A DNA stretch of 64,000 bases, taken from positions 676,501 to 740,500 of the forward strand of contig NZ_CP025611.1 of assembly GCF_002868735.1 (NCBI RefSeq). Reading direction: 5' to 3'. This document shows positions 1-64,000 of the stretch, in pieces. Positions within the stretch are counted from its first letter, which is position 1; each line of letters opens with the position of its first letter. The DNA is from Niveispirillum cyanobacteriorum. Its GTDB lineage: Bacteria; Pseudomonadota; Alphaproteobacteria; Azospirillales; Azospirillaceae. The notes under the pieces were generated by a model, which ran no database searches, was not told the origin of the DNA, and was given only the letters and a program-made list of their open reading frames with translations. The position numbers were made by a program, and so were the translations under genes.

Positions 1-1
1 G

Positions 2-166
2 GTGCGTGGCGGGCAGTCCGATCTGCTGCTGGCCGATACGGCGGACCGGATGACGAAGGAAGGGCCCCGCGCCCGCCTTTATACGGTGCCCGATGCCGGT
101 CATGCCCCGGCCCTGATGGCGGCGGATCAGGTGGCGGCGGTACGGGATTTTCTGGCCCATGACTGA
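2..166 (+). CDS. Alpha/beta hydrolase, C-terminal fragment (gene begins before the window)
   Basis: An open frame enters from the left edge and ends at TGA 164-166. The last 54 residues include a DAGHAPAL segment, which looks like the catalytic-histidine loop near the C-terminus of alpha/beta hydrolases, and a final helix ending in VRDFLAHD. The start and nucleophile lie outside the window, so substrate class cannot be judged. The stop overlaps the start of the next gene by 8 bases (ATGACTGA), which suggests translational coupling with the YheT-type hydrolase. Confidence 0.6.
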   Translation: MRGGQSDLLLADTADRMTKEGPRARLYTVPDAGHAPALMAADQVAAVRDFLAHD

Positions 167-1136
167 CGGCGCCCCGCCGTTCACGCCGCCCCCCTTCCGG
201 CCCCGCTTTCCCTGGTGGGGCCGGCACCTGCAGACCATCCGCAATACCATCGTGAAGCCCGCCTATCCCCTGCCGCCGGGGCGGGAGATGCGGTTTGCGA
301 TGCCCGATGGCGGCGGCGATGTGCTGCTGGCCCGCCTCAACCCGCCGGCGTTGGCGGTGTCAAGGCCCCTGGCGGTGCTGCTGCATGGCCTGACGGGTAG
401 TGAGGATAGTTTCTATGTCCGCGCTACCACCCGCCTGCTGCTGGACCGGGGCCATCCCGTCCTGCGCCTGAACCTGCGCGGGGCGGGGCCGTCGGCAGTG
501 ACCTGTTCGCGTCGCTATCATGCGGGGCGGACAGGCGATGTCCGGGCCGTCCTGGCGGCTTTGCCGGTCGATCTGGTGGCCGACGGCGTCATTATGGTGG
601 GCTGGTCGCTGGGCGGGAACTGTACCTTGAAGTTTCTGGGGGAGGGGGATTTCCCCGTGCCTGTGGTCGCCGGCGCCGCCATTTCCGCCCCCATTGACCT
701 TGCCGCCAGCAGCCGTCTGTTCGGCTCGCCCCCCAACCGGCTTTACCATCGCCGCCTTCTGGGTCAGATGAAGGCCGATATGCAGGCCAACCGGTCCAAG
801 GTTGGGGATCTCTGGGCCGATGCGGCGCTGGCCGCCCATGATCTGTGGGATTTCGACGACAAGGTCGTGGCGCCCTGGAATGGCTGGGCTGATGCGCCGG
901 AATATTACCGGGTCAATTCGGCCCTGTCCTTTCTGCCCCGGATCGCCGTTCCCACCCTGGTCGTCCATGCCCTGGACGATCCCTGGATACCGCCCGCCGC
1001 CTATCAGGACTTCCGCTGGTCCGCCAATCCCTGGCTGTCCCCGGCGCTCAGCCGGGCCGGCGGGCATGTTGGCTTCCACGGGGTGGGCGGCGTCTGGTCG
1101 GACCTGTGCCTTGCCCGCTTTCTGGATGGGCTGTAA
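159..1136 (+). CDS. yheT: YheT-family alpha/beta hydrolase
   Basis: This 325-residue protein carries the family signature HLQT near residue 23, the HGLTG oxyanion segment at 76-80, the nucleophile elbow GWSLGG with Ser150, an acidic residue in the HALDDPW segment near 270 and His303 in GGHVGF. This order fits COG0429 (YheT) carboxylesterase-like proteins, which are cytoplasmic and have no settled physiological substrate. Length is normal for the family. It overlaps the preceding partial hydrolase by 8 bases, so the two probably share an mRNA. The family call is firm; the substrate is unknown. Confidence 0.9.
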   Translation: MTDGAPPFTPPPFRPRFPWWGRHLQTIRNTIVKPAYPLPPGREMRFAMPDGGGDVLLARLNPPALAVSRPLAVLLHGLTGSEDSFYVRATTRLLLDRGHPVLRLNLRGAGPSAVTCSRRYHAGRTGDVRAVLAALPVDLVADGVIMVGWSLGGNCTLKFLGEGDFPVPVVAGAAISAPIDLAASSRLFGSPPNRLYHRRLLGQMKADMQANRSKVGDLWADAALAAHDLWDFDDKVVAPWNGWADAPEYYRVNSALSFLPRIAVPTLVVHALDDPWIPPAAYQDFRWSANPWLSPALSRAGGHVGFHGVGGVWSDLCLARFLDGL

Positions 1137-1190
1137 CGCGTTTGTCATCTGCCGTCGCTACCCTGTCCCCCCTGACCAGAGGGGGATTGG

Positions 1191-1781
1191 ATGCGCGTCT
1201 CGCAGGCTTTGCTGCTTTGCTGCCTTCTGGCGGCGACCCCTTTGGCGGTGGCGCAGGAGAAGCCGGTGGACCCGGCATTGACTGGCTGGCTCTCCACCAC
1301 GCCTGTCACCCTGTTGGATTGGGGCATGCTGCGGCTTGACCGGGAGGTGCGGCAGGCGGTGACGGCGCTGGGCCTGAAAGATGGGCGGGACGGGCCGGTG
1401 AAGGTAGGAACGCTGTACCGGCCTTTCGACCGCCGTGTCCTGGCCTACCTCTCGCTGCCCATGCCGGCGCGCGAACGCAGCCTGCCCCGCTGTCGGGAAC
1501 TCTACGGCATGCTGCGCGACCATCTCCTGGCCGGCGCCCCCGGCGGCATCTCGGCGGCGGGCTGGTACCTGCAGCGCATCTTCGGGTCCGACACGCGCGG
1601 TCCTGGTGGGGGCAGGCCGGAGCCGTTTGCAGAGATGCTGACCAACATGGTCCTGCTGGAGGTGACCTTGCGCGTGCCAGAGGCCGACGCCTTCGGTAAT
1701 GGCCCGCCGAAGATCACCTGCGCCGGCCGCCTGGATCAGGAGGAAGCGGCGGCGGTGCCCCCCTGGCGCCCGCCGGGTTAA
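1191..1781 (+). CDS. Secreted protein of unknown function
   Basis: The 196-residue product begins with a clear signal peptide (MRVSQALLLCC, hydrophobic core, cleavage expected after ALAVAQ-like residues near 21), so it is probably periplasmic. The mature part has no motif I recognise. It has a few cysteines (in PRCREL and ITCAGR) that could form a disulfide. The start ATG at 1191 sits 54 bases after the YheT gene and is preceded by GAGGGGGATTGG, an acceptable ribosome binding site. It converges with hemB, whose stop is only 3 bases away, leaving no room for a separate terminator. Confidence 0.6.
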   Translation: MRVSQALLLCCLLAATPLAVAQEKPVDPALTGWLSTTPVTLLDWGMLRLDREVRQAVTALGLKDGRDGPVKVGTLYRPFDRRVLAYLSLPMPARERSLPRCRELYGMLRDHLLAGAPGGISAAGWYLQRIFGSDTRGPGGGRPEPFAEMLTNMVLLEVTLRVPEADAFGNGPPKITCAGRLDQEEAAAVPPWRPPG

Positions 1782-1784
1782 CGC

Positions 1785-2810
<1,026 letters not shown>

Positions 2811-2853
2811 CTACGCCCGCCCGGCCCCTGGCGGCAACAGTAACCCCTGCGGC

Positions 2854-3540
2854 CTACAGCCCCAGGAACTCATGCACGGCGTAGAGCATGATCTTGAAGG
2901 TCAGCACAATGAACCCGAAGGCCACGATGGTGCTGGCCACGGCTGAGACATAGCCGGCGATCAACGCGATGCCGTCCCTTTCCATCAGGGCCAGCGCGAT
3001 CAGCGCGATAGCGATGGAGGGAAACATATTGCCCATGAAGATCGGCAGGATCAGGACGATAGACAGGAAGAATACGACCAGACCGGCCAAACGCTCCATC
3101 CGCCCATCGACCAGACGGGTCAGGCGAGGCCGGGTCACCCGTTCCACACGACGCAGCCATGGTTCTGCCTTGGTCAGGACGGCCATTAGATCGGTACGCA
3201 GAATGCTGCGCCGCCGCAGGAAGGCCGGCAGCCAGGGATGCGGGTGCCCAATCAGTAACTGTATGGAAAAAACAACGATTGGCATGCCGGTTACTGCCGA
3301 CATGCCGGGCGGGGCGGGCAGGATGGTGGGCAGGGCGAACAACAGCATCAGGATGCCATAGGCCCGCTCCCCCAGCCCATCAATCAACTGACCGATGCTG
3401 ACCCGCTCGCCTTCAACCTTTTCAATCGTTTCAAGAAGCACGTCCGTGGTGCGCTTCGGTTCCGTCTTGTCGGGACCTGCGTTCTGAAAGCTGCTGACCT
3501 GTTCCAGACCATCGGGTTCGGGCGGCAATTGTGTGTCCAC
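2854..3540 (-). CDS. ExoD-family membrane protein
   Basis: This 228-residue protein has a soluble N-terminus of about 50 residues, then hydrophobic segments including a long one with PTILPAPPG and GMPIVVFSIQLLIG, and three or more C-terminal membrane helices from about residue 150. The proline-rich pattern after GERAYG is characteristic of the ExoD family, named for a rhizobial gene affecting exopolysaccharide synthesis and alkaline tolerance. The biochemical role is unknown. It starts 129 bases after the end of the Hpt gene with a perfect hairpin between, so it probably has its own promoter. Confidence 0.8.
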   Translation of the reverse strand: MDTQLPPEPDGLEQVSSFQNAGPDKTEPKRTTDVLLETIEKVEGERVSIGQLIDGLGERAYGILMLLFALPTILPAPPGMSAVTGMPIVVFSIQLLIGHPHPWLPAFLRRRSILRTDLMAVLTKAEPWLRRVERVTRPRLTRLVDGRMERLAGLVVFFLSIVLILPIFMGNMFPSIAIALIALALMERDGIALIAGYVSAVASTIVAFGFIVLTFKIMLYAVHEFLGL

Positions 3541-3611
3541 GGATCAACCTTTATGCCGACGGAACAGTCTGTCCGCCGGCCCTCTATACCCCGCGCGGGT
3601 TACCGGAATAT

Positions 3612-3641
3612 GAAGGGGACTTGCGGTGCGGCGTCCCCTTC
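3612..3641 (-). terminator. Perfect 9-bp hairpin downstream of the Hpt gene
   Basis: GAAGGGGAC (3612-3620) and GTCCCCTTC (3633-3641) are exact inverted repeats around a 12-base loop. It lies 29 bases past the end of the leftward Hpt gene. There is no good U-run after it, so it may be a weak or factor-assisted terminator, or an mRNA 3'-end stabiliser. Confidence 0.4.
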
Positions 3642-3669
3642 ACCCTACTAACGCGGGATATGGGGGTCT

Positions 3670-4437
3670 TCATCCCAGATTGAAACGGGTAATCGTCGCG
3701 GCAATGTCGTCACCAAATGTCGCGCCCAGCCGGATGATGCCGGCATCGGCGGGCACGCCCTTCAACTGATCGGCACCCATGCTGGTCATCAGGGCGGCGG
3801 GCACATGGCTTGTCACCGACATGGCGCGCAGGCCACGGATCAGATCGATGCCGCCCAGGCCGTCCATAACGGCAGAGGCGATCAGCATGTCGGGCGGCAT
3901 GCGCACCGCGATGGAGATGGCCTCAATCGGGTCGGACACGATATTCACCCGGAAACCACAGGCCGCCAGTTCGCCCGCTGCCTTACGCGCCACAAGCTTG
4001 TTTGGCGTGACCAGCATGATTTCGACGTCGCGCACCTCGACATCGGTGATGTCGAATTCAAACCGTGTCGGCAGACGGCGGATGATCTGATTGGTGGCCG
4101 CAATGTCCGGCTGTTCTTCCAGCTCCGCCATCTCCGCGATGCGGTCGGCGAAGGTCTGGATGGCGGCAATCTGCTTTTCGTCCAGATCTTTCAGATCGGA
4201 GCAATAGGTCTCCAGACGCTGCGCGATGAGGGAGACGATGGGATAACCGAAGGTGGAGCCGGAGCCCTTCAGCGAGTGGATTTCGCGGCGCAGTTCACGC
4301 AGCGCATCACCGCCCTTGACCTCGCCGGTCTTCGCCTGATCCAGCGTGGCGTAGATGGAGGACAACCGGTCGCTGATATAGTCGCTGAATTCCGACTTGA
4401 GCTGTTCAAGCAGCTCCTCCATATCGACTTCGGCCAT
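3670..4437 (-). CDS. Hpt-domain phosphotransfer protein with a degenerate receiver domain
   Basis: The first ~120 residues are helical and contain HSLKGSG with His54, the phospho-accepting histidine motif of Hpt domains. Residues ~130-255 have the spacing of a response-regulator receiver (EIMLVTPN, PPDMLIASAVMDGLGGIDLI, VPAALMTS), but the residues where the phospho-Asp belongs read SAVMD, so it looks unable to accept phosphate in the normal way. The protein is cytoplasmic and is encoded alone, without a kinase beside it. I infer a phosphorelay intermediate or a scaffold. The partner kinase cannot be named from context. Confidence 0.8.
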   Translation of the reverse strand: MAEVDMEELLEQLKSEFSDYISDRLSSIYATLDQAKTGEVKGGDALRELRREIHSLKGSGSTFGYPIVSLIAQRLETYCSDLKDLDEKQIAAIQTFADRIAEMAELEEQPDIAATNQIIRRLPTRFEFDITDVEVRDVEIMLVTPNKLVARKAAGELAACGFRVNIVSDPIEAISIAVRMPPDMLIASAVMDGLGGIDLIRGLRAMSVTSHVPAALMTSMGADQLKGVPADAGIIRLGATFGDDIAATITRFNLG

Positions 4438-4536
4438 CCTGTTATTCCTTCTATCCGCAAGACATATCCCTGTACCCCGCCGGGCCTGTCCGCATCAAGT
4501 GCGGCGGGATAACCGATGGGTTACAGCCGCCATGCC

Positions 4537-4578
4537 ATAAAAGCCGAAGGCCCGGATGCGCGCTGCATCCGGGCCTTC
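4537..4578 (-). terminator. Strong rho-independent terminator of hemA
   Basis: On the leftward strand a 14-bp perfect stem (4565-4578 pairing with 4546-4559, 5-base loop) begins 29 bases after the hemA stop and is followed within 3 bases by TTTT. This is a textbook intrinsic terminator and isolates hemA from the downstream Hpt gene. Confidence 0.88.
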
Positions 4579-4606
4579 AGAAAACGGTGATAACAAAGCG
4601 ATCCGA

Positions 4607-5821
4607 TCAGGCCGCGCGCTTCAGTTCCAGGTTCTTCCAGACCGACAGCAGGGCATCGACCAGATGGTCCATCTTGCGGTCATCATGGAAGGGGGTAGGG
4701 GTCAGGCGCAGCCGTTCGGTACCGCGCGGCACCGTCGGGTAATTGATCGGCTGCACATAGATATCGTGATAGTGCAGCAGGTCGTCGCTTGCCTGCTTGC
4801 ACAGATGCGCGTCGCCCACCAGCAGCGGCACGATATGGCTGACCGACGGCATGACGGGGAGGCCGGCCTGGGCCAGACGACGCTTCAAGGTCGCGGCCCG
4901 CTCCTGATGGCGGATGCGGATTTCGTTATGTTCCTTCAGGAACATGACCGACGCCAGGGCACCGGCGGCCAGCACCGGGGCCAGCGAGGTGGTGAAGATG
5001 AAGGACGGTGCGAAGCTGCGCACGCAATCGACCAGGGCCGTGGAGCCGGTGATATAGCCGCCCATGACGCCGAACGCCTTGCCCAGCGTGCCCTCGATCA
5101 CGGTCAGGCGGTCCATCACGCCTTCGCGTTCCGCCACGCCGGCACCGCGCACGCCGTACATGCCGACGGCATGCACTTCGTCCAGATAGGTCATGGCGCC
5201 ATGCTTGTCCGCGACGTCGCACAGCTCCTTGATCGGGGCTATATCGCCATCCATTGAATAGACGCTTTCAAACGCCACCAGCTTGGGCTGGTTCTTCGGG
5301 TAGCGCGACAGCAGTGCGTCCAGATGGGCAACGTCATTGTGGCGGAAAATATGCTTTTCCGCACCCGAATGACGGATGCCCTCAATCATTGAGTTATGGT
5401 TCAACGCGTCGGAGAAGACGACGCAATTGGGCAGGATGCGCGGCAGGGTCGACAGCGTCGCCTCGTTGCTGATATAGCCCGAGGTGAACAGCAGCGCCGC
5501 TTCCTTGCCATGCAGGTCCGCCAGTTCGCGTTCCAGCATCACATGATAGTGGTTCGTACCGGAGATGTTGCGGGTCCCACCGGCGCCAGCCCCGCACTTG
5601 TGCAGGCTGTCGACCATGGACCCGATGACGACGGGGTGCTGGCCCATGCCCAGGTAATCGTTGGAGCACCAGACGGTGACATCCTTGGGCGGCGCATCCT
5701 CCCCATGGAAGGTTGCGGTCGGGAATTCGCCCACGCGGCGTTCCAGATCGGCAAACACGCGGTAACGGCCTTCACGCTTCAGACCGTCAATCTGGCTCTT
5801 GAAAAAATTCTCGTAATCCAT
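4607..5821 (-). CDS. hemA: 5-aminolevulinate synthase
   Basis: HemA is the PLP enzyme that condenses glycine and succinyl-CoA to 5-aminolevulinate, the alphaproteobacterial (C4) entry to heme, corrinoids and other tetrapyrroles. The 404-residue form starting MDYENFF is chosen at ATG 5819-5821. A GTG eight codons upstream is possible, but the family begins at MDY. Motifs include NDYLGMG near 54-60, the [12 protein letters not shown] glycine-rich segment at 78-89, DEVHAVG at 214-220 and the PLP lysine Lys248 in GTLGKAFG. A near-consensus FNR-type box lies 183 bases upstream and a strong terminator follows, so hemA looks monocistronic and possibly oxygen-regulated. Confidence 0.96.
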
Positions 5822-6003
5822 GGGCCGCTGTCCCGTCTGCACCACTTAAAGGAATGTCACGCCGACCGTGCCTTTTGTCTACCCTTGTTTCTTACTTCAA
5901 AGGTATCGCCAGCAAAACCCCGCGCGACGGCTTGTCGCGCCGGCTCCCGACAATGCGGACGGGCGACAGACCCGCAGCATCGCCGCGATTGATGAAGACT
6001 GCG

Positions 6004-6017
6004 TTGATTTCGGTCAA
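6004..6017. promoter_or_regulatory. FNR/FnrL-like dyad upstream of hemA
   Basis: TTGATTTCGGTCAA matches the FNR consensus TTGAT-N4-ATCAA at 9 of 10 defined bases. FnrL sites of this form are known upstream of hemA in Rhodobacter, so oxygen-responsive control is plausible. It sits 183 bases before the hemA start, which would require a leader of about 140 bases if the site activates from -41. I see no clean -10 element at the matching position. Confidence 0.42.
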
Positions 6018-6113
6018 TTCATCGTTCTGTCCAAGAGGTGTTCCGCGCATGGCTATGGTGCGGACACGTGACATATCAGAATGGGTCGGATGGCCTGCCC
6101 CCAGCGCGGCGAT

Positions 6114-6304
6114 GCGCAACGCTGTGAAACATCAAAAGAGCCGATGTTTCAGTGGTTACGCCCCTTTCACTGCTGCCGACCCGCCGTCTTGTGCAACGCT
6201 GTGAAACACGAACAGGTGCGATGTTTCAGGCCATGCCTCTCGCACTCGCGCCTGCGTGCTGCCCTGCGCAACGCTGTGAAACACGGAACGGGTTGATGTT
6301 GCAG
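6114..6304. repeat. Three degenerate 39-base hairpin repeats, period 75-77 bases
   Basis: Copies lie at 6114-6152, 6191-6229 and 6266-6304. Each begins GYGCAACGCTGTGAAACA, has a variable middle of about 12 bases, and ends ATGTTTCAG (ATGTTGCAG in copy 3). TGAAACA and TGTTTCA are inverted, so each copy can fold; copy 1 has a perfect 9-bp stem TGAAACATC/GATGTTTCA. The intervening 36-38 bases are themselves weakly alignable (CACT and GCTGCC blocks), so the true unit may be a diverged ~77-base tandem repeat. Function unknown. Confidence 0.75.
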
Positions 6305-6455
6305 AGGTTGCGGCTATCCATTTTCGAAAGCCGATAGCGTCGAATTCTGGTGGATATGGGTTTGGCGCTGATGAAGGAGAGTATAACAGGAGCAGCGCAA
6401 AAAGTCAGCAATGACGGGCCATGCGGGGCTTTGGACGACAGGTGTGTCGCTAATC

Positions 6456-7844
6456 TTATCCGACCCTCACCCCCTCCCGCACCAGCCAGTCAGCCGTATC
6501 GGCCAACGACTTTTCGAACCGGAACAGCAGGGTTTCGATCTCTTCCTCGTTGATGATCAGGGGCGGGGAGAAGCCGATGCTGTCGCCGATGGGGCGCAGG
6601 ATGGCGCCATGCTGGTGGCTGAAGGAGACGAGTTTGGCACCCACGGCCAGGGCCGGATCGAAGGGCCGCTTCGTGGCCTTGTCGGCCACCAGTTCCACGC
6701 CGCCGATCAGGCCGATGCCGCGCACTTCACCCACCAGCGGGTGGTCGCGGAAGGCGCGCAGCCCCTTTTGCAGGTGCGGTGCCATGGCGCGGACATGGCC
6801 GATAATGTCCCGCTCCTCATAAATCCTCAGGGTTTCCAGGGCGACCGCACAAGAGACCGGGTGGCCGGAATAGGTGTAGCCATGACCGAAGGTGCCGATC
6901 TTGGCACTTTCGGCCACGCAGGCCTGATAGATCGCGTCCGACACCAGTACGGCAGACAGTGGCAGATAGGCGGATGTCAGCGCCTTGGCAGAGGTCAGGA
7001 TGTCCGGCTTCATGCCATAGGTCTGGCTGCCCCACATATTACCGGTGCGGCCATAGCCGCAGATGACCTCATCCGCGACCAGCAGCACGTCGTACTTCCT
7101 CAGGACCGCCTGGATTTTTTCAAAATATGTCGCGGGCGGCAGGATGACGCCGCCGGCGCCCATCACGGGCTCGGCGAAGAAGGCGGCCACCGTGTCGGGG
7201 CCTTCGCGCAGGATCAGGGCTTCCAGATTACCGGCCAACCGCGTGGCGAATTCCGTCTCGCTCTCCCCCTCCTGTCCGAAGCGGTAATAGTGCGGGCAGT
7301 CGGTATGCAGGATGCCCTGGATGGGCAGGTCGAAATCGCGGTGGCAGTTCGGTAGGCCCGTCAGGCTGGCGGCAGCGACAGTGACGCCATGATAGGCCTT
7401 CTGCCGCGCGATGATCTTCTTCTTCTGCGGTCGGCCCAGGGCATTGTTGTAGTACCAGACCAGCTTCACCGCCGTGTCATTGGCCTCCGACCCCGAGCAG
7501 GCGAAGAACACCTTGCTCATCGGTACCGGGGCCAGGGCGATCAGCCGTTCGGCCAGATCAATGGCCGGTTCATGCGACTTGTGGGCAAACGCGTGGTAAA
7601 AGGGCAGGGTCCGCATCTGGCGGATGGCGGCATCGACAAGGCGCGGTTCATCAAAGCCCAGACTGGTGCACCAGAGGCCCGCCACCCCCTCGATATAGTC
7701 CTTGCCCGCCTCATCCGTGACGGTCACGCCCTTGCCCGACGCGATCACCAGCGGTCCCGTCGTCTCATGCGCCTTCAGGTTGGTGTAGGGGTGCAGGTGA
7801 TAGGCGATGTCACGGCTGCCGGCGGAATTTCCCAGATGCGTCAT
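6456..7844 (-). CDS. Class III PLP aminotransferase (omega-amino acid/diamine:pyruvate type)
   Basis: The 462-residue protein has the class III fold-type I motifs: GVAGLWC at 53-59, SGSEAN at 117-122, AYHG at 150-153, ADEV with Asp258 and the PLP lysine Lys287 in TSAKALTS. Such enzymes move the amino group of diamines, beta-alanine or other omega-amino compounds to pyruvate. Start ATG 7842-7844 (MTHLGN) is chosen over an extension to 7943 because the extra residues are low-complexity and AGGACG precedes this ATG. It lies 64 bases downstream of the GlxA-type regulator, likely one operon. The substrate is not deducible. Confidence 0.88.
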   Translation of the reverse strand: MTHLGNSAGSRDIAYHLHPYTNLKAHETTGPLVIASGKGVTVTDEAGKDYIEGVAGLWCTSLGFDEPRLVDAAIRQMRTLPFYHAFAHKSHEPAIDLAERLIALAPVPMSKVFFACSGSEANDTAVKLVWYYNNALGRPQKKKIIARQKAYHGVTVAAASLTGLPNCHRDFDLPIQGILHTDCPHYYRFGQEGESETEFATRLAGNLEALILREGPDTVAAFFAEPVMGAGGVILPPATYFEKIQAVLRKYDVLLVADEVICGYGRTGNMWGSQTYGMKPDILTSAKALTSAYLPLSAVLVSDAIYQACVAESAKIGTFGHGYTYSGHPVSCAVALETLRIYEERDIIGHVRAMAPHLQKGLRAFRDHPLVGEVRGIGLIGGVELVADKATKRPFDPALAVGAKLVSFSHQHGAILRPIGDSIGFSPPLIINEEEIETLLFRFEKSLADTADWLVREGVRVG

Positions 7845-7908
7845 GATGGTGGCGTCCTGTTGCGGGTTGCCGCCATGGTGAAGCGGGCAGGTGCCGGATG
7901 GCAACCCC

Positions 7909-8904
7909 TTACCCCATCCGCCGTGCCGCGCTGGGTGGTGCATCGTGAAGGCGGCCCCAGGCGCGGCGCAGCTGTCGGGTGGAGCCGAAACCCGCCCGTT
8001 CGGCCACCGCCTCCATATCCAGGCGCGAATTCTCGATCATGCGGCGGGCGAGGCCGACGCGCAGCCGGTTCACATAGTCCGGCACGGTCATTCCGGCATG
8101 TTCACGGAACAGGCGGGACAGGTGGCGGGGGCTGGCATGGGCGATATCGGCCAGGGTGGCCAGTGACCAGTCGCGCGCCGGATCGGCGGAAATGGCATCC
8201 TGAACCCGGTGAATGGCCGGGTGCAGATGGTTGCGCCCCTCCAGCCAGGGGGAGAGCTGTGGATCGGCCCCGGCGCGGCGCATATAGACGACCAGATAAC
8301 GGGCGACGGCCGCCGCCACGCCAGGGCCGCAGCGGTGCCCGATGAAATGCAGCGCCAGATCAATGCCGGCGGTGATGCCGGCACTGCTCCAGCAATTGCC
8401 ATCCTCCACGAACAGCCGGTTTTCCATGACGCGGCAAGAGGGGGCCGCCCGCCGCAGTTCCTCGTACGAACTGTGATGCGTGGTGCAGGCCCGACCTTCC
8501 ATCAGGCCGGCGCGGGCGGCCAGCACCGCACCCGAACAGATACACAGGATCAGGTGGCCGGGCCGCACCGTCCGGCGCAGCCAATCCACGATCACCTGTT
8601 CCTGCACATTATCGGCCCGCACATCCTGCCCCGGCAGCGGATCGATATTGCCCGACAGCATGACGATGGCGTCATCGGGCAACCGGTCGGGTAGGGGCGC
8701 GATGTGGGAGAGGACGAGGCCAACCGAACTGGACATTTCCGGCTCCGGCCCGACGAAGTTCAGCTCGAACCGCAGCCGGTCCTGCTCCACCCCGGCGCGG
8801 CGCAGCACCTCTGTCGGGCCGGCCACGTCCAGCAGCATGGCGCGCGGCGGCAGCACGACATGAACGGGAATGATCTGCCGGTTCTGGTTCGCCCCCTCGT
8901 TCAT
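7909..8904 (-). CDS. GlxA-type transcriptional regulator (DJ-1/PfpI-like domain plus AraC HTH)
   Basis: Residues ~12-190 form a class I glutamine amidotransferase-like domain with CICSGA around the nucleophile-elbow cysteine, then a C-terminal AraC-type DNA-binding region (about 225-331) with two helix-turn-helix units (SLATLADIAHASPRHLSRLF and DMEAVAERAGFGSTRQLRRAW). This architecture defines the GlxA/FtrA group, which typically controls catabolism of amino or quaternary ammonium compounds. It starts 2 bases after the stop of the upstream cysteine hydrolase gene and precedes the aminotransferase, so it probably regulates its own operon. Confidence 0.88.
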   Translation of the reverse strand: MNEGANQNRQIIPVHVVLPPRAMLLDVAGPTEVLRRAGVEQDRLRFELNFVGPEPEMSSSVGLVLSHIAPLPDRLPDDAIVMLSGNIDPLPGQDVRADNVQEQVIVDWLRRTVRPGHLILCICSGAVLAARAGLMEGRACTTHHSSYEELRRAAPSCRVMENRLFVEDGNCWSSAGITAGIDLALHFIGHRCGPGVAAAVARYLVVYMRRAGADPQLSPWLEGRNHLHPAIHRVQDAISADPARDWSLATLADIAHASPRHLSRLFREHAGMTVPDYVNRLRVGLARRMIENSRLDMEAVAERAGFGSTRQLRRAWGRLHDAPPSAARRMG

Positions 8905-8906
8905 GG

Positions 8907-9485
8907 TCAGGCCGCCTCCCGTGTTCCGGTATCATCCAGGGCGCGGGCCAGCGCCTGTTCCACGCTGGTGATGGTCGCGAAACGACCCGCCAGCACCAGT
9001 TCAGTGCGCGCCCGGATGTCATCGGCGGACCATGTGCGGCCCTTGGCGTCGGTCATGGCGAAGGTCAGCGTCGCCTCCGTTACGTAATCAACCTCGTACC
9101 CCAGGTCGGACGCGTGGCGCGTCGTCGTCTCACAGCATTGTTCGGTGCGAATGCCGCAGATGATGACCCGGCGCACGCCCTTTGCCACCAGCCAGACGTC
9201 CAGGCCGCTGCCCACCAGGGCGCTGTGGCGCGGCTTCTCGAACACCGCGTCGGGTTCGATCCGCACCGGGGCCAGCAGCTTCACATGGCCGGAAGTCTTG
9301 GAGAACGGGCCATCCGGATCGACATGGAAAATCTGCGCGATGGGAAGGCCGGCTTCCTTGGCGCCGTCGATCAGGGCCTGCACCCGGTCAAAGAAGGGGG
9401 CTGCCTCCTCCTCCCGCCAATAGGGGCGCTGACGGAAGCTTTCCTGTACATCGATGACCAGCAGGGCGGTATCACGGGCGGACAT
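8907..9485 (-). CDS. Isochorismatase-like cysteine hydrolase
   Basis: The 192-residue product starting MSARDTALLVIDVQ has the family triad: Asp12 (VIDVQ), Lys84 (FEKPRHSA) and Cys117 in GIRTEQCCETT. Members hydrolyse amides, nicotinamide, N-carbamoyl compounds or isochorismate. The exact substrate cannot be read from sequence. The start at 9485 is preferred over the longer frame to 9584 because homologous proteins begin at the first beta strand. It is the first gene of a probable three-gene operon with the GlxA-type regulator and the aminotransferase, suggesting amide release followed by transamination. Confidence 0.86.
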   Translation of the reverse strand: MSARDTALLVIDVQESFRQRPYWREEEAAPFFDRVQALIDGAKEAGLPIAQIFHVDPDGPFSKTSGHVKLLAPVRIEPDAVFEKPRHSALVGSGLDVWLVAKGVRRVIICGIRTEQCCETTTRHASDLGYEVDYVTEATLTFAMTDAKGRTWSADDIRARTELVLAGRFATITSVEQALARALDDTGTREAA

Positions 9486-9792
9486 TTCATGCTCCGGTTC
9501 CGGGTTGCGATGGCCGGCACAGTATGAGCGTTCCAGCATAGAGGAAAGGCACGGGCCGGACCAGGAGCGGACGGAAAAGGACAAGTTATGTCCGGTAGTG
9601 CTGACCCGGCGTAAGGGCCGAAAAGCCAGCGATGCATCGAATTATACGGAATTTCTTCCTGAACCACCGTAAATGCGTGGAAAGCGTTGAATCGGCTTGG
9701 TATCATTCCGGTTCGACAGCGATGCCGGAATCCCTTGGGTATGCCCGAGGAGCTTGGGGCCGGATGCTGGCCGGGGTCAGGGGTGGTACAGT
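9486..9792. other. 307-base divergent intergenic region (cysteine hydrolase / fliL)
   Basis: No gene is seen. It should contain the leftward promoter of the hydrolase operon and the rightward promoter of the fliL flagellar operon. The only recognisable element is a weak sigma-54-like site at 9515-9530. Confidence 0.6.
9515..9530 (+). promoter_or_regulatory. Possible sigma-54 promoter of the fliL operon
   Basis: CGGCACAGTATGAGCG has the GG and GC dinucleotides at exact -24/-12 spacing (10 bases between) and GGCAC of the -24 element, but the -12 element is GAGC rather than TTGC. It lies 263 bases before the fliL start. The match is weak and is mainly credible because flgB and the flagellin have better sites of the same kind. 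Confidence 0.3.
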
Positions 9793-10341
9793 ATGACGTC
9801 GATGGAGACCGATGGCGGCGGTTCGACCGAAGCCGATTTGCCGCGCAAGAAACTGAGCGGCAAGAAAATCGTGCTGTTCATTGTTCTGCCCATCCTTCTG
9901 ATCGTGGCGGGGGCGGCGGGCGCATATTTCATGGGCGCTCTCGACGGACTTTTGGGCAAGAAGCATGCTGCCGAGGGCGAGGAGCATGTGGAGGAAGAGC
10001 ATAAGGAGCCCGAACTGCCTGAATATAAAGGGCCGCCGATCTTCAAGGACATGCCCGACATGCTGGTCAACCTGAACACAGGTGAGCGGAGGGCGACGCT
10101 TTTGAAGCTGGGTATCACGCTGGAGATCGGCCACCCGCAGGAGGTACCGGCCATCGATCAGGCCATGCCCCGCATCACGGATGCGTTCCAGGTTTACCTG
10201 CGCGAATTGAAGGTCGATGACCTGCGCGGGTCGGCGGGCATGTATCGCCTGCGGGAGGAATTGCTGATGCGGGTGAATGCCGCAGCGGCACCAGTGAAGG
10301 TGAAGGACGTGTTGATCAAGGAATTCCTGGTCCAGCAATGA
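9793..10341 (+). CDS. fliL: Flagellar basal body-associated protein FliL
   Basis: FliL is a single-pass inner-membrane protein that surrounds stator units and modulates torque. The 182-residue product has a charged N-terminus, one membrane helix at about 25-47 (IVLFIVLPILLIVAG), an acidic linker rich in Glu/His and a periplasmic stomatin-like domain with LVNLNTGERRATLLKLGITLE and a C-terminal VLIKEFLVQQ. ATG 9793 is preceded by AGGGGTGG. It heads the operon with fliM 16 bases downstream. Confidence 0.93.
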   Translation: MTSMETDGGGSTEADLPRKKLSGKKIVLFIVLPILLIVAGAAGAYFMGALDGLLGKKHAAEGEEHVEEEHKEPELPEYKGPPIFKDMPDMLVNLNTGERRATLLKLGITLEIGHPQEVPAIDQAMPRITDAFQVYLRELKVDDLRGSAGMYRLREELLMRVNAAAAPVKVKDVLIKEFLVQQ

Positions 10342-10357
10342 TGCGAGAGGATGCGTG

Positions 10358-11443
10358 ATGGCCGGGCCCGAGGAGCTTAGTGAAGAAGAACGCATGGCGG
10401 CCGAATGGGCCGCCATGGCGGATGAAGGGGCTGGCGACGCCTTTGGCGACATGGGCGGCGGCGGTGGCGGCGGTGCCACGCGCGTTCTGAACCAGGACGA
10501 AATCGACAGCCTGCTGGGCTTCGACAAGGACGGTGCCGGCGACGGCGACAATACCGGCGTCATGGCGCTGGTGAACTCTGCGCTGGTGAACTACGAACGT
10601 CTGCCCATGCTGGAGGTGGTGTTCGACCGCCTTGTCCGCATGATGTCGACCTCGTTGCGTAACTTCACCTCTGATAACGTCGAAGTCTCACTGGACCAGA
10701 TCAGCTCTGTCCGTTTTGGTGATTACCTGAACTCCATCCCGTTGCCCGCCATGCTGGCCGTGTTCAAGGCGGAGGAATGGGACAATTACGGCCTGATGGT
10801 CATCGATTCGGCGCTGATCTATTCCATCGTGGACGTGCTGCTGGGTGGTCGCCGCGGTACGGCGGCCATGCGTATCGAAGGCCGCCCCTATACGACCATC
10901 GAACGCAATCTGGTTGAGCGCATGGTGCATGTGGTCCTGTCGGACCTGTCGGCGGCGTTTGATCCGCCGTCGCCTGTGACCTTCCGCTTTGACCGCCTGG
11001 AAACCAATCCGCGTTTTGCCACCATCGCGCGCCAGGCCAACGCCGCCGTGCTGGTCAAGCTGCGCATCGACATGGAAGACCGTGGCGGGCGCCTGGAACT
11101 GCTGATCCCCTATGCCACCCTGGAACCTGTGCGCGAATTGCTGTTGCAGATGTTCATGGGTGAAAAGTTCGGTCGCGACAGCATCTGGGAAACCCACCTG
11201 GCGTCGGAACTGTGGCAGACGGATGTGCATCTGTCGGCGGTTCTGGACGAGATTGTGCTGCCGCTGAACGAGGTCCTGTCCTGGCGCGTGGGCAGCCGTG
11301 TGCTGCTGAATGTCGCGCCGGACGAGACGATTGAGCTTCGATGTGGCGACGTGCCGATGTTCCTGGGCCGCATGGGCCGCAAGGGTGGTAACATCGCGGT
11401 GCGTATCGACAAGGAATCACCCAAGCCGGAGGGCCAGCCATGA
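10358..11443 (+). CDS. fliM: Flagellar motor switch protein FliM
   Basis: FliM forms the C-ring middle layer and binds CheY-P. The N-terminal CheY-binding peptide LNQDEIDSLLGF is present at about 45-56 after an acidic, glycine-rich stretch, followed by the CheC-like middle domain (SSVRFGDYLNSIPLPAM, LLGGRRG) and the C-terminal SpoA domain (ETIELRCGDVPMFLGRMG). ATG 10358 with GAGAGG seven bases upstream is preferred to the adjacent GTG. The stop overlaps the next gene by 4 bases. FliN and FliG are not in the window. Confidence 0.95.
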   Translation: MAGPEELSEEERMAAEWAAMADEGAGDAFGDMGGGGGGGATRVLNQDEIDSLLGFDKDGAGDGDNTGVMALVNSALVNYERLPMLEVVFDRLVRMMSTSLRNFTSDNVEVSLDQISSVRFGDYLNSIPLPAMLAVFKAEEWDNYGLMVIDSALIYSIVDVLLGGRRGTAAMRIEGRPYTTIERNLVERMVHVVLSDLSAAFDPPSPVTFRFDRLETNPRFATIARQANAAVLVKLRIDMEDRGGRLELLIPYATLEPVRELLLQMFMGEKFGRDSIWETHLASELWQTDVHLSAVLDEIVLPLNEVLSWRVGSRVLLNVAPDETIELRCGDVPMFLGRMGRKGGNIAVRIDKESPKPEGQP

Positions 11444-11976
11444 TCGCCTCGATCCTGTCCTTATTGCTGGACGTGGCCATTGTCGGCCTGCTGGTGGCCA
11501 CCATCATTTACGCCCTGCGCCTGAATAAACAGCTCTCGGCGGTCAAGGAAAGCCGTGCGGAGCTGGAGGAACTAGTCAAGGGTTTCGCCGAGGCCACGGC
11601 CCAGGCCGACAGTTCCGTGAAGGGCATGCGCAAGGCGGCGCATGAGTCTGGTGAAACGCTCTCCAGCCTGATCAACCGTGCCCAGACCTTGAAAGAGGAG
11701 ATGGAGCTGATCGTGCAGGCTGCCGACGGTCTGGCCAACCGGTTGGAAGCCGCGTCGGGCAAGGCACGCGCCGCCGTGATGCCGGCTCAGGGTGGGGGTG
11801 CCCCCCTGACGGCCGCCCCGGCGGCACCGCGTCCGGCCGCCGCCCCGTCGCCCCGCTCCGCACCCGCAGCAGCACCGCCGCCCCAGCAGGCGGCGGCCCC
11901 GGCCCCCGGTGGCGCTGAGCCCCGGTCGCGGGCCGAGAAGGAATTGTTGCAGGCGCTGGAGAATCTGCGGCAATGA
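11440..11976 (+). CDS. DUF6468 flagellar-operon membrane protein
   Basis: The 178-residue protein has one N-terminal membrane helix (residues ~3-26), a long predicted coiled coil (KQLSAVKESRAELEELVKGF onward to ~110) and a Pro/Ala-rich tail. This arrangement matches the DUF6468 proteins found between fliM and motE in alphaproteobacterial flagellar operons. The molecular role is not known. It overlaps both neighbours by 4 bases (ATGA), so translation is coupled to FliM and MotE. Confidence 0.75.
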   Translation: MIASILSLLLDVAIVGLLVATIIYALRLNKQLSAVKESRAELEELVKGFAEATAQADSSVKGMRKAAHESGETLSSLINRAQTLKEEMELIVQAADGLANRLEAASGKARAAVMPAQGGGAPLTAAPAAPRPAAAPSPRSAPAAAPPPQQAAAPAPGGAEPRSRAEKELLQALENLRQ

Positions 11977-12947
11977 CCGACGCACCCACGCCAGCAGCCG
12001 GGACCGCCCCCGGCGCCGCCAAACCGGCAGCCAAACCCGCGGCGCAGGCTGGTACCAAGCCCGCCGCGAAACCCGGCGCGCGCGCTGCTGCACGGGGCAA
12101 GCCGGCACCCAAACCGCCCAAGGCGCGCCGCGCCCTGATGCGGCCCGGTCTGCTGCCGGCCACGATCTTTGTTGCGACCCTGGTTCTGGGCTTCAAGGTT
12201 GGGGATATCTGGCTGACCGTGACGACGGGCAAGGGCCTGTCCTTGATCCCGACTTCGATTGCAGAAGAAACCGCACCGCAAGGCTTGCCGGAAATCAAGC
12301 AGGCCAATGCGGTCACCGTGGCACCGGCCAAGCCCGCTGTTGCCCCGGCATCGGTTCCATCCGCACCGGTTCAGGTGGCGGAGGCCGAGCAGCAGCACGC
12401 CCAGACCCCACCCGCCGCCGGGGGAGAGCATGCGCAGCCGGCAGCGGCAGGCGATCATGCCCAAGCCCCCGCCACCGCACCCGCCGCCGATCCCAACAGC
12501 CCGGCCCCGTCCGGTGCGCCCGGACAGGGTTTCACCCCCACCGAGGTGGAAATCCTGCAACGGCTGCAGGAACGGCGGGAACAACTCGACAGCCGTGGAC
12601 GGGAACTGGATCAGCGCGAAGCGATGCTGACCGCCGCCGAGACGCGATTCGACCAGAAGATCACCGAACTTCAGAACCTGAAGAAGGAAATCCAGGGTCT
12701 TCTGACTCAGGCCAACGCCGAACAGCAGGCACAGTTGGACAGTCTTGTGAAGATTTACGAGACGATGAAGCCTGCCGACGCGGCCAAGATTTTCAACAAT
12801 CTGGAAAACGACGTGCTCTTGAACGTGATCAGCCGCATGAAGGAAGCCAAGGTTGCCCCTGTATTCGCCGCCATGGACGAGAAACGGGCACAGGAGGTTA
12901 CCATCCTTCTGGCTGCACGGAAGAGGCTGCCAACGGTGCCCGAATGA
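11973..12947 (+). CDS. motE: MotE-like flagellar protein
   Basis: MotE proteins are periplasmic partners of the MotC motor protein in rhizobia. The 324-residue product has a basic Pro/Ala/Lys-rich cytoplasmic N-terminus, a membrane helix at about 53-71, a Pro/Ala-rich linker to ~180, a coiled coil (ILQRLQERREQLDSRGRELD onward) and a C-terminal MgtE-N-like helical domain with MKPADAAKIFNNL and VLLNVISRMKE. The last domain is the family hallmark. No MotC is in the window, so the partner here may differ, for instance one of the MotB-like proteins downstream. Confidence 0.8.
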   Translation: MTDAPTPAAGTAPGAAKPAAKPAAQAGTKPAAKPGARAAARGKPAPKPPKARRALMRPGLLPATIFVATLVLGFKVGDIWLTVTTGKGLSLIPTSIAEETAPQGLPEIKQANAVTVAPAKPAVAPASVPSAPVQVAEAEQQHAQTPPAAGGEHAQPAAAGDHAQAPATAPAADPNSPAPSGAPGQGFTPTEVEILQRLQERREQLDSRGRELDQREAMLTAAETRFDQKITELQNLKKEIQGLLTQANAEQQAQLDSLVKIYETMKPADAAKIFNNLENDVLLNVISRMKEAKVAPVFAAMDEKRAQEVTILLAARKRLPTVPE

Positions 12948-13034
12948 TTGTATGAAGGCCTCCAGGGGAGCCCATCCCCCGTGTGACCCCGGCTTCTGCC
13001 GGCCCCGAAGTACTCGCGCTTTGAAGGTGTCCTG

Positions 13035-13682
13035 ATGTTCCGCACCGCCACCGCCGCCGATCCCGTGCTCCAGGAACGGCTGGACAATGCCCGCGCCGAG
13101 GCGCGGCAGCCGCTGTCGCGCGAAGAAGTGGCGACCATCGTCGCATCCGTCCTGTCCTCTATGGGCGGGGACATGGGCCAGCATGACCTGCATCTCTATG
13201 CAGAACTGGAGGGGCTGGCTCGGTTCATCAATAACGCCAAGAAGGAAATCGCCAGCATTCAGCCGGCGGATATCCATTCAGAGCATATTCCGCTGGCCAC
13301 CGACGAACTGGATGCCGTGGTCGGCGCCACGGAAGATGCCACGAACCGCATCATGGACGCCTGCGACCAGATGATGGCCCTGGCCGGCGACGTGCCGGCG
13401 GAAGTGTCCAACAAGCTGATGGACATCACCACCGGCATCTATGAGGCCTGCAACTTCCAGGACATTACCGGCCAGCGCATCACCAAGGTGGTCCGCGCCC
13501 TGAAACATATTGAACAGAAGGTGGAAGCCCTGCTGGTCGCCCTGGGTGAGGAAGTGCAGCGCCGCCATCCCACCATGGAGAAAGCCGCCCCAGAGGCGCC
13601 GTCTGATGCCAAGCTGCTGAACGGTCCGTCCATGCCCGGCGCCGGCATCGACCAGGCCTTCATCGACAGCCTGTTTGATTGA
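13035..13682 (+). CDS. cheZ: Chemotaxis protein phosphatase CheZ
   Basis: CheZ accelerates dephosphorylation of CheY-P. The 215-residue helical protein contains NFQDITGQRITKV with Asp143 and Gln147, equivalent to the catalytic pair of the enterobacterial enzyme (Gln inserts into the CheY active site). The C-terminus IDQAFIDSLFD resembles the amphipathic CheY-binding tail, joined by a flexible linker. It lies 87 bases after motE and 6 bases before the first MotB-like gene, in the flagellar operon rather than a che operon. Confidence 0.9.
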   Translation: MFRTATAADPVLQERLDNARAEARQPLSREEVATIVASVLSSMGGDMGQHDLHLYAELEGLARFINNAKKEIASIQPADIHSEHIPLATDELDAVVGATEDATNRIMDACDQMMALAGDVPAEVSNKLMDITTGIYEACNFQDITGQRITKVVRALKHIEQKVEALLVALGEEVQRRHPTMEKAAPEAPSDAKLLNGPSMPGAGIDQAFIDSLFD

Positions 13683-13688
13683 GGTTGA

Positions 13689-14366
13689 ATGCCCGAGACG
13701 CACACATCCGGCAGCACCGATCCTGATATGGCGGTTCCCCTGCGGTTCGGCGCGTCCGGTGACCGTGGCGAGGGCGGGGAAGGGGCGACGCTTCTTTATC
13801 TCGGCGTCTTCATCCTGCTGCTGGCTTTTTTCATCCTGTTAAACAGCATCTCGCATTTCCATGACGAGAAGGTGGGTGCCGTCATCCGCAGTGTGGATGA
13901 TGCCTTTTCCACCCAGGCGCTGCTGACAGGCTCCCCCGGCGACCGGCAGCAGGCCCGGCGCGAGGCGGCGCGTGCCATTCAGGATCTGGGCGATCTGATC
14001 CGCGCCGAACTGCCGCTGGCCAAGGTGGAGGCGGGAACCGAGACGGGTACCCTGCATGTCACCATGCCGGCCTCCAATCTGTTTGCGGGCGACGGTCTGG
14101 CGATCCGGCCCAGCCAGCAGGCATTGATGGACCGCATCTCACGCGCTTTGGAGAACAGGCCCCGCGGCGTCTCGGTACGGGCGGAGTTCCTGTTCGCCAC
14201 GAAGGGTGTGGAGGATACGGCCCCGTTGGTGGCGCGCGCCGGTGCCCTGGCCCGTGCCGTATCGGCACTGGGTGCCAATCCTGCCTGGCTGTCGGTCGGG
14301 TTGGAGAAGGGGGCGGAGGCGGGGCAACTGCGCCTGCTGTTCCGCGTGCATGAGGAGGGTGCCTAA
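13689..14366 (+). CDS. MotB-related flagellar protein lacking the proton-channel aspartate
   Basis: The 225-residue product has one membrane helix (LYLGVFILLLAFFILLNSI, residues ~36-54) placed as in MotB/PomB, a linker, and a C-terminal region with weak OmpA-like features. The helix lacks the aspartate that carries protons in stator B subunits, and the peptidoglycan-binding signature is poorly conserved. It overlaps the next gene by a single base (TAATG), which encodes a second MotB-like protein that keeps the aspartate. I infer a paired membrane complex. Assignment below MotB-like level is uncertain. Confidence 0.65.
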   Translation: MPETHTSGSTDPDMAVPLRFGASGDRGEGGEGATLLYLGVFILLLAFFILLNSISHFHDEKVGAVIRSVDDAFSTQALLTGSPGDRQQARREAARAIQDLGDLIRAELPLAKVEAGTETGTLHVTMPASNLFAGDGLAIRPSQQALMDRISRALENRPRGVSVRAEFLFATKGVEDTAPLVARAGALARAVSALGANPAWLSVGLEKGAEAGQLRLLFRVHEEGA

Positions 14367-15061
14367 TGCGCCCGCAGGCCCATTTCTCCCCTTTCAGTTT
14401 TGCAAAGCCGGATACGCCTGCAGGCAAGGCCTGGCTGGTCACCTTCACTGACCTGATCTGCCTGCTGCTGACATTTTTCGTTATGCTCTACGCTATGTCC
14501 GACCCCGATCCGGCCCGGTACAAGGCGTTGGCGGCGGGCGTGCCGGGGGCGAAACCCGATCAGGTGGGCCAAGAACGGCCAGAGGCCGCCTTTTCCGCCG
14601 CCAGCCTAGACCGGGGCAAGGCCATCGACCTGGGCTATCTGGGCCGGGTGTTCGAAAGCCAGATGGCGCGCAACCCGGAACTGGCTGATGTGCGGATCAA
14701 CCGCATCGATGGCACGCTGATCCTGTCGCTGCCCTCTGATCTGCTGTTTGCACCCGGCGATGCCACCCTGTCGGAGGGGGGCAGGAAGGCCCTGTTCGTG
14801 ATGGGCGGCGTCGCGGCCAATGTCGGCAATGCCATGGATGTGGTCGGCCATGCCGACGCCTCTCCCACGGGCCGCCGTTGGCCCAGCAATTGGGAATTGT
14901 CGCTGGCCCGTGCGCAGGCGGTGGCCGATGCCCTGCGCGAGGCCGGCTATCTGCGCGATATCACTGTACGCGGCCATGGCGATGGTCAGTCGGGGGGCGA
15001 GGTGAAGGCCGATGCGCGCCGCGTCGATCTGGTGGTGCGTGAGCATGGGGTGACGCCATGA
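14366..15061 (+). CDS. MotB/PomB-like protein with OmpA peptidoglycan-binding domain
   Basis: The 231-residue protein has a single membrane helix beginning WLVTFTDLICLLLTFFVML (residues 23-41), with Asp29 in the position of the essential ion-binding aspartate of MotB/PomB, and a C-terminal OmpA-like domain (LLFAPGDATLSEGG, VVGHADASPTG, LSLARAQAVADAL). This matches a stator B-type subunit. No MotA/PomA-type partner is encoded here. It overlaps the downstream TPR gene by 4 bases. Confidence 0.8.
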   Translation: MRPQAHFSPFSFAKPDTPAGKAWLVTFTDLICLLLTFFVMLYAMSDPDPARYKALAAGVPGAKPDQVGQERPEAAFSAASLDRGKAIDLGYLGRVFESQMARNPELADVRINRIDGTLILSLPSDLLFAPGDATLSEGGRKALFVMGGVAANVGNAMDVVGHADASPTGRRWPSNWELSLARAQAVADALREAGYLRDITVRGHGDGQSGGEVKADARRVDLVVREHGVTP

Positions 15062-18000
15062 AGGCGGCCCGTATTCTGGCCGGCACTCTGGCCCTGTCGG
15101 TGGCGGCCACCGCGCTTCTGCCGTCGCCCGTCTGGGCACAGCAGCCGCCGGCCCCTGCCGCCGCCAGCAGCAATACGGCACCGCGTGTGCCGGTGCGCAG
15201 CGGCGTGCATCCCGATTATAGCCGTCTGGTCTTCGACTGGCCGCGCGAGGTTCCCTACACTGTTGAACAGAACGGAGCAGGCGTCAGCATCCGCTTTCCC
15301 GTCGCAGCACAGGTCGATCTGGCCGGTGTTCTGCGCGCCCGACCATCGCGCATCAACGGCCTGACTCAGGCGGCGGCGGATGGGTCGGTGACGGTGCGGT
15401 TCGATATTCCCGCCGGGGCTGGCATCAAGCATAGCCGTGCCGGTACCCGCATCATCGTTGATGTGTTGGACAAACCGCCGCCCGGTAGCACCCCGGCGCC
15501 CGCTAGCCCGCCACCACCCCCGGCGACGCAGCAGCAGGCAGCGGCAACGCCCGCCCAGACGTCCACCGCACAGGCGACGTCGCGTCCCGCCGATCCCCGC
15601 GCACCGCGTGAGGGGGCGCCACTTTATCAGTTACGGGGCAATGCAGCGCCCAATGGGGCCGCTACGGCATCCGGCGCCCCGACCCCGCTGACCGTCAGCC
15701 CGCCTCCGCCGCCGCCGGCCAATGCGGCCCCCGCCGCCGCGGTCCCTGCGCCAGCCCCCGCCGTGACAGCCACCGCCGCACCCACGGCAGTCGCGCCACC
15801 ACCGCCCCCCGCACCGACAGCGGCGGCGTCGCCACCGGCTGCCACGCCTGCTGCCAGCGCGGCAGACGCGCCGGCAGGGGAGATTGCCATTGCGCCTGTG
15901 ACCCTGCCCTTTGATCCCAAAGTGGCGCGGGCGGCAGCGATTTTTGAACGTGCCGGCTATCTCTATATCCTGTTCGATGACACGGTGCCGTCCGAAACGG
16001 CGCCGCCGGTGCCCGCCGGTCTGCAATCGGTCATCGAACCGGTGGCCGTTGAGGGTGGGGCCGGATTCCGCCTGTCCATGCCAGCCCTGATGCAGGCGTC
16101 TGTCGGGCGCGACGGCACCGCTTGGCAGGTGACCCTGGGGCAGGCCACAGGCGCCAAGACCACCAACAGTTCCATCATACCCCGACCCGACCCGGATTTC
16201 GCCCTGGGCCCCCGGCTGGTTGTGCCGGCGGCAGAGGCGGAAAAGGTAATCGCCTTTAAAGACCCCGTGGTGGGCGACACCCTGTCCGTCGTGCCGCTGC
16301 CGCTTCCGGGCCAGCATGTGGACGCGCCGCTGCGCTATACCGAGGTGCAGTTCCTGCCGACCCTGCAGGGCCTTGTCATGCGCCCCCTGGATGACCGACT
16401 GGCGGTACAGCCGGTGCGTGAAGGGGTGGAGGTTACGGTGCCGGGCGGCCTGCGCCTGTCGCCGCCAGCGGATATCCAGGTTGCCATCCCGCCGCCCCCA
16501 CCACCCGTGGAGCAGGAGAAGCTGTTCGATTTCAAGCGCTGGGGCCAGGTGGCGGCGCGCGATTACAACAAGACGCGGCAGGCGAAATGGGACCGTCTGA
16601 CGGCCTTGCCGGATGCGGAAAAAACGCGCGGCCGCCTGGACATCGCCCGCTTCTATCTGGCCAATGGCATGGGGTATGAGGCGCTGGGCATGCTGACCCG
16701 CGTGCAGTCCTTGCAGCCCGATGTGGATCGGCGGCCCGAATTCCTGGCCGTGCGCGGTATTGGCCGGGTGCTGACCGGTGATTTCGCGGGCGGCATGGCC
16801 GACCTGTCAAACCGGCAACTGGCCAATGAGCCCGACGCGGCCCTGTGGCGGGCGGCGGCCCTGGCGGGGCAGGGCGATTATGCCGGGGCGCATGCCGCCT
16901 TCCAGGCCTCCAAGGACCTGCTGGACCGCTATCCGGAGCCCTTCTACACCGGCCTTGCCCTGTCTGCCGCCGATGCCGCCTTGCGCGCCGGACAGCCAGA
17001 GGCGGCGGCCCTGATCATGGACCGCGTGGCCAAGCGGGGCGGCGAAAGCGGCGATCAGGCGCCCGCGGTACAGTATTTCCGGGGGGCCGTGTTCCGAGCC
17101 CTGGGCGACAATGACAAGGCTCTGTCCTATTTCAAGCAGGCGCAGGCCGGTCGTGACCGGCTTTATTCCATGCGGGCCAAGCGCGACTATATCGACACGG
17201 CCCTTGCCGCCGGCAAAATGCCGCCCAAGGAGGCGGCCAAGAAGATGGAGGAGATGCGCTTTGCCTGGCGCGGCGATGCGCTGGAACTCTCCAATCTGCG
17301 CCGGATCGGGGAAGTGCATGCCATTGCCGGGAACTACCCTCAGGCCTTCGACAGCATGCGCCACACCATCTCCGCCTTCCCGGATACGCCGGAGGCTAAG
17401 GAGATCGCGGCGGATATGACCCGGACCTTCACGGACCTGTTCGCGACCGACGGGGCCGCGAAGATGTCGCCGCTGGAGGCGATGGGGCTGTATGAGCAAT
17501 ATCGGGAGCTGACACCCCCCGGCCCCGATGGTGACCGCATCATCCGCAAGCTGGCCGAACGGCTGGTGGAGATCGACCTGCTGGACCGTGCCGGCCAACT
17601 GCTGGACCATCAGGTGCAGTACCGGTTGCAGGGCCTGGAAAAGGCGCAGGTTGGCACACGGCTGGCCGGTATCCGTCTGCTGGACGGCACGCCGGAATTG
17701 GCGGTGGCGGCGCTGGACAAGAGCGAGGTGCCAGAGATTACGCCGGAACTGGCGGAGGAACGCAAGCTGCTGCGTGCCCGTGCCCTGTCACAGATCAACA
17801 AGGGTACGGAGGCGGTGCAACTGCTGGCCGCCGACCAGTCGCGCAATGCCAATCTGCTGCGTATCGACATCGCCATGCGCGACAAGCAGTGGAAGGCAGC
17901 GGCGCAGGCCCTGGCCGATGTCATCGGCCCGCCGCCCGCCGCCGGTGCCACCTTGGACCCGCAGGTTTCCAGTCTGGTGGTGAACCGTGCCACGGCCCTG

Positions 18001-18270
18001 TCGCTGGCCGGCGACAATGCCGCGCTGGACGCCCTGCGCCGCGATTTCGGACCGGCCATGGAGAAGTCGAAGGACGCGACCTTCTTCCGCTTGCTGACCC
18101 GGCCGGAGGAATCGGCGGGTCTGGCCGATGCCAATACAATCCGCCAGCGCATCACCGAGATCGACCTGTTCCGCAGCTTCCTGGACAATTACCGCACGGT
18201 GCGCCAGGAAGCCGCCACCCCGCCGCCCGCCGCCGCGCCGGCCACACCACCCGCGACGCCGCCATCGTAA
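15058..18270 (+). CDS. Large secreted tetratricopeptide-repeat protein of the flagellar operon
   Basis: The 1,070-residue product has a signal peptide (residues 1-28), an AMIN-like beta domain (about 40-138, with HPDYSRLVFDWP and RIIVDVLDKPP), a long Pro/Ala-rich linker (to ~275), a second beta-rich segment, and helical repeats from about 510 to 1000 whose Ala/Leu/Tyr spacing fits TPRs (YFRGAVFRALGDNDKALSYF is one unit). A Pro/Ala-rich tail ends it. AMIN domains localise periplasmic proteins to the cell envelope. Placement after stator-like genes suggests an envelope scaffold for the motor. This is inference. Confidence 0.72.
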   Translation: MKAARILAGTLALSVAATALLPSPVWAQQPPAPAAASSNTAPRVPVRSGVHPDYSRLVFDWPREVPYTVEQNGAGVSIRFPVAAQVDLAGVLRARPSRINGLTQAAADGSVTVRFDIPAGAGIKHSRAGTRIIVDVLDKPPPGSTPAPASPPPPPATQQQAAATPAQTSTAQATSRPADPRAPREGAPLYQLRGNAAPNGAATASGAPTPLTVSPPPPPPANAAPAAAVPAPAPAVTATAAPTAVAPPPPPAPTAAASPPAATPAASAADAPAGEIAIAPVTLPFDPKVARAAAIFERAGYLYILFDDTVPSETAPPVPAGLQSVIEPVAVEGGAGFRLSMPALMQASVGRDGTAWQVTLGQATGAKTTNSSIIPRPDPDFALGPRLVVPAAEAEKVIAFKDPVVGDTLSVVPLPLPGQHVDAPLRYTEVQFLPTLQGLVMRPLDDRLAVQPVREGVEVTVPGGLRLSPPADIQVAIPPPPPPVEQEKLFDFKRWGQVAARDYNKTRQAKWDRLTALPDAEKTRGRLDIARFYLANGMGYEALGMLTRVQSLQPDVDRRPEFLAVRGIGRVLTGDFAGGMADLSNRQLANEPDAALWRAAALAGQGDYAGAHAAFQASKDLLDRYPEPFYTGLALSAADAALRAGQPEAAALIMDRVAKRGGESGDQAPAVQYFRGAVFRALGDNDKALSYFKQAQAGRDRLYSMRAKRDYIDTALAAGKMPPKEAAKKMEEMRFAWRGDALELSNLRRIGEVHAIAGNYPQAFDSMRHTISAFPDTPEAKEIAADMTRTFTDLFATDGAAKMSPLEAMGLYEQYRELTPPGPDGDRIIRKLAERLVEIDLLDRAGQLLDHQVQYRLQGLEKAQVGTRLAGIRLLDGTPELAVAALDKSEVPEITPELAEERKLLRARALSQINKGTEAVQLLAADQSRNANLLRIDIAMRDKQWKAAAQALADVIGPPPAAGATLDPQVSSLVVNRATALSLAGDNAALDALRRDFGPAMEKSKDATFFRLLTRPEESAGLADANTIRQRITEIDLFRSFLDNYRTVRQEAATPPPAAAPATPPATPPS

Positions 18271-18348
18271 ACCCATGGACATTGCTTCTGCCGCCGCCCA
18301 TCTGGGATAGTGGGGCGGAGCGGGATCGGCTGATCAGGGATTTGCCAC

Positions 18349-19641
18349 GTGTCGGGTTTGTTTGAAGCACAGGCGCCAAGGCCGCTGGCCGACCGGCTGC
18401 GGCCGCAAAGCCTGGATCAGATGGTGGGGCAGGATCATCTGTTGCGCCCCGATGGCCCCATTGGTCGCATGATCCGTGCCCGGCGGCTGGTCTCCATGAT
18501 CTTGTGGGGCCCACCCGGATGTGGCAAGACCACGCTGGCCCGGCTGCTGGCCCAGACCACGGACCTGCATTTCGAACCGCTGTCAGCGATTTTCAGCGGC
18601 GTGGCCGATCTGCGCAAAGTGTTCGAGGCGGCGAAATCCCGGCGGCAAGCGGGCCAGGGCACCCTGCTGTTCATCGACGAAATCCACCGCTTCAACCGGT
18701 CACAGCAGGATGGGTTCCTGCCCTATGTGGAGGATGGGACTGTCACGCTGGTGGGCGCCACGACGGAGAATCCCAGTTTCGAACTGAACGCCGCCCTGCT
18801 GTCACGCGCTCAGGTGTTTGTTCTGAACCGTCTGGACGATGCCGCCCTGGAAAAGCTGTTGCAGCGGGCAGAGGCGGAGGAGGGGCGGCCGCTGCCGCTG
18901 GACGAGGATGCCAGGGCGTCGGTGAAGGCGCTGGCCGATGGTGACGGGCGGTACTGCCTGAACCTGTGTGAGGAACTGTTCGCCCTGCCGGCGGACAAGA
19001 TCCTGGACACCAATGCCCTGGCTGCGGCGGTGCAGCGGCGCATGCCCCTTTATGACAAGGCGCAGGAGGGGCATTACAACCTGATCTCCGCCCTGCATAA
19101 ATCTCTGCGCGGATCGGACACGGATGCGGCGCTTTACTGGTATGCCCGCATGCTGGCCGGGGGTGAGGACCCGCGCTATATCGCGCGGCGCCTGACAAGG
19201 TTCGCGGTTGAGGATATCGGCATGGCCGACCCGGCGGCCCTGACCCAGGCGACGGCGGCGTGGGAAGCCTATGAACGGCTGGGCAGTCCTGAAGGCGAGT
19301 TGGCCATCGCTCAGCTTGTCATCTATCTGGGCACGGCGCCCAAATCGAATGCCGCCTACACCGCCTATAAGGATGCCGTGCGGGCCGCCAAGGAAACGGG
19401 CAGCCTGTCGCCGCCCAAGCACATCCTGAACGCACCGACCAAACTGATGAAGCAATTGGGCTATGGTCATGGCTACAATTACGACCATGACACGGCGGAA
19501 GGGTTCAGCGGCCAGAACTATTTCCCAGACGAGATGGGACGGCGAGAGTTCTATCGACCCGTGGAACGCGGGTTCGAGCGGGAGATCAAGAAGCGTCAGG
19601 ATTACTGGGCCAGGCTCAGGGCAGAGAAGGGTGGAGGGTGA
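18349..19641 (+). CDS. rarA: Replication-associated recombination protein A (AAA+ ATPase)
   Basis: RarA/MgsA/WRNIP1 ATPases act at stalled replication forks. The 430-residue protein shows Walker A GPPGCGKT (54-61), Walker B LLFIDE (106-111), a sensor region TTENPSFELNAALLSR and the C-terminal tetramerisation region including LNAPTKLMK. The start is GTG 18349 with TCAGGGA upstream. Length is normal. The spacing to the TPR gene (78 bases) suggests a separate unit. Confidence 0.95.
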   Translation: MSGLFEAQAPRPLADRLRPQSLDQMVGQDHLLRPDGPIGRMIRARRLVSMILWGPPGCGKTTLARLLAQTTDLHFEPLSAIFSGVADLRKVFEAAKSRRQAGQGTLLFIDEIHRFNRSQQDGFLPYVEDGTVTLVGATTENPSFELNAALLSRAQVFVLNRLDDAALEKLLQRAEAEEGRPLPLDEDARASVKALADGDGRYCLNLCEELFALPADKILDTNALAAAVQRRMPLYDKAQEGHYNLISALHKSLRGSDTDAALYWYARMLAGGEDPRYIARRLTRFAVEDIGMADPAALTQATAAWEAYERLGSPEGELAIAQLVIYLGTAPKSNAAYTAYKDAVRAAKETGSLSPPKHILNAPTKLMKQLGYGHGYNYDHDTAEGFSGQNYFPDEMGRREFYRPVERGFEREIKKRQDYWARLRAEKGGG

Positions 19642-19666
19642 TGTTGTTTAGGAGTTTGCCAGTCGC

Positions 19667-20386
19667 ATGAAAATCCACCGTCGCACCTTCCTTGCGTCCG
19701 CCGCTGCCCTGTCCGCCGTTGGTCCAGCCGTTGCCGCATCTTTGGGTCTGTCCCTGGGCGAGTTGCTCCATGCTGACGATTTCCGGGATGGGCTGGGCCA
19801 ATGGCTGTTGCAGGCCCATCGGCCGGGCCGGGTGACGGCGGCCGATGGTGTGCTTGAAATTGATGTTCCCGCCGGAACCAGCCTTTGGTTCAAGCCGCGC
19901 CTATCAGGCCCTATCGCCATCCGGTATGAGGCGTTGATGGTGGCGGAAGGGGGGACGAATGACCGGTTGTCGGACCTGAACGCCTTCTGGATGGCCAATG
20001 ATCCCGCAGCACCGGGCGGTGACGCGCTGGCAAAGGTGCGGACGGGCAGGTTCGAGGATTATGACGATCTGGTCCTCTATTATGTCGGTCAGGGCGGCAA
20101 CTCCAACAGCACCACGCGCTTTCGTCGTTACACGGGCCGGGCGGGTGATCGGCCCCTGCTGCCGGAGAATGACCGGCGGCTGCCGGCGGATATGCTGGTC
20201 GGCAATGTCTGGCAGACGGTGACGCTGGCCGCGGTCGGGTCGCGCATCCGGTATTGGCGGGATGATCGGCTGTTGTTTGATTTTGAGGACCCGGCCCCGC
20301 TGACCAGCGGCCATTTCGCCCTGCGCACGACGCAAAGCCATCTGCGGGTGCGGAATTTCCGGGTGTATCGGGCAGGTTACATCTGA
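19667..20386 (+). CDS. Tat-exported DUF6250-type protein
   Basis: The 239-residue product begins with a twin-arginine signal (HRRTFLAS then a hydrophobic stretch ending AVAA). The mature domain is beta-rich with NDRLSDLNAFWM, LYYVGQGGNSNSTTRFRRY and a C-terminal FALRTTQSHLRVRNFRVYR, the pattern of DUF6250 jelly-roll domains. Relatives are often found with polysaccharide-degrading proteins, so carbohydrate binding or cleavage is a guess. No such genes are adjacent here. Confidence 0.7.
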   Translation: MKIHRRTFLASAAALSAVGPAVAASLGLSLGELLHADDFRDGLGQWLLQAHRPGRVTAADGVLEIDVPAGTSLWFKPRLSGPIAIRYEALMVAEGGTNDRLSDLNAFWMANDPAAPGGDALAKVRTGRFEDYDDLVLYYVGQGGNSNSTTRFRRYTGRAGDRPLLPENDRRLPADMLVGNVWQTVTLAAVGSRIRYWRDDRLLFDFEDPAPLTSGHFALRTTQSHLRVRNFRVYRAGYI

Positions 20387-20477
20387 TTTGGTCAGGCCAC
20401 GCCTGCGTTAACCGGTACTTGCGCCGAACGGGTTGGCACCCCAATCTTATGCCGCCCGATGCCGGAGAGCCCGCCCC

Positions 20478-21644
20478 TTGAACGCCTTCCTGTCCGACCG
20501 CGTCCGTTCCATCGCCGACTGGTTGCTGCTTGAAGGCAACCAGTTGTTTGACATCGATCTGCTGTTCGCACAGTTGGTCGACCGGATTGCCCTGGCCGGC
20601 ATTCCCATCGGTCGCGTCTCGCTGAATTTGGAGCTTCTCCATCCCGAAGTGGTGGGGGAGGGGCGTGTCTGGCTCTGTGGTCAGGCCACCGGCACGCACC
20701 GGCTGAACCGTGTCGACACGGACATGAGCGAGTATCTGAACTCTCCTGTGCACCGCGTGGATGAAACGGGGGAGCCGTATCGTCTGCGTCTGGCGGTCGA
20801 AGATACCGACATGCCGCTGCTGGCCCGGCTGAAGCGGGAAGGGTTCCAGGATTATTTCATTGCCCCAATCCAGGTGCAGGACAAGCACCGGTCGGCGGCC
20901 ATGTCGTTCGCCGCCAAGCGCACGGAGTTCAGCGATCAGGACATCACCGACCTGACCCATATCGTGGCTGCCGTCTCGCCGATCCTGGAGGCCCGCGTGG
21001 TGCGCAACATCGCGCGCGACCTGTTGGCCACATATCTGGGTGCGGGGGCCGGTGACCGGGTCTATGCGGGGCAAATCTCGCGCGGCGATGCCGACAATAT
21101 CTTTGCCGCCATCCTGTTCGCCGATCTGCGCGGCTTTACCCGCTTCACCGCCGACAATTTGTCCACCACTGTTCTGGAACGGTTGAACCATTGGTTCGAT
21201 CTGGCCGTGGACGCGGTGGAGGCGCATGGTGGTGAGGTGCTGAAATTCATGGGCGATGGCATGCTGGCCATCTTCCCCGCCGATATGATGAACCCGCGGG
21301 AAGCGTGTGGCCATGCCCTGGCCGCCGCCGCCACCCTGCACAATGCCGTCACGGCTTGGAATGAGGCCTGCCCCAATGGGCAGAGCCGCATCGATTACGG
21401 CCTGTCGCTGCATCTGGGCCATGTCGCCTTTGGCAATATCGGCGGCAAGCGCCGGCTGGATTTCACCGTGGTCGGCCCCGCCGTCAATCTGGCCAGCCGG
21501 TTGCTGGAGGTGGCGAAGGTTCTGGACAGCCATTTCGTGGTCTCTACCGCCTTCGCCGGGTGCTCTGGTCGCATGATGCGGTCGGTCGGCGTGCATGAGG
21601 TGCGGGGATTGGATCAGCCGGAAGAGATTTTCGTGCCCTGTTGA
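20478..21644 (+). CDS. Class III adenylate/guanylate cyclase with N-terminal GAF-like domain
   Basis: The C-terminal ~190 residues form a CHD cyclase domain: metal-binding Asp in ILFADLRGFTRF, FMGDGMLAIFP with the second Asp, and DFTVVGPAVNLASRL near the nucleotide site. The N-terminal ~190 residues have no membrane helix and resemble a GAF-type sensor (GFQDYFIAPIQVQDK). The start is read as TTG 20478 because GGAGAG lies 9 bases upstream; an upstream TTG at 20433 has no good site. The product nucleotide (cAMP or cGMP) cannot be fixed by eye. Cytoplasmic. Confidence 0.83.
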   Translation: MNAFLSDRVRSIADWLLLEGNQLFDIDLLFAQLVDRIALAGIPIGRVSLNLELLHPEVVGEGRVWLCGQATGTHRLNRVDTDMSEYLNSPVHRVDETGEPYRLRLAVEDTDMPLLARLKREGFQDYFIAPIQVQDKHRSAAMSFAAKRTEFSDQDITDLTHIVAAVSPILEARVVRNIARDLLATYLGAGAGDRVYAGQISRGDADNIFAAILFADLRGFTRFTADNLSTTVLERLNHWFDLAVDAVEAHGGEVLKFMGDGMLAIFPADMMNPREACGHALAAAATLHNAVTAWNEACPNGQSRIDYGLSLHLGHVAFGNIGGKRRLDFTVVGPAVNLASRLLEVAKVLDSHFVVSTAFAGCSGRMMRSVGVHEVRGLDQPEEIFVPC

Positions 21645-21693
21645 TGGCGCCCATGCTATCGCTGCACGCCCATCACCAGTCTGATCCCGAGCC

Positions 21694-23052
21694 ATGAACG
21701 TCGCCGTCCGCTTCGCGCCCAGCCCGACCGGCCATCTGCATATTGGCAATGTCCGTACCGCCATCATGAACTGGCTGTTCGCGGCCCGGCATGGCGGCAG
21801 CTTCATGTTCCGTCTGGACGATACGGACGAGGAACGCTCCACGCAGGCTTTCGCTGACGCGATTGCGGAGGACCTGACCTGGCTGGGCCTGACCTGGGAC
21901 CGCTTTGCCCGCGAGTCTGACCGCTATGTCCGCTATGCCGAGGCGGCGGACGCGTTGAAGGCCGCAGGCCGCCTTTACCCCTGCTATGAGACGCCGGAGG
22001 AGTTGGGCCTGAAGCGGAAGGCCATGCTGGCCCAGCATCGCCCGCCCATCTATGACCGCTCCGCCCTGCGCCTGTCCGATGCCGACCGTGCGCGGCTGGA
22101 GGGTGAAGGGCGGCGGCCGCATTGGCGGTTCAAGCTGAACCATGCCGACATCACCTGGGACGATCTGGTGCAGGGGCATAAGCATTTCCGGGGTGCCGAC
22201 CTGTCTGACCCCGTTCTGATCCGCGAGGATGGGCGCCCGCTCTACACCCTGACCTCGGTTGTGGATGATCTGGATTTCGCCATCACCCATATCGTGCGCG
22301 GTGAGGACCATGTCACCAACACGGCGGTGCAGGTGCAGTTGTTCGAGGCCGTGATCGGCGTTGAAGGCGAGGGTGCTGTCCCGACCTTCGCCCACCTGCC
22401 CTTGGTGGCCGGGTCAGAGGGAGAGGGGCTGTCCAAGCGCCTGGGTTCCCTGTCCGTGCGGTCGTTGCGCACCGAGGAAGGGGTGGAGCCGCTGGCCCTG
22501 ACCGCGTACCTCGCACGGCTGGGCACGTCCGACGCCATCGCTGCCGCCGGCAGCTTGGCTGAACTCGCCGAAGGGTTCGATTTTGCCAAGTTCGGGCGCG
22601 GCACGCCGAAGTTTGATGCCGATGAGCTGATGCGGCTCAACGCCCAGGTGCTGCACGCCGCCTCCTTCGCCGCTGTCGCCGACCGTCTGGTGGCGCTGGG
22701 CATGGATGGGGTGGATGAGGCATTCTGGCTGGCCGTGCGGCCCAACCTGTCGCGCCTGTCGGACGCGAAAGAATGGTGGGCCGTGACCAAGCAGGCGGTC
22801 ACACCGCTGGTCGATGATGCTGGCTTCCTGTCCAAGGCGGCCGAGTTGCTGCCCGATGGTGTTTGGGACGATACGACCTGGGGTGTCTGGACCAAGGCCG
22901 TGTCAGCGGCCACGGGAGCCAAGGGCAAGGGCCTGTTCCTGCCGCTGCGCCGCGCGCTGACCGCCCATGATCATGGGCCGGAGCTGAAGACGCTGCTGCC
23001 GCTGATCGGGCGGGAGCGGGCGCTGGCGCGGCTGTCGGGCTGTACGGCCTGA
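21694..23052 (+). CDS. gltX: Glutamyl-tRNA synthetase (GltX-type)
   Basis: The 452-residue enzyme charges tRNA-Glu (and in many alphaproteobacteria tRNA-Gln). The class I motifs are [11 protein letters not shown] (HIGH, residues 11-21) and GLSKRLG (KMSKS equivalent, near 246). It also has [11 protein letters not shown] and [18 protein letters not shown], diagnostic of GluRS. Alphaproteobacteria commonly have two GltX copies, so a second may exist elsewhere. It is followed 54 bases later by cysS. Confidence 0.93.
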
Positions 23053-23106
23053 CCCGCCGCCGCTATCTCTATTGATGATCTTTCTGCTGACGGAAAGCCT
23101 GCTCCC

Positions 23107-24480
23107 ATGACCCTGTCGCTCTACAACACGCTGCTGCGGACCAAGGAAGCGTTCGCGCCCATCGACCCGGCTCATGTGAAGCTCTATGTCTGCGGTCCGA
23201 CTGTTTATGATTATGCCCATATCGGCAATGCCCGGACCTTCAGCGCTTTTGACCTATTGGCCCGGCTGCTGAAGCATCTGTATCCACAGGTCACCTACGC
23301 CCGGAACATAACGGACGTGGATGACAAGATCATTGAGCGGTCGAACCAGTCGGGTGAACCGATTGATAGTGTGACGGCGCGGACCACGGCGCAGTTCCAT
23401 GCCGATATGGATGATCTGGGCCTGCTGCGCCCCGATATCGAACCGCGCGCCACGCGGCATATCGGCGATATGATCGCGATGATCGAGGCGTTGATCGCCA
23501 AGGGCTTTGCCTATGCCGCCGAAGGTCATGCCCTGTTCAACGTGCCTGCCATGTCGGATTACGGCCAGCTGTCGCGCCGCAGCCAGGATGAATTGATCGC
23601 CGGCGCGCGGGTGGAGGTTGCGCCTTACAAGAAGTCGCCCGCCGATTTCGTGCTGTGGAAGCCGGCCAAGGATGGCGAACCCGGTTGGGACAGCCCCTGG
23701 GGCAAGGGGCGCCCCGGCTGGCATATCGAATGCTCTGCCATGACGGCGGCGCATTTCGGCGAAGTGTTCGATATCCATGGCGGCGGGCTGGACCTGATTT
23801 TCCCGCACCATGAGAATGAGATCGCGCAAAGCCGTTGCGCCCATGGCACCGCCGTGATGGCCAATGTCTGGCTGCATTCCGGCTTCCTGACCATTGCCGG
23901 TGACAAGATGTCCAAGTCCTTGGGCAACTTCTACACGGTGCGCGAGCTGCTGGATGAATTTCCGGGAGAGGCGCTGCGTCTGGCGATCCTGTCGGCCCAT
24001 TACCGCCAGCCGCTGGATTTCACCAAGGAGAAGGTGGCCCAGGCGCGCCAGACTCTGGACCGCTGGTATGGCGTGCTGCGCGCGGCGGGAGACGTGCCGG
24101 CGGGTAACATCCCGGCGGAATTCATGTCCGCCCTTATGGACGATCTGAACACGCCGCTGGCCATTTCCGTCCTGCATGAACTGGCCAATGCCTATCACAA
24201 GGCGGGTGACGATGCGGGGCGTATGGCCTCTGCATCCGCACTGAAGGCTGCCACCAACCTGCTGGGCTTCCTGACGCAAGCCCCCGAAGCCTGGTTCAAG
24301 TGGCAGCCGGCCGGCGCGTCCGGCCTGGATGACGCCGCCATCGAACAGGCCATCGCCGACCGTCTGGCCGCCCGCAAGGCCAAGAACTTTGCCGAGGCCG
24401 ACCGCATCCGCAACGATCTGGCCGCCCAGGGCGTTATCCTGGAGGACGGGCCGAAGGGGACGACCTGGAAGCGGGGGTAA
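23107..24480 (+). CDS. cysS: Cysteinyl-tRNA synthetase
   Basis: The 457-residue class I synthetase has zinc ligand Cys29 followed by the HIGH-type motif (YVCGPTVYDYAHIGNAR), WHIECSAM with the second zinc cysteine, FPHHENEIAQS, and KMSKSLGN near residue 268. Length is typical. It lies in the same direction as gltX and converges with a small acidic gene, with an inverted repeat between. Confidence 0.96.
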   Translation: MTLSLYNTLLRTKEAFAPIDPAHVKLYVCGPTVYDYAHIGNARTFSAFDLLARLLKHLYPQVTYARNITDVDDKIIERSNQSGEPIDSVTARTTAQFHADMDDLGLLRPDIEPRATRHIGDMIAMIEALIAKGFAYAAEGHALFNVPAMSDYGQLSRRSQDELIAGARVEVAPYKKSPADFVLWKPAKDGEPGWDSPWGKGRPGWHIECSAMTAAHFGEVFDIHGGGLDLIFPHHENEIAQSRCAHGTAVMANVWLHSGFLTIAGDKMSKSLGNFYTVRELLDEFPGEALRLAILSAHYRQPLDFTKEKVAQARQTLDRWYGVLRAAGDVPAGNIPAEFMSALMDDLNTPLAISVLHELANAYHKAGDDAGRMASASALKAATNLLGFLTQAPEAWFKWQPAGASGLDDAAIEQAIADRLAARKAKNFAEADRIRNDLAAQGVILEDGPKGTTWKRG

Positions 24481-24490
24481 GTTTGTCGGG

Positions 24491-24539
24491 TGTAGGTGGT
24501 GTGGCTGCATCGACACGATATCGCGCCCCACCACCTGCA
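24491..24539. terminator. Long inverted repeat between convergent cysS and small acidic gene
   Basis: Bases 24491-24504 (TGTAGGTGGTGTGG) are complementary to 24526-24539 with two mismatches, both G-U tolerable in one orientation. The position between converging stops suggests a bidirectional terminator. U-runs are poor. Confidence 0.5.
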
Positions 24540-24543
24540 TCTG

Positions 24544-24729
24544 TTAAGCCCGTTCCACCTCTTCCAGCGCCCAGTCAAAGGCTGCCGCTTCTTCCTCATC
24601 GCCCGGCAGGGTCACATCCTCGTCCAGCGTCTCCAGCGTTATGCGAAAGCGCTGACCCGGCACGATGCCAAGCCGTTGGAAAATTTCCGGTAATTGTTCG
24701 GGCGTAACGTCGTTCAGAACCTGCCGCAT
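24544..24729 (-). CDS. Small acidic protein of unknown function
   Basis: A 61-residue product (MRQVLNDVTPEQL start, acidic EDVTLPGDEEEAAAF segment near the end). The gene is supported by a good GGAGG eight bases before ATG 24729 and by its position between convergent/divergent genes with no overlap. A short PGQRFRITLE strand is visible but no family is recognised. Confidence 0.6.
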   Translation of the reverse strand: MRQVLNDVTPEQLPEIFQRLGIVPGQRFRITLETLDEDVTLPGDEEEAAAFDWALEEVERA

Positions 24730-24828
24730 GTCCGGGGCCTCCGCGTGACGATGTTTTCAGGGTAGCCATTCCGGGCCGTTCCAGCAATGATGCTGCGCGA
24801 ACCCAATGGCCCGAGCGCATCAGAGACC

Positions 24829-25677
24829 ATGACCCGTTTCCAAGGCACCCAGGATTACGTCGCCACCGATGACCTTCGCGTCGCCGTGAATGCCGCCATC
24901 ACGTTGCAGCGTCCGCTGCTGGTGAAGGGCGAACCCGGTACCGGCAAGACGGTGCTGGCGCAGGAAGTGGCAAAGGCGCTGGGCCGGCCATTGCTGTCCT
25001 GGCATGTCAAATCGACGACCAAGGCGCAGCAGGGCCTTTACGAATATGACGCGGTGAGCCGGTTGCGCGACAGCCAACTGGGCGATCCGCGCGTCAAGGA
25101 CATCAAGAATTATATCCGCAAAGGCCCGCTCTGGAACGCGTTTGAGGCGGAGGAGCCGCCGGTCCTGCTGATTGACGAGATCGACAAGGCCGATATCGAG
25201 TTCCCGAACGACCTGTTGCAGGAACTCGACCGTATGGAGTTCTTCGTCTACGAGACGGGGGAGACCATCAAGGCGGCCAAGCGGCCCGTGGTCATCATCA
25301 CGTCCAACAATGAGAAGGAGCTACCCGATGCCTTTCTGCGCCGCTGCTTCTTCCACTATATCCGCTTCCCCGATGCCGACACGATGGCCCGCATTGTGGA
25401 GGTGCATTTTCCTGACCTGAAGGCCGAGTTGCTGCGCGATGCGCTGACCCTGTTCTATGAAGTGCGCGACGTGCCGGGTCTGAAGAAGAAGCCCAGCACG
25501 TCGGAACTGCTGGACTGGATCCGCCTGTTGCTGGTGGAGGATGTGTCGGCGGAAACGCTGCGTCAGCGCGACCCAAAGAAACTGATCCCGCCGCTGCATG
25601 GCGCGCTGTTGAAGAACGAACAGGATGTCCACCTGTTCGAACGTCTGGCCTTCCTGGCGCGACGGAACAACGGCTGA
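24829..25677 (+). CDS. MoxR-type AAA+ ATPase
   Basis: The 282-residue protein has Walker A GEPGTGKT, Walker B PPVLLIDEIDKAD, a sensor TSNNEKELPDAFLRRC and the MoxR lid region. MoxR ATPases are chaperones that usually work with a von Willebrand factor A protein encoded next door. None is seen here, because the next gene is fliP on the other strand. The start is chosen at MTRFQGT; an in-frame ATG at 24787 would add 14 residues and neither start has a clear ribosome binding site. Confidence 0.86.
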   Translation: MTRFQGTQDYVATDDLRVAVNAAITLQRPLLVKGEPGTGKTVLAQEVAKALGRPLLSWHVKSTTKAQQGLYEYDAVSRLRDSQLGDPRVKDIKNYIRKGPLWNAFEAEEPPVLLIDEIDKADIEFPNDLLQELDRMEFFVYETGETIKAAKRPVVIITSNNEKELPDAFLRRCFFHYIRFPDADTMARIVEVHFPDLKAELLRDALTLFYEVRDVPGLKKKPSTSELLDWIRLLLVEDVSAETLRQRDPKKLIPPLHGALLKNEQDVHLFERLAFLARRNNG

Positions 25678-25697
25678 GGCTCTGGCGTTCGGGGAGG

Positions 25698-26456
25698 CTA
25701 TATCTCCCCGAAACTCTGCACCAGCGATCCGACGATCAAGTACCAGCCATCAATTAGCACAAAGAAGATGAGTTTGAACGGCAGTGAGATCATCGCTGGT
25801 GGCAGCATCATCATGCCCATCGCCATCAGCACCGATGACACCACCATATCGATCACCAGGAACGGCACGAAGACCAAAAACCCGATCTCAAAGCTGCGCT
25901 TCAGTTCCGACAGCATGAAGGCGGGGATCAGGACATGGATCGGCACATCTTCGGGCTTGGCCACAGGTGCCGTCTTCGACATGTCCATGAACAGTTGCAC
26001 GTCACGTTCGCGCACATGCCGCGTCATGAAGGCGTGAAAAGGCTCCACCGCCCGCTTGAAGGCCGTGATCTCGTCAATCTCTTCATTGATCAGCGGACGC
26101 AGGCCGCGTTCGTAGGAGGCCTGGAGGGTGGGCGCCATGATGAAGAAGGTCAGGAACATGGCCAGACTGACCAGCACCTGATTGGGTGGCACCTGCATGG
26201 TGCCAAGGGCCGACCGCAGGAAGCTGAGCACGATGGTGATGCGGACAAAGCAGGTCATCATGATCAGGATGCTGGGCGCCAGGGACAGCACCGTCAGGAG
26301 CATCACGAACTGGATGATACGGCCGGTGCCGCTGGCGCCCTGATCGCCTAAGTCCAGCGACAGGCTTTGCGCCGCCGCCGGCCCTGCCGACAGCAGCATT
26401 AGGCCCAGCAGCGGCAGCGTCAGGCGGCGGCAAAGCAACAGCATAGGCGCCATCAT
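25698..26456 (-). CDS. fliP: Flagellar export apparatus protein FliP
   Basis: FliP forms the core of the flagellar type III export gate with FliQ and FliR. The 252-residue protein has a cleavable-type signal (LLLCRRLTLPLLGLMLL), then the conserved VMLLTVLSLAPSILIMMTCF, a periplasmic loop with PFHAFMTRHVRERD, and two C-terminal helices (GFLVFVPFLVIDMVVSSVLM and LPFKLIFFVLIDGWYLI). It overlaps fliO by 4 bases and ends the leftward operon. Confidence 0.96.
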   Translation of the reverse strand: MMAPMLLLCRRLTLPLLGLMLLSAGPAAAQSLSLDLGDQGASGTGRIIQFVMLLTVLSLAPSILIMMTCFVRITIVLSFLRSALGTMQVPPNQVLVSLAMFLTFFIMAPTLQASYERGLRPLINEEIDEITAFKRAVEPFHAFMTRHVRERDVQLFMDMSKTAPVAKPEDVPIHVLIPAFMLSELKRSFEIGFLVFVPFLVIDMVVSSVLMAMGMMMLPPAMISLPFKLIFFVLIDGWYLIVGSLVQSFGEI

Positions 26457-26773
26457 GGTGCGGACCCCGCCTGTTCCTGGCGGTCCAGCGCCGCCTTGAA
26501 ATCCCCTGGCGGCATGATCCCCGTCTCCACCACCCGGTCCTCCCCAATGCCCAGCAGCAGCAGATGTTCCACCCCATCGCGCCGCACCAACACCAGCCGG
26601 CGGCGCGCATCCAGGGCCATCACCTCCACCACGCTCAGCCTTTTATCACCTTTCCGGCGTACGGCCAGCCCGGCGGCGGGCCCATAACGGCGCAGCAGAA
26701 CCGCGAAAACCGCGATCAGTGCCAGAACGGCACCCAGCGCCAGGATCAGCCGCAGGTAATTGGCCGCGTCCAT
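26453..26773 (-). CDS. fliO: Flagellar biosynthesis protein FliO
   Basis: A 106-residue protein with one N-terminal membrane helix (LILALGAVLALIAVFAVLL), then a small basic domain LSVVEVMALDARRRLVLVRR typical of FliO, which assists FliP assembly. It is placed directly before fliP with a 4-base overlap. The start codon directly abuts the stop of the gene upstream. Confidence 0.88.
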   Translation of the reverse strand: MDAANYLRLILALGAVLALIAVFAVLLRRYGPAAGLAVRRKGDKRLSVVEVMALDARRRLVLVRRDGVEHLLLLGIGEDRVVETGIMPPGDFKAALDRQEQAGSAP

Positions 26774-27121
26774 TCACATATCCTTGCCGGTACGATAGGC
26801 CTGGGCGGCGCGCATGCGGGTGGCGTGCGTCTCGCGTCCCCCCAACTTGTCACCATGCACGCGCTCCAGCGTGCCGGCCACTTGGTCCAGTGCAGCCATC
26901 ACCTGTTCCAGTTTCGGCAGCAGGGATCGGGCCTGCGGCGGCGGCAGGGCCAGGATGGTGTCCAGGATGGGTTTCACCTCCCGCTCCAGACCATAGAGAT
27001 CAACCATCTCCCCCTCCGACAGAGTTTTGTCACCCTGGGTCAGTAGAGACAGCAGACTGTCCAGCGTATGTCCGATATCGTCCGGAGCGGGCAGGGTGGG
27101 GATGGTGGGATTATCGGTCAT
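26774..27121 (-). CDS. Unknown 115-residue protein between fhlB and fliO
   Basis: It is a soluble, mostly helical protein (SLLSLLTQGDKTLSEGEMVDLY, then SLLPKLEQVMAALDQVAG) without a recognised domain. It overlaps fhlB upstream by 4 bases and abuts fliO downstream, so it is translated with the export genes. Size and helix content would suit a FliT/FlgN-like chaperone or a regulatory partner, but nothing in the sequence proves this. Confidence 0.65.
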   Translation of the reverse strand: MTDNPTIPTLPAPDDIGHTLDSLLSLLTQGDKTLSEGEMVDLYGLEREVKPILDTILALPPPQARSLLPKLEQVMAALDQVAGTLERVHGDKLGGRETHATRMRAAQAYRTGKDM

Positions 27122-27492
27122 GGCGTTGTCGGCCGATCCAGGGGCTTCAGGTCAAGTTCGCCCGCGCGTTCGTTCAACGTGCCATTGGCGCGGTACACAT
27201 GGGCAAGGATTTCCGCCACAGCGGCGATGGCTTCAATAGGAATTTCGCTTTCCACATCGACCGCGGCAAGAATTTCCGCAAGGTCGGCATCTGTGCGTAC
27301 CTTTACCCCGTGGGCAAAGGCCAGTTCCAAGATCTGTTCGGCCACCGCGCCGTGCCCACTGGCCACGATGCGCGGCAGACTGGGATCGCCCCGTTCGTGC
27401 CGCAGGGCCACGGCCACCTGTCGGCGGGCGGGGGTGGGCGGGGGGCTTTCAGGCGGTGGAAGCAACGGCATGGCCCTTGTCGGATGTGCCAT
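27118..27492 (-). CDS. FhlB: FlhB C-terminal-domain-like protein
   Basis: The 124-residue protein resembles the cytoplasmic FlhB-C domain alone: RQVAVALRHERGDPSLPRIVASG, GVKVRTDADLAEIL and VESEIPIEAIAAVAEILAHVYR. The autocleavage NPTH motif is absent. In other bacteria such FhlB/FlhX proteins can substitute for or interfere with the FlhB switch domain in export-substrate specificity. The full-length flhB is 2.6 kb away in the divergent operon. Confidence 0.85.
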   Translation of the reverse strand: MAHPTRAMPLLPPPESPPPTPARRQVAVALRHERGDPSLPRIVASGHGAVAEQILELAFAHGVKVRTDADLAEILAAVDVESEIPIEAIAAVAEILAHVYRANGTLNERAGELDLKPLDRPTTP

Positions 27493-27786
27493 TCCGGGCG
27501 CGAAACCACCCTTGCGGCGGAAAGCATCCTAGCAGATGCGATTGTCCAGTGCGAGGCGGCTTCGCGCATGCGATTTCACGTTCCTTGGCGTCGCACTTGC
27601 GCTATGTTGGGAATGAAAACCGCTGGGCCTCCCCCGGCCCTGTGGTTTTGTCCCCGCAAAAGGCGGGCAGGGTGGCCGAAAACCCACCCGAACAGCCGAA
27701 AATGGCGCGAAAATTGCATCAAATTTGGTCTGGAGAGGGTGCCCGTCGGGCGCCTTCATGGGCAAGGATGGAAGAAGGGTATCGCC
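27493..27786. other. 294-base divergent control region (fhlB operon / flgB operon)
   Basis: The region separates two flagellar operons. It contains a good sigma-54-type site for the rightward operon and two copies of GCCGAAAA in the flgB leader (around 27675 and 27695). I could not find a comparable site for the leftward operon. No gene is seen. Confidence 0.6.
27586..27601 (+). promoter_or_regulatory. Sigma-54-type promoter of the flgB operon
   Basis: TGGCGTCGCACTTGCG matches the -24 TGGC and -12 TTGC elements with exact spacing (GG, ten bases, GC). It lies 186 bases before the flgB start. Sigma-54 control of rod and hook genes is established in Caulobacter, supporting the call. Confidence 0.65.
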
Positions 27787-28191
27787 ATGGATCTGAAGGA
27801 TAGCGGCATATTCCGCCTGATGTCGGACAAGATGGCCTGGCATAATCAGCGGCAGGAGGTTCTGTCCAAGAACATCTCCAACGCCGATACGCCGGAATTC
27901 CGTCCGCACGATCTGGTGAAATTCGACTTCAAGAAGCAATTGCGCGAAACGGCCCGCATGCCGCTGGCCGGTGGCGAAAACGGTCATCTGTCCGGCACCA
28001 TCGTGTCGAAGACGGGTTTCAAGGATGGGCAGGAACGCAACCCCTATGAAACCGCGCCCGCCGGCAATGCCGTCGTCCTGGAAGAACAGATGATGAAGGT
28101 CGGCCAGAATGCCATGGAGTACCAGACCGTCACCAACCTGTACCGCAAGCAGGTTGGCATGCTGAAAACCGCGATGACGCCGCCGCGTTAA
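27787..28191 (+). CDS. flgB: Flagellar basal-body rod protein FlgB
   Basis: The 134-residue proximal rod protein has the family N-terminus (MAWHNQRQEVLSKNISNADTP, a coiled-coil terminal segment with ANA-like motif) and the C-terminal helix NAMEYQTVTNLYRKQVGMLKT. ATG 27787 follows AAGAAGGG. A longer in-frame extension is rejected as non-coding. It is first in the flgB-flgC-fliE-fliQ-fliR-flhB-cckA series. Confidence 0.95.
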   Translation: MDLKDSGIFRLMSDKMAWHNQRQEVLSKNISNADTPEFRPHDLVKFDFKKQLRETARMPLAGGENGHLSGTIVSKTGFKDGQERNPYETAPAGNAVVLEEQMMKVGQNAMEYQTVTNLYRKQVGMLKTAMTPPR

Positions 28192-28226
28192 GGCGCGCTG
28201 CTGCTGGCTGTTAGGGGGACCGGAAC

Positions 28227-28640
28227 ATGGATCTGATGAATTCAATGGCGGCATCGGCCGCCGGCATGAAGGTGCAGGGTACGCGCCTGCGTGTCATCGC
28301 CGAAAACCTGGCCAACGCCAATTCCACGGCCCCGTCGCCGGGCGACCTGCCGTACCGCCGCAAGGTGGTGATGTTCCAGAACGCGCTGGACAAGCAGATG
28401 GAAACCGACCTGGTCCAGGTCAAAAAGATCGACGTGGACCGCAGCGACTTCCAGCGCCGTTATGATCCCGGCCATCCGTCGGCGGATGCCGATGGCTATG
28501 TGCTGCTGCCCAATGTCAATTCGCTGGTGGAAAGCATGGACATGCGCGAGGCGCAGCGTTCATACGAAGCGAACCTGAATACGCTGGACGCCACCCGTTC
28601 CATGATCATGCGTACCATAGATCTGCTGCGTTCCAACTGA
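28227..28640 (+). CDS. flgC: Flagellar basal-body rod protein FlgC
   Basis: The 137-residue proximal rod protein has the signature LRVIAENLANANST at about 20-33 and the C-terminal EAQRSYEANLNTLDATRSMI. It sits 35 bases downstream of flgB. Exported through the flagellar type III apparatus without a cleaved signal. Confidence 0.96.
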   Translation: MDLMNSMAASAAGMKVQGTRLRVIAENLANANSTAPSPGDLPYRRKVVMFQNALDKQMETDLVQVKKIDVDRSDFQRRYDPGHPSADADGYVLLPNVNSLVESMDMREAQRSYEANLNTLDATRSMIMRTIDLLRSN

Positions 28641-28674
28641 TTGACCCTCCCCTCCGGACAGAAGAGACAGAGCC

Positions 28675-28983
28675 ATGGCCATTCCCATCAGCGGTGCCGC
28701 CGCCGCCTATGCCAGTGCCGCCACCCGCGGCCTCAGTGCGCCTTCCCGGTCCGGCCCGACGGAGGGGCCGTCTTTTGGTGACATGCTGGAAAGTGCCGTC
28801 GGGCAATCCATCCAGACCATGCACAAGGGCGAGGAGATGACGGCCAAGGGCGTTCTGGGCAAGGCCGATCTGGCCGATGTGGTGAATGCCGTCACCAACG
28901 CCGAGGTGACCCTGCAGGCGGTGGTGAATGTGCGTGACAAGGTGATTTCCGCCTATCAGGAAATCCTGCGCATGCCGATGTGA
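28675..28983 (+). CDS. fliE: Flagellar hook-basal body protein FliE
   Basis: FliE joins the MS ring to the rod. The 102-residue protein has a variable N-terminus, FGDMLESAVGQSI, and the conserved C-terminal LADVVNAVTNAEVTLQAVVN followed by RDKVISAYQEILRMPM. Standard length and position after flgC. Confidence 0.95.
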   Translation: MAIPISGAAAAYASAATRGLSAPSRSGPTEGPSFGDMLESAVGQSIQTMHKGEEMTAKGVLGKADLADVVNAVTNAEVTLQAVVNVRDKVISAYQEILRMPM

Positions 28984-29004
28984 CGGCAAGCCGGATCTAT
29001 CATC

Positions 29005-29298
29005 ATGAATGAGGCCGAAGCCATCGAGATCGTGCGCGATGCGCTGTTCACCACGATCATCGTCAGCCTGCCCTTGATGTTGATTGCGCTGGTGGTCGGC
29101 CTTGCCATTTCCCTGTTCCAGGCGCTGACGCAGCTGCAGGAACAGACCCTGACCTTCGTGCCGAAAATCCTGATCTTGTTCACGGCCATGGTGTTCCTGC
29201 TGCCCTTCATGAATGGGCATTTGAAGGTCTTCACCGAACGGATCATGGACCGCATCATCGCGGTGGGGACCGGCATCGATAACGGGGATGATGGCTGA
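29005..29298 (+). CDS. fliQ: Flagellar export apparatus protein FliQ
   Basis: The 97-residue protein has the two FliQ membrane helices (TIIVSLPLMLIALVVGLAIS and ILILFTAMVFLLPFM) with the conserved FQALTQLQEQTLTFVPK between them. Its stop overlaps fliR by one base. Confidence 0.96.
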   Translation: MNEAEAIEIVRDALFTTIIVSLPLMLIALVVGLAISLFQALTQLQEQTLTFVPKILILFTAMVFLLPFMNGHLKVFTERIMDRIIAVGTGIDNGDDG

Positions 29299-30062
29299 TG
29301 TCGCTGGATGCGATCCTGGGCGGGTCCGTCTATGCTTTTCTGATGATTTTCGTGCGGCTGGGTTCCGCCTTTCTGATCATGCCCGGCTATGGCGAACAGT
29401 TCGTGTCGCCGCGTATCCGCCTGCTGTTCGCGCTGGCCGTGTCGTTCATCTTGTTGCCCATTCTGCTGCCATCCATGCCAAAGCCGCCGGCCAGTCCGGC
29501 TGATCTCACGCTGTTGATCATTTCAGAGGCGATGATCGGCATCTTCCTGGGGACCATTACCCGCATGCTGATGGCGGCGCTGGAAACGGCGGGCATGCTG
29601 ATCGCCAATCAGGTGGGGCTTTCGGCGGCGCAGGCCTTCAATCCGGCCATGTCGTCGCCGGGCAATGCGATATCCTCCATCCTGGGTGTGCTGGCCCTGA
29701 TGCTGATCTTTGCCACCGACATGCATCACATGCTGCTGCTGGCGGTTGTTGACAGCTACTCACTTTTTCAGCCGGGGCAATGGCTGCCGATCGGCGACGT
29801 GGCACAGCATCTGACGCGTGTGATGGCCGACAGCTTTCTGATCGGAATGCAGCTTTCGGCACCTTTTACCGTGATCGGGCTGCTATTCTATCTGGGCCTT
29901 GGCCTTATTTCACGTATGGTGCCACAGATTCAGGTGTTCTTTGTCGGTGCACCGATCCAGATCCTGCTGGGCCTGTTGTTGCTGGGCCTCAGCCTGACAG
30001 CGCTGATGACTTTCTGGCTGACCCGGTTCGAGGGTCAGCTTGTCAATATCCTGCAGCTGTGA
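29298..30062 (+). CDS. fliR: Flagellar export apparatus protein FliR
   Basis: The 254-residue polytopic protein has about six membrane helices and the family features FVRLGSAFLIMPGYGE near the N-terminus, ALETAGMLIANQVGLSAAQAFNP, and LISRMVPQIQVFFVGAPIQI. It completes the FliPQR gate, although fliP is in the divergent operon. Confidence 0.96.
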   Translation: MSLDAILGGSVYAFLMIFVRLGSAFLIMPGYGEQFVSPRIRLLFALAVSFILLPILLPSMPKPPASPADLTLLIISEAMIGIFLGTITRMLMAALETAGMLIANQVGLSAAQAFNPAMSSPGNAISSILGVLALMLIFATDMHHMLLLAVVDSYSLFQPGQWLPIGDVAQHLTRVMADSFLIGMQLSAPFTVIGLLFYLGLGLISRMVPQIQVFFVGAPIQILLGLLLLGLSLTALMTFWLTRFEGQLVNILQL

Positions 30063-30077
30063 TGGGGAGCGCACGCC

Positions 30078-31157
30078 ATGGCTGAAGATCAGGATGAAGA
30101 CAGCAAAACAGAACAACCTACCGGCAAACGGCTTCAGGAAGCCCGTGATAAAGGTCAGGTTCCAAAGTCGCAGGAATTCACCCACCTGTTCGTGCTGACG
30201 GCGTCTCTGGTCCTGATCCTGATGGTGCTGCCCTGGTCATTCGGGCGAATATCGGCATCCATCACGCCATTCATCGAGCAACCGCACGCCATCATCATGG
30301 ATGGTGGGGCCTTGACCACGGTTTTCACCGACCTGATCACCAGCACCTTGATCTCCATGGTGGTGCCGTTGGCCATCCTGCTGGTTGCCGGTGTCACCGC
30401 CTCCATCGTGCAGGTTGGCTTTCTGGTGACGACTGAGAAATTCTTGCAGTTCGATCTGAACCGCCTGAATCCCTTGCCGGCGTTGGCCCAGAAATTCTCG
30501 ATGAAGAATCTGGTGGAGTTTCTGAAATCGCTGGTCAAGCTGGTGATCGTCTCCATCGTTGTCTACATTATGCTGCGGCCCCTCTGGGATTCTGTGGATC
30601 ACTTCATTTCGATGGCGATCATCGACATCGTGAAGGAGACTCAGCATCTGGCCGCCAAGATCATCTTCGCCGTCATCCTGGTTCTGCTGACGCTGGCCGG
30701 CGCCGACTACGTCTATCAGCGCTATACGTTCATGAAGCAGATGCGCATGACGAAGCAGGAGATCAAGGAAGAGTTCAAGCAGGCGGAAGGTGATCCGCTG
30801 ATCAAAGGCAAGATCCGGCAACTGCGTATGGAGCGCGCCCGTAACCGCATGATGGGCAATATTCCAACGGCAGACGTTGTGGTGACCAACCCCACCCACT
30901 ATGCCGTTGCCCTGAAATATGATCCTGCCGTGATGGGGGCACCGACGGTCGTTGCCAAGGGCGTGGACCATCTGGCCATGCGTATCCGCGAAATCGCGGA
31001 AGAACATGACGTCCCCCTGATCACCAACCCCGCCCTGGCCCGTGCGCTTTATGCAACGGCAGAGGTAAACGAGGAAATTCCTACCGATCATTACAAGGCG
31101 GTGGCGGAAATCATCTCCTACGTCTTCAAGATGAAGCGCAAGCCCATCCCCCGGTGA
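30078..31157 (+). CDS. flhB: Flagellar export switch protein FlhB
   Basis: FlhB sets export specificity (rod/hook versus filament) by self-cleavage. The 359-residue protein has a charged N-terminus with EQPTGKRLQEARDKGQVPKS, four membrane helices, and a cytoplasmic domain with the cleavage motif NPTH at 271-274. The N-terminus and NPTH motif show this is the full, active form, in contrast to FhlB encoded upstream. Confidence 0.97.
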   Translation: MAEDQDEDSKTEQPTGKRLQEARDKGQVPKSQEFTHLFVLTASLVLILMVLPWSFGRISASITPFIEQPHAIIMDGGALTTVFTDLITSTLISMVVPLAILLVAGVTASIVQVGFLVTTEKFLQFDLNRLNPLPALAQKFSMKNLVEFLKSLVKLVIVSIVVYIMLRPLWDSVDHFISMAIIDIVKETQHLAAKIIFAVILVLLTLAGADYVYQRYTFMKQMRMTKQEIKEEFKQAEGDPLIKGKIRQLRMERARNRMMGNIPTADVVVTNPTHYAVALKYDPAVMGAPTVVAKGVDHLAMRIREIAEEHDVPLITNPALARALYATAEVNEEIPTDHYKAVAEIISYVFKMKRKPIPR

Positions 31158-31239
31158 CCCCGGTTCCTTACTGTTTGTCGTGCCTGACATTCTTCTTCGT
31201 GTAGGATAGGAGCCTGCCGATAATCCGACCGGTGTTCCC

Positions 31240-33423
31240 ATGCGCAAATCCACCCCTGTCGCCCGTTCCGGCCTGAACCCGACCGCGCGCGTCGCCGGCC
31301 TGTGGGCGTTGGTAATGGTGCTGGCGGGCATTGCCGCTATGGTTTGGCTGGCCCGGCTGGATGGCCCGCCACCGGTGGAATGGCCTGCCGGGCTTCGTGG
31401 GGGTGTGGCGGTTTGGCTGGGCGGCGGCATTCTGGCCTTTGGGGCTGTGATGCTGATCCGTGCGGTGGCGGAGCGGGCGGGCAGTGTCGAGGAACGCCGC
31501 CATCTTCTGGCCCGCGCGCTGGAGGCGGCACCGGTTGCGACCGTCATCATTGGTAGCGATGGTCGTGCCCTGCACTATAATCCCGCCTTCCGCGATCTGG
31601 CGCAGCCGGGGACACAGCCGCCCTTGTCGGCGCTGGGTGCTGCGGCGGGGACCGGTCTGGCTCCGCTGGAGATCAAACGGTTGCTGGCAGCGGTTGAGCG
31701 CGGGCTGGACGGGGAGGCGGATATCAGTTTTGCCGATGCACGCCGGTTCCGCATAACCGCCCGCCCGCTTGATGGCATCGCTGGCTGTTCGGTCTGGCAG
31801 GTTCAGGCCGTGGAGGCCGCACCCGCCCCGGTGATGGAGCCTACCCCGGCGCCGCCCGCACCGGCCGCCGATTCTGGGGAGATTGAGCGGCTGCGCTGCG
31901 ATCTGGCGCGGATCGAGGAACGGTTTCGGCGGTTCTTCGATTATGCCCCCATCGGTATTGCGCTGATCGATGCCGATCTGCGGCTGGCCGAATGCAATGA
32001 TACCGTCCTGGCCCTATCCGGCCTGTCGCGTGACGATGCGCAGGGTCGCCCTGTGGCCAATCTGTTCAAACGGGATCAGCGTACGGCCATTCAGCAGCGC
32101 CTGTCGGCCATCCGTGATGGCGGTGAAGGAGGGCCTGTGCATGAGGCGCAACTGCGCGGCACCCACGGCCCGATCGTGCATCTTTATGCCCGCCGCGACG
32201 ATGGCGCGCCCGCCGCCGGTGTGGTCCTGCATATGGTCGACATGACCAACCAGAAGAATCTGGAGGCGCAGTTCGTCCAGTCTCAAAAGATGCAGGCGAT
32301 CGGGCAGCTTGCCGGCGGCGTGGCGCATGATTTCAACAATCTGCTGACAGCGATGATCGGCTTTTGTGACCTGCTGCTGCTGCGGCACAAGCCAGGCGAC
32401 CATTCCTTCACCGATATCATGCAGATCAAGCAGAATGCCAACCGCGCCGCTAATCTGGTGCGCCAGTTGCTGGCTTTCTCCCGGCAGCAGACCTTGCAGC
32501 CGCGTGTTCTGTCGGTCACCGACGTTCTGGCCGAACTGTCCAATCTGCTGCGCCGCCTGATCGGTGAGAATATCGAACTGAAGATGCTGCATGGCCGCGA
32601 CCTGGGGCTGGTCAAGGTGGACCAGGGGCAGCTTGAGCAGGTGATCATCAATCTCTGCGTCAATGCCCGTGACGCCATGGTGGAGACGGGTGGACGGCTG
32701 ACCGTTGTCACCTCCAACCTGCATGTTGCCGATCCGGTGCAGCGCGCGACGGAGACGATGCCCGCCGGTGATTATGTGGTGATTGAGGTCATCGATACCG
32801 GTGTGGGCATCCCGGCTGAGAACCTGCAACGCATCTTCGAGCCGTTTTTCTCCACCAAGGAGCTGGGGTCCGGCACTGGCCTGGGCCTGTCCACCGTCTA
32901 TGGCATTGTGCGGCAGACGGGTGGATTTGTGTTTGTCGACAGCGCGCCCGGCGATGGTGCCAAATTCTCCATCTATCTGCCGCGATACCAGGAGGAGGGC
33001 GTGCAGGCCGCCACCCTGGATAAGGCTGAAAAGGGCAGTGCCGACCTGACGGGGACGGGCCGCATCCTGCTGGTGGAGGATGAAGACGCCGTTCGCGTCT
33101 TCTCCGCCCGCGCCCTTCGCAACAAAGGGTATGAGGTGGTGGAGGCAAAAAGCGGGGAGGCGGCGCTTGACCTGCTGCGCCGTCCCGACCGGCCAGAGGT
33201 GGACCTGATCGTCACCGATGTGGTGATGCCGCAACTGGACGGTCCGGCCATGATCCGCGCCGTGCGAGAGTTCATGCCTGATGTGAAGGTGATCTTCATT
33301 TCCGGCTATGCCGAGGAGCGGTTTCGCAGTTCCGTTGGCGGCGGGGAGGTGGTGGAGTTTCTGCCAAAGCCGTTCAGCCTGAAACAACTGGCCGGCAAGG
33401 TGAAGGAGGTCATGGAACAATGA
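31240..33423 (+). CDS. cckA: Hybrid histidine kinase CckA
   Basis: CckA feeds the CckA-ChpT-CtrA phosphorelay controlling cell cycle and motility in alphaproteobacteria. The 727-residue protein has two N-terminal membrane helices (within ~12-75), a PAS-like segment, a second PAS near 230-350, the H-box GGVAHDFNNLL with His363, an HATPase domain with DTGVGIP and GSGTGLGLSTVYGIV, and a C-terminal receiver with phospho-Asp660 (VTDVVMP). Location after flhB links it to flagellar genes, many of which CtrA controls in relatives. Confidence 0.93.
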   Translation: MRKSTPVARSGLNPTARVAGLWALVMVLAGIAAMVWLARLDGPPPVEWPAGLRGGVAVWLGGGILAFGAVMLIRAVAERAGSVEERRHLLARALEAAPVATVIIGSDGRALHYNPAFRDLAQPGTQPPLSALGAAAGTGLAPLEIKRLLAAVERGLDGEADISFADARRFRITARPLDGIAGCSVWQVQAVEAAPAPVMEPTPAPPAPAADSGEIERLRCDLARIEERFRRFFDYAPIGIALIDADLRLAECNDTVLALSGLSRDDAQGRPVANLFKRDQRTAIQQRLSAIRDGGEGGPVHEAQLRGTHGPIVHLYARRDDGAPAAGVVLHMVDMTNQKNLEAQFVQSQKMQAIGQLAGGVAHDFNNLLTAMIGFCDLLLLRHKPGDHSFTDIMQIKQNANRAANLVRQLLAFSRQQTLQPRVLSVTDVLAELSNLLRRLIGENIELKMLHGRDLGLVKVDQGQLEQVIINLCVNARDAMVETGGRLTVVTSNLHVADPVQRATETMPAGDYVVIEVIDTGVGIPAENLQRIFEPFFSTKELGSGTGLGLSTVYGIVRQTGGFVFVDSAPGDGAKFSIYLPRYQEEGVQAATLDKAEKGSADLTGTGRILLVEDEDAVRVFSARALRNKGYEVVEAKSGEAALDLLRRPDRPEVDLIVTDVVMPQLDGPAMIRAVREFMPDVKVIFISGYAEERFRSSVGGGEVVEFLPKPFSLKQLAGKVKEVMEQ

Positions 33424-33799
33424 AGGCGGGCCGCCGCCAGGCCTGTCGGGTAACAAGCGCGAGCGGCAACAGGGCCACGGCATCGACCATCGCAATGATC
33501 CGCAGCGGTCCATCCGGCAGGCCGGCGCGGGCATAGACCGCCAGAAAGCCAATGATGCTGATGCCTACGGTCAGGCTGGATATGCGACGTGCGGTCGGGT
33601 CGATCATCGCCCAGAGGGCCGCCACCATGACGGCCAGGAACAGTGCGCCGCGATGGATGATCAGAACGCCTGTCGGCCCCGCTGGCGCCACGTCGTAAAG
33701 CCGCATTGCCAGATCGGGCGCGAAAAGCACCGCCGTCGGCATAAGATGCACCAAAGCCAACAGCAGCCATGCCACCTTCACCACTTTTTTTTTCGCCAT
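33410..33799 (-). CDS. Four-helix integral membrane protein, unknown function
   Basis: The 129-residue protein has a lysine-rich N-terminus (MAKKKVVK) and four hydrophobic segments: VAWLLLALVHLMPTAVLF, ALFLAVMVAALWAM, LTVGISIIGFLAVYA and IIAMVDAVALLPLALV. Similar small proteins occur in other bacteria, sometimes with doubtful enzyme names; I see no catalytic motif. Its 3' end overlaps the last 14 bases of cckA on the opposite strand. ATG 33799 is preferred over a GTG two codons upstream. Confidence 0.72.
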   Translation of the reverse strand: MAKKKVVKVAWLLLALVHLMPTAVLFAPDLAMRLYDVAPAGPTGVLIIHRGALFLAVMVAALWAMIDPTARRISSLTVGISIIGFLAVYARAGLPDGPLRIIAMVDAVALLPLALVTRQAWRRPAFIVP

Positions 33800-33850
33800 G
33801 ACCACCGCCCGATTTATTCAACGGGCAGGATAGAGACGGCATCAGCGGTG

Positions 33851-33875
33851 GGCGATTACCCGTCAGGTAATCGCC
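33851..33875. terminator. Perfect 10-bp hairpin downstream of ppx
   Basis: GGCGATTACC and GGTAATCGCC flank the 5-base loop CGTCA, starting 13 bases past the ppx stop. Stem strength suggests a terminator, but no U-run follows on the leftward strand. Confidence 0.5.
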
Positions 33876-33887
33876 ATCACGCTAGTG

Positions 33888-35417
33888 TCATCGGGCCAGT
33901 TTCGGGCCCGACTGCACGCTGACTTCGCCCGTACGGTTCAGCGCCTTGGCCAACGCATCCAGCCGGCGCTGGACGCTGTCACCGGTCAGCATGGCGGCAT
34001 CTTCGGGCAGGAAAAGGGTCAGTTTCTGATCGCCAAGGCGCAGCAGGGTCCGTTGTAACAGGGTGGCCGCACCGCCGGTCAGCGTGTGGGCAAGGCGCAG
34101 AGCAAGGCCGACAATATAGGCCCGCGTCAGCGCCCCTTCCTTTAACAGACCACGGGCGGGGGCCAGGATGGTGCTGTCCAGAGTGCCAGCATAGCGGACA
34201 TGGACAGCCGTCGCCAGGAAAGCGCGCTCGGCATGGTCCACGCCCGCGAACGGCATGCGCAGGATACGCAGGAAGGCATGTTCGGCGCGGTAATCGGGAT
34301 GTTCGGCCCAACCCAGATCGGATAGCAGACAGGCGGCCTGACGCAGGCGCCGCGCCGTCGGGTCTTCCCCCACGAACAGCGGCGCTGTCCAGCCGGTGAG
34401 GATTTCGGCATGGCCGAAACGACCGATCCGTTCGGCCACGTCCTCACACGCGGTGATCAGCGGGTCCTGCCGCTTTTCGGAGGCGTCCAGCAGGTCGTAG
34501 AGATGCCCCTCACGCAGACCGTACGCGGAGAAGGTCACGCGCGATGGCTGCACAGCCTTCAGCACGCGTTCCATGACCAGCGCGGCGAGCGGCAGGGTAT
34601 CCAGGCGACGCTTCGACACGCCCTGCATCTTTTCCAGATTGCTGCGTCCAGCGCGGGCAACAGTGCCGGCGAATTCCGCCATGGCGGCACCATCCACACT
34701 GTACTGGTGGATGATGTGCAGCGGGTGGTTCACCTGCTCCAGATGCATTTTGGCCAGCGCACGCCAGGCACCACCCACCGGGTAATAGGTGCGGCCCTTG
34801 CCACGCGACAGCCAGTCCAGCTTGGCCAGATGCTGATCGATCAGCTTGGCAGCGGGACCGGGCTTGCCCTCCGTCGCCTCCAGCAGGCGCAGCGGACCCA
34901 ACGGCGTGGTTACCTGCGCCCCGATCTCCCCTTTTTCCAGCAGCACCAGTTCCAGACTGCCACCGCCCAGGTCACCGGCCAGCCCCTCGGCATTGGGGGC
35001 ACCCGACAGCACGCCCAGTGCTGCCAGCCGCGCCTCTTCCTCACCCGACAGAACATCCACGTGAAAGCCGGTGCGGCGCGTGATCTCCGCCACGAAATCG
35101 GCCCCGTCGGCGGCATCACGCACAGCCGCGGTGGCCAGCACGTCGATGCGGCGGACCTGCATCCCTTCCAGCAGGCGGCGGAAGCGGACAAGGTTATCCA
35201 GTGCCAGCACCACCCCATCGGGGTTCAGCTTGCCCGTCCGTTCCACCGTCTTGCCCAGGCTGGGCAGCACCTTTTCATTGAAAAGGGCGACGGGCGAGCG
35301 CGTCAGCTTCTCATAGACGACGCAGCGCATCGAATTGGAACCGACATCGATGACCGCAAGGCGGTCGTCGGCATGGGCGTGATCCACGTTGGGGTGATCC
35401 GCTTTCAGTGACAACAT
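33888..35417 (-). CDS. ppx: Exopolyphosphatase / Ppx-GppA phosphatase
   Basis: Ppx removes terminal phosphates from polyphosphate (or converts pppGpp). The 509-residue protein starts its ASKHA-fold with AVIDVGSNSMRCVVYE, followed by ATAAVRDA, the GEEEARL catalytic glutamate region near residue 128, and DLGGGSLELVLLE. The C-terminal half is the helical HD-like domain of the long Ppx forms. It begins 16 bases after the ppk stop, forming a ppk-ppx operon. Confidence 0.93.
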   Translation of the reverse strand: MLSLKADHPNVDHAHADDRLAVIDVGSNSMRCVVYEKLTRSPVALFNEKVLPSLGKTVERTGKLNPDGVVLALDNLVRFRRLLEGMQVRRIDVLATAAVRDAADGADFVAEITRRTGFHVDVLSGEEEARLAALGVLSGAPNAEGLAGDLGGGSLELVLLEKGEIGAQVTTPLGPLRLLEATEGKPGPAAKLIDQHLAKLDWLSRGKGRTYYPVGGAWRALAKMHLEQVNHPLHIIHQYSVDGAAMAEFAGTVARAGRSNLEKMQGVSKRRLDTLPLAALVMERVLKAVQPSRVTFSAYGLREGHLYDLLDASEKRQDPLITACEDVAERIGRFGHAEILTGWTAPLFVGEDPTARRLRQAACLLSDLGWAEHPDYRAEHAFLRILRMPFAGVDHAERAFLATAVHVRYAGTLDSTILAPARGLLKEGALTRAYIVGLALRLAHTLTGGAATLLQRTLLRLGDQKLTLFLPEDAAMLTGDSVQRRLDALAKALNRTGEVSVQSGPKLAR

Positions 35418-35433
35418 CGGGGAGAATGCCGGG

Positions 35434-37785
35434 TTACGGGAAATTGCTCAACACCAGTTTCGGCGGCAGACGCGCCTCCGTTGTGGCACTGCCCCGACCC
35501 GAAAGGCTGGGGTTTGTCATGAAATAGGTATGAGCGTTAAAGCTTTCGAGGCAAGGCTCCACGCGGCGGTATGTCGCGTCGGGTTGCAGGACCCAGCTTT
35601 GCGTATTGTCCTTGAGGTTGGCGACCATGATCTGGTCCAGCACCTGCTGATGCACCGTCGGATTCTCGATGGGCACCAGGGTTTCGATGCGGCGGTCCAG
35701 ATTGCGGGGCATCCAGTCGGCGGACGAGATGTAAATCTTGGCCTGACGTGAGGGCAGGCCATGACCATTGCCGAAGCAGATGACGCGGCCATGTTCCAGG
35801 AACCGGCCCACGATCGACTTCACATGAATGTTTTCCGACAGGCCGGGCACGCCAGGGCGCAGGCAGCAGATGCCGCGGATCACCAGTTCGATCTTCACCC
35901 CGTTCTGCGACGCCTCATACAGCTTGTCGATCAGCTTGGCATCGACAAGGCTGTTCAGCTTCACCCAGATCTGGGCCGGGCGGCCGGCATGGGCATGCGC
36001 GATTTCGGCATCGATCAGATCGACCAGACGCTGGCGCAGGGTGATGGGGGCGATGGCGATCTTTTCCAGCGCCTTGGGCGTGGCATAGCCCGTCATGTAG
36101 TTGAACATGTGGGCCGCGTCATGGCCCAGCGCCACATCGCAGGTAAAGAAGGACAGGTCGGTGTAAACCTTAGCCGTGATCGGGTGGTAATTGCCGGTGC
36201 CGAAATGCACATAGGTGCGCAGCCCCTGGCTTTCACGGCGGACCACCAGCGAGACCTTGGCATGGGTCTTCAGGTCCACGAAACCGTAGACCACCTGTAC
36301 CCCGGCGCGTTCCATGTCGCGGGCCCAGCGGATATTGGCCTCTTCATCGAACCGCGCCTTCAGTTCCACCAGGGCGGTTACCGACTTGCCCTGCTCGGCA
36401 GCGTCGATCAGGGCCGCCACGATGGGGCTGTTCTTCGACGTGCGGTACAAGGTCTGCTTGATGGCCAGGACGTTGGGGTCGGCGGCGGCCTGGCGCAGGA
36501 ACTGCACCACCACGTCGAAGCTTTCGAACGGATGGTGGACGACGATGTCCTTCTGGCGGATGGCGGCGAAGCAATCGCCGCCGAAATCGCGGATACGCTC
36601 CGGGAAGCGGGCATTATAGGGCGGGAACAACAGGTCGGGTCGGTCATCGCCGATGATCTGCTTGGTATCCGCCAGCCCGATCAAGCCATCCAGCACGAAG
36701 ACATCATCGTTGGAGACGTTCAGTTCATCGACCAGGAAGGCGCGTAATTCCTTCGACATGCCGGCATTCACGGCCAGCCGGATCACGCTGCCGCGCTTGC
36801 GCCGCTTAAGTGCCGACTCAAACGTGCGGACCAAATCTTCCGCCTCTTCCTCAATTTCCATTTCGCTGTCGCGCAGCACGCGGAACACGCCACTGCCCTT
36901 CAATACGAAGGGCGGGAAAAGGCGGGAAATGAAGGTCAGGACAACCTGTTCCAGCAGGACATATCGCGTCTCGTTGCCCGGCAGGCGGATGAACCGCTCC
37001 AACTGCGTCGGCAGCATGACCAGCGCATCCAGGTTGGCGCCCTTTTGCGGGTCGAATAATTGCAGGGCAAGCGCAAAGCCGCTGGATGGCAGGAAGGGGA
37101 ACGGGTGAGCCGGATCGACCGCGATGGGGGTCAGGACGGGGAAAATCTCGTCAATGAAGCGGGCTTCCAGCCAGTCATGCTCCGACGCCGTCAGTTCATC
37201 GGGGTCGACAACCGCGATACCGTTGGTCCGCAGCAGCTTGCGCAGCATCAGCCAGCACACCTGCTGGTCGCGCATGACCTCCGTCACCCGGTAGTTGATG
37301 GCGGCCAGTTGCTGCGCCGGGGTCAGGTTGTCGTCGGACGGAGTCGTCACCTTGGCAGCGACCTGTGCCTTCAGGCCGGCGACACGGACCGTATAGAATT
37401 CATCCAGGTTGCTGGCCGAAATGGACAGGAAGCGCAGCCGTTCCAGCAGCGGATGCTGATTATTGTACGCCTCTTCCAGAACACGCTGATTAAAGGCCAG
37501 CCAGGACAGTTCGCGGTTGATGAACCGCTCCGGGCTGTCGGCGGCAATGCCGCTTTTGGACGGGATCAGCGCGTTGGCGACCAGCGTGTCGGCCAGCAAA
37601 GAATCGGGTTGCGTGGCGGTCGGCAACGTGTCGGGGGCGGCGGTCACAGCGATCTCGTCCTTCTGGTCCTGCGGGGCAGGTGCAGTATATGTTGCTTCTG
37701 TGACGGTTTTGGGTACACGCGTCCCGCGCGGGCGGCGACGCTGCCCTGCTGTTCCGGTTCCGCTATCCTTGCCATTGGTGGTCAT
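35434..37785 (-). CDS. ppk: Polyphosphate kinase 1
   Basis: Ppk1 makes inorganic polyphosphate from ATP. The 783-residue protein has about 80 low-complexity N-terminal residues, then [40 protein letters not shown], the phospho-histidine region [12 protein letters not shown] and the second conserved histidine in [12 protein letters not shown], plus [15 protein letters not shown]. The annotated ATG overlaps the sixA ATG head-to-head by two bases; since the first 80 residues are not conserved, a later start is possible. Confidence 0.94.
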
Positions 37786-38320
37786 GAAGACACTCTATCT
37801 GCTGCGGCACGCCAAATCGGACTGGGATGACCCGCGGCTGGCCGACCATGACCGGCCGTTGAGCGCGCGGGGCCACCGCGCCGCCGCGACGATGGCGAAT
37901 TATTGGACCGCGCGCAAGGGCGGGCCGCCGCGCCCCGACCTTGTGGTCTGTTCCACCGCCACGCGCGCCCGCGCCACGCTGGAGATTGTGGCGGCATCCT
38001 GGGGCACCAGCCTGCCGCCCACTACATTCGACCGGTCCATCTATCTGTGCGGAGAGGAATTGCTGCTGGACCGGGTAAAGGCCCTGCCAGAACAGACAGG
38101 CACGGCCCTGTTTGTGGGCCATAATCCGGACTTCCAGCTTCTGGCCCGTGATCTGTGCGGTCGGGGGGATGCGGCACTGCGTCAGTCGCTGGCGACCAAG
38201 CTGCCCACCTGTTCCTTTGTCGAAATCAATGTGCCGGATGGGCTGTCCTGGCGGGACCTGGGCTGGGGAAGCTGTACCCTAGCGGGCTTCACGCGACCGC
38301 GCGATCTGGAAGACCGGTAA
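37784..38320 (+). CDS. sixA: SixA-type histidine phosphatase
   Basis: The 178-residue protein starts [12 protein letters not shown], with His9 as the catalytic phospho-histidine, followed by [11 protein letters not shown] and VGHNPDF with the second conserved histidine. This is the short histidine-phosphatase branch that includes SixA, which dephosphorylates Hpt/PTS phospho-histidines. The start is fixed by the first beta strand, so the overlap with divergent ppk is real on this side. Probably transcribed with the CYTH/CHAD gene. Confidence 0.85.
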
Positions 38321-38405
38321 CCGGGGGTCATTGCCCCTTCCGTCCCATGCCGCACTGCGGTATGTGAAGGGATCATTCCCTGACGGAACCGAGGCGCGAG
38401 CCCCC

Positions 38406-39950
38406 TTGAACGCCAAGCCCAAGGCCCCCCGCATTCCCCGCCCGGAGCGGGAGGTGGAAATCAAACTGCTGGCCGATCCGGCGGATCTGCCCCGCATCGC
38501 GGCCCTGTCGCTGGTCCGCGAACGGCTGGTGATGCAGGCAGAGCCGGCGCGTCAGCATACGGCCTATTATGACACGCCGGGTCTGGCGCTGGCCAAGCGC
38601 GGTCTGGCCCTGCGCCTGCGCCGGCAGGGGATGAAGCGCGAACAGTCGGTGAAGACCATGTCGTCGGGCGAGGCGGGCGATGGTGCCGGCATTGCCGTTC
38701 GCCGCGAATGGCGCTGGGATGTGGCCGGCGATGGGCTGGATGCCGGCCTGCTGCGTCAGGGGGACCTGTCGGAACTGATTCCCGCCGACGCGCTGGACAG
38801 CCTGTCCCCCCTGTTCACCACCGATGTGCAGCGCACTATCCTGCTGCTGCGTGCGGGTGATGAGGGGCGGGTGGAACTGGCACTGGATCTGGGGCAGGCC
38901 CTGGTCATGTCCCCCGATGGCCAGCCGTCTGCCCGGCACACGATCAGTGAGGTGGAACTGGAGCTGAAACAGGGCGAAGTGGCTGACCTGTTCCGGTTGG
39001 CCGCCGACATCCATGCCCGCGTGCCGCTGCGCCTGTCGACCCGCAGCAAGGCCGATCTGGGTCTGGCCCTGCTGACGGGGGCGCAGCCGCGCGCCCATGC
39101 CGTTCGGCCCTTGGGTATCACGCCCATCACCACCGTGATGGAGGCGTTCCGTCATATCGGCCGCAACGGTCTGGCCCATCTGCTGGACAATCAGCCGGCC
39201 TTTACCGACGGCATGGGCGATCCGGCGGCGCTGCGCGAAATGGCGTCGGCGGTGCGGCGGCTGATCACGGCCTATAGCCTGTTCGCCGACCTGATCCATA
39301 CCGATCAGGGTGACGCCCTGCGCGACCAACTGAAGGTGCTGGGCCGCAAACTGGAAAAGGCGCGTGATTGGCAGAAGCTGGCCATGGCCCTGACCGAACT
39401 ACCGCAGGAGGCCCGCAAGGGTGCCGTCGGGCCGGTATCGGCGGCACGGGCCAAGGCACTGGACAAGGCCATGCGACTGCTGTCCTCACCGGAATGGACG
39501 GGCTGGCAACTGGAATTTGCCGCCTGGCTGGAAGCTGGTGACTGGGCACAGCAGCCCCATGGCTGCCCGTTCGGCACCACACTGTCGGAAATCGCCGGCG
39601 ACATGCTGCGCCAGCGCCTTGAGGCACTGCGCGCCGTTGGGCTGCCGGGAGATGTCGCCACCGCCATCAAGGCGCATAAACGCCTGCGCAAGCTGCGCTA
39701 TGACCTGGATTTCTGCCGCGCCGTGTGGCCCGCCGAACGGGTGGACCCGTTGCAGCGCGCCGTCGATGCTCTGCGCACGCCATTGAAGCAGGTGGCGGAT
39801 GACATGAACGCGGCTGGTTTGCTGGACAAGATTGAACAGTCCGCCGCCGCCGATGCCCTGCGCAAGCGCGCCGCTGCCGCCTTGAAGCCGTTGCCAGCGC
39901 TATGGACAGCGTTCCTCGCGGCAGATGTGGTGGCAGCGGTGGCGGCTTAG
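38406..39950 (+). CDS. CYTH and CHAD domain protein (polyphosphate-related)
   Basis: The 514-residue protein begins with a CYTH triphosphate tunnel domain containing EVEIKL (ExExK motif), and has a C-terminal CHAD domain from about residue 245 with conserved histidines/arginines (RHIGRNGLAHLL, VRRLITAYSLF, HKRLRKLRYDLDF). CYTH domains hydrolyse triphosphate or tripolyphosphate and CHAD domains bind polyphosphate. It is encoded beside ppk, ppx and sixA. TTG 38406 is preferred for the start (GAGG ten bases upstream), although GTG 38364 or TTG 38331 are possible. Confidence 0.9.
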   Translation: MNAKPKAPRIPRPEREVEIKLLADPADLPRIAALSLVRERLVMQAEPARQHTAYYDTPGLALAKRGLALRLRRQGMKREQSVKTMSSGEAGDGAGIAVRREWRWDVAGDGLDAGLLRQGDLSELIPADALDSLSPLFTTDVQRTILLLRAGDEGRVELALDLGQALVMSPDGQPSARHTISEVELELKQGEVADLFRLAADIHARVPLRLSTRSKADLGLALLTGAQPRAHAVRPLGITPITTVMEAFRHIGRNGLAHLLDNQPAFTDGMGDPAALREMASAVRRLITAYSLFADLIHTDQGDALRDQLKVLGRKLEKARDWQKLAMALTELPQEARKGAVGPVSAARAKALDKAMRLLSSPEWTGWQLEFAAWLEAGDWAQQPHGCPFGTTLSEIAGDMLRQRLEALRAVGLPGDVATAIKAHKRLRKLRYDLDFCRAVWPAERVDPLQRAVDALRTPLKQVADDMNAAGLLDKIEQSAAADALRKRAAAALKPLPALWTAFLAADVVAAVAA

Positions 39951-41083
39951 GGCGCCACCGCGAACCGATACTCGCTGCGCGACCGGAACCGTTCACCCGG
40001 TCGCAGTAGCGTGCCTGGGAATCCAGGCTGGTTGGGGCTGTTCTGGAAATGCTGGGGTTCCAGGCAGACGCCGCAATGGGGTTTATAGATGGCACCGCCT
40101 CGGCCCACCATATCGACGGCGTTGGCGGTGAAGAGCTGTACGCCGGGTTCGGTGGTCCAGAGCTCCATTGTCCGGCCGCTGCCGGGATGGGACAGGCGGG
40201 CGGCCTTGCGGGGCTTGCCGCCATGGGGGCCACGGATCACGAAGCAATGATCATAGCCGCCACCGATCCGCATCTGTTCCTCAGTTGAAGCGATGTCCCT
40301 GCCAATGGGTTTGGGCGTGCGGAAATCCAGTGCGGTACCCGCCACGGACCTGATCTCCCCTGTCACCATCTTGTCCGGGCCGAAAGCGGTGAAGCCGTCT
40401 GCCTCCATCGTCAGAAGGTGATCATGGACCAGGGAACCCGACACGCCCGACAGGTTGAAATAGCCGTGATGGGTGGGGTTCAAGACCGTGGGGCGTGTCG
40501 TCAGCGCCTCGATCTCCAGGCAGAAGCGATTATCCGGTGTCAGGCTGTAGATGACGCTGATGCCCAGTTCGCCGGGAAACCCCTGATCCCCGTCCGCCGA
40601 CAGCAGGGTCATGCGGACCGCAGCCCCATCGAGGATCTGGCCCCGCCAGTTGCGCTTGGCAAAACCGACCGGGCCGCCATGAGAGGAATGTTTGGACCCG
40701 CCCGTGTCCAACACCACTTCCCGCCCATCCAGCGGGAAGCGGCCATTGCCGATGCGCCCGGCGTAACGGCCGACCAGCGTGCCAAAGTTCCGGGACTTGG
40801 TGCGGTAGCTTTCGAAATCATCCAGGCCCAGGACGATATCGGCGAAGCTCCCCGCCTTGTCAGGCATGACAAGGTTGGTGACGGCGGCGCCATAGGTCAT
40901 GACGCGCAGGTTGGCGCCCGTACCGTTGGAGAGCGTGTAGAGCGTGACAGGTGCGCCGTCCGGCATCTGCCCGAACAACTGTTCCGTCACGCCAGGCCTT
41001 TGCGCCGCCCGCGTCGCGCATCCGGCCAGCGGCAGCGCTGCCAGGGAGGAGAGCAGGGTGCGGCGCGACAGGATCACGGTCAT
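39947..41083 (-). CDS. galM: Aldose 1-epimerase, Tat-type lipoprotein
   Basis: The 378-residue enzyme interconverts anomers of aldoses. The N-terminus combines a twin-arginine motif (SRRTLLSS) and a lipobox (LPLAGC), so the enzyme is probably a folded-exported lipoprotein. Catalytic features include the HSSHGG region, the PTHHGYFNLSG histidine segment and a C-terminal Glu region. Location behind the TonB receptor suggests use of imported or surface-released sugars. Its stop overlaps the CYTH/CHAD stop on the opposite strand. Confidence 0.9.
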   Translation of the reverse strand: MTVILSRRTLLSSLAALPLAGCATRAAQRPGVTEQLFGQMPDGAPVTLYTLSNGTGANLRVMTYGAAVTNLVMPDKAGSFADIVLGLDDFESYRTKSRNFGTLVGRYAGRIGNGRFPLDGREVVLDTGGSKHSSHGGPVGFAKRNWRGQILDGAAVRMTLLSADGDQGFPGELGISVIYSLTPDNRFCLEIEALTTRPTVLNPTHHGYFNLSGVSGSLVHDHLLTMEADGFTAFGPDKMVTGEIRSVAGTALDFRTPKPIGRDIASTEEQMRIGGGYDHCFVIRGPHGGKPRKAARLSHPGSGRTMELWTTEPGVQLFTANAVDMVGRGGAIYKPHCGVCLEPQHFQNSPNQPGFPGTLLRPGERFRSRSEYRFAVAP

Positions 41084-41106
41084 GGGCGGAACGTTCCCTC
41101 AATCCA

Positions 41107-41146
41107 ATGGAAAAGGGGCCGGGACGCGGCATGCATCCCGGCCCCC
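41107..41146 (-). terminator. Intrinsic terminator of the TonB receptor gene
   Basis: On the leftward strand a 10-bp stem (41136-41145 with 41115-41124) is followed by TTTT at 41114-41111. It lies 15 bases after the receptor stop and before galM, so galM likely has additional promoter input or receives only read-through. Confidence 0.8.
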
Positions 41147-41160
41147 TTGAACCAACCAGT

Positions 41161-44031
41161 TTACATCTTGTAGCGGGCGCCCAGATAGAACTGACGGCCC
41201 GTGTGATGATAGACATAGGTGGAGTTGCGGACGCCATCCAACTCGCCATGGTACTGGCGGTTGGCCTCGTCGGTCAGGTTCAACGCCTCAAACGAGACGG
41301 TGAAATTCTCGGTCACGTTATAAGACGCCGAGGCATCGAACGTGGTCGTAGCCGCCTTGCCGATGGCCACAATCCCGCGCGTACCGGCGTTGGCCGCGGG
41401 AACCTGCTGATAATAGCCGGAACGGTAGGCGACAGAGACACGGGCGTTGAACTTCTCCCCGTCGTCATAATACAGCGTGCCGTTCCAGGCATCCGGCGAC
41501 AAGTTGACCAGATTGGCCGTGACATAAGCCGAGCAGGCCGAGGTCGAGCAATAGTCGATCTTTGACGACACATGCGTGTAATTGGCCTGCACACCCAGAT
41601 TGTCGAACCCTTCCGGCAGGAAGCTGAACGGCGCCTGGAAGCTGACTTCAAAGCCTTTCAGCGGACCACCCGGCGTGTTGGTGGGGGTGCTGAACACATA
41701 GGTCAGGTTGGGATCACGCCCGCCGCCCGCCGGGAACGCTTCCGCATTCATGGCGGTCAACTGCGCATAGGTCAGCGTCTGCTGGGTGGTCTGCACGAAG
41801 GTGGAGATGTCCTTGTAGAAATACGCGAAGGAGATCAGTGACTCCGGCGCGAAGTACCATTCCAGCGACAGGTCCACCGTATCGGCGCGGTAGGGTTCCA
41901 GCGTGACATTGCCCAGCGAGGCAGCGGGGTTTGGCGCATTCAGGGCCGTGAGCGTAAAGACCGGCGTCAAGTTGGTGACCGGCGGCCGTGACAGCACCTT
42001 GGCAGCGGCGGCGCGCAGGATCACGTCATCCACCGGCTCCAGCGACATATTGATGGAGGGCAGGGTGTCCTTGTAGCTGTTCTTGCCGGTGACGGGCCGG
42101 GTGGCGTTGTTGATGAAGGAATAGCCGGTGGCGGTGACGTCGGTCTTCACCTGACGCACGCCGACATTGCCGCGGAACGGCATGTCGCCAATGTCCGTGT
42201 TCCAGTCCACCTGCGCCCAGAAGCCCAGCGACTCTTCCTTCACATTGCGCCAGTTGGCCAGGGTGGCGCTGTTCTCCAGACCCAGGCTGCGGAAGTCACC
42301 ACCGGCAACGCCCGTATCGCAATTGCAGTTGATGTTGAACAGCTTCTCAAACGCCGCCAGATCGGGGACCAGCCAACTGGTCGGCGTGCCGGTGGGCAGG
42401 TCCAGCCCCTTGCCGAAGCCGGTCAGCAGCTTGGTCACGCTGGCCAGCGTGGTGCCGGCGGGCAGGGCGGGGGCGACATTGCTGGTGGCCGAGGGGCGGG
42501 CGAAGGCCTGGGCGTCGGACTTAAACCGCTTCCAGTTGACGCCGCCCTTGGCGCTGAACGTGTCATTGATGTCCCAGGCCAGATCACCCTGTGCGGTATC
42601 ATAGGTGTTGGTCTGAAAGGTCGGGTTCATGCGGATTTCCGACCGGGGATTGGGACCGGTCGGGCCGGTGAACGTCCAACTGGACGGGTTGGTGACGTCA
42701 AACCCGTAATCAATCAGCGGCAGGTTGGAATTCTCGCGGAAATCCCAGCTATAGCCGTCGGTATTCTGCCGGTCCATCAGGACCGTAGTCTGGACCGGAT
42801 TGTCGAACTTCGACTTGGCCCGGCCACCCGTTACGCTGCCGCGCACCGTCTCGCTGAACTCGTGATCCACGTTCAGCGTATATTGCGTGAATTCGGTCTT
42901 CAGCACGTCGAAGCGCTGTTCGGACCGGATGTCCATGTCATCCAGCTTGGCATAGACCATTTCACCGGTCTGGGGATCGACAACGGCCTGGACAATGTCC
43001 ACTTCCGGCTTGCCGCCCTGAGACGCGTTGCGGCTCAGCGACCAGGCTTCCAGGAAGTTTTCCTGACGCGTGCTGTCCAGCTTGGAATAGAGCACGTCGA
43101 AGCTGACGGTGGTGTTGCCCTCGTTCGGCTTGGCCTGCAAGGACAGGGTGGCGCCGGTGCGTTCCTGACTATGGACCAGACGGCCATAGCGCGGGATGCG
43201 CGGGTGGAACACGCCGCCGGCCGATGAGGCGCCGCCGGGCAGGGCCGCCGGATTCTGGAAGCCGTTATCGCCATTGGCCGGGCCCCAGCGCACAGAGCTG
43301 AACCCTTCTTCCAGCAGGTCACGTTCTGAATAGGCGACCGACAGCAACGCACCCACCTGATCATCCAGCCAGGTGTTGGACAGCAGGACGGCACCGCGCG
43401 GGTCCACCTTCTCCGACAGGTCGTTATAACCGGCCTGGGCGGAGGCTGCGGCAGTGAAGCCGTTGAAATCGAAGGGGCGCGAGGTCTTCAGATCGACCGT
43501 GGCGCCCAGCGAGCCTTCCTCAACCTCGGCGGACGCGGTTTTGCGCACCGTGATGTTGTTGAACAGTTCGGATGCGAAGACGTTGAAGTCGAAACCGCGG
43601 CCACGGTTGGTGCCGCCGGAGCTGTCGGTGGCGCCGGTGGTGGCCTGCGCCTCGATCCCGTTGATGCGGGTGCGGGTGAATTCTGATGACAGGCCGCGCA
43701 CCGTCAGCGACCGGCCCTCGCCCGCGTCGCGGTCGATGGAAACGCCGGGGATGCGCTGGATGCTTTCGGCCAGATTGGTGTCAGGAAAATCCGCAATATC
43801 TTCCGCGCTGATCGCGTCGACGACACCGGCCTCATTACGCTTGATGTTCAGCGAGTTGGCAAGGCTGGCACGGAAACCGGTAACCACAATCTCTTCCAGG
43901 ACCGCACCGCTGTCGGTCTGGGCCGGGGCCTGCTGGGCCTGTGCATTCGTGGCGGAAACGGCCATGGACAGGGCGAAAGCCGAGACGCCATAAGGAATTG
44001 CGCGGCGAAGGCCACGATGGATACGGGACAT
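41161..44031 (-). CDS. TonB-dependent outer-membrane receptor (Caulobacter/Xanthomonas type)
   Basis: The 956-residue protein has a signal peptide (about 1-32), a TonB-box-like EEIVVTG, the plug domain with IKRNEAGVVDAISAEDIADF and NLAESIQRIPGV, and a large beta barrel ending HTGRQFYLGARYKM. This subfamily usually imports oligosaccharides in Caulobacterales, Xanthomonadales and Sphingomonadales. A strong AGGAGGAGG precedes the start. It is divergent from the large LamG protein and upstream of galM, fitting a carbohydrate role. The actual ligand is not readable. Confidence 0.93.
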   Translation of the reverse strand: MSRIHRGLRRAIPYGVSAFALSMAVSATNAQAQQAPAQTDSGAVLEEIVVTGFRASLANSLNIKRNEAGVVDAISAEDIADFPDTNLAESIQRIPGVSIDRDAGEGRSLTVRGLSSEFTRTRINGIEAQATTGATDSSGGTNRGRGFDFNVFASELFNNITVRKTASAEVEEGSLGATVDLKTSRPFDFNGFTAAASAQAGYNDLSEKVDPRGAVLLSNTWLDDQVGALLSVAYSERDLLEEGFSSVRWGPANGDNGFQNPAALPGGASSAGGVFHPRIPRYGRLVHSQERTGATLSLQAKPNEGNTTVSFDVLYSKLDSTRQENFLEAWSLSRNASQGGKPEVDIVQAVVDPQTGEMVYAKLDDMDIRSEQRFDVLKTEFTQYTLNVDHEFSETVRGSVTGGRAKSKFDNPVQTTVLMDRQNTDGYSWDFRENSNLPLIDYGFDVTNPSSWTFTGPTGPNPRSEIRMNPTFQTNTYDTAQGDLAWDINDTFSAKGGVNWKRFKSDAQAFARPSATSNVAPALPAGTTLASVTKLLTGFGKGLDLPTGTPTSWLVPDLAAFEKLFNINCNCDTGVAGGDFRSLGLENSATLANWRNVKEESLGFWAQVDWNTDIGDMPFRGNVGVRQVKTDVTATGYSFINNATRPVTGKNSYKDTLPSINMSLEPVDDVILRAAAAKVLSRPPVTNLTPVFTLTALNAPNPAASLGNVTLEPYRADTVDLSLEWYFAPESLISFAYFYKDISTFVQTTQQTLTYAQLTAMNAEAFPAGGGRDPNLTYVFSTPTNTPGGPLKGFEVSFQAPFSFLPEGFDNLGVQANYTHVSSKIDYCSTSACSAYVTANLVNLSPDAWNGTLYYDDGEKFNARVSVAYRSGYYQQVPAANAGTRGIVAIGKAATTTFDASASYNVTENFTVSFEALNLTDEANRQYHGELDGVRNSTYVYHHTGRQFYLGARYKM

Positions 44032-44119
44032 GGGATTCCTCCTCCTGTTCGGGACCTCGGTGCTTTACCGCACCGTTTATCCCCTTTTTGCATCAGCGAC
44101 GGGCGATTTTTCTTGCCAA

Positions 44120-44148
44120 TTGTCACCGGTGTCATAAGAAACTATGCA
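44120..44148 (+). promoter_or_regulatory. Possible sigma-70-type promoter of the LamG/CARDB gene
   Basis: TTGTCA (44120-44125, five of six to TTGACA) and TATGCA (44143-44148) are separated by 17 bases. The -10 is poor, so this is a candidate only. Transcription from here would start just before the palindrome at 44187. Confidence 0.3.
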
Positions 44149-44186
44149 TGGTTTGAAACGGAACGCAAGCGGTGGAAACAGGAAAC

Positions 44187-44203
44187 GGAACAAACTTTGT
44201 TCC
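44187..44203. promoter_or_regulatory. Perfect 17-bp palindrome, candidate operator
   Basis: GGAACAAACTTTGTTCC is an exact inverted repeat (8-bp arms around one base) in the 255-base divergent region between the TonB receptor and the LamG gene, 84 bases before the latter's start. Position and symmetry suit a repressor site. No regulator gene is adjacent. Confidence 0.5.
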
Positions 44204-44286
44204 TGTGGCACGGATGCGAACCAACGACCGGCGATAAACAGGGCAGGCGGATGAACCGCCGCCATGGCCAGGGAAGGACACCGAAA

Positions 44287-47200
44287 ATGGCGCATGCGAA
44301 ACGGTTGCGGACAGGGGTGGCGCTGCTTGCCCTGTTGACGGGGGCCTTGCCTGTGGCGGGGGCGGACGCGCCCCATGGGCTGCTGTTCCAGGTCACGGGC
44401 GAGAAGGGGCTGGTGGCCGACCGTGCCGTGGGCGACGCGCGCCCCACCTTCGCTGATAAGGTGGCTGTGGTCCCGCAGGGCGGCGCGTCTGGTGCCTATC
44501 TCCAGGCCGCCGATGATCAGGTCCTGGCCTGGGCAGCCCCCGGCAATATCCGGGCGCAGCGCGGCACGCTCAGCTTCTTCTGGCGGTCCCGCTATCCCGT
44601 TGGTAGCAATCAGTTTCCGCTGTTCCGCGTGTCGTTCGCCAATCACAGCAGCTGGGACATGGTGTTCCTGCGCCTGGACTGGAACGGCAGGGGTTTTGAC
44701 GGATTCGTGACGGATACGAATCTGGCACGCGTGCGGGTTTCATGGGAAATGTCCGCCGCCCCGGCGCCCGACGCCTGGACCCATATCGCGTTTGCCTGGG
44801 ACGAAGCGACGGGGGTGCAGCTTTACGTCAATGGTGCCCTGGTGGCCCGCAAGGATCAGCCGGCCTCCCTGGATGCCAGCCTGGATCAGTTCGGGCCGCA
44901 CAGCCGCATCATCAGCCCGATCCAGGTGCAAAGCCGCTATAATTTCCTGCGTGGCGGCGACATCGACGATATCCGCATTCATGACCGTGCCCTGGATGCA
45001 ACATCCATCAAGACCCTGGCCCAGGGTGGGGAACCGGTGTCAATGCCGGTGCCGCCAGATGGCTGGTCCGCGTGGGCGCATCGCAACGGCTTTGACCGTC
45101 CTGACGATCCGCCGCCCTATCTGGCCGATGCCAGCACACGCATCCGCAAGGTGGAATTTACCGAACAGCGCGATATCGCGCAGCGCATGTGGAAGGGCAA
45201 TGATGGTATCCGGGAAACCACCTGGCCCGGTGTCTATAACCGTTCCCGTCTGGCCGGCCGCCACGATTATTTCACCCTGCCGGACTGGAACGTCTATTCG
45301 ATGGGTGGCAAGTCCGGCACATGGTTCCTGCCCGACGAACCGTTCAATCAGGTCGAAATTCAGGGTGCGGCCCATGGCAAGCTGGGCTGGGTGAAGGGGG
45401 TCACCGTCCCCAAAGGAAATGGTCAGATCACCACGGATGGCGACCTGCTTGCCAAACGCCGCGCAGGTACCGAACGCAGCACCACCCGTCTGAAGCAGGA
45501 GGCGGCGGGCGGTGCCCTGCGCTTCGTGAACGACGTACAGGAAACGCCGATTCAGGAGATCGGTGCCTATCATGTCGGCCCTGGCGCCGCACCCGCGGGC
45601 CTGGGTGATTTCCATTTCAACCTGCGTCTGGCGGCGGAACCGGATTTCACAGCCATCCTGCCGCTGCGTCGTTTCATTGAAGGCCGCTATCCGGAGGGGG
45701 AACGCGACGTGATCGTCGCTATTCCCGATGGCGGCGTGCCGACCCGCAAACGTGTGACACCGCCGGCGACGAAGGGCCGGCCCGTGGCCCATATCGCCAT
45801 TCCCATGGATTTCCGCCGGCAGGAGCCGGGTTTGCCCCTGTACCGCGCCAGCACGGAGGGGTTTGAAAATATCGGCGGTCTGGATGGGATTGAACTGGTG
45901 ATCCCGGCACTGGACGTGAAGCCGACGCACAAGGGCGGACTGGTCGCCCTGAATATCCGGGTCAAAGACCCGCTGACGCCCGAACGTGACCTGATGGATG
46001 TCAATGTTGCGGTCAAGCCGGGGGAGGCACGGACCCTGTGGCTGGATACGCGTGACCGCATCCTGCCGTCCGACAGGCCGCTATACCTGACCATCGCCTC
46101 GTCTGCGCCGGACTTTTCGGTCGCGAAGCTGGATGGAGCCGCCCTGCGGCTGGTGTTCAAGACCAAGGCGGAGGCCAAGGACGAGCATGCGTTCGACCGT
46201 GAACGCCAGATTCAGGACAATTACGGCTTCCTGGTGGAGGAACGGCAAAGCAGCCGGAATCTTGGCCTGTTCCAACGCTTTTATGAGGATGTAACCGACC
46301 TTCTGCGCATTGATCCCGACAACAAGGTCGGGAATGGCTATTGGTCGGAATGGAACCCGCAGCAGCCGCTGCCGCCCGTCGATCTGGAGTCAGCGCCGCC
46401 GGGTGTGCCCGCCTGGGCCTGGGGCCAGACACGATATCTGGCACAGGTCCGGTCCTTCGTGAACTGGTGGATCGACCACCGGCAGGTGGAGGGAGAATTC
46501 GGCGGTGGCCTGTCGGATGATACCGACCTGACGAACCAATGGCCGGGCCTAGCTCTGATGGGCGTGGACCGGGAGAAGCTGACCAAGTCTCTGTCCGACA
46601 TGATTGAGGCGGTGCATGCCAATGGCATGCTGACCAGCGGTCTGGGCACCATCGTCACCGATGAACTGCATGTCTATGAGGAAGGGATCAACGCGCAGTC
46701 GCAGATGTCCCTGCTGACCCCCGGCGATCCACAGGCGGTGGAACGGCTGATGGAGACGGCGGCCAACTTCCCGGACCTGACGGCGGTCAATCCAAAGGGC
46801 AACCGCCTGCTGGTCTCCAACTATTTCGGGGCCGGGCACATCGTCAAGGAAGCGCCATGGCAATGGTCGAAGCCCTATTCGTACCTGATCTTCCATCCCG
46901 GTATCCGGCTGGTGGAGATCAATGGCGATCCCGCGACCCGCAAGCTGCTGCTGGAACTGGCCGATGGCTATCTGGCCCATGGCAAGCAGGCCGCTGACGG
47001 CACCTGGACCTTCCCGTCGGAGATCAACTGGCCAGACGGCGCCACGCGGGGCACTGCCGGGCCGGAACAGACCAATCTGTTGATGTGGGCGGCGTATCGC
47101 TGGACGGGTGATGCCAAATATCTTCGGCCCATCGAACAGGTGCTGCGTAAGGGCGGGCTGTCGGCGCTGGCCGGTATCGTCAGCAGCGATCTGGCCATCG

Positions 47201-48099
47201 ATCTGAAGCGCACCGAACTGCGTGCCGCCGTTCTGGAGCAGGCAAAGGCTGACCGCTATGCCAGCCCGTACACCTACCACACGGCCTGGGTCGCGACTGA
47301 CGACAAGGCTTGGCTGGTCAAGCAGTACGACAATCAGCGGCAGTTCGCGGCGTTGCGTATGGAGATGATGACCGCCGATCATTGGTGGACCGACCGTGTC
47401 GAACTGCCAACCCAGGAACTGCAGCGTCAGCGTCTGGGCGGTGTTGCGCTCTATCGTAACGCCATTGTGCGCGGCAACCGCATCGAATGGGATTTCGATG
47501 ACAAGGATGGGGCGGAAAAGGTCGCCATCCTGGTGAAGGAGCCGACCCGGACCGGACTCCGTGTTCTGGCCCATAACCTGTCCGACAGGCCGGTCACCGC
47601 CCGCATCATCGGTGCCGATGTCGCCACCGGCGATTGGGCGCTGGCCGAAGGTATTGATGCCGACGGCGATGACAAGGCGGAGAGCAGCGCCAGCCGCAAG
47701 ATCGCCTTTGGCGAAGGACAGGCGGTTTCGGTCACGCTGACGCCCGGCCGGACCAGCGTGTTCGATTTCGCCCTGTCAGGGACTGAACAGGATCTGACCC
47801 AGCGCCCGGACCTTGCCATCGCGGCACGCGACGTGGTGCAGGTGAAGGGCAGGGTGGACGTGACCGTCCATAATATTGGTTCGGTGCCGGCCCCCACGGG
47901 CCGTGTCCGGTTGCTGGCCGCCGATGGCTCCGTCCTGGCAGCGGTGCCGCTGTCGTCCATCGCGGCACCGCTGGACCTGAAGCCCAAGATCGCGAAGGTT
48001 ACCTTGAAGGCTCCGCCGGCGGCGGTGTCGGTGGATGTCCTGTTGGATGGCGGGGCCGTTGAAGCACGCGCCAACAATAATAAGGTGATGCTCCGCTAA
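44287..48099 (+). CDS. Large secreted LamG / helical-barrel / CARDB protein, probable carbohydrate-active
   Basis: The 1,270-residue protein starts MAHAKRLRTG with a signal peptide (to ~25) and GGAAGGA upstream. Residues ~60-235 form a LamG jelly-roll (TLSFFWRSRYP, QLYVNGALVARKD, DIDDIRIHDRALD). A beta-rich region follows to ~600, then a helical region (~730-1090) with DDTDLTNQWPGLALMG and AGPEQTNLLMWAAYRW that looks like an alpha/alpha barrel, as in lyases or glycosidases. The last ~100 residues (from DLAIAARDVVQVKGRVDVTV) are CARDB-like. No catalytic family is recognised. Divergent TonB receptor and galM suggest glycan processing. Confidence 0.75.
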   Translation: MAHAKRLRTGVALLALLTGALPVAGADAPHGLLFQVTGEKGLVADRAVGDARPTFADKVAVVPQGGASGAYLQAADDQVLAWAAPGNIRAQRGTLSFFWRSRYPVGSNQFPLFRVSFANHSSWDMVFLRLDWNGRGFDGFVTDTNLARVRVSWEMSAAPAPDAWTHIAFAWDEATGVQLYVNGALVARKDQPASLDASLDQFGPHSRIISPIQVQSRYNFLRGGDIDDIRIHDRALDATSIKTLAQGGEPVSMPVPPDGWSAWAHRNGFDRPDDPPPYLADASTRIRKVEFTEQRDIAQRMWKGNDGIRETTWPGVYNRSRLAGRHDYFTLPDWNVYSMGGKSGTWFLPDEPFNQVEIQGAAHGKLGWVKGVTVPKGNGQITTDGDLLAKRRAGTERSTTRLKQEAAGGALRFVNDVQETPIQEIGAYHVGPGAAPAGLGDFHFNLRLAAEPDFTAILPLRRFIEGRYPEGERDVIVAIPDGGVPTRKRVTPPATKGRPVAHIAIPMDFRRQEPGLPLYRASTEGFENIGGLDGIELVIPALDVKPTHKGGLVALNIRVKDPLTPERDLMDVNVAVKPGEARTLWLDTRDRILPSDRPLYLTIASSAPDFSVAKLDGAALRLVFKTKAEAKDEHAFDRERQIQDNYGFLVEERQSSRNLGLFQRFYEDVTDLLRIDPDNKVGNGYWSEWNPQQPLPPVDLESAPPGVPAWAWGQTRYLAQVRSFVNWWIDHRQVEGEFGGGLSDDTDLTNQWPGLALMGVDREKLTKSLSDMIEAVHANGMLTSGLGTIVTDELHVYEEGINAQSQMSLLTPGDPQAVERLMETAANFPDLTAVNPKGNRLLVSNYFGAGHIVKEAPWQWSKPYSYLIFHPGIRLVEINGDPATRKLLLELADGYLAHGKQAADGTWTFPSEINWPDGATRGTAGPEQTNLLMWAAYRWTGDAKYLRPIEQVLRKGGLSALAGIVSSDLAIDLKRTELRAAVLEQAKADRYASPYTYHTAWVATDDKAWLVKQYDNQRQFAALRMEMMTADHWWTDRVELPTQELQRQRLGGVALYRNAIVRGNRIEWDFDDKDGAEKVAILVKEPTRTGLRVLAHNLSDRPVTARIIGADVATGDWALAEGIDADGDDKAESSASRKIAFGEGQAVSVTLTPGRTSVFDFALSGTEQDLTQRPDLAIAARDVVQVKGRVDVTVHNIGSVPAPTGRVRLLAADGSVLAAVPLSSIAAPLDLKPKIAKVTLKAPPAAVSVDVLLDGGAVEARANNNKVMLR

Positions 48100-48213
48100 G
48101 GTGCCGGGGGTGGCCCTTATCCGTTGGACTTGTCACCCCCACAACAATCGGATTGGACGCACTGCGTGGCGGGTCTATAGGCTGGGGCCTGGATATCCGC
48201 CACCGGTGCCTTC

Positions 48214-49119
48214 ATGCCCGTCAATCTCGCTCTGTTTTTCTGTTCCGTCCTGATCTGGGGCTCGACCTGGTACGCCATCACGTTCCAGTTGGGGGCGGTG
48301 CATCCGGCGGTGTCGGTGGCCTACCGGTTCCTGCTGGCGGGTGGCGTGCTGCTGGGTTGGCTGGCGCTGCGCCGGCAACCGATCCTGCCGAAGCGGGGCG
48401 GGTGGGGCCTGATTTTGGGCGCGGGGCTGCTGAACTTCTCCCTGAACTATTTCATGGTCTATAAGGCCACCGCACTGTTGCCGTCGGGTCTGGTGGCCGT
48501 GGCGGGGTCGGTTCTGTCCTTGATGAATGTCGTCAATGCCCGGCTGTTCCTGGGGCAGCCGATGCGGCCCGCCGTCCTGGCCGGTGGCTTCATGGGTGTG
48601 GTGGGGGTGCTGCTGCTGTTTACGCCGGAACTGGATGGCGGGGTGCTGACCGGTGGGGCGTTGATCGGATTCGGCCTGATGATGGTGTCGAACTACTCTG
48701 CTTCGCTGGGCAACATGGTCGTCTCCAAGACGCGCAAGGCGGAAATGCCGCTGATCGGCACCACGGCCTGGTCGATGCTGGTCGGTGCCGGCATCATGGT
48801 GGTCGTGGCCCTGGTGCAAGGCGCCAGCTTCGCCATTGTGCCGTCGGCCCCCTATTTCCTGTCACTGGCCTACCTGGCGCTGTTCGGCTCCATCGCGGCT
48901 TTCCTGTGCTATTTCACTCTGCTGGGCCGTATCGGGCCGGGCCGGTCGGGCTATGTCGCCATCATGACGCCGGTTGTCGCCCTGATCGTTTCGACCATGT
49001 TCGAGGATTATCACTGGACGCCCGCCGGCATTGCCGGCCTGCTTCTGGCCGTTCTGGGCAATCTTCTGGTCATGGCACCGGCCTCATTGGGGGCCCTTCT
49101 GCGCCGTCAGCCGGCCTGA
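48214..49119 (+). CDS. EamA/DMT-family transporter
   Basis: The 301-residue protein has ten hydrophobic segments in two EamA repeats; the first begins LFFCSVLIWGSTWYAI, the second near NYSASLGNMVVSKTRK. Motifs are those of drug/metabolite exporters of the inner membrane. Substrate cannot be assigned. ATG 48214 (MPVNLAL) places the first helix at the N-terminus. Confidence 0.88.
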   Translation: MPVNLALFFCSVLIWGSTWYAITFQLGAVHPAVSVAYRFLLAGGVLLGWLALRRQPILPKRGGWGLILGAGLLNFSLNYFMVYKATALLPSGLVAVAGSVLSLMNVVNARLFLGQPMRPAVLAGGFMGVVGVLLLFTPELDGGVLTGGALIGFGLMMVSNYSASLGNMVVSKTRKAEMPLIGTTAWSMLVGAGIMVVVALVQGASFAIVPSAPYFLSLAYLALFGSIAAFLCYFTLLGRIGPGRSGYVAIMTPVVALIVSTMFEDYHWTPAGIAGLLLAVLGNLLVMAPASLGALLRRQPA

Positions 49120-49208
49120 TCGGCAGAAGATTGGGGCCATGCGCACTTTGCGCGTGTTGGGATGCTTGCCCCCATGCTTTCGGTGGTGTATTCCCACCGC
49201 TGAATTGG

Positions 49209-49285
49209 CGGAGCGTAGCGCAGCCTGGTAGCGCGGCTGGTTTGGGTCCAGCAGGCCGGAGGTTCGAATCCTCTCGCTCCGACCA
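49209..49285 (+). tRNA. tRNA-Pro (anticodon TGG)
   Basis: The 77-base cloverleaf has acceptor arms CGGAGCG / CGCTCCG, a D-arm GCGCAGCCTGGTAGCGC, anticodon stem GCTGG-CCAGC with loop TTTGGGT (anticodon TGG), a T-arm GAGGTTCGAATCCTC, discriminator A and encoded CCA. Confidence 0.97.
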
Positions 49286-49324
49286 TTTCCCTTACGGTTC
49301 AACCATCAGGTCACAGGGTTCGCC

Positions 49325-49630
49325 ATGAAGGTCCGGATTTACCAGCCGTCCAAGACCACCATGCAGTCCGGCCGCGGCAAGGTCGGTGACTGGGTGCTGG
49401 AATATGAACTGGCGACTCCGCGCCGCCCGGAGCCCATGATGGGCTGGACCAGCTCCGGCGACACACTGAACCAGGTACGCGTCAAGTTCCCGACCAAGGA
49501 GGCAGCATTGGCCTTCGTCGCCAAGAAGGGCTGGGACGCCGATGTCGCCGAATGGCAGGAACGCCGGGTGATCCCCAAGAATTACGCGGATAATTTCCGT
49601 ACCGACCGTCCGCGCATCGGCCGGTTCTGA
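49325..49630 (+). CDS. NDUFS4-like complex I accessory subunit (ETC complex I family)
   Basis: The 101-residue soluble protein has the family core: VRIYQPSKTTMQSG, WVLEYE, EPMMGWTSSGDT, VRVKFPTKEAALAFVAKKGWD and a C-terminal KNYADNFRTDRP. It is homologous to the mitochondrial 18-kDa subunit (PF04800), an accessory subunit of NADH:quinone oxidoreductase found in alphaproteobacteria. It is encoded between two tRNA genes with spacing of 39 and 15 bases. Confidence 0.93.
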   Translation: MKVRIYQPSKTTMQSGRGKVGDWVLEYELATPRRPEPMMGWTSSGDTLNQVRVKFPTKEAALAFVAKKGWDADVAEWQERRVIPKNYADNFRTDRPRIGRF

Positions 49631-49645
49631 TCCTTTCCCCTATCC

Positions 49646-49722
49646 GGCCCCATAGCTCAGCTGGATAGAGCACTCGCCTTCTAAGCGAGCGGTCGCAGGT
49701 TCGAATCCTGCTGGGGTCGCCA
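49646..49722 (+). tRNA. tRNA-Arg (anticodon TCT)
   Basis: The 77-base cloverleaf has acceptor GGCCCCA / TGGGGTC (one G-U pair), D-arm AGCTCAGCTGGATAGAGC, anticodon stem CTCGC-GCGAG with loop CTTCTAA (anticodon TCT), T-arm CAGGTTCGAATCCTG, discriminator G and encoded CCA. Confidence 0.97.
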
Positions 49723-49734
49723 AACATCTGGTCC

Positions 49735-49775
49735 AAAGGGCCGCCCGTCCGGTGTGACGGGCGGCCCTTTTTGTT
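49735..49775 (+). terminator. Strong intrinsic terminator after tRNA-Arg
   Basis: A 15-bp perfect stem (AAAGGGCCGCCCGTC, 49735-49749, with 49756-49770) around a 6-base loop is followed by a T-rich tail (TTTTTGTTT overlapping the arm end). It closes the tRNA-Pro/NDUFS4/tRNA-Arg unit. Confidence 0.93.
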
Positions 49776-49855
49776 TCCGGAGCGGCGCTGAACGAACCCG
49801 TTCCAGGCGGCAAAAGCCGCCGCCGCGTTGCCATCCTGGCCTGTTTCCGGAGCCC

Positions 49856-49872
49856 GGCAGGAAATGCCTGCC
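49856..49872. promoter_or_regulatory. Palindrome upstream of the flagellin promoter, possible activator site
   Basis: GGCAGGAAATGCCTGCC has perfect 6-bp arms and lies about 125 bases upstream of the sigma-54 promoter, where an enhancer-binding activator such as FlbD would bind. The identity of the binding protein is inference. Confidence 0.35.
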
Positions 49873-49995
49873 TAGGCAAAAATCGCCCAGAGCCCCCGTC
49901 CAGACCGGCCCCAAGGCGGCAAGAATGCGCCGTTTCAGGCTCTGCGCACCCTGCAATATACCTCTAAAGTATAGGTCTTCCGGCTTCTGCGAACT

Positions 49996-50011
49996 TGGCA
50001 CGCTTCCTGCT
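49996..50011 (+). promoter_or_regulatory. Sigma-54 promoter of flagellin gene
   Basis: TGGCACGCTTCCTGCT matches the -24 TGGCAC exactly and the -12 GC with correct spacing (CTGC for TTGC). Transcription should start near 50022, leaving a leader of about 270 bases before the flagellin ATG. Confidence 0.87.
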
Positions 50012-50291
50012 TATCCCCTGTCGAACCCAATCGTGTTCACCCTCAGGAGGAAGAGACCGAAGCTCTGGACAAGGCGTTGAGCGAGTAGCGGTGCAGACCA
50101 GCCTTTAAGGCGTAAGCCAAGCAAGCCTGATACCGCGATCAGCAAAACGGATTGCCCGATCCGATAAGAAACTGCCGGTCATGCACTGCACCCGGCGTCT
50201 TCCACGGGTTACGGCGACGTCCTTCCTGACAAGTCCACGAGATCGATTTGGGCCGAAACGGCCCCTCTCACGGCTCAAAAGGAGATATACC

Positions 50292-52241
50292 ATGTCGACC
50301 AGTGACGTTCAGTTGACCGCAGGAATGCGCAACAACCTGCTGCTGCTCCAGAAGACCAACAAGCAGGTGGAAAGCATCCAGAACCGTCTGTCCACGGGCA
50401 ACAAGATCAATTCCGCCCTTGACGGTCCCACCAACTTCTTCGCGGCCAAGGGCCTCAGCGTTCGTGCCACCGACCTGTCCAAGCTGAAGGAAAGCATGGG
50501 TCAGTCGATCAGCACGATCCAGGCTGGCGACAAGGGTATCACGGCCATTGAGAGCCTGATCGAACAGGCGAAGGGCTTGACCACCACGGCATACGGCAAT
50601 CTGGGTACCGACGCTGCCAGCGTCGCCACCCGTAAGTCGCTGGCCGATCAGTTCAACCGCCTGAAGGACCAGATCGACAAGATCGCCCGTGACAGCGGCT
50701 ATCAGGGCAAGAACCTGCTGGTCGGCAACGGCCTGACGCTGGACAGCACGGCCGGCAGCCGTGCCAACGTGAACTCCATTGAGGGTATGTCGAACAGCCG
50801 CGTGACCAACGTGGTCAGCGCCGACACCTACTCCATCCGCGTCACCGGCACCGGTGCTATCAGCGCCGATCTGGAGGATATTGCCAAGGCCGAAACCGCA
50901 CGCGGTATCGCGTCGCTGAAGGTCTCGGGTACCATCTCTGCCACCGCCGGCAACTTCGCCGATGTCAGCATCGAAATGCGTGGCAATGTGGGCCGCGAGC
51001 GTACCCTGGTGATCACCGAGGGTGCTGAAAGCCGCACGGTGAAGTTCTTTGACAATACACAGGCTGCTGTGGCCAGCACCGTAACGGCCGGTACCTCCGG
51101 CACGGCGCAGGTGTCGAAGGTGACCATCAGCGGCTCGATCGAAGAAGGCGATACCTTCACGGCAACCGTCAACGGTAAGGCCTACAGCTATAAGGTCACG
51201 GCTGACGATCTGGTCACTAGCGCTGGCGTCACGCGTAACCCTGCCGAGCTGCGCCAGCAGGTGGCCTCAAAGCTGGCTGGCGAAGTTGCCAAGAGCACTG
51301 ATTTTGGTGGTGACGGCACCACTGCGGCAAGCGATCCGCTTCCGACAACCTTGGGAACTGCCGACAATACGGGGGCCCGTTTCAACATTGCTTACGGCAG
51401 TACCAATGGCACCCCCAACGATTATTTCGAAATCCAGTCGGACCTGACCACCGGCACGGGCGTCTCCTTCAACCTGGGTGCTACCTCCACCAACACCCTT
51501 GATAAGGCGGTTTCGATCTCCTTCTCCTCGGGCACTGTGGTTACCTTCACGGTTGACCGCACAGCCTTGGACAACCTGGGCACCAGCGGTAACGGCACCT
51601 CGACGGTTGAGAAGAATGTCGATCTGACCGTGTCGGCGACCAACCTGAACGGCGTCACTATCGAGCGTTCGGCGGCCAACGCCCGTGGTTCGGGAAAGCT
51701 CTCGGACGGTGAGAATTCGCTGGCATTCGACAGCGGTACGGTCCGCTTCGAAGTTGACAGCGCCACCCTGAAGCAGGCTGCTTCGGCCCAGCGGTCGAAC
51801 AACCTGATCACGGTTCAGCGTACCGATGCCAACACCGAGAACGACCTGACGGTGCAGTTCAACGAGGCTAACACCTCCACCATCTCGGTCGTGTCCCAGA
51901 ACATCCAGACGGACGGTCAGGGCCTGCGCCTCGACTATGCCCAGAACAACTTCCTGGATCGCGCTGACATTGACAAGGCCGTGTCCAGCCTGGACTTCGC
52001 CACGGCGAAACTCCGGTCAACCTCTCAGGCCCTGTCGACAAACCTGAACATCATCCAGACGCGTGAGAACTTCACCAGTGAGTTCTCCAACGTCCTGACA
52101 GAGGGTTCGAACAAACTGGTCCAGGCCGACCAGAACGAGGAAGGTGCGAACCTGCTGCTGTTGCAGACCCGTCAGCAGCTGGGCACCATCTCCCTCTCGC
52201 TGGCCAACCAGGCCCAGCAGGCGATCCTGCGTCTCTTCTAA
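50292..52241 (+). CDS. Flagellin
   Basis: The 649-residue filament protein has the conserved N-terminal D0/D1 (NNLLLLQKTNKQVESIQNRL, STGNKINSALDGP, IEQAKGL) and C-terminal D1/D0 (DFATAKLRSTSQALSTNLNI, then LANQAQQAILRLF) helices, with a ~380-residue Thr/Ser/Gly-rich hypervariable centre. This is larger than the ~280-residue Caulobacter flagellins and similar in size class to Azospirillum polar flagellin. The start ATG 50292 follows AAGGAGATATACC, a very strong translation signal. No FlaF/FlbT gene follows. Confidence 0.96.
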   Translation: MSTSDVQLTAGMRNNLLLLQKTNKQVESIQNRLSTGNKINSALDGPTNFFAAKGLSVRATDLSKLKESMGQSISTIQAGDKGITAIESLIEQAKGLTTTAYGNLGTDAASVATRKSLADQFNRLKDQIDKIARDSGYQGKNLLVGNGLTLDSTAGSRANVNSIEGMSNSRVTNVVSADTYSIRVTGTGAISADLEDIAKAETARGIASLKVSGTISATAGNFADVSIEMRGNVGRERTLVITEGAESRTVKFFDNTQAAVASTVTAGTSGTAQVSKVTISGSIEEGDTFTATVNGKAYSYKVTADDLVTSAGVTRNPAELRQQVASKLAGEVAKSTDFGGDGTTAASDPLPTTLGTADNTGARFNIAYGSTNGTPNDYFEIQSDLTTGTGVSFNLGATSTNTLDKAVSISFSSGTVVTFTVDRTALDNLGTSGNGTSTVEKNVDLTVSATNLNGVTIERSAANARGSGKLSDGENSLAFDSGTVRFEVDSATLKQAASAQRSNNLITVQRTDANTENDLTVQFNEANTSTISVVSQNIQTDGQGLRLDYAQNNFLDRADIDKAVSSLDFATAKLRSTSQALSTNLNIIQTRENFTSEFSNVLTEGSNKLVQADQNEEGANLLLLQTRQQLGTISLSLANQAQQAILRLF

Positions 52242-52261
52242 GAGACCGGGTTGGAGTGAAA

Positions 52262-52297
52262 AGAGGGCGGCGGCCGCAGGGTCGTCGCCCTTTCTTT
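52262..52297 (+). terminator. Flagellin terminator
   Basis: AGGGCGGCGGCC pairs with GGTCGTCGCCCT (two G-U pairs) around a short loop and is followed by TTTCTTT, 21 bases after the flagellin stop. Confidence 0.85.
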
Positions 52298-52410
52298 ATG
52301 CGATGCAGATATCAAGGAACATTACAAAAGAATTTAAGGTAAATTCGTTGGAATAATGCAAAGCCAATCTCTCATTGCCCATCGCAAGGCAATAGGGTAC
52401 AGCCGATCAC

Positions 52411-52668
52411 ATGCGCTTCGTGATCCGCATCCTGATCTGGTCATTGGTGGTGGGGTTGGTGCTGGCCTGGCTTGGCTGGACGCCAGCCGAGCTTATTGGC
52501 TGGCTTTGGCACCTGCTGGGCCATCTGCCGGCCTGGGTGCTTGGCGTTGCGGACTGGGCTTGGCCCTACGTGAAGCAGGGCGCCGTCATTGTGGTGCCGC
52601 TGGCTTTGATCGGTCTGGTGCTGGAACTGCGCCGCCGCCGCCGGCCCGATAGCCGCCGCGTCGATTGA
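52411..52668 (+). CDS. Small two-helix membrane protein
   Basis: The 85-residue protein has two hydrophobic helices (FVIRILIWSLVVGLVLAWLG and YVKQGAVIVVPLALIGLVLE) and a very basic C-terminus (ELRRRRRPDSRR). It looks like the small membrane proteins of the DUF6460 kind in alphaproteobacteria, though I am not certain of the family. The 113 bases upstream are unusually AT-rich, consistent with a promoter. Confidence 0.65.
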   Translation: MRFVIRILIWSLVVGLVLAWLGWTPAELIGWLWHLLGHLPAWVLGVADWAWPYVKQGAVIVVPLALIGLVLELRRRRRPDSRRVD

Positions 52669-52692
52669 CCGCTTAGCGTGGTGGGCCGACCG

Positions 52693-53064
52693 TCAGTTGG
52701 GCAGGCCGCGTTTCTCTGCCGCGGCGACGTGGACCAGCCGGGCCGCCTTGTTGAAATTCATGGTGATCATCAGCGTGGCGCGGCCACGGATCAGATGGAC
52801 ATTCTTTTCCGCATCCACCGGCAGCGGCACCTTGCGGGCCATGCAATGGGAGATCAAGGCGGCCTGCAACTCGTTCTCCGGAACCGTAACGGTTTCGCGG
52901 CCCTGGTCATAACTCAGGGTGCAGGTGACGCCCTCGTCGCCGCTATCCATCCGAAGCCCGCTAATCTGGCCCAGCGGCAGCTCTTCCTTGAGGCGGCGCT
53001 TGCGATCCAGCACGGCCACGAGAACCTCGCGGTCGGTGAACAGAATGCAGCGTAGTTCCTTCAT
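52693..53064 (-). CDS. Conserved-looking soluble protein, unknown function
   Basis: The 123-residue protein begins MKELRCILFTDREVLVAVLD and continues with alternating strands and helices (GLRMDSGDEGVTCTLSY, ENELQAALISHCMARKVPLP). No signal, membrane helix or catalytic motif is seen. A CAACGTTGCC-free leader gives little start support, but the codon usage matches neighbours and no competing frame overlaps. The upstream gene hisI runs the same way, but its stop is 106 bases away. Confidence 0.6.
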   Translation of the reverse strand: MKELRCILFTDREVLVAVLDRKRRLKEELPLGQISGLRMDSGDEGVTCTLSYDQGRETVTVPENELQAALISHCMARKVPLPVDAEKNVHLIRGRATLMITMNFNKAARLVHVAAAEKRGLPN

Positions 53065-53170
53065 GGGGCAACGTCCGGTAGCAAGATCAGGAAGTCACCT
53101 TACGCCGATCCATTCGCATGGCCCAGCCCGGAACCTATGAACTTTTGGATGGTGCGCGCCGCGTTGGCAT

Positions 53171-53608
53171 TCAAAAGCCGGGTGTCTGGCCCTTGTTCCC
53201 ATAAAGCGCCTCCGGTGACAGCAGCACCGGGTCGGTGATAGTCAGGCCCTCGGTGTCGGCGCGGCGGTAGAAGCAGGACCGGCGGCCGGTGTGACAGGCG
53301 GGGCCCTGCTGATCGACACGCAGCAGGATCGTATCGCCATCGCAATCAACCCGCCATTCGATCAGCATCTGCACCTGACCGGAGCTTTCACCCTTGCGCC
53401 AGAAATTCTGGCGCGAGCGGGACCAGTAGCAGACGCGGCCTGTGCGCAGGGTCTCCGCGATGCTGTCGCGGTTCATCCAGGCCATCATCAGCACTTCGCC
53501 GCTGTCATGCTGCTGGGCGATGGCGGGGACCAGACCGTCAGCATCAAACTTAACGGCGGCGATCGCGGCCTCAATGCTGGCATCGGGCAGGGGAAAGGTG
53601 CTCATCAT
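53171..53608 (-). CDS. hisI: Phosphoribosyl-AMP cyclohydrolase
   Basis: HisI opens the ring of phosphoribosyl-AMP in histidine synthesis. The 145-residue protein has the family core: [33 protein letters not shown], the metal-binding [12 protein letters not shown] and [11 protein letters not shown]. It stands alone rather than in a his operon, overlapping the stop of metC by 4 bases. Confidence 0.95.
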
Positions 53609-54807
53609 GCCTCCAGCGCCGCCTTCAGGCGGGCGAAGCCCGCGTCCAGATCGGCGATCAGATCATCCACATCCTCCAGCCCGATATGCAGCCGGACCAG
53701 TTCCCCGCCCGTCCAGGAGACGGCGGTGCGGATGGAGGTGGGATTTGAGGGCAGGATCAGGCTTTCAAAGCCGCCCCAGCTATAGCCCATACCGAAATGC
53801 GCCATGCCATCAACCATGGCGGCCATCGCCTTGCGCGGGGTGGGGGCCATTTCAAAGGCGAACAGGCCACAGGCGCCGGTAAAGTCGCGCTTCCAAAGGT
53901 CGTGGCCGGGGCAGGCGGGCAATGCTGGGTGACGCACCCGCGTCACCTCTGGCCTGGTTTCCAACCACTGCGCCACTTTCAGGCCGGACTCGTGATGACG
54001 GCGCATGCGCACGGGCAGGCTGCGCAGGCCACGCAGCCCCAGGAACAGCTCATCGGCAGACGCGCAGGCACCCAGTTCCACCGCCGTCTTTTTCAGCCGC
54101 AGCCAGTGATCCTGCCGCGCACAGACGGCGACACCCAGGCTGGCATCGGAATGGCCGCCCACATATTTGGTTGCCGACTGGATGGAGACATGAACGCCAT
54201 GCTTCAACGGCTTGAACAGCAGGCCCGCCGCCCAGGTATTGTCGATCATCACGACAATGTCGGCATTGGCGGCGGTGACAGCGGCACTGATGGCCGGCAC
54301 GTCCTGCACCTCGAAGGTCAGCGATCCCGGCGATTCCAGGAACACGATCTTCGTGGTCGGGCGCAGAAGGCTGGTGATGCCGGCACCAATGCCAGGATCG
54401 AAATATTCCACCGTCACGCCGGACCGCGACAGGATGCCATTGGCGAAGTTGCGCGTAGGGGCATAGGCGGTGTCAGCAATCAGCACATGGTCGCCATGGC
54501 GGGTGAATGCCAGAAGACTGCTGGTGATGGCCTGCAAGCCCGACGCATAGGACACGGCGGCGTGGCCTTCCTCCAGCTCCGTCATCGCGGCTTCGAAAGC
54601 ATGGCTGGACGGGTTGCCTGTACGGCCATAGCGCACGGTGCGTAGGGCCGGATCATAGGCGTCCAGTTCCGCTAGCGTCGGGAACAGCACCGTTGAGGCA
54701 CGAAAGGGCGGGATATTCACGGCCCCGCCAAACTTCTCCGGTGCGCGGCCCGCGTGGATCAGGCGTGTATTCTCGGCGAACGGCTGGTCGCGGTCATGCG
54801 TGCTCAT
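53605..54807 (-). CDS. metC: Cystathionine beta-lyase-type PLP enzyme
   Basis: The 400-residue Cys/Met-metabolism enzyme has [15 protein letters not shown] near 63, YASGLQA, the [15 protein letters not shown] segment with the cofactor Asp, and the PLP lysine in [11 protein letters not shown]. This is the MetC branch (cystathionine to homocysteine), but gamma-type activities cannot be excluded. It overlaps a GNAT gene upstream by 4 bases and hisI downstream by 4 bases. Confidence 0.88.
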
Positions 54808-55430
54808 GCGGGAGTGGCCTTTGACGGGGGCAACTGCGGGGCGGGCAGGGGGATATGGGACCCGGCGGTCAGCGGTATCAGGCCCGCCAGACGCGGATCG
54901 GGATCAAAGCGCACTTCCTGGCCGACAGGGCGGAAGCCCGCCTTTTGATAGGTCATCAGGGCGCGCGGATGGTCCAGGTCGCAGGTATTGACGGTCACCT
55001 TCTCCACCCCGGCCCCGTTCCATGCCGCCTCGACCGCCCAATCCAGCAGCCAGGGACCGATGCCCTTGCCGATGAATTCGGGGATCAGGCCCAGATATTG
55101 GATTTCGCAAGCCCCCGGATTGGTGCGGCTCAATTCCACATAGCCGGCGGGAACCCCGCTGATATACGCGACATAGATTTCCACCCGCTCATCGGCCAGG
55201 ATGGCGCGCAGCTCGTCCGCCGGCATGGCCCGGCGGAACCACCAGAGCCATTCCTCGCCCACAGTGTCATAGAGGTATCGGTAGAAGGAGAAGGTGCAGT
55301 TCTCCGCCCGCAGCAGCGACAGCCCATGCGGATGCGGCCGTTGCCGGCGCATCGGCTTGGCCGTCATCTCCAGATAGGTCACCGTGACCTTGATATGGCC
55401 CGGCGGCGGGGTGGGGAGGCTGTCGGTCAT
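54804..55430 (-). CDS. GNAT family N-acetyltransferase
   Basis: The 208-residue protein has the GNAT acetyl-CoA segment QYLGLIPEFIGKGIGPWLL (about 121-139) followed by NTCDLDHPRALMTYQKAGF, the beta5-alpha4 signature. The acceptor substrate is unknown. It overlaps metC by 4 bases. Confidence 0.88.
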   Translation of the reverse strand: MTDSLPTPPPGHIKVTVTYLEMTAKPMRRQRPHPHGLSLLRAENCTFSFYRYLYDTVGEEWLWWFRRAMPADELRAILADERVEIYVAYISGVPAGYVELSRTNPGACEIQYLGLIPEFIGKGIGPWLLDWAVEAAWNGAGVEKVTVNTCDLDHPRALMTYQKAGFRPVGQEVRFDPDPRLAGLIPLTAGSHIPLPAPQLPPSKATPA

Positions 55431-55528
55431 GCCTGCTTCTCCTTTGATCAGCCCACAATAACGCCTGTGATGCTCTGATCGACCCCGCGTCCGTCAATCC
55501 TCCCCTTACACTTCAAGGGGTTGACAGC

Positions 55529-56383
55529 TCAAGCCGCAGGGCCGGTCGCCACCGGCAGATCGCTGCGCCCGCCCCATTCGGTCCACGACCCGTCATAAAG
55601 CGCCACATTGTCGACGCCCAGGCGGTAAAGCCCCAGCGTCAGGACGGCGGCCGTAACGCCGCTGCCGCAAGACGTCGTGATGGGCTTGGACAGGTCGATG
55701 CCGGCCCGTGAGAACCGGTCGCCCAGGGCGTCGCCGGTCAGCATCAGTTTGGTTTCCGGGTCCAGGATGTCGCCGAAGGGCAGGTTGCGGGCACCGGGGA
55801 TATGGCCGCCACGCAGACCGGCGCGCGGTTCCGGCGTGGTCCCCTCAAACCGGCCAGCGGCACGGGCGTCCAGAACCTGTTCGGCACCGATTTCCAGATT
55901 GGCCCGCATATCCTCCACCGACCTCACAAGATGGGCGCGGTAATGCGGGGTGAACTTGCCCTGCGCAGGGGCCGTCAGCGGTCCTGTTTCTACCGGGCCG
56001 CCGATATTGATCCAGCCCGGCAGCCCACCATCCAGCACGAAAACATTGTCATGGCCAAACACGCGGAACATCCACCAGGCGCGTGCAGCACTGGACAGGC
56101 CCGTCACATCATAGACGACGACGATACTGTCTGACCCGACGCCCAGCGCCTCCACCGACGCCTTGAAGCTTTCCGGAGTGGGCAACATGTGGGGAAGGGG
56201 GCTGTTGGGATCGGAAATAGCGTCAATGTCAAAGAACTGCGCCCCGGGGATACGCTTGGTCACGCATTCCGCCTTCGGGTCGCGCTGGGCTGCCGGCATA
56301 TGCCAGGACGCATCCAGAAGGCGGAGCTTCGGATTGCGCAGTTCCGTTTCCAGCCACAGCGGGGAAACCAACGGGTCCGTCAT
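55529..56383 (-). CDS. sseA: 3-mercaptopyruvate sulfurtransferase
   Basis: The 284-residue protein has two rhodanese domains: the inactive N-terminal one (LLDASWHMP, VVVYDVTG) and the active C-terminal one with CGSGVTA, the loop typical of mercaptopyruvate rather than thiosulfate sulfurtransferases. It moves sulfur from 3-mercaptopyruvate to thiol acceptors or cyanide. It belongs to a leftward sulfur-metabolism block with cysteine synthase and metC. Confidence 0.93.
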   Translation of the reverse strand: MTDPLVSPLWLETELRNPKLRLLDASWHMPAAQRDPKAECVTKRIPGAQFFDIDAISDPNSPLPHMLPTPESFKASVEALGVGSDSIVVVYDVTGLSSAARAWWMFRVFGHDNVFVLDGGLPGWINIGGPVETGPLTAPAQGKFTPHYRAHLVRSVEDMRANLEIGAEQVLDARAAGRFEGTTPEPRAGLRGGHIPGARNLPFGDILDPETKLMLTGDALGDRFSRAGIDLSKPITTSCGSGVTAAVLTLGLYRLGVDNVALYDGSWTEWGGRSDLPVATGPAA

Positions 56384-56426
56384 CGCACGCTCTCCGATCC
56401 TGGAATAATGTCAAACGAGTATCTGT

Positions 56427-56819
56427 TCAGCCCTTGGTAGCGCGTGTCTTCGGCTTGTTCAATGAAGCTGCCGCCAGGATCAGGGCCTTGAAGGCCTCGG
56501 TATCAATCGTGCTATCCCGGAGCAGATCCAGGGCGCGGCGGGCATTGCCATCCAGGCTGGCATTGAACAGCCCGGCCGGGTCCTCCACCGACGCGCCCTT
56601 GGCAAAGGTCAGCTTGACCTTGTCCTTGTAGGTCTCACCGGTGCAGATGATGCCATGGCGCTCCCAGACCGGAACGCCACCCCATTTCACCATTTCCACC
56701 ACATCGGGCAGCGCTTCATGGATCAAGGCGCGCATGCGGGCCAGGGTTTCACCCCGCCAATCGCCCAGTTCGGCGATGCGCGCGTCGATCTGCTGGGTGG
56801 TGTTGGGGGCTTCGGTCAT
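56427..56819 (-). CDS. DUF1801 domain protein
   Basis: The 130-residue protein has the DUF1801 (YdhG-like) pattern: LARMRALIHEALPDVVEMVKWGG, WERHGIICTGETYKDKVKLTF and a final basic tail. Function unsettled. The start ATG 56819 follows GAGGG and sits 10 bases after the alaX stop; a start 18 bases earlier would overlap alaX. Confidence 0.85.
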   Translation of the reverse strand: MTEAPNTTQQIDARIAELGDWRGETLARMRALIHEALPDVVEMVKWGGVPVWERHGIICTGETYKDKVKLTFAKGASVEDPAGLFNASLDGNARRALDLLRDSTIDTEAFKALILAAASLNKPKTRATKG

Positions 56820-56829
56820 GATGGAGCCC

Positions 56830-57564
56830 TCAGTCACGCAGCGCCAGCTGCACGCGCCGGTTCTGCTTGCCCTTGTTTTCGATCTTCACAATCGTGATGC
56901 CGCCAATTTCGCCCGTCCGTGCCACATGGGTGCCGCCGCAGGGTTGCAGGTCAATGATGGCGTCGTCAGTGCCGATCTGAAGCAGGCGGACCGAGCCGGA
57001 CCCGGTGGGCGGCTTCACCGACATGGTGCGGACCAGATCGGGCGTGGCTTCCAGTTCCGCATCCGTGATGGTGCGTTCGCGGACGGGGTGGTTGGCGGCG
57101 ATCAACTCATTCACCGCCGTCTCAATCTGTTCCTTGTCCAGGCTGGCCGACGGCACATCGAAATCCAGGCGCGAGCGGTCGGCCCCCACCTGTCCGCCTG
57201 TCACGGCGCCCGGCACCACCGCGCACAGCAGGTGCAAGGTAGTGTGCATGCGCATGTGGCGGTAGCGGCGCTCCCAGTCGATCTTCTGCGTCACGCGCGC
57301 ACCTGCGGGTGGCAAGACTGCGTCGGGGGTGGGAATGTGCAAGACTTGGTCGCCGCGTTCCACCAGCGCCTCGGCCTTGCGCGCATCAATGATGGCGGTG
57401 CTGCCGCCGTCCCAGGTCAGGCTGCCCGTATCACCTGGCTGCCCGCCGCCATTGGGGTAGAAAAGCGTGCGGTCCAGAAGGATGCCTTCCGGCCCCGCTG
57501 CCACTACTACCGCGTCAGCTTCAACCTGGTACGGATCGTCACGGAACAGCAGGGTCATGGGCAT
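56830..57564 (-). CDS. alaX: Free-standing alanyl-tRNA editing protein (AlaX type)
   Basis: AlaX hydrolyses mischarged Ser- or Gly-tRNA(Ala). The 244-residue protein corresponds to the editing part of AlaRS, with PNGGGQPGDTG, the metal-binding MHTTLHLL and the CGGTHV motif near residue 210. It has no aminoacylation domain. It is 11 bases downstream of cysteine synthase. Confidence 0.93.
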   Translation of the reverse strand: MPMTLLFRDDPYQVEADAVVVAAGPEGILLDRTLFYPNGGGQPGDTGSLTWDGGSTAIIDARKAEALVERGDQVLHIPTPDAVLPPAGARVTQKIDWERRYRHMRMHTTLHLLCAVVPGAVTGGQVGADRSRLDFDVPSASLDKEQIETAVNELIAANHPVRERTITDAELEATPDLVRTMSVKPPTGSGSVRLLQIGTDDAIIDLQPCGGTHVARTGEIGGITIVKIENKGKQNRRVQLALRD

Positions 57565-57575
57565 CCACCTTCAAT

Positions 57576-58577
57576 TCATTCAAGCCAAGTTGGCACCGGC
57601 AGACCTTTTTCGCGCAGGAAGGCGGGATTGAACAGCTTCGATTGATAGCGTGAGCCGCCATCGCACAGGATGGTCACAACCGTGTGGCCCGGCCCCAGTG
57701 CCTTGGCGACCTTGATGGCGGCACCAACATTGATGCCGCTGGACCCGCCCAGCACCAGACCCTCGTTCTTCAGCAGGTCGAAAACGATGGGCAGTGCCTC
57801 CTCATCCGTCACCTGAACGGCGTCGTCGATGGGTGCATCGACCAGATTAGCCGTGACTCGGCCCTGACCGATGCCTTCGGTGATGGAATTGCCCTCGGAC
57901 TTCAGTTCGCCGGTCTTCTTCCAGCTGAACAGGGCCGATCCCATCGGGTCGGCCAGCACGATCTTCACATCCGGTTTGCGTTCCTTCAGCGCCAGTGCGA
58001 TGCCGGCCAGGGTGCCGCCGGTGCCGGTGGCGCAAGTGAAGGCGTCGACCTTGCCGCCCAGTTGTTCGAAAATCTCCGGCCCCGTGGTCCGGCGATGGCC
58101 CTCACGATTGGCGAGATTGTCGAACTGGTTGGCCCAGATGGCGCCGTTCGGCTCCGTAGCGGCCAGTTCCTCAGCAATGCGGCGGGATACATGCACGTAA
58201 TTGCCCGGATCCTTGAAGGGCACGGCAGGCACCAGCCGCAGATCAGCCCCGCACAGGCGCAGCATGTCCTTCTTTTCCTGGCTCTGCGTTTCCGGCATCA
58301 CGATGACGGTACGGAAACCCAGGGCATTGCCGACAAGGGCCAGGCCGATGCCAGTATTGCCGGCGGTCCCCTCCACAATCGTGCCGCCGGGGCGCAACTG
58401 CCCGCGCTCAATCGCGTCCTGTACGATGGCCAGGGCGGCGCGGTCCTTCACCGACCCGCCGGGGTTCAGGAATTCGGCCTTGCCATAAATATTGCAACCC
58501 GTGAGGTCCGACGGGCCCTTCAGGCGGATCAGGGGGGTGCGACCGATGCTGTCCAGGAATCCGGTGCGTACATCCAC
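57576..58577 (-). CDS. Cysteine synthase family PLP enzyme
   Basis: The 333-residue protein has the beta-family PLP lysine in NPGGSVKDRAA, the phosphate loop GTAGNTGIGLA, ATGTGGTLAG and GGSSGINVGAA. O-acetylserine sulfhydrylase activity is expected from family membership; cystathionine beta-synthase-like activity is possible. The GTG 58577 start (VDVRTGFLD) with AAGG upstream is preferred; an ATG at 58616 would add 13 residues. It heads the cysteine synthase-alaX-DUF1801-sseA cluster. Confidence 0.9.
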   Translation of the reverse strand: MDVRTGFLDSIGRTPLIRLKGPSDLTGCNIYGKAEFLNPGGSVKDRAALAIVQDAIERGQLRPGGTIVEGTAGNTGIGLALVGNALGFRTVIVMPETQSQEKKDMLRLCGADLRLVPAVPFKDPGNYVHVSRRIAEELAATEPNGAIWANQFDNLANREGHRRTTGPEIFEQLGGKVDAFTCATGTGGTLAGIALALKERKPDVKIVLADPMGSALFSWKKTGELKSEGNSITEGIGQGRVTANLVDAPIDDAVQVTDEEALPIVFDLLKNEGLVLGGSSGINVGAAIKVAKALGPGHTVVTILCDGGSRYQSKLFNPAFLREKGLPVPTWLE

Positions 58578-58714
58578 GGTAAATAACCTTGGTTCATGTG
58601 TGAAACTTAGGATCAAATATGGCCGCGCGGCTGCGGAATTACCAGGGGTGGTTCCGCACCGCAGATTATCGGTTGTTGCAATGCGGGGTGTAGAATTCCT
58701 TAAACCACACCGGC

Positions 58715-59344
58715 CTAGCGCCTCAACGCCTCGCGGTGGCGTGCGAACCAGGACAGGCCCAGAAGGGTGAAGCCGCTGGGTACACGGTTTTCATCCATCA
58801 GGGCGATGGCCCTCTCGGCGGGGACCAGATGAACGCGGATATCCTCTACCTCTTCCTCCACCCCATGAATGCCGCCAATGCCGGTGCTGTCGACCAGGCC
58901 CGCGAATATCTCCACAATCTCGGTGCAGCCACCGGGGCTGGGCAGCATGGAATAGATAAGCCGCACATTATAAGGCACGCAGCCCGCTTCCTCCTGCGCC
59001 TCGCGCACGGCGACGTCTGCCGCATTCTCTCCGGGCTTCACCATGCCGGCCACGAATTCCAGCATCCAGGGATTAACCCCGGCGGCAAAGGCACCCACCC
59101 GGAATTGTTCCACCATGACCAGAAGATCGGCTTTCGGATCGTACAGTACGATGGCAACCGCATAGCTGCGGTAGCAGACATCCCGTTCGATCATGGGCGT
59201 CATCCCGCCCGCGAACCGTTCATGACGCAGCCTCATGACGGAAAAATCCATGAACCCCCGGTGCCGGAAGTCATTCTCCGTCATCTCCACGCGCGTGGGG
59301 CTGTCCTGGCCGGGCAGGGGCGGGTGGTTGGGAAGGCGGGTCAT
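58715..59344 (-). CDS. Nudix hydrolase, ADP-ribose pyrophosphatase-like
   Basis: The 209-residue protein contains a full Nudix box (from GMVKPGENAADV to REAQEEAG) after EFVA, which is typical of ADP-ribose or nucleoside-diphosphate-sugar pyrophosphatases. A C-terminal helix region completes the fold. It is divergent from the hydrolase-OsmC fusion with 101 bases between starts. Confidence 0.92.
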   Translation of the reverse strand: MTRLPNHPPLPGQDSPTRVEMTENDFRHRGFMDFSVMRLRHERFAGGMTPMIERDVCYRSYAVAIVLYDPKADLLVMVEQFRVGAFAAGVNPWMLEFVAGMVKPGENAADVAVREAQEEAGCVPYNVRLIYSMLPSPGGCTEIVEIFAGLVDSTGIGGIHGVEEEVEDIRVHLVPAERAIALMDENRVPSGFTLLGLSWFARHREALRR

Positions 59345-59445
59345 GAAGCATCCATCGGTTGGTAAATCACTTGCGCCGGCCCATGGCCCCGGTCCAGCTT
59401 AGGGACCGTACAGGTTAACTTGGGCAAAAGCAGACGGGGGCCACG

Positions 59446-60675
59446 ATGGCGCGCGTGACGCAGGATTTCAACTTCGCCGGTTCGACTGGGGCCACGCTTT
59501 CGGGGCGGATTGACCTGCCGGACGGGCATCCGGTGGCCACCGCGATCTTTGCCCACTGCTTTACCTGCAATAAGGATTACCACGCCTCGGCCCGAATCAG
59601 TCGGGGGCTGGCGGAACGCGGCTGGGCCGTTCTGCGCTTTGATTTCACAGGGTTGGGGGCCAGCGGCGGCGCCTTTGACGAGACGAATTTCTCCACCAAT
59701 GTGGCCGACCTTCTGTCCGCCGCTGCCGCCCTGACGGTGGAGATATCGGCCCCACGCCTGTTGATTGGACACAGCCTGGGTGGAACGGCGGTGATGCGCG
59801 CGGCGCAGGACCTGCCGTCGGTCGGTGCGGTCGTCACCGTCAATTCACCGTCCGGCCCGCACACCCTGCTCGCCAAGATCGCCGGTCGCGATGCGGAGAT
59901 GCAGCGGGACGGGCGGGTGCAGTTGAATGTCGGCGACCGGGAAATGCCGATCACGGCGGATTTCGTGGCCGATGTCGCGCGCCATGACATGGCATCCGTC
60001 ATCGGCGGGCTGGGTCGTCCGCTGCTCGTCCTGCATGATCCCAAGGACCCGGTGGTACCGCTGGCAGAGGCGGACCGCATCATATCGCTGGCCCAGCATC
60101 CGAAAAGCTTCGTGGCGCTGGATGGGGCCGGGCATCTGGTGGCCGATCAACGCAATACGGCTTTCGTGGCCGGGCTGATCGACGGCTGGGCCCGCCGTGC
60201 TCTGCGCCTGGACGCCGCCAATGCGCCCAAACCGGTTGGGGCTGAACATGAAGGCCCTGTCACCGTCGCGGAGACGGGGGAGGGCACCTTCCACAATCTG
60301 GTCACGGCGGCGGGTATCCGCTTCACGGCGGATGAGCCGACGCATGTGGGCGGTACGGGCCTTGGCCCCAACCCTTATGAACTGCTGCAGGCGGCACTGG
60401 GTGCCTGCACCTCCATGACGATCCGCATGTACGCCAACCGCAAGAACCTGCCCCTGACCCGCGTCTCCGTGGTCGTCAGCCATGAAAAGCGCGACCCGCA
60501 GGAGGGTGAGGTGACGGAGAATGCGGGCGGCAAGGTCGATCATTTCACCCGCACCATCACGCTGGAAGGCAAGCTGGACGAGGCACAGCGCCAGCGCCTG
60601 CTCGAAATCGCCGGCAATTGCCCCGTGCACCGCACCCTGCGCAGCCGGGCCAGCATTGACAGCCTGCTGGCCTGA
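59446..60675 (+). CDS. Fused alpha/beta hydrolase-OsmC protein
   Basis: Residues 1-255 are an alpha/beta hydrolase with GHSLGGT (Ser110), a DPKDPVVPL acid region and DGAGHLV histidine. Residues ~270-409 are an OsmC-type peroxiredoxin with Cys321 (LGACTSMT) and Cys392 (GNCPVHRTL), the peroxidatic and resolving cysteines. The fusion is known in diverse bacteria and suggests linked esterase and thiol-peroxide activities. The product is cytoplasmic. A 63-residue gene with a hidden ribosome binding site follows. Confidence 0.94.
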
Positions 60676-60689
60676 AGGTCACGGGAACC

Positions 60690-60735
60690 CTCCTTCCTTC
60701 GCTGCCGTTGTTTGAATGGACAGAGAAGGAAGGAG
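60690..60735 (+). promoter_or_regulatory. 11-bp stem sequestering the ribosome binding site of the 63-residue gene
   Basis: CTCCTTCCTTC (60690-60700) is perfectly complementary to GAAGGAAGGAG (60725-60735), which is the only ribosome binding site for the ATG at 60742. A 24-base loop separates them. No U-run follows, so a terminator is unlikely. The layout fits translational control by RNA structure (thermosensor, sRNA or protein target). Confidence 0.55.
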
Positions 60736-60741
60736 CGGGTT

Positions 60742-60933
60742 ATGGCCATCCGGACCGATCATGAACTGGAGAATGCCGTTCAGGAATATCAGCGGCTGCG
60801 CAATGCCCCTGAAGGTTCCGACAGTGCCGCCCGCAGAGAAGCCCTGAACGCCGATATCCAGACCTATTATCATCAACATAAGCAGAACCTTCGCCCGGCA
60901 AAGCCGCGTACTGAGCCGCTGACCAAGGGCTGA
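60742..60933 (+). CDS. Small soluble protein of unknown function
   Basis: The 63-residue product starts MAIRTDHELENAV, is mostly helical and charged, and ends PAKPRTEPLTKG. The start is strongly supported by GAAGGAAGGAG just upstream, although that site is inside a stable stem. It follows the OsmC fusion gene by 66 bases and may be co-transcribed with it. No family is recognised. Confidence 0.7.
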   Translation: MAIRTDHELENAVQEYQRLRNAPEGSDSAARREALNADIQTYYHQHKQNLRPAKPRTEPLTKG

Positions 60934-61009
60934 TCCCCTTGCTCTCCCTTTGCAATCCCTCCGGCACAGCATAGGATATGGGTCTGATGCCGAGGGGGAG
61001 AGGGCGATT

Positions 61010-61249
61010 TTGCGTCGCGGTGATAATTGCTACAGCTGCCGGTTCTGGGTGGGGCATGGGGTGCGGGAACGCGGACCGAAGGGCACATGCCGCCGGTATC
61101 CGCCCGTTGTAACGGACCGCTATCCATCGGGTGCCATGCCGACCACGAATTTCACCGACTGGTGCGGGGAATGGCAGCGCAATGCCGGTGCGCGGGAAGC
61201 ACCGGAAGCGGAAATGCCCGGCAGTTCCACCCTGTATGATGATATGTGA
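61010..61249 (+). CDS. Small four-cysteine protein, possible zinc-binding
   Basis: The frame contains NCYSCRFW, GTCRRYPP and WCGEW, giving a CxxC-x(n)-C-x(n)-C layout typical of small metal-binding proteins. It has no usable ATG; TTG 61010 with GGAGAGG six bases upstream is preferred (79 residues), while TTG 60950 would give 99 residues. No family name is certain. Confidence 0.65.
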   Translation: MRRGDNCYSCRFWVGHGVRERGPKGTCRRYPPVVTDRYPSGAMPTTNFTDWCGEWQRNAGAREAPEAEMPGSSTLYDDM

Positions 61250-61289
61250 CGTGTAGAGCGTCAAAACACACAATTGTCTGTGTAGCTGT

Positions 61290-61315
61290 CGGCCTATGAA
61301 ACTGGACATAGGCCG
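61290..61315 (+). terminator. Perfect 9-bp hairpin after the four-cysteine gene
   Basis: CGGCCTATG and CATAGGCCG flank an 8-base loop 40 bases past the stop, followed by CTGTTTA. A second small inverted repeat (ACACA/TGTGT) lies just before it. Likely a terminator with a weak U-run. Confidence 0.5.
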
Positions 61316-61423
61316 CTGTTTACCCGTTGCGCGAACGTTCAGGTTGGTGCGTACTTAATGCCATCCAGGTTGCAGTAGCAGCCGCTTTCATATGGATGGA
61401 ACGTGGATCTGGTTGGTTCGGGT

Positions 61424-62239
61424 ATGCTGACGGGGAAAAAGGGGCGGTTGGCTCTCGGGCTTTCCGTGCTGACATGCCTGATGTCTGCTGTTGCCGTGCC
61501 TGCCCAGCAGGCCCGTAAACCCGAACCGCCGCTGCTGCTTCTGACAGAGCCCAATCCGCCGGTCAATTTCACTGACCCCTTGACCGGGCAGATCATTGGC
61601 CTTGCCGCTGATAAGGTCCGCCTGATCATGCAGGAAACGGGATTGGCGCATGAGATACGGATCATGCCCTGGCCAGAGGCGCAGGCCATGGTCGATAATA
61701 CCCCCAATGCCTGCATCTTTCTGATGAACCTCACTGATGAACGTCGGCCCAACTATCAATGGGTGGTGCCATTGATGGAGGGGGGCTGGGCTCTCTTTGC
61801 GCCGCTGGGCTTTCAACGGCGGATCAATGGTCCAGCAGACTTGTCAGGTCTGCGCATCGCAGTGCAGGGGGGCGCGGCGGTGGAGAAGCATCTGATCGAG
61901 CTGACCCGCGACGTGCCCAACGTTACCCTGGTGGCGCAGGAGGGGGCTGCTGAAATCGGCAGCATTTTCAACGGCAAGGCCGACTTGTACGCGGGTGGCG
62001 CCTGGGCCGCGCCTTATCAGGCACGCCAAGTGGATATGCCGGTCCGGATGGTCATGCGGCTTACCCGGTCAATCGGCGCCATGGCTTGTAACAAGAAGGT
62101 GCCAGCCCCTACGATCGCGCGCATGCAGAAAGCGCTGGATGCGATCATCGCCGATGGCAGGGCGGGCGCCGTGGAGCGGCGGTACAGTACGCCCGGTTCA
62201 TGGGGCGGATGGGGGCAGGACCGTCGCCCGCCCTCCTGA
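61424..62239 (+). CDS. Periplasmic solute-binding-type protein (family 3)
   Basis: The 271-residue product has a signal peptide (MLTGKKGRLALGLSVL start, cleavage near AVPAQQ), then features of family 3 solute-binding proteins: TGQIIGLAADKVRLIM, DLSGLRIAVQGGAAVEKHL and a C-terminal helix (IARMQKALDAIIADG). No ABC permease or ATPase genes are near, so it may act as an orphan binding or sensor protein. ATG 61424 is preferred over GTG 61403, although both are possible. Confidence 0.8.
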   Translation: MLTGKKGRLALGLSVLTCLMSAVAVPAQQARKPEPPLLLLTEPNPPVNFTDPLTGQIIGLAADKVRLIMQETGLAHEIRIMPWPEAQAMVDNTPNACIFLMNLTDERRPNYQWVVPLMEGGWALFAPLGFQRRINGPADLSGLRIAVQGGAAVEKHLIELTRDVPNVTLVAQEGAAEIGSIFNGKADLYAGGAWAAPYQARQVDMPVRMVMRLTRSIGAMACNKKVPAPTIARMQKALDAIIADGRAGAVERRYSTPGSWGGWGQDRRPPS

Positions 62240-62251
62240 CAACTCTACTGG

Positions 62252-62713
62252 TCAGGTCCAGTCGATACACATCAGAAGCTTGTCCACGCGCCGCCCGTCA
62301 CTGGCGAGCGGCAGGCACAGCCAGTGGAAATTGCGGTAGCTGCGGCTCAGCCACCACAGGTTTTCTTCCCCGCTCAAGGGGCGGGCCTGCCGCCGCACCG
62401 TCTCCAGCCGGCGGAACCAGCCGGCGAATGCGGAACCCAGCAATTCATCATCTAGAACGCGGCCTGTCAGTTCCTGACCAAGCCCTTCCACGATTGCCGT
62501 ACCTGCGAGGCGGCAGCGATACTGACCATTTGTATAGTCAAGGATCAGGATGTAGGGGAGAAGGCCTGGTATATCGCCTGGCTGGATATGTTGACGTCCG
62601 GGTATTACTCCCTCTGCGCCAATCCCAGACCAGTAGTCCTGAAATTCACGGAGCCGGCTTGTTGCCGGTATTGGCGGCGGCATGGGGGGTGATCGCTGCA
62701 ACAATTTGAACAT
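62252..62713 (-). CDS. PAS-domain protein (PAS_5 type)
   Basis: The 153-residue protein has the compact pattern seen in alphaproteobacterial PAS_5 proteins: LREFQDYWSGI, PYILILDYTNGQYRCRLAGT, ELTGRVLDDELLGS and a C-terminal NFHWLCLPLASDGRRVDKLL. No output domain is attached. ATG 62713 with GGAAACAG upstream is preferred to a TTG four codons earlier. It is divergent from the SOS-like region. Confidence 0.82.
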   Translation of the reverse strand: MFKLLQRSPPMPPPIPATSRLREFQDYWSGIGAEGVIPGRQHIQPGDIPGLLPYILILDYTNGQYRCRLAGTAIVEGLGQELTGRVLDDELLGSAFAGWFRRLETVRRQARPLSGEENLWWLSRSYRNFHWLCLPLASDGRRVDKLLMCIDWT

Positions 62714-62742
62714 GGCTGTTTCCAATCCCGTTTGGAGGAACC

Positions 62743-62772
62743 ATGACCCTGTTCCACCCCCTGGGCAACTAA
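62743..62772 (+). CDS. Possible 9-codon leader peptide
   Basis: GGAGGAACC precedes ATG 62743, which opens a frame reading MTLFHPLGN and then TAA. Such a strong site with an immediate stop could be a leader peptide or chance in GC-rich sequence. It lies upstream of the LexA-box region. Confidence 0.25.
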   Translation: MTLFHPLGN

Positions 62773-62824
62773 CCGTAGGGTCAGGAATGGCCCTTTGCCC
62801 GGCAAACTATGCGGGAGGATAGGC

Positions 62825-62905
62825 ATGCGTTCCGGGCATGAGATGGGGGGTCAGGAATGCGAACGAAGTGAGAACAAACCCCTTGATGTTCACATTTTGT
62901 TCTGA
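62825..62905 (+). CDS. Possible 26-residue micro-ORF overlapping the LexA boxes
   Basis: GGGAGGA precedes ATG 62825 by about 6 bases; the frame starts MRSGHEMGG and ends LDVHILF at 62905. It runs through both LexA boxes, so it can only be expressed from a promoter further upstream. Low support. Confidence 0.22.
   Translation: MRSGHEMGGQECERSENKPLDVHILF
62861..62875. promoter_or_regulatory. LexA box 1 (GAAC-N7-GAAC)
   Basis: GAACGAAGTGAGAAC matches the alphaproteobacterial LexA direct repeat, read on the minus strand as GTTC-N7-GTTC. It lies 63 bases before the micro-protein start and 12 bases from box 2 in inverted orientation. Confidence 0.65.
62888..62902. promoter_or_regulatory. LexA box 2 (GTTC-N7-GTTC)
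   Basis: GTTCACATTTTGTTC is an exact match to the alphaproteobacterial LexA consensus. It sits between a TTGATG (62883-62888) and a CATTGT (62906-62911) spaced by 17 bases, a plausible -35/-10 pair, so LexA would block the promoter of the micro-protein at 62939. Confidence 0.72.
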
Positions 62906-62938
62906 CATTGTGGCCTCACGAAAACGAAGGAGGCTCAC

Positions 62939-63037
62939 ATGAACCGCGTTGCTTACGTTCGTGATTTCCTGGCCATCACCGGCTTCTTCGGCACCATGTA
63001 TGCGTGGTTTGTGGTCGGCGCCGCCCTGGGGGCGTGA
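62939..63037 (+). CDS. 32-residue single-helix membrane micro-protein, probably SOS-controlled
   Basis: ATG 62939 follows a near-perfect GAAGGAGG by five bases; the frame reads MNRVAYVRDFLAITG, continues as one hydrophobic helix (residues ~10-32, including FGTMYAWFVV) and ends at TGA 63035. Two LexA boxes lie just upstream. By analogy with the small LexA-controlled division inhibitor SidA of Caulobacter or damage-induced toxins such as TisB, it may act on the membrane after DNA damage. No sequence identity to either is claimed. Confidence 0.7.
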   Translation: MNRVAYVRDFLAITGFFGTMYAWFVVGAALGA

Positions 63038-63046
63038 CGATCCCAT

Positions 63047-63077
63047 CCGGCCCATCACTCATCAATGACGGGGCCGG
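63047..63077. terminator. Inverted repeat between convergent micro-protein and glycosylase genes
   Basis: CCGGCCC (63047-63053) and GGGCCGG (63071-63077) form a 7-bp stem with a long loop, followed by TGTTTCCC. It lies between convergent stops and may terminate both units weakly. Confidence 0.4.
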
Positions 63078-63107
63078 TGTTTCCCAATTAGTTTCCTGGA
63101 TGGCGCC

Positions 63108-63761
63108 TTAGCCGTTCTGATCTATATGCTCCCGCACGGCGGAAAACACCGCCTGGAACATCTCCGTCGTCAGACGCCCGGTGTTCGTGTTGTAGCGGGA
63201 GCAGTGATAGCTGTCGAAAAGTACAACCCTGTCCCGCACGTCATGGCGCGCGCCATGGCCGAAGGCGAAGTGTGCCGGTCGGCGTCCTAATGCGGTCAGC
63301 GTGCTGGCGTGAGAGACGGTGCCCAGCGCCACAATGGCGCGCAGGTTCCCCATGGTGGCGATTTCCTCGGACAGGAAGTTCCGGCAGGTGGCAATCTCCG
63401 CCGGTGTCGGCTTGTTCTCTGGCGGGACGCAGCGGGCGGCATTGGTCAGGCGGGTGTCGATCAGTTGCACACCGTCATCGGGCCGCTTGCCATAGGCACC
63501 GGTGGCAAAGCCGAAACGGATCAGCGTGTCGTACAAAAGATCGCCGGCATAATCGCCCGTGAAGGGACGGCCCGTCTGGTTGGCCCCGTGCAGGCCAGGT
63601 GCCAGACCCACGATCAGCAGCCGCCCATCCAGCGTGCCGAAGGCTGGGACTGGCGCATTGTGGTAGGTGGGGAAGGCGGCGCGGTTACGGGCGCGGAATT
63701 CCGCCAGACGCGGGCACAGGCCGCAATCGCGCCCTGGCACCGACGGCTGTCCACCCGTCAT
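63108..63761 (-). CDS. Uracil-DNA glycosylase family protein (family 4/5-like)
   Basis: The protein has N-terminal cysteines DCGLCPRL, the glycosylase motif LLIVGLAPGLHGANQTGRPFTGD, a region with NAARCVPPENKPTPAE, and the C-terminal active-site SYHCSRYNTNTGR. Cysteines fit the 4Fe-4S uracil glycosylases that excise deaminated bases. The start is ambiguous; MTGGQPS at 63761 is preferred (AAGG upstream), with in-frame ATGs up to 63806. It converges with the SOS-type micro-gene. Confidence 0.87.
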   Translation of the reverse strand: MTGGQPSVPGRDCGLCPRLAEFRARNRAAFPTYHNAPVPAFGTLDGRLLIVGLAPGLHGANQTGRPFTGDYAGDLLYDTLIRFGFATGAYGKRPDDGVQLIDTRLTNAARCVPPENKPTPAEIATCRNFLSEEIATMGNLRAIVALGTVSHASTLTALGRRPAHFAFGHGARHDVRDRVVLFDSYHCSRYNTNTGRLTTEMFQAVFSAVREHIDQNG

Positions 63762-63936
63762 CACCATCGCCTTACCCGCCTGCCGTACCGCCATGACCCG
63801 CCCCATGAACCCTGTTGATTGCCGCTCTGGGGTTATGGGTTGATTGAGGCCGGGTCAAGGGGAACCACGGTTCCATCCCGCCCTGTTCCCCCGCCAATAC
63901 CCGATTTTATGCCGGGCCGCCCTGCGTGCCCGGCTG

Positions 63937-63964
63937 TTGTGTCATGGGGGCGGGTGCCTATAAT
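63937..63964 (+). promoter_or_regulatory. Possible promoter of the next gene, with a perfect TATAAT
   Basis: TATAAT at 63959-63964 is preceded by TTGTGT at 63937-63942 with a 16-base spacer. An ATG follows at 63988. The -35 is weak. Confidence 0.35.
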
Positions 63965-63987
63965 CCGGCGCTTTCCGGAAACGTCGC

Positions 63988-64000
63988 ATGGAACGACAGG
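63988..64000 (+). CDS. Possible first codons of a gene leaving the window
   Basis: ATG 63988 opens a frame starting MERQ and runs off the edge. It follows a candidate promoter by about 18 bases after the expected start point. Only four codons are visible and no ribosome binding site is clear. Confidence 0.25.

Follow-up and report, generated by a model that had tools for sequence, protein, structure and literature searches.

A conserved 32-residue membrane micro-protein gene of the Azospirillaceae with predicted SOS control

Introduction

TisB of Escherichia coli is a small, LexA-controlled protein with one transmembrane helix. DinQ, from the same species, is described as a toxic single-transmembrane SOS peptide accompanied by the antisense small RNAs agrA and agrB (PMC3567139). 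In the alphaproteobacterium Caulobacter crescentus, SidA is described as an SOS division inhibitor of 29 residues that lies in the inner membrane and acts on FtsW (PMC4211646), and the GTTC-N7-GTTC box is also described in Caulobacter (PMC12700426). YneA, SosA and ChiZ of Gram-positive bacteria are presented as small membrane proteins, induced by the SOS response or by damage, that act on late division; in the same account YneA is shown to bind FtsW, and models that are not of high confidence place SidA, ChiZ and SosA on this protein as well (PMC13396833).

Here, we describe a locus of Niveispirillum cyanobacteriorum in which two inverted GTTC-N7-GTTC boxes precede a gene for a putative membrane micro-protein of 32 residues. 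The resemblance to SidA is one of description: both are alphaproteobacterial and about 30 residues long, with LexA control and inner-membrane location predicted for the micro-protein, and the box is the one described in Caulobacter. Among 385 genomes of the class, clear profile members of the micro-protein family were limited to the Azospirillaceae, a second family (f16) and a single genome of a third (f64). YneA, SosA and ChiZ are likewise comparable by description, and YneA and ChiZ differ in carrying a LysM domain according to the source cited above (PMC13396833). TisB and DinQ share with the micro-protein, again by description, small size and the single transmembrane helix and LexA control predicted for it; in contrast to the agrA and agrB RNAs described for DinQ (PMC3567139), an Rfam search of window positions 62200-63700 revealed no RNA family near its cut-off. 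A likeness within the organism is the promoter of its own lexA gene, which has the same inverted pair with 25 instead of 27 bp from start to start, but which drives the repressor itself; among 43 listed sites, no gene other than these two has the pair. Among plant-associated bacteria, Azospirillum and its relatives serve as models. A search of the open-access literature, with subscription papers mostly outside its scope, returned, among the matches listed, neither a publication describing a gene of this kind in Azospirillaceae nor a report on how Azospirillum and relatives stop dividing after DNA damage.

Results

The window, which is the whole stretch of 64,000 nucleotides that was analysed, contains two exact boxes, inverted to each other and separated by 12 bases, followed by a ribosome binding site and a 32-codon frame (Table 1), as the original prediction had described. 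The same prediction had set box 2 between -35 and -10 elements without placing either; conservation across 73 distinct promoters now fixes both hexamers, the -35 TTGATG having one base in common with box 2. A generic sigma-70 consensus scan of the locus returned no promoter site. The ribosome binding site reads GAAGGAGG, and the same or a similar sequence was seen by eye in close relatives. A leader hairpin can be drawn in window 62913-62934, with GCCTC at 62913-62917 paired to the GAGGC contained in the ribosome binding site; since this 5' arm precedes the expected transcript start near 62918, the hairpin probably does not form. The weak hairpin past the stop codon is absent from the terminator scan output. 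A search of the 6.05-Mb, five-contig genome gave one match for the micro-protein gene.

Table 1 Features of the micro-protein locus (positions in the window)
Feature	Position	Strand	Sequence	Remarks
LexA box 1 (predicted)	62861..62875	minus	GTTCTCACTTCGTTC	exact GTTC-N7-GTTC; upstream half of inverted pair
-35 hexamer	62883..62888	plus	TTGATG	placed by promoter conservation
LexA box 2 (predicted)	62888..62902	plus	GTTCACATTTTGTTC	exact GTTC-N7-GTTC; fills the -35/-10 spacer
-10 hexamer	62906..62911	plus	CATTGT	17-bp spacer; placed by promoter conservation
Ribosome binding site	62926..62933	plus	GAAGGAGG	5 bases 5' of ATG
Micro-protein gene, 32 residues	62939..63037	plus	MNRVAYVRDFLAITGFFGTMYAWFVVGAALGA	translation, homologues, pN/pS and helix model
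Weak hairpin past stop, possible terminator	63049..63075	plus		no long T run; fold of 63038-63110

With a single-sequence search, the frame was detected in all 11 genomes of the genus Niveispirillum, including that of the window, with weaker matches in most of 24 other sampled Azospirillaceae genomes. Profile searches extended it to 75 of 82 Azospirillaceae genomes (profile A1 at E 1.7e-4 or better, profile A3 at E 1.4e-8 or better), the order-level genome set numbering the same 82. The seven genomes lacking a match comprise four of the five in genus g6, the sole g11 genome, one of g2 and one of g12, the latter two being fragmented assemblies of 730 and 1,140 contigs, respectively; with four of the seven in one genus, the gene seems dispensable there. 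Among 11 named database loci, nine encode proteins 73-100% identical over the match and a tenth is 63% identical. Five of the nine belong to Niveispirillum records (N. lacus, N. irakense and others), and the rest to AAP38, Azospirillum (two) and Oleisolibacter albus. The eleventh was discarded as a chance match inside a long frame. In groups of 10, 21, 15 and 5 distinct coding sequences, pN/pS was 0.21, 0.25, 0.19 and 0.23, and substitutions concentrate at third codon positions in all four, implying that the frame is translated and under selection. Judged by this pattern of substitution, the 32-codon frame is a real gene under purifying selection. At six genus g2 loci (L017, L018, L020, L021, L128 and L130), an upstream start would add a long N-terminal extension, giving 64-residue frames.

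To read the upstream regions, one locus per genome was taken from the Azospirillaceae (75 loci after two duplicates were dropped), with 320 bases 5' of the gene. At least one exact GTTC-N7-GTTC box is present in 74 of the 75, a plus-strand box in 73 and the inverted pair in 64; conservation of both frame and boxes in relatives, the check by which the original prediction was to be judged, thus came out in its favour. The sole locus without any box is L030, in genome G018. Within the 64 pairs, the start-to-start distance is 27 bp in 56 loci, 28 in seven and 26 in one, and a third box accompanies the pair in 24. When 73 distinct promoters were aligned on box 2, TTG was found 3-5 bases 5' of the box with 99-100% conservation per position, the second -10 position was A in 100%, and box 2 filled the 17-bp spacer throughout, a placement suited to blocking the promoter. 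By contrast, the minus-strand positions that would serve as -35 and -10 elements beside box 1 displayed no conservation.

We compared 11 neighbourhoods of the gene; as this comparison mixes true and shadow frames, it was used only to identify shared contexts. The upstream neighbour in the window is a minus-strand gene for a PAS_5 protein, and from downstream a uracil-DNA glycosylase gene converges on the micro-protein gene, neighbours that differ from those of most other genera compared. In 7 of the 11 neighbourhoods another convergent gene, with a helix-turn-helix match below the cut-off, lies 0.8-3.6 kb downstream. No division-linked neighbour was found among the 11. The micro-protein gene appears to stand alone as a one-gene unit.

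A single exact box can readily arise by chance in a stretch of 64 kb: three were found in the window against 1.24 expected, and 16 of 100 shuffles reach three. The third of these GTTC-N7-GTTC matches lies at 13734-13748 and is GC-rich. The inverted pair behaves differently. It occurred in 27 of 59 genomes, all of them among the 35 Azospirillaceae in that set, and the reversed control pattern occurred in none; in the 385 genomes of the class, the pair was found in nine (five Azospirillaceae and four others) and the control in one. A chance origin of the pair is ruled out by this control. All 43 pair sites listed in the two scans were inspected: 26 precede the micro-protein gene and 17 precede lexA, with every site of the four genomes outside Azospirillaceae located at lexA. 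Among the sites listed, the exact inverted pair is thus nearly private to these two genes. In the N. cyanobacteriorum genome, the lexA pair lies at C1:446303-446342 (2304-2343 of locus L159). Two other families of the class, f43 and f63, likewise have the pair at the lexA promoter.

The genome encodes one LexA (a single PF01726 match). It contains 166 matches to the single-box pattern against 74 to the control, so that many single-box matches are due to chance. Eleven further single-box sites were picked by eye, and neighbouring genes at ten of them were compared with Pfam. Five of the sites lie 5' of genes whose products match the Pfam families SSB, RecA, Peptidase_S24 (umuD-like), AlkZ-like glycosylase and Oxygenase-NA, the last described as acting on damaged DNA. 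Two have neighbours that resemble imuA and rmuC by eye and have no Pfam match; of the remaining, two neighbours match Glyoxalase and GemA, and one site has no match. These indirect tests, with the same pair at lexA and single boxes at recA, ssb, the umuD-like gene and two DNA-damage genes, uphold the proposal that the boxes are LexA sites. The boxes at the AlkZ-like and Oxygenase-NA genes lie within about 130 bases of them (L266 and L268; C1 near 2,652,700 and 995,000), and both are likely to be further SOS genes, judging from these boxes. At another site (L267, C1 near 3,171,500), two same-strand LexA-type boxes 27 bases apart lie beside a frame of 123 residues and an opposite one of 294 residues, neither of which has a Pfam match (first 150 residues searched for the latter).

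The predicted structure, modelled from seven sequences, is a single helix spanning residues 3-31 with a mean pLDDT of 94.1, and the best 19-residue hydropathy is 1.6, at residues 10-28. The frame had been proposed to be one hydrophobic helix, and the model agrees. Its 32 residues, hydropathy and single helix are those of a single-pass membrane protein of about 30 residues, some relatives being N-terminally extended; a membrane location is predicted, and the positive N-terminal residues suggest an N-in topology. Position 9 is acidic in all 36 rows of profile A3 and all 24 of A5. The A3 rows also hold R8 in 27, Y or F at position 21 in 34, W23 in 34 and G27 in 35. W23 is found in 10 of the 24 rows of A5, a profile weighted to f16; none of the 14 A5 rows that come from the second and third families has W23, which is also missing from the six genus g2 members with the possible extension. 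The invariant acidic residue 9, Y/F21 and W23 suggest a specific partner, as far as conservation can tell; no significant bias of conservation toward one helix face was found (p 0.08 and 0.51). NCBIfam and Pfam each gave no family for four members at E 10, a PDB search gave no relative (best E 1.9), and PHROGs gave no match for two members and one weak match (E 0.18) for a third.

Outside Azospirillaceae, the clear profile matches of f16 and f64 came with boxes. In f16, a candidate at E 0.1 or better was found in 15 of 17 genomes. One of these 15 loci is cut at a contig end. Each of the other 14 carries one exact box or more, and 12 combine a GTTC box within the promoter with a GAAC box that follows 29-30 bases later; compared with Azospirillaceae, the order of the pair is reversed and the -35 is further from the box, meaning that the pairing is kept and the layout is not. 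The f64 member has two tandem boxes. Since profiles A4 and A5 include the first f16 and f64 sequences, high scores at those loci are built into them; independent support for kinship comes from the A3 matches (E 1.4e-6, 6.1e-6 and 0.018) and from the boxes. At f16 loci such as L191, L230 and L231, the second LexA box is in the leader, where it overlaps or adjoins the ribosome binding site. Weak profile matches in other families of the class led no further: for the 18 inspected, which include the chance match noted above, the 400 bases upstream never contain an exact box, and the majority fall within longer frames. A small frame in genome G317 (L243) resembles the micro-protein family and has no exact box. 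The window protein gave no match among 50,697 phage records and one chance-level match (E 1) among 72,556 plasmid records; for this protein, phage or plasmid cargo is thereby ruled out.

Discussion

The frame and its boxes are conserved, the boxes keep a fixed place relative to the promoter, and the pair is shared only with lexA among the 43 listed sites; together these findings give good support for SOS control, and the micro-protein gene is almost certainly an SOS gene, to judge from its sequence context; LexA would bind the boxes and the gene would be induced on damage. The original prediction of a new SOS micro-protein therefore stands, by virtue of this conservation and of the LexA-type boxes, whereas its second part, an action on division or membrane potential, is argued by analogy only. 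As far as seen, this is a new family of a kind already known, that of SOS-controlled membrane micro-proteins.

We consider the chances about even that the gene is a one-gene SOS unit whose product acts as a SidA-like inhibitor of late division. In undamaged cells, LexA would occupy box 2, within the promoter, together with the adjacent upstream box 1 and impose tight repression. Once RecA triggers self-cleavage of LexA, the promoter would open, and a 32-residue inner-membrane protein would be made. It would have a short positive N-terminus, an R-[D/E] pair close to the edge of the membrane, and Y-x-W and G within a single transmembrane helix. On this reading, the product would bind a membrane protein of the late divisome, FtsW, FtsI or FtsN being our guess, and hold division until repair is complete, as SidA does in Caulobacter. 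Several observations speak against this reading: no division-linked neighbour was found, conservation has no significant bias to one helix face, W23 is missing in the second and third families, 7 of the 82 genomes lack a match, and one of the 75 loci is without a box. The transmembrane part of YneA, which is described as localising on its own without blocking division (PMC13396833), counts in the same direction. A broader version, which we regard as doubtful, would place the gene in an old family of alphaproteobacterial micro-proteins for SOS checkpoints, as its branch in the Azospirillaceae, with the invariant acidic residue as the FtsW contact and SidA as either a far member or an independent reinvention. 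Such a family would be marked by that invariant residue, where the single membrane helix begins, and by LexA boxes that have stayed paired while their layout was rebuilt.

Other readings of the locus differ in what the product would do. Bacteria have many known small single-pass proteins that modulate a larger partner in the membrane, and the micro-protein could be an SOS-induced modulator of a protease, a respiratory enzyme, a transporter or an envelope factor instead of stopping growth. The invariant acidic residue and the Y-x-W-x3-G motif, which suggest one partner, would suit this role; none of the 11 neighbourhoods offers a conserved neighbour as candidate partner. We see this role as a possibility on the unlikely side. 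A peptide like TisB or DinQ would instead insert into the inner membrane, lower the membrane potential and slow growth, giving tolerance with no division-specific stop. The size class and the predicted LexA control match, and two LexA boxes fit products that are kept very low, such as the harmful ones of colicin promoters. Against it, one acidic position is invariant, a leader hairpin covering the ribosome binding site probably does not form, the window protein has no phage match and a chance-level plasmid match, and toxins of this kind are less often inherited throughout a family. Moreover, the two Rfam matches in 62200-63700 scored 14 and 13.8 bits against cut-offs of 45 and 48; a known RNA antitoxin at the locus was rejected, no family being near its cut-off, while an undescribed RNA may be present. 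We regard a TisB- or DinQ-like function as rather improbable.

It is extremely improbable that the frame is accidental, with an LexA-controlled RNA as the product, or that the boxes serve the divergent upstream gene. The neighbours of the window genome, different from those of most other genera compared, could be taken to favour this reading, but pN/pS of 0.19-0.25 in four groups rules out an accidental frame. Service to a divergent gene is ruled out in turn by the linkage of boxes and frame, which persists while the neighbours change, and by the promoter alignment, in which the minus-strand -35 and -10 positions by box 1 are unconserved.

Returning to the SidA-like reading, a 32-residue gene without a family model, present in 75 of 82 genomes and preceded in 64 of 75 loci by a double LexA switch, is a direct candidate for the division stop that follows DNA damage. 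If true, it would be an independent case for the idea that SOS checkpoints converge on tiny membrane proteins with a hold on proteins of late division. The gene may be a brake that pauses cell division during DNA repair in a family of soil and plant bacteria.
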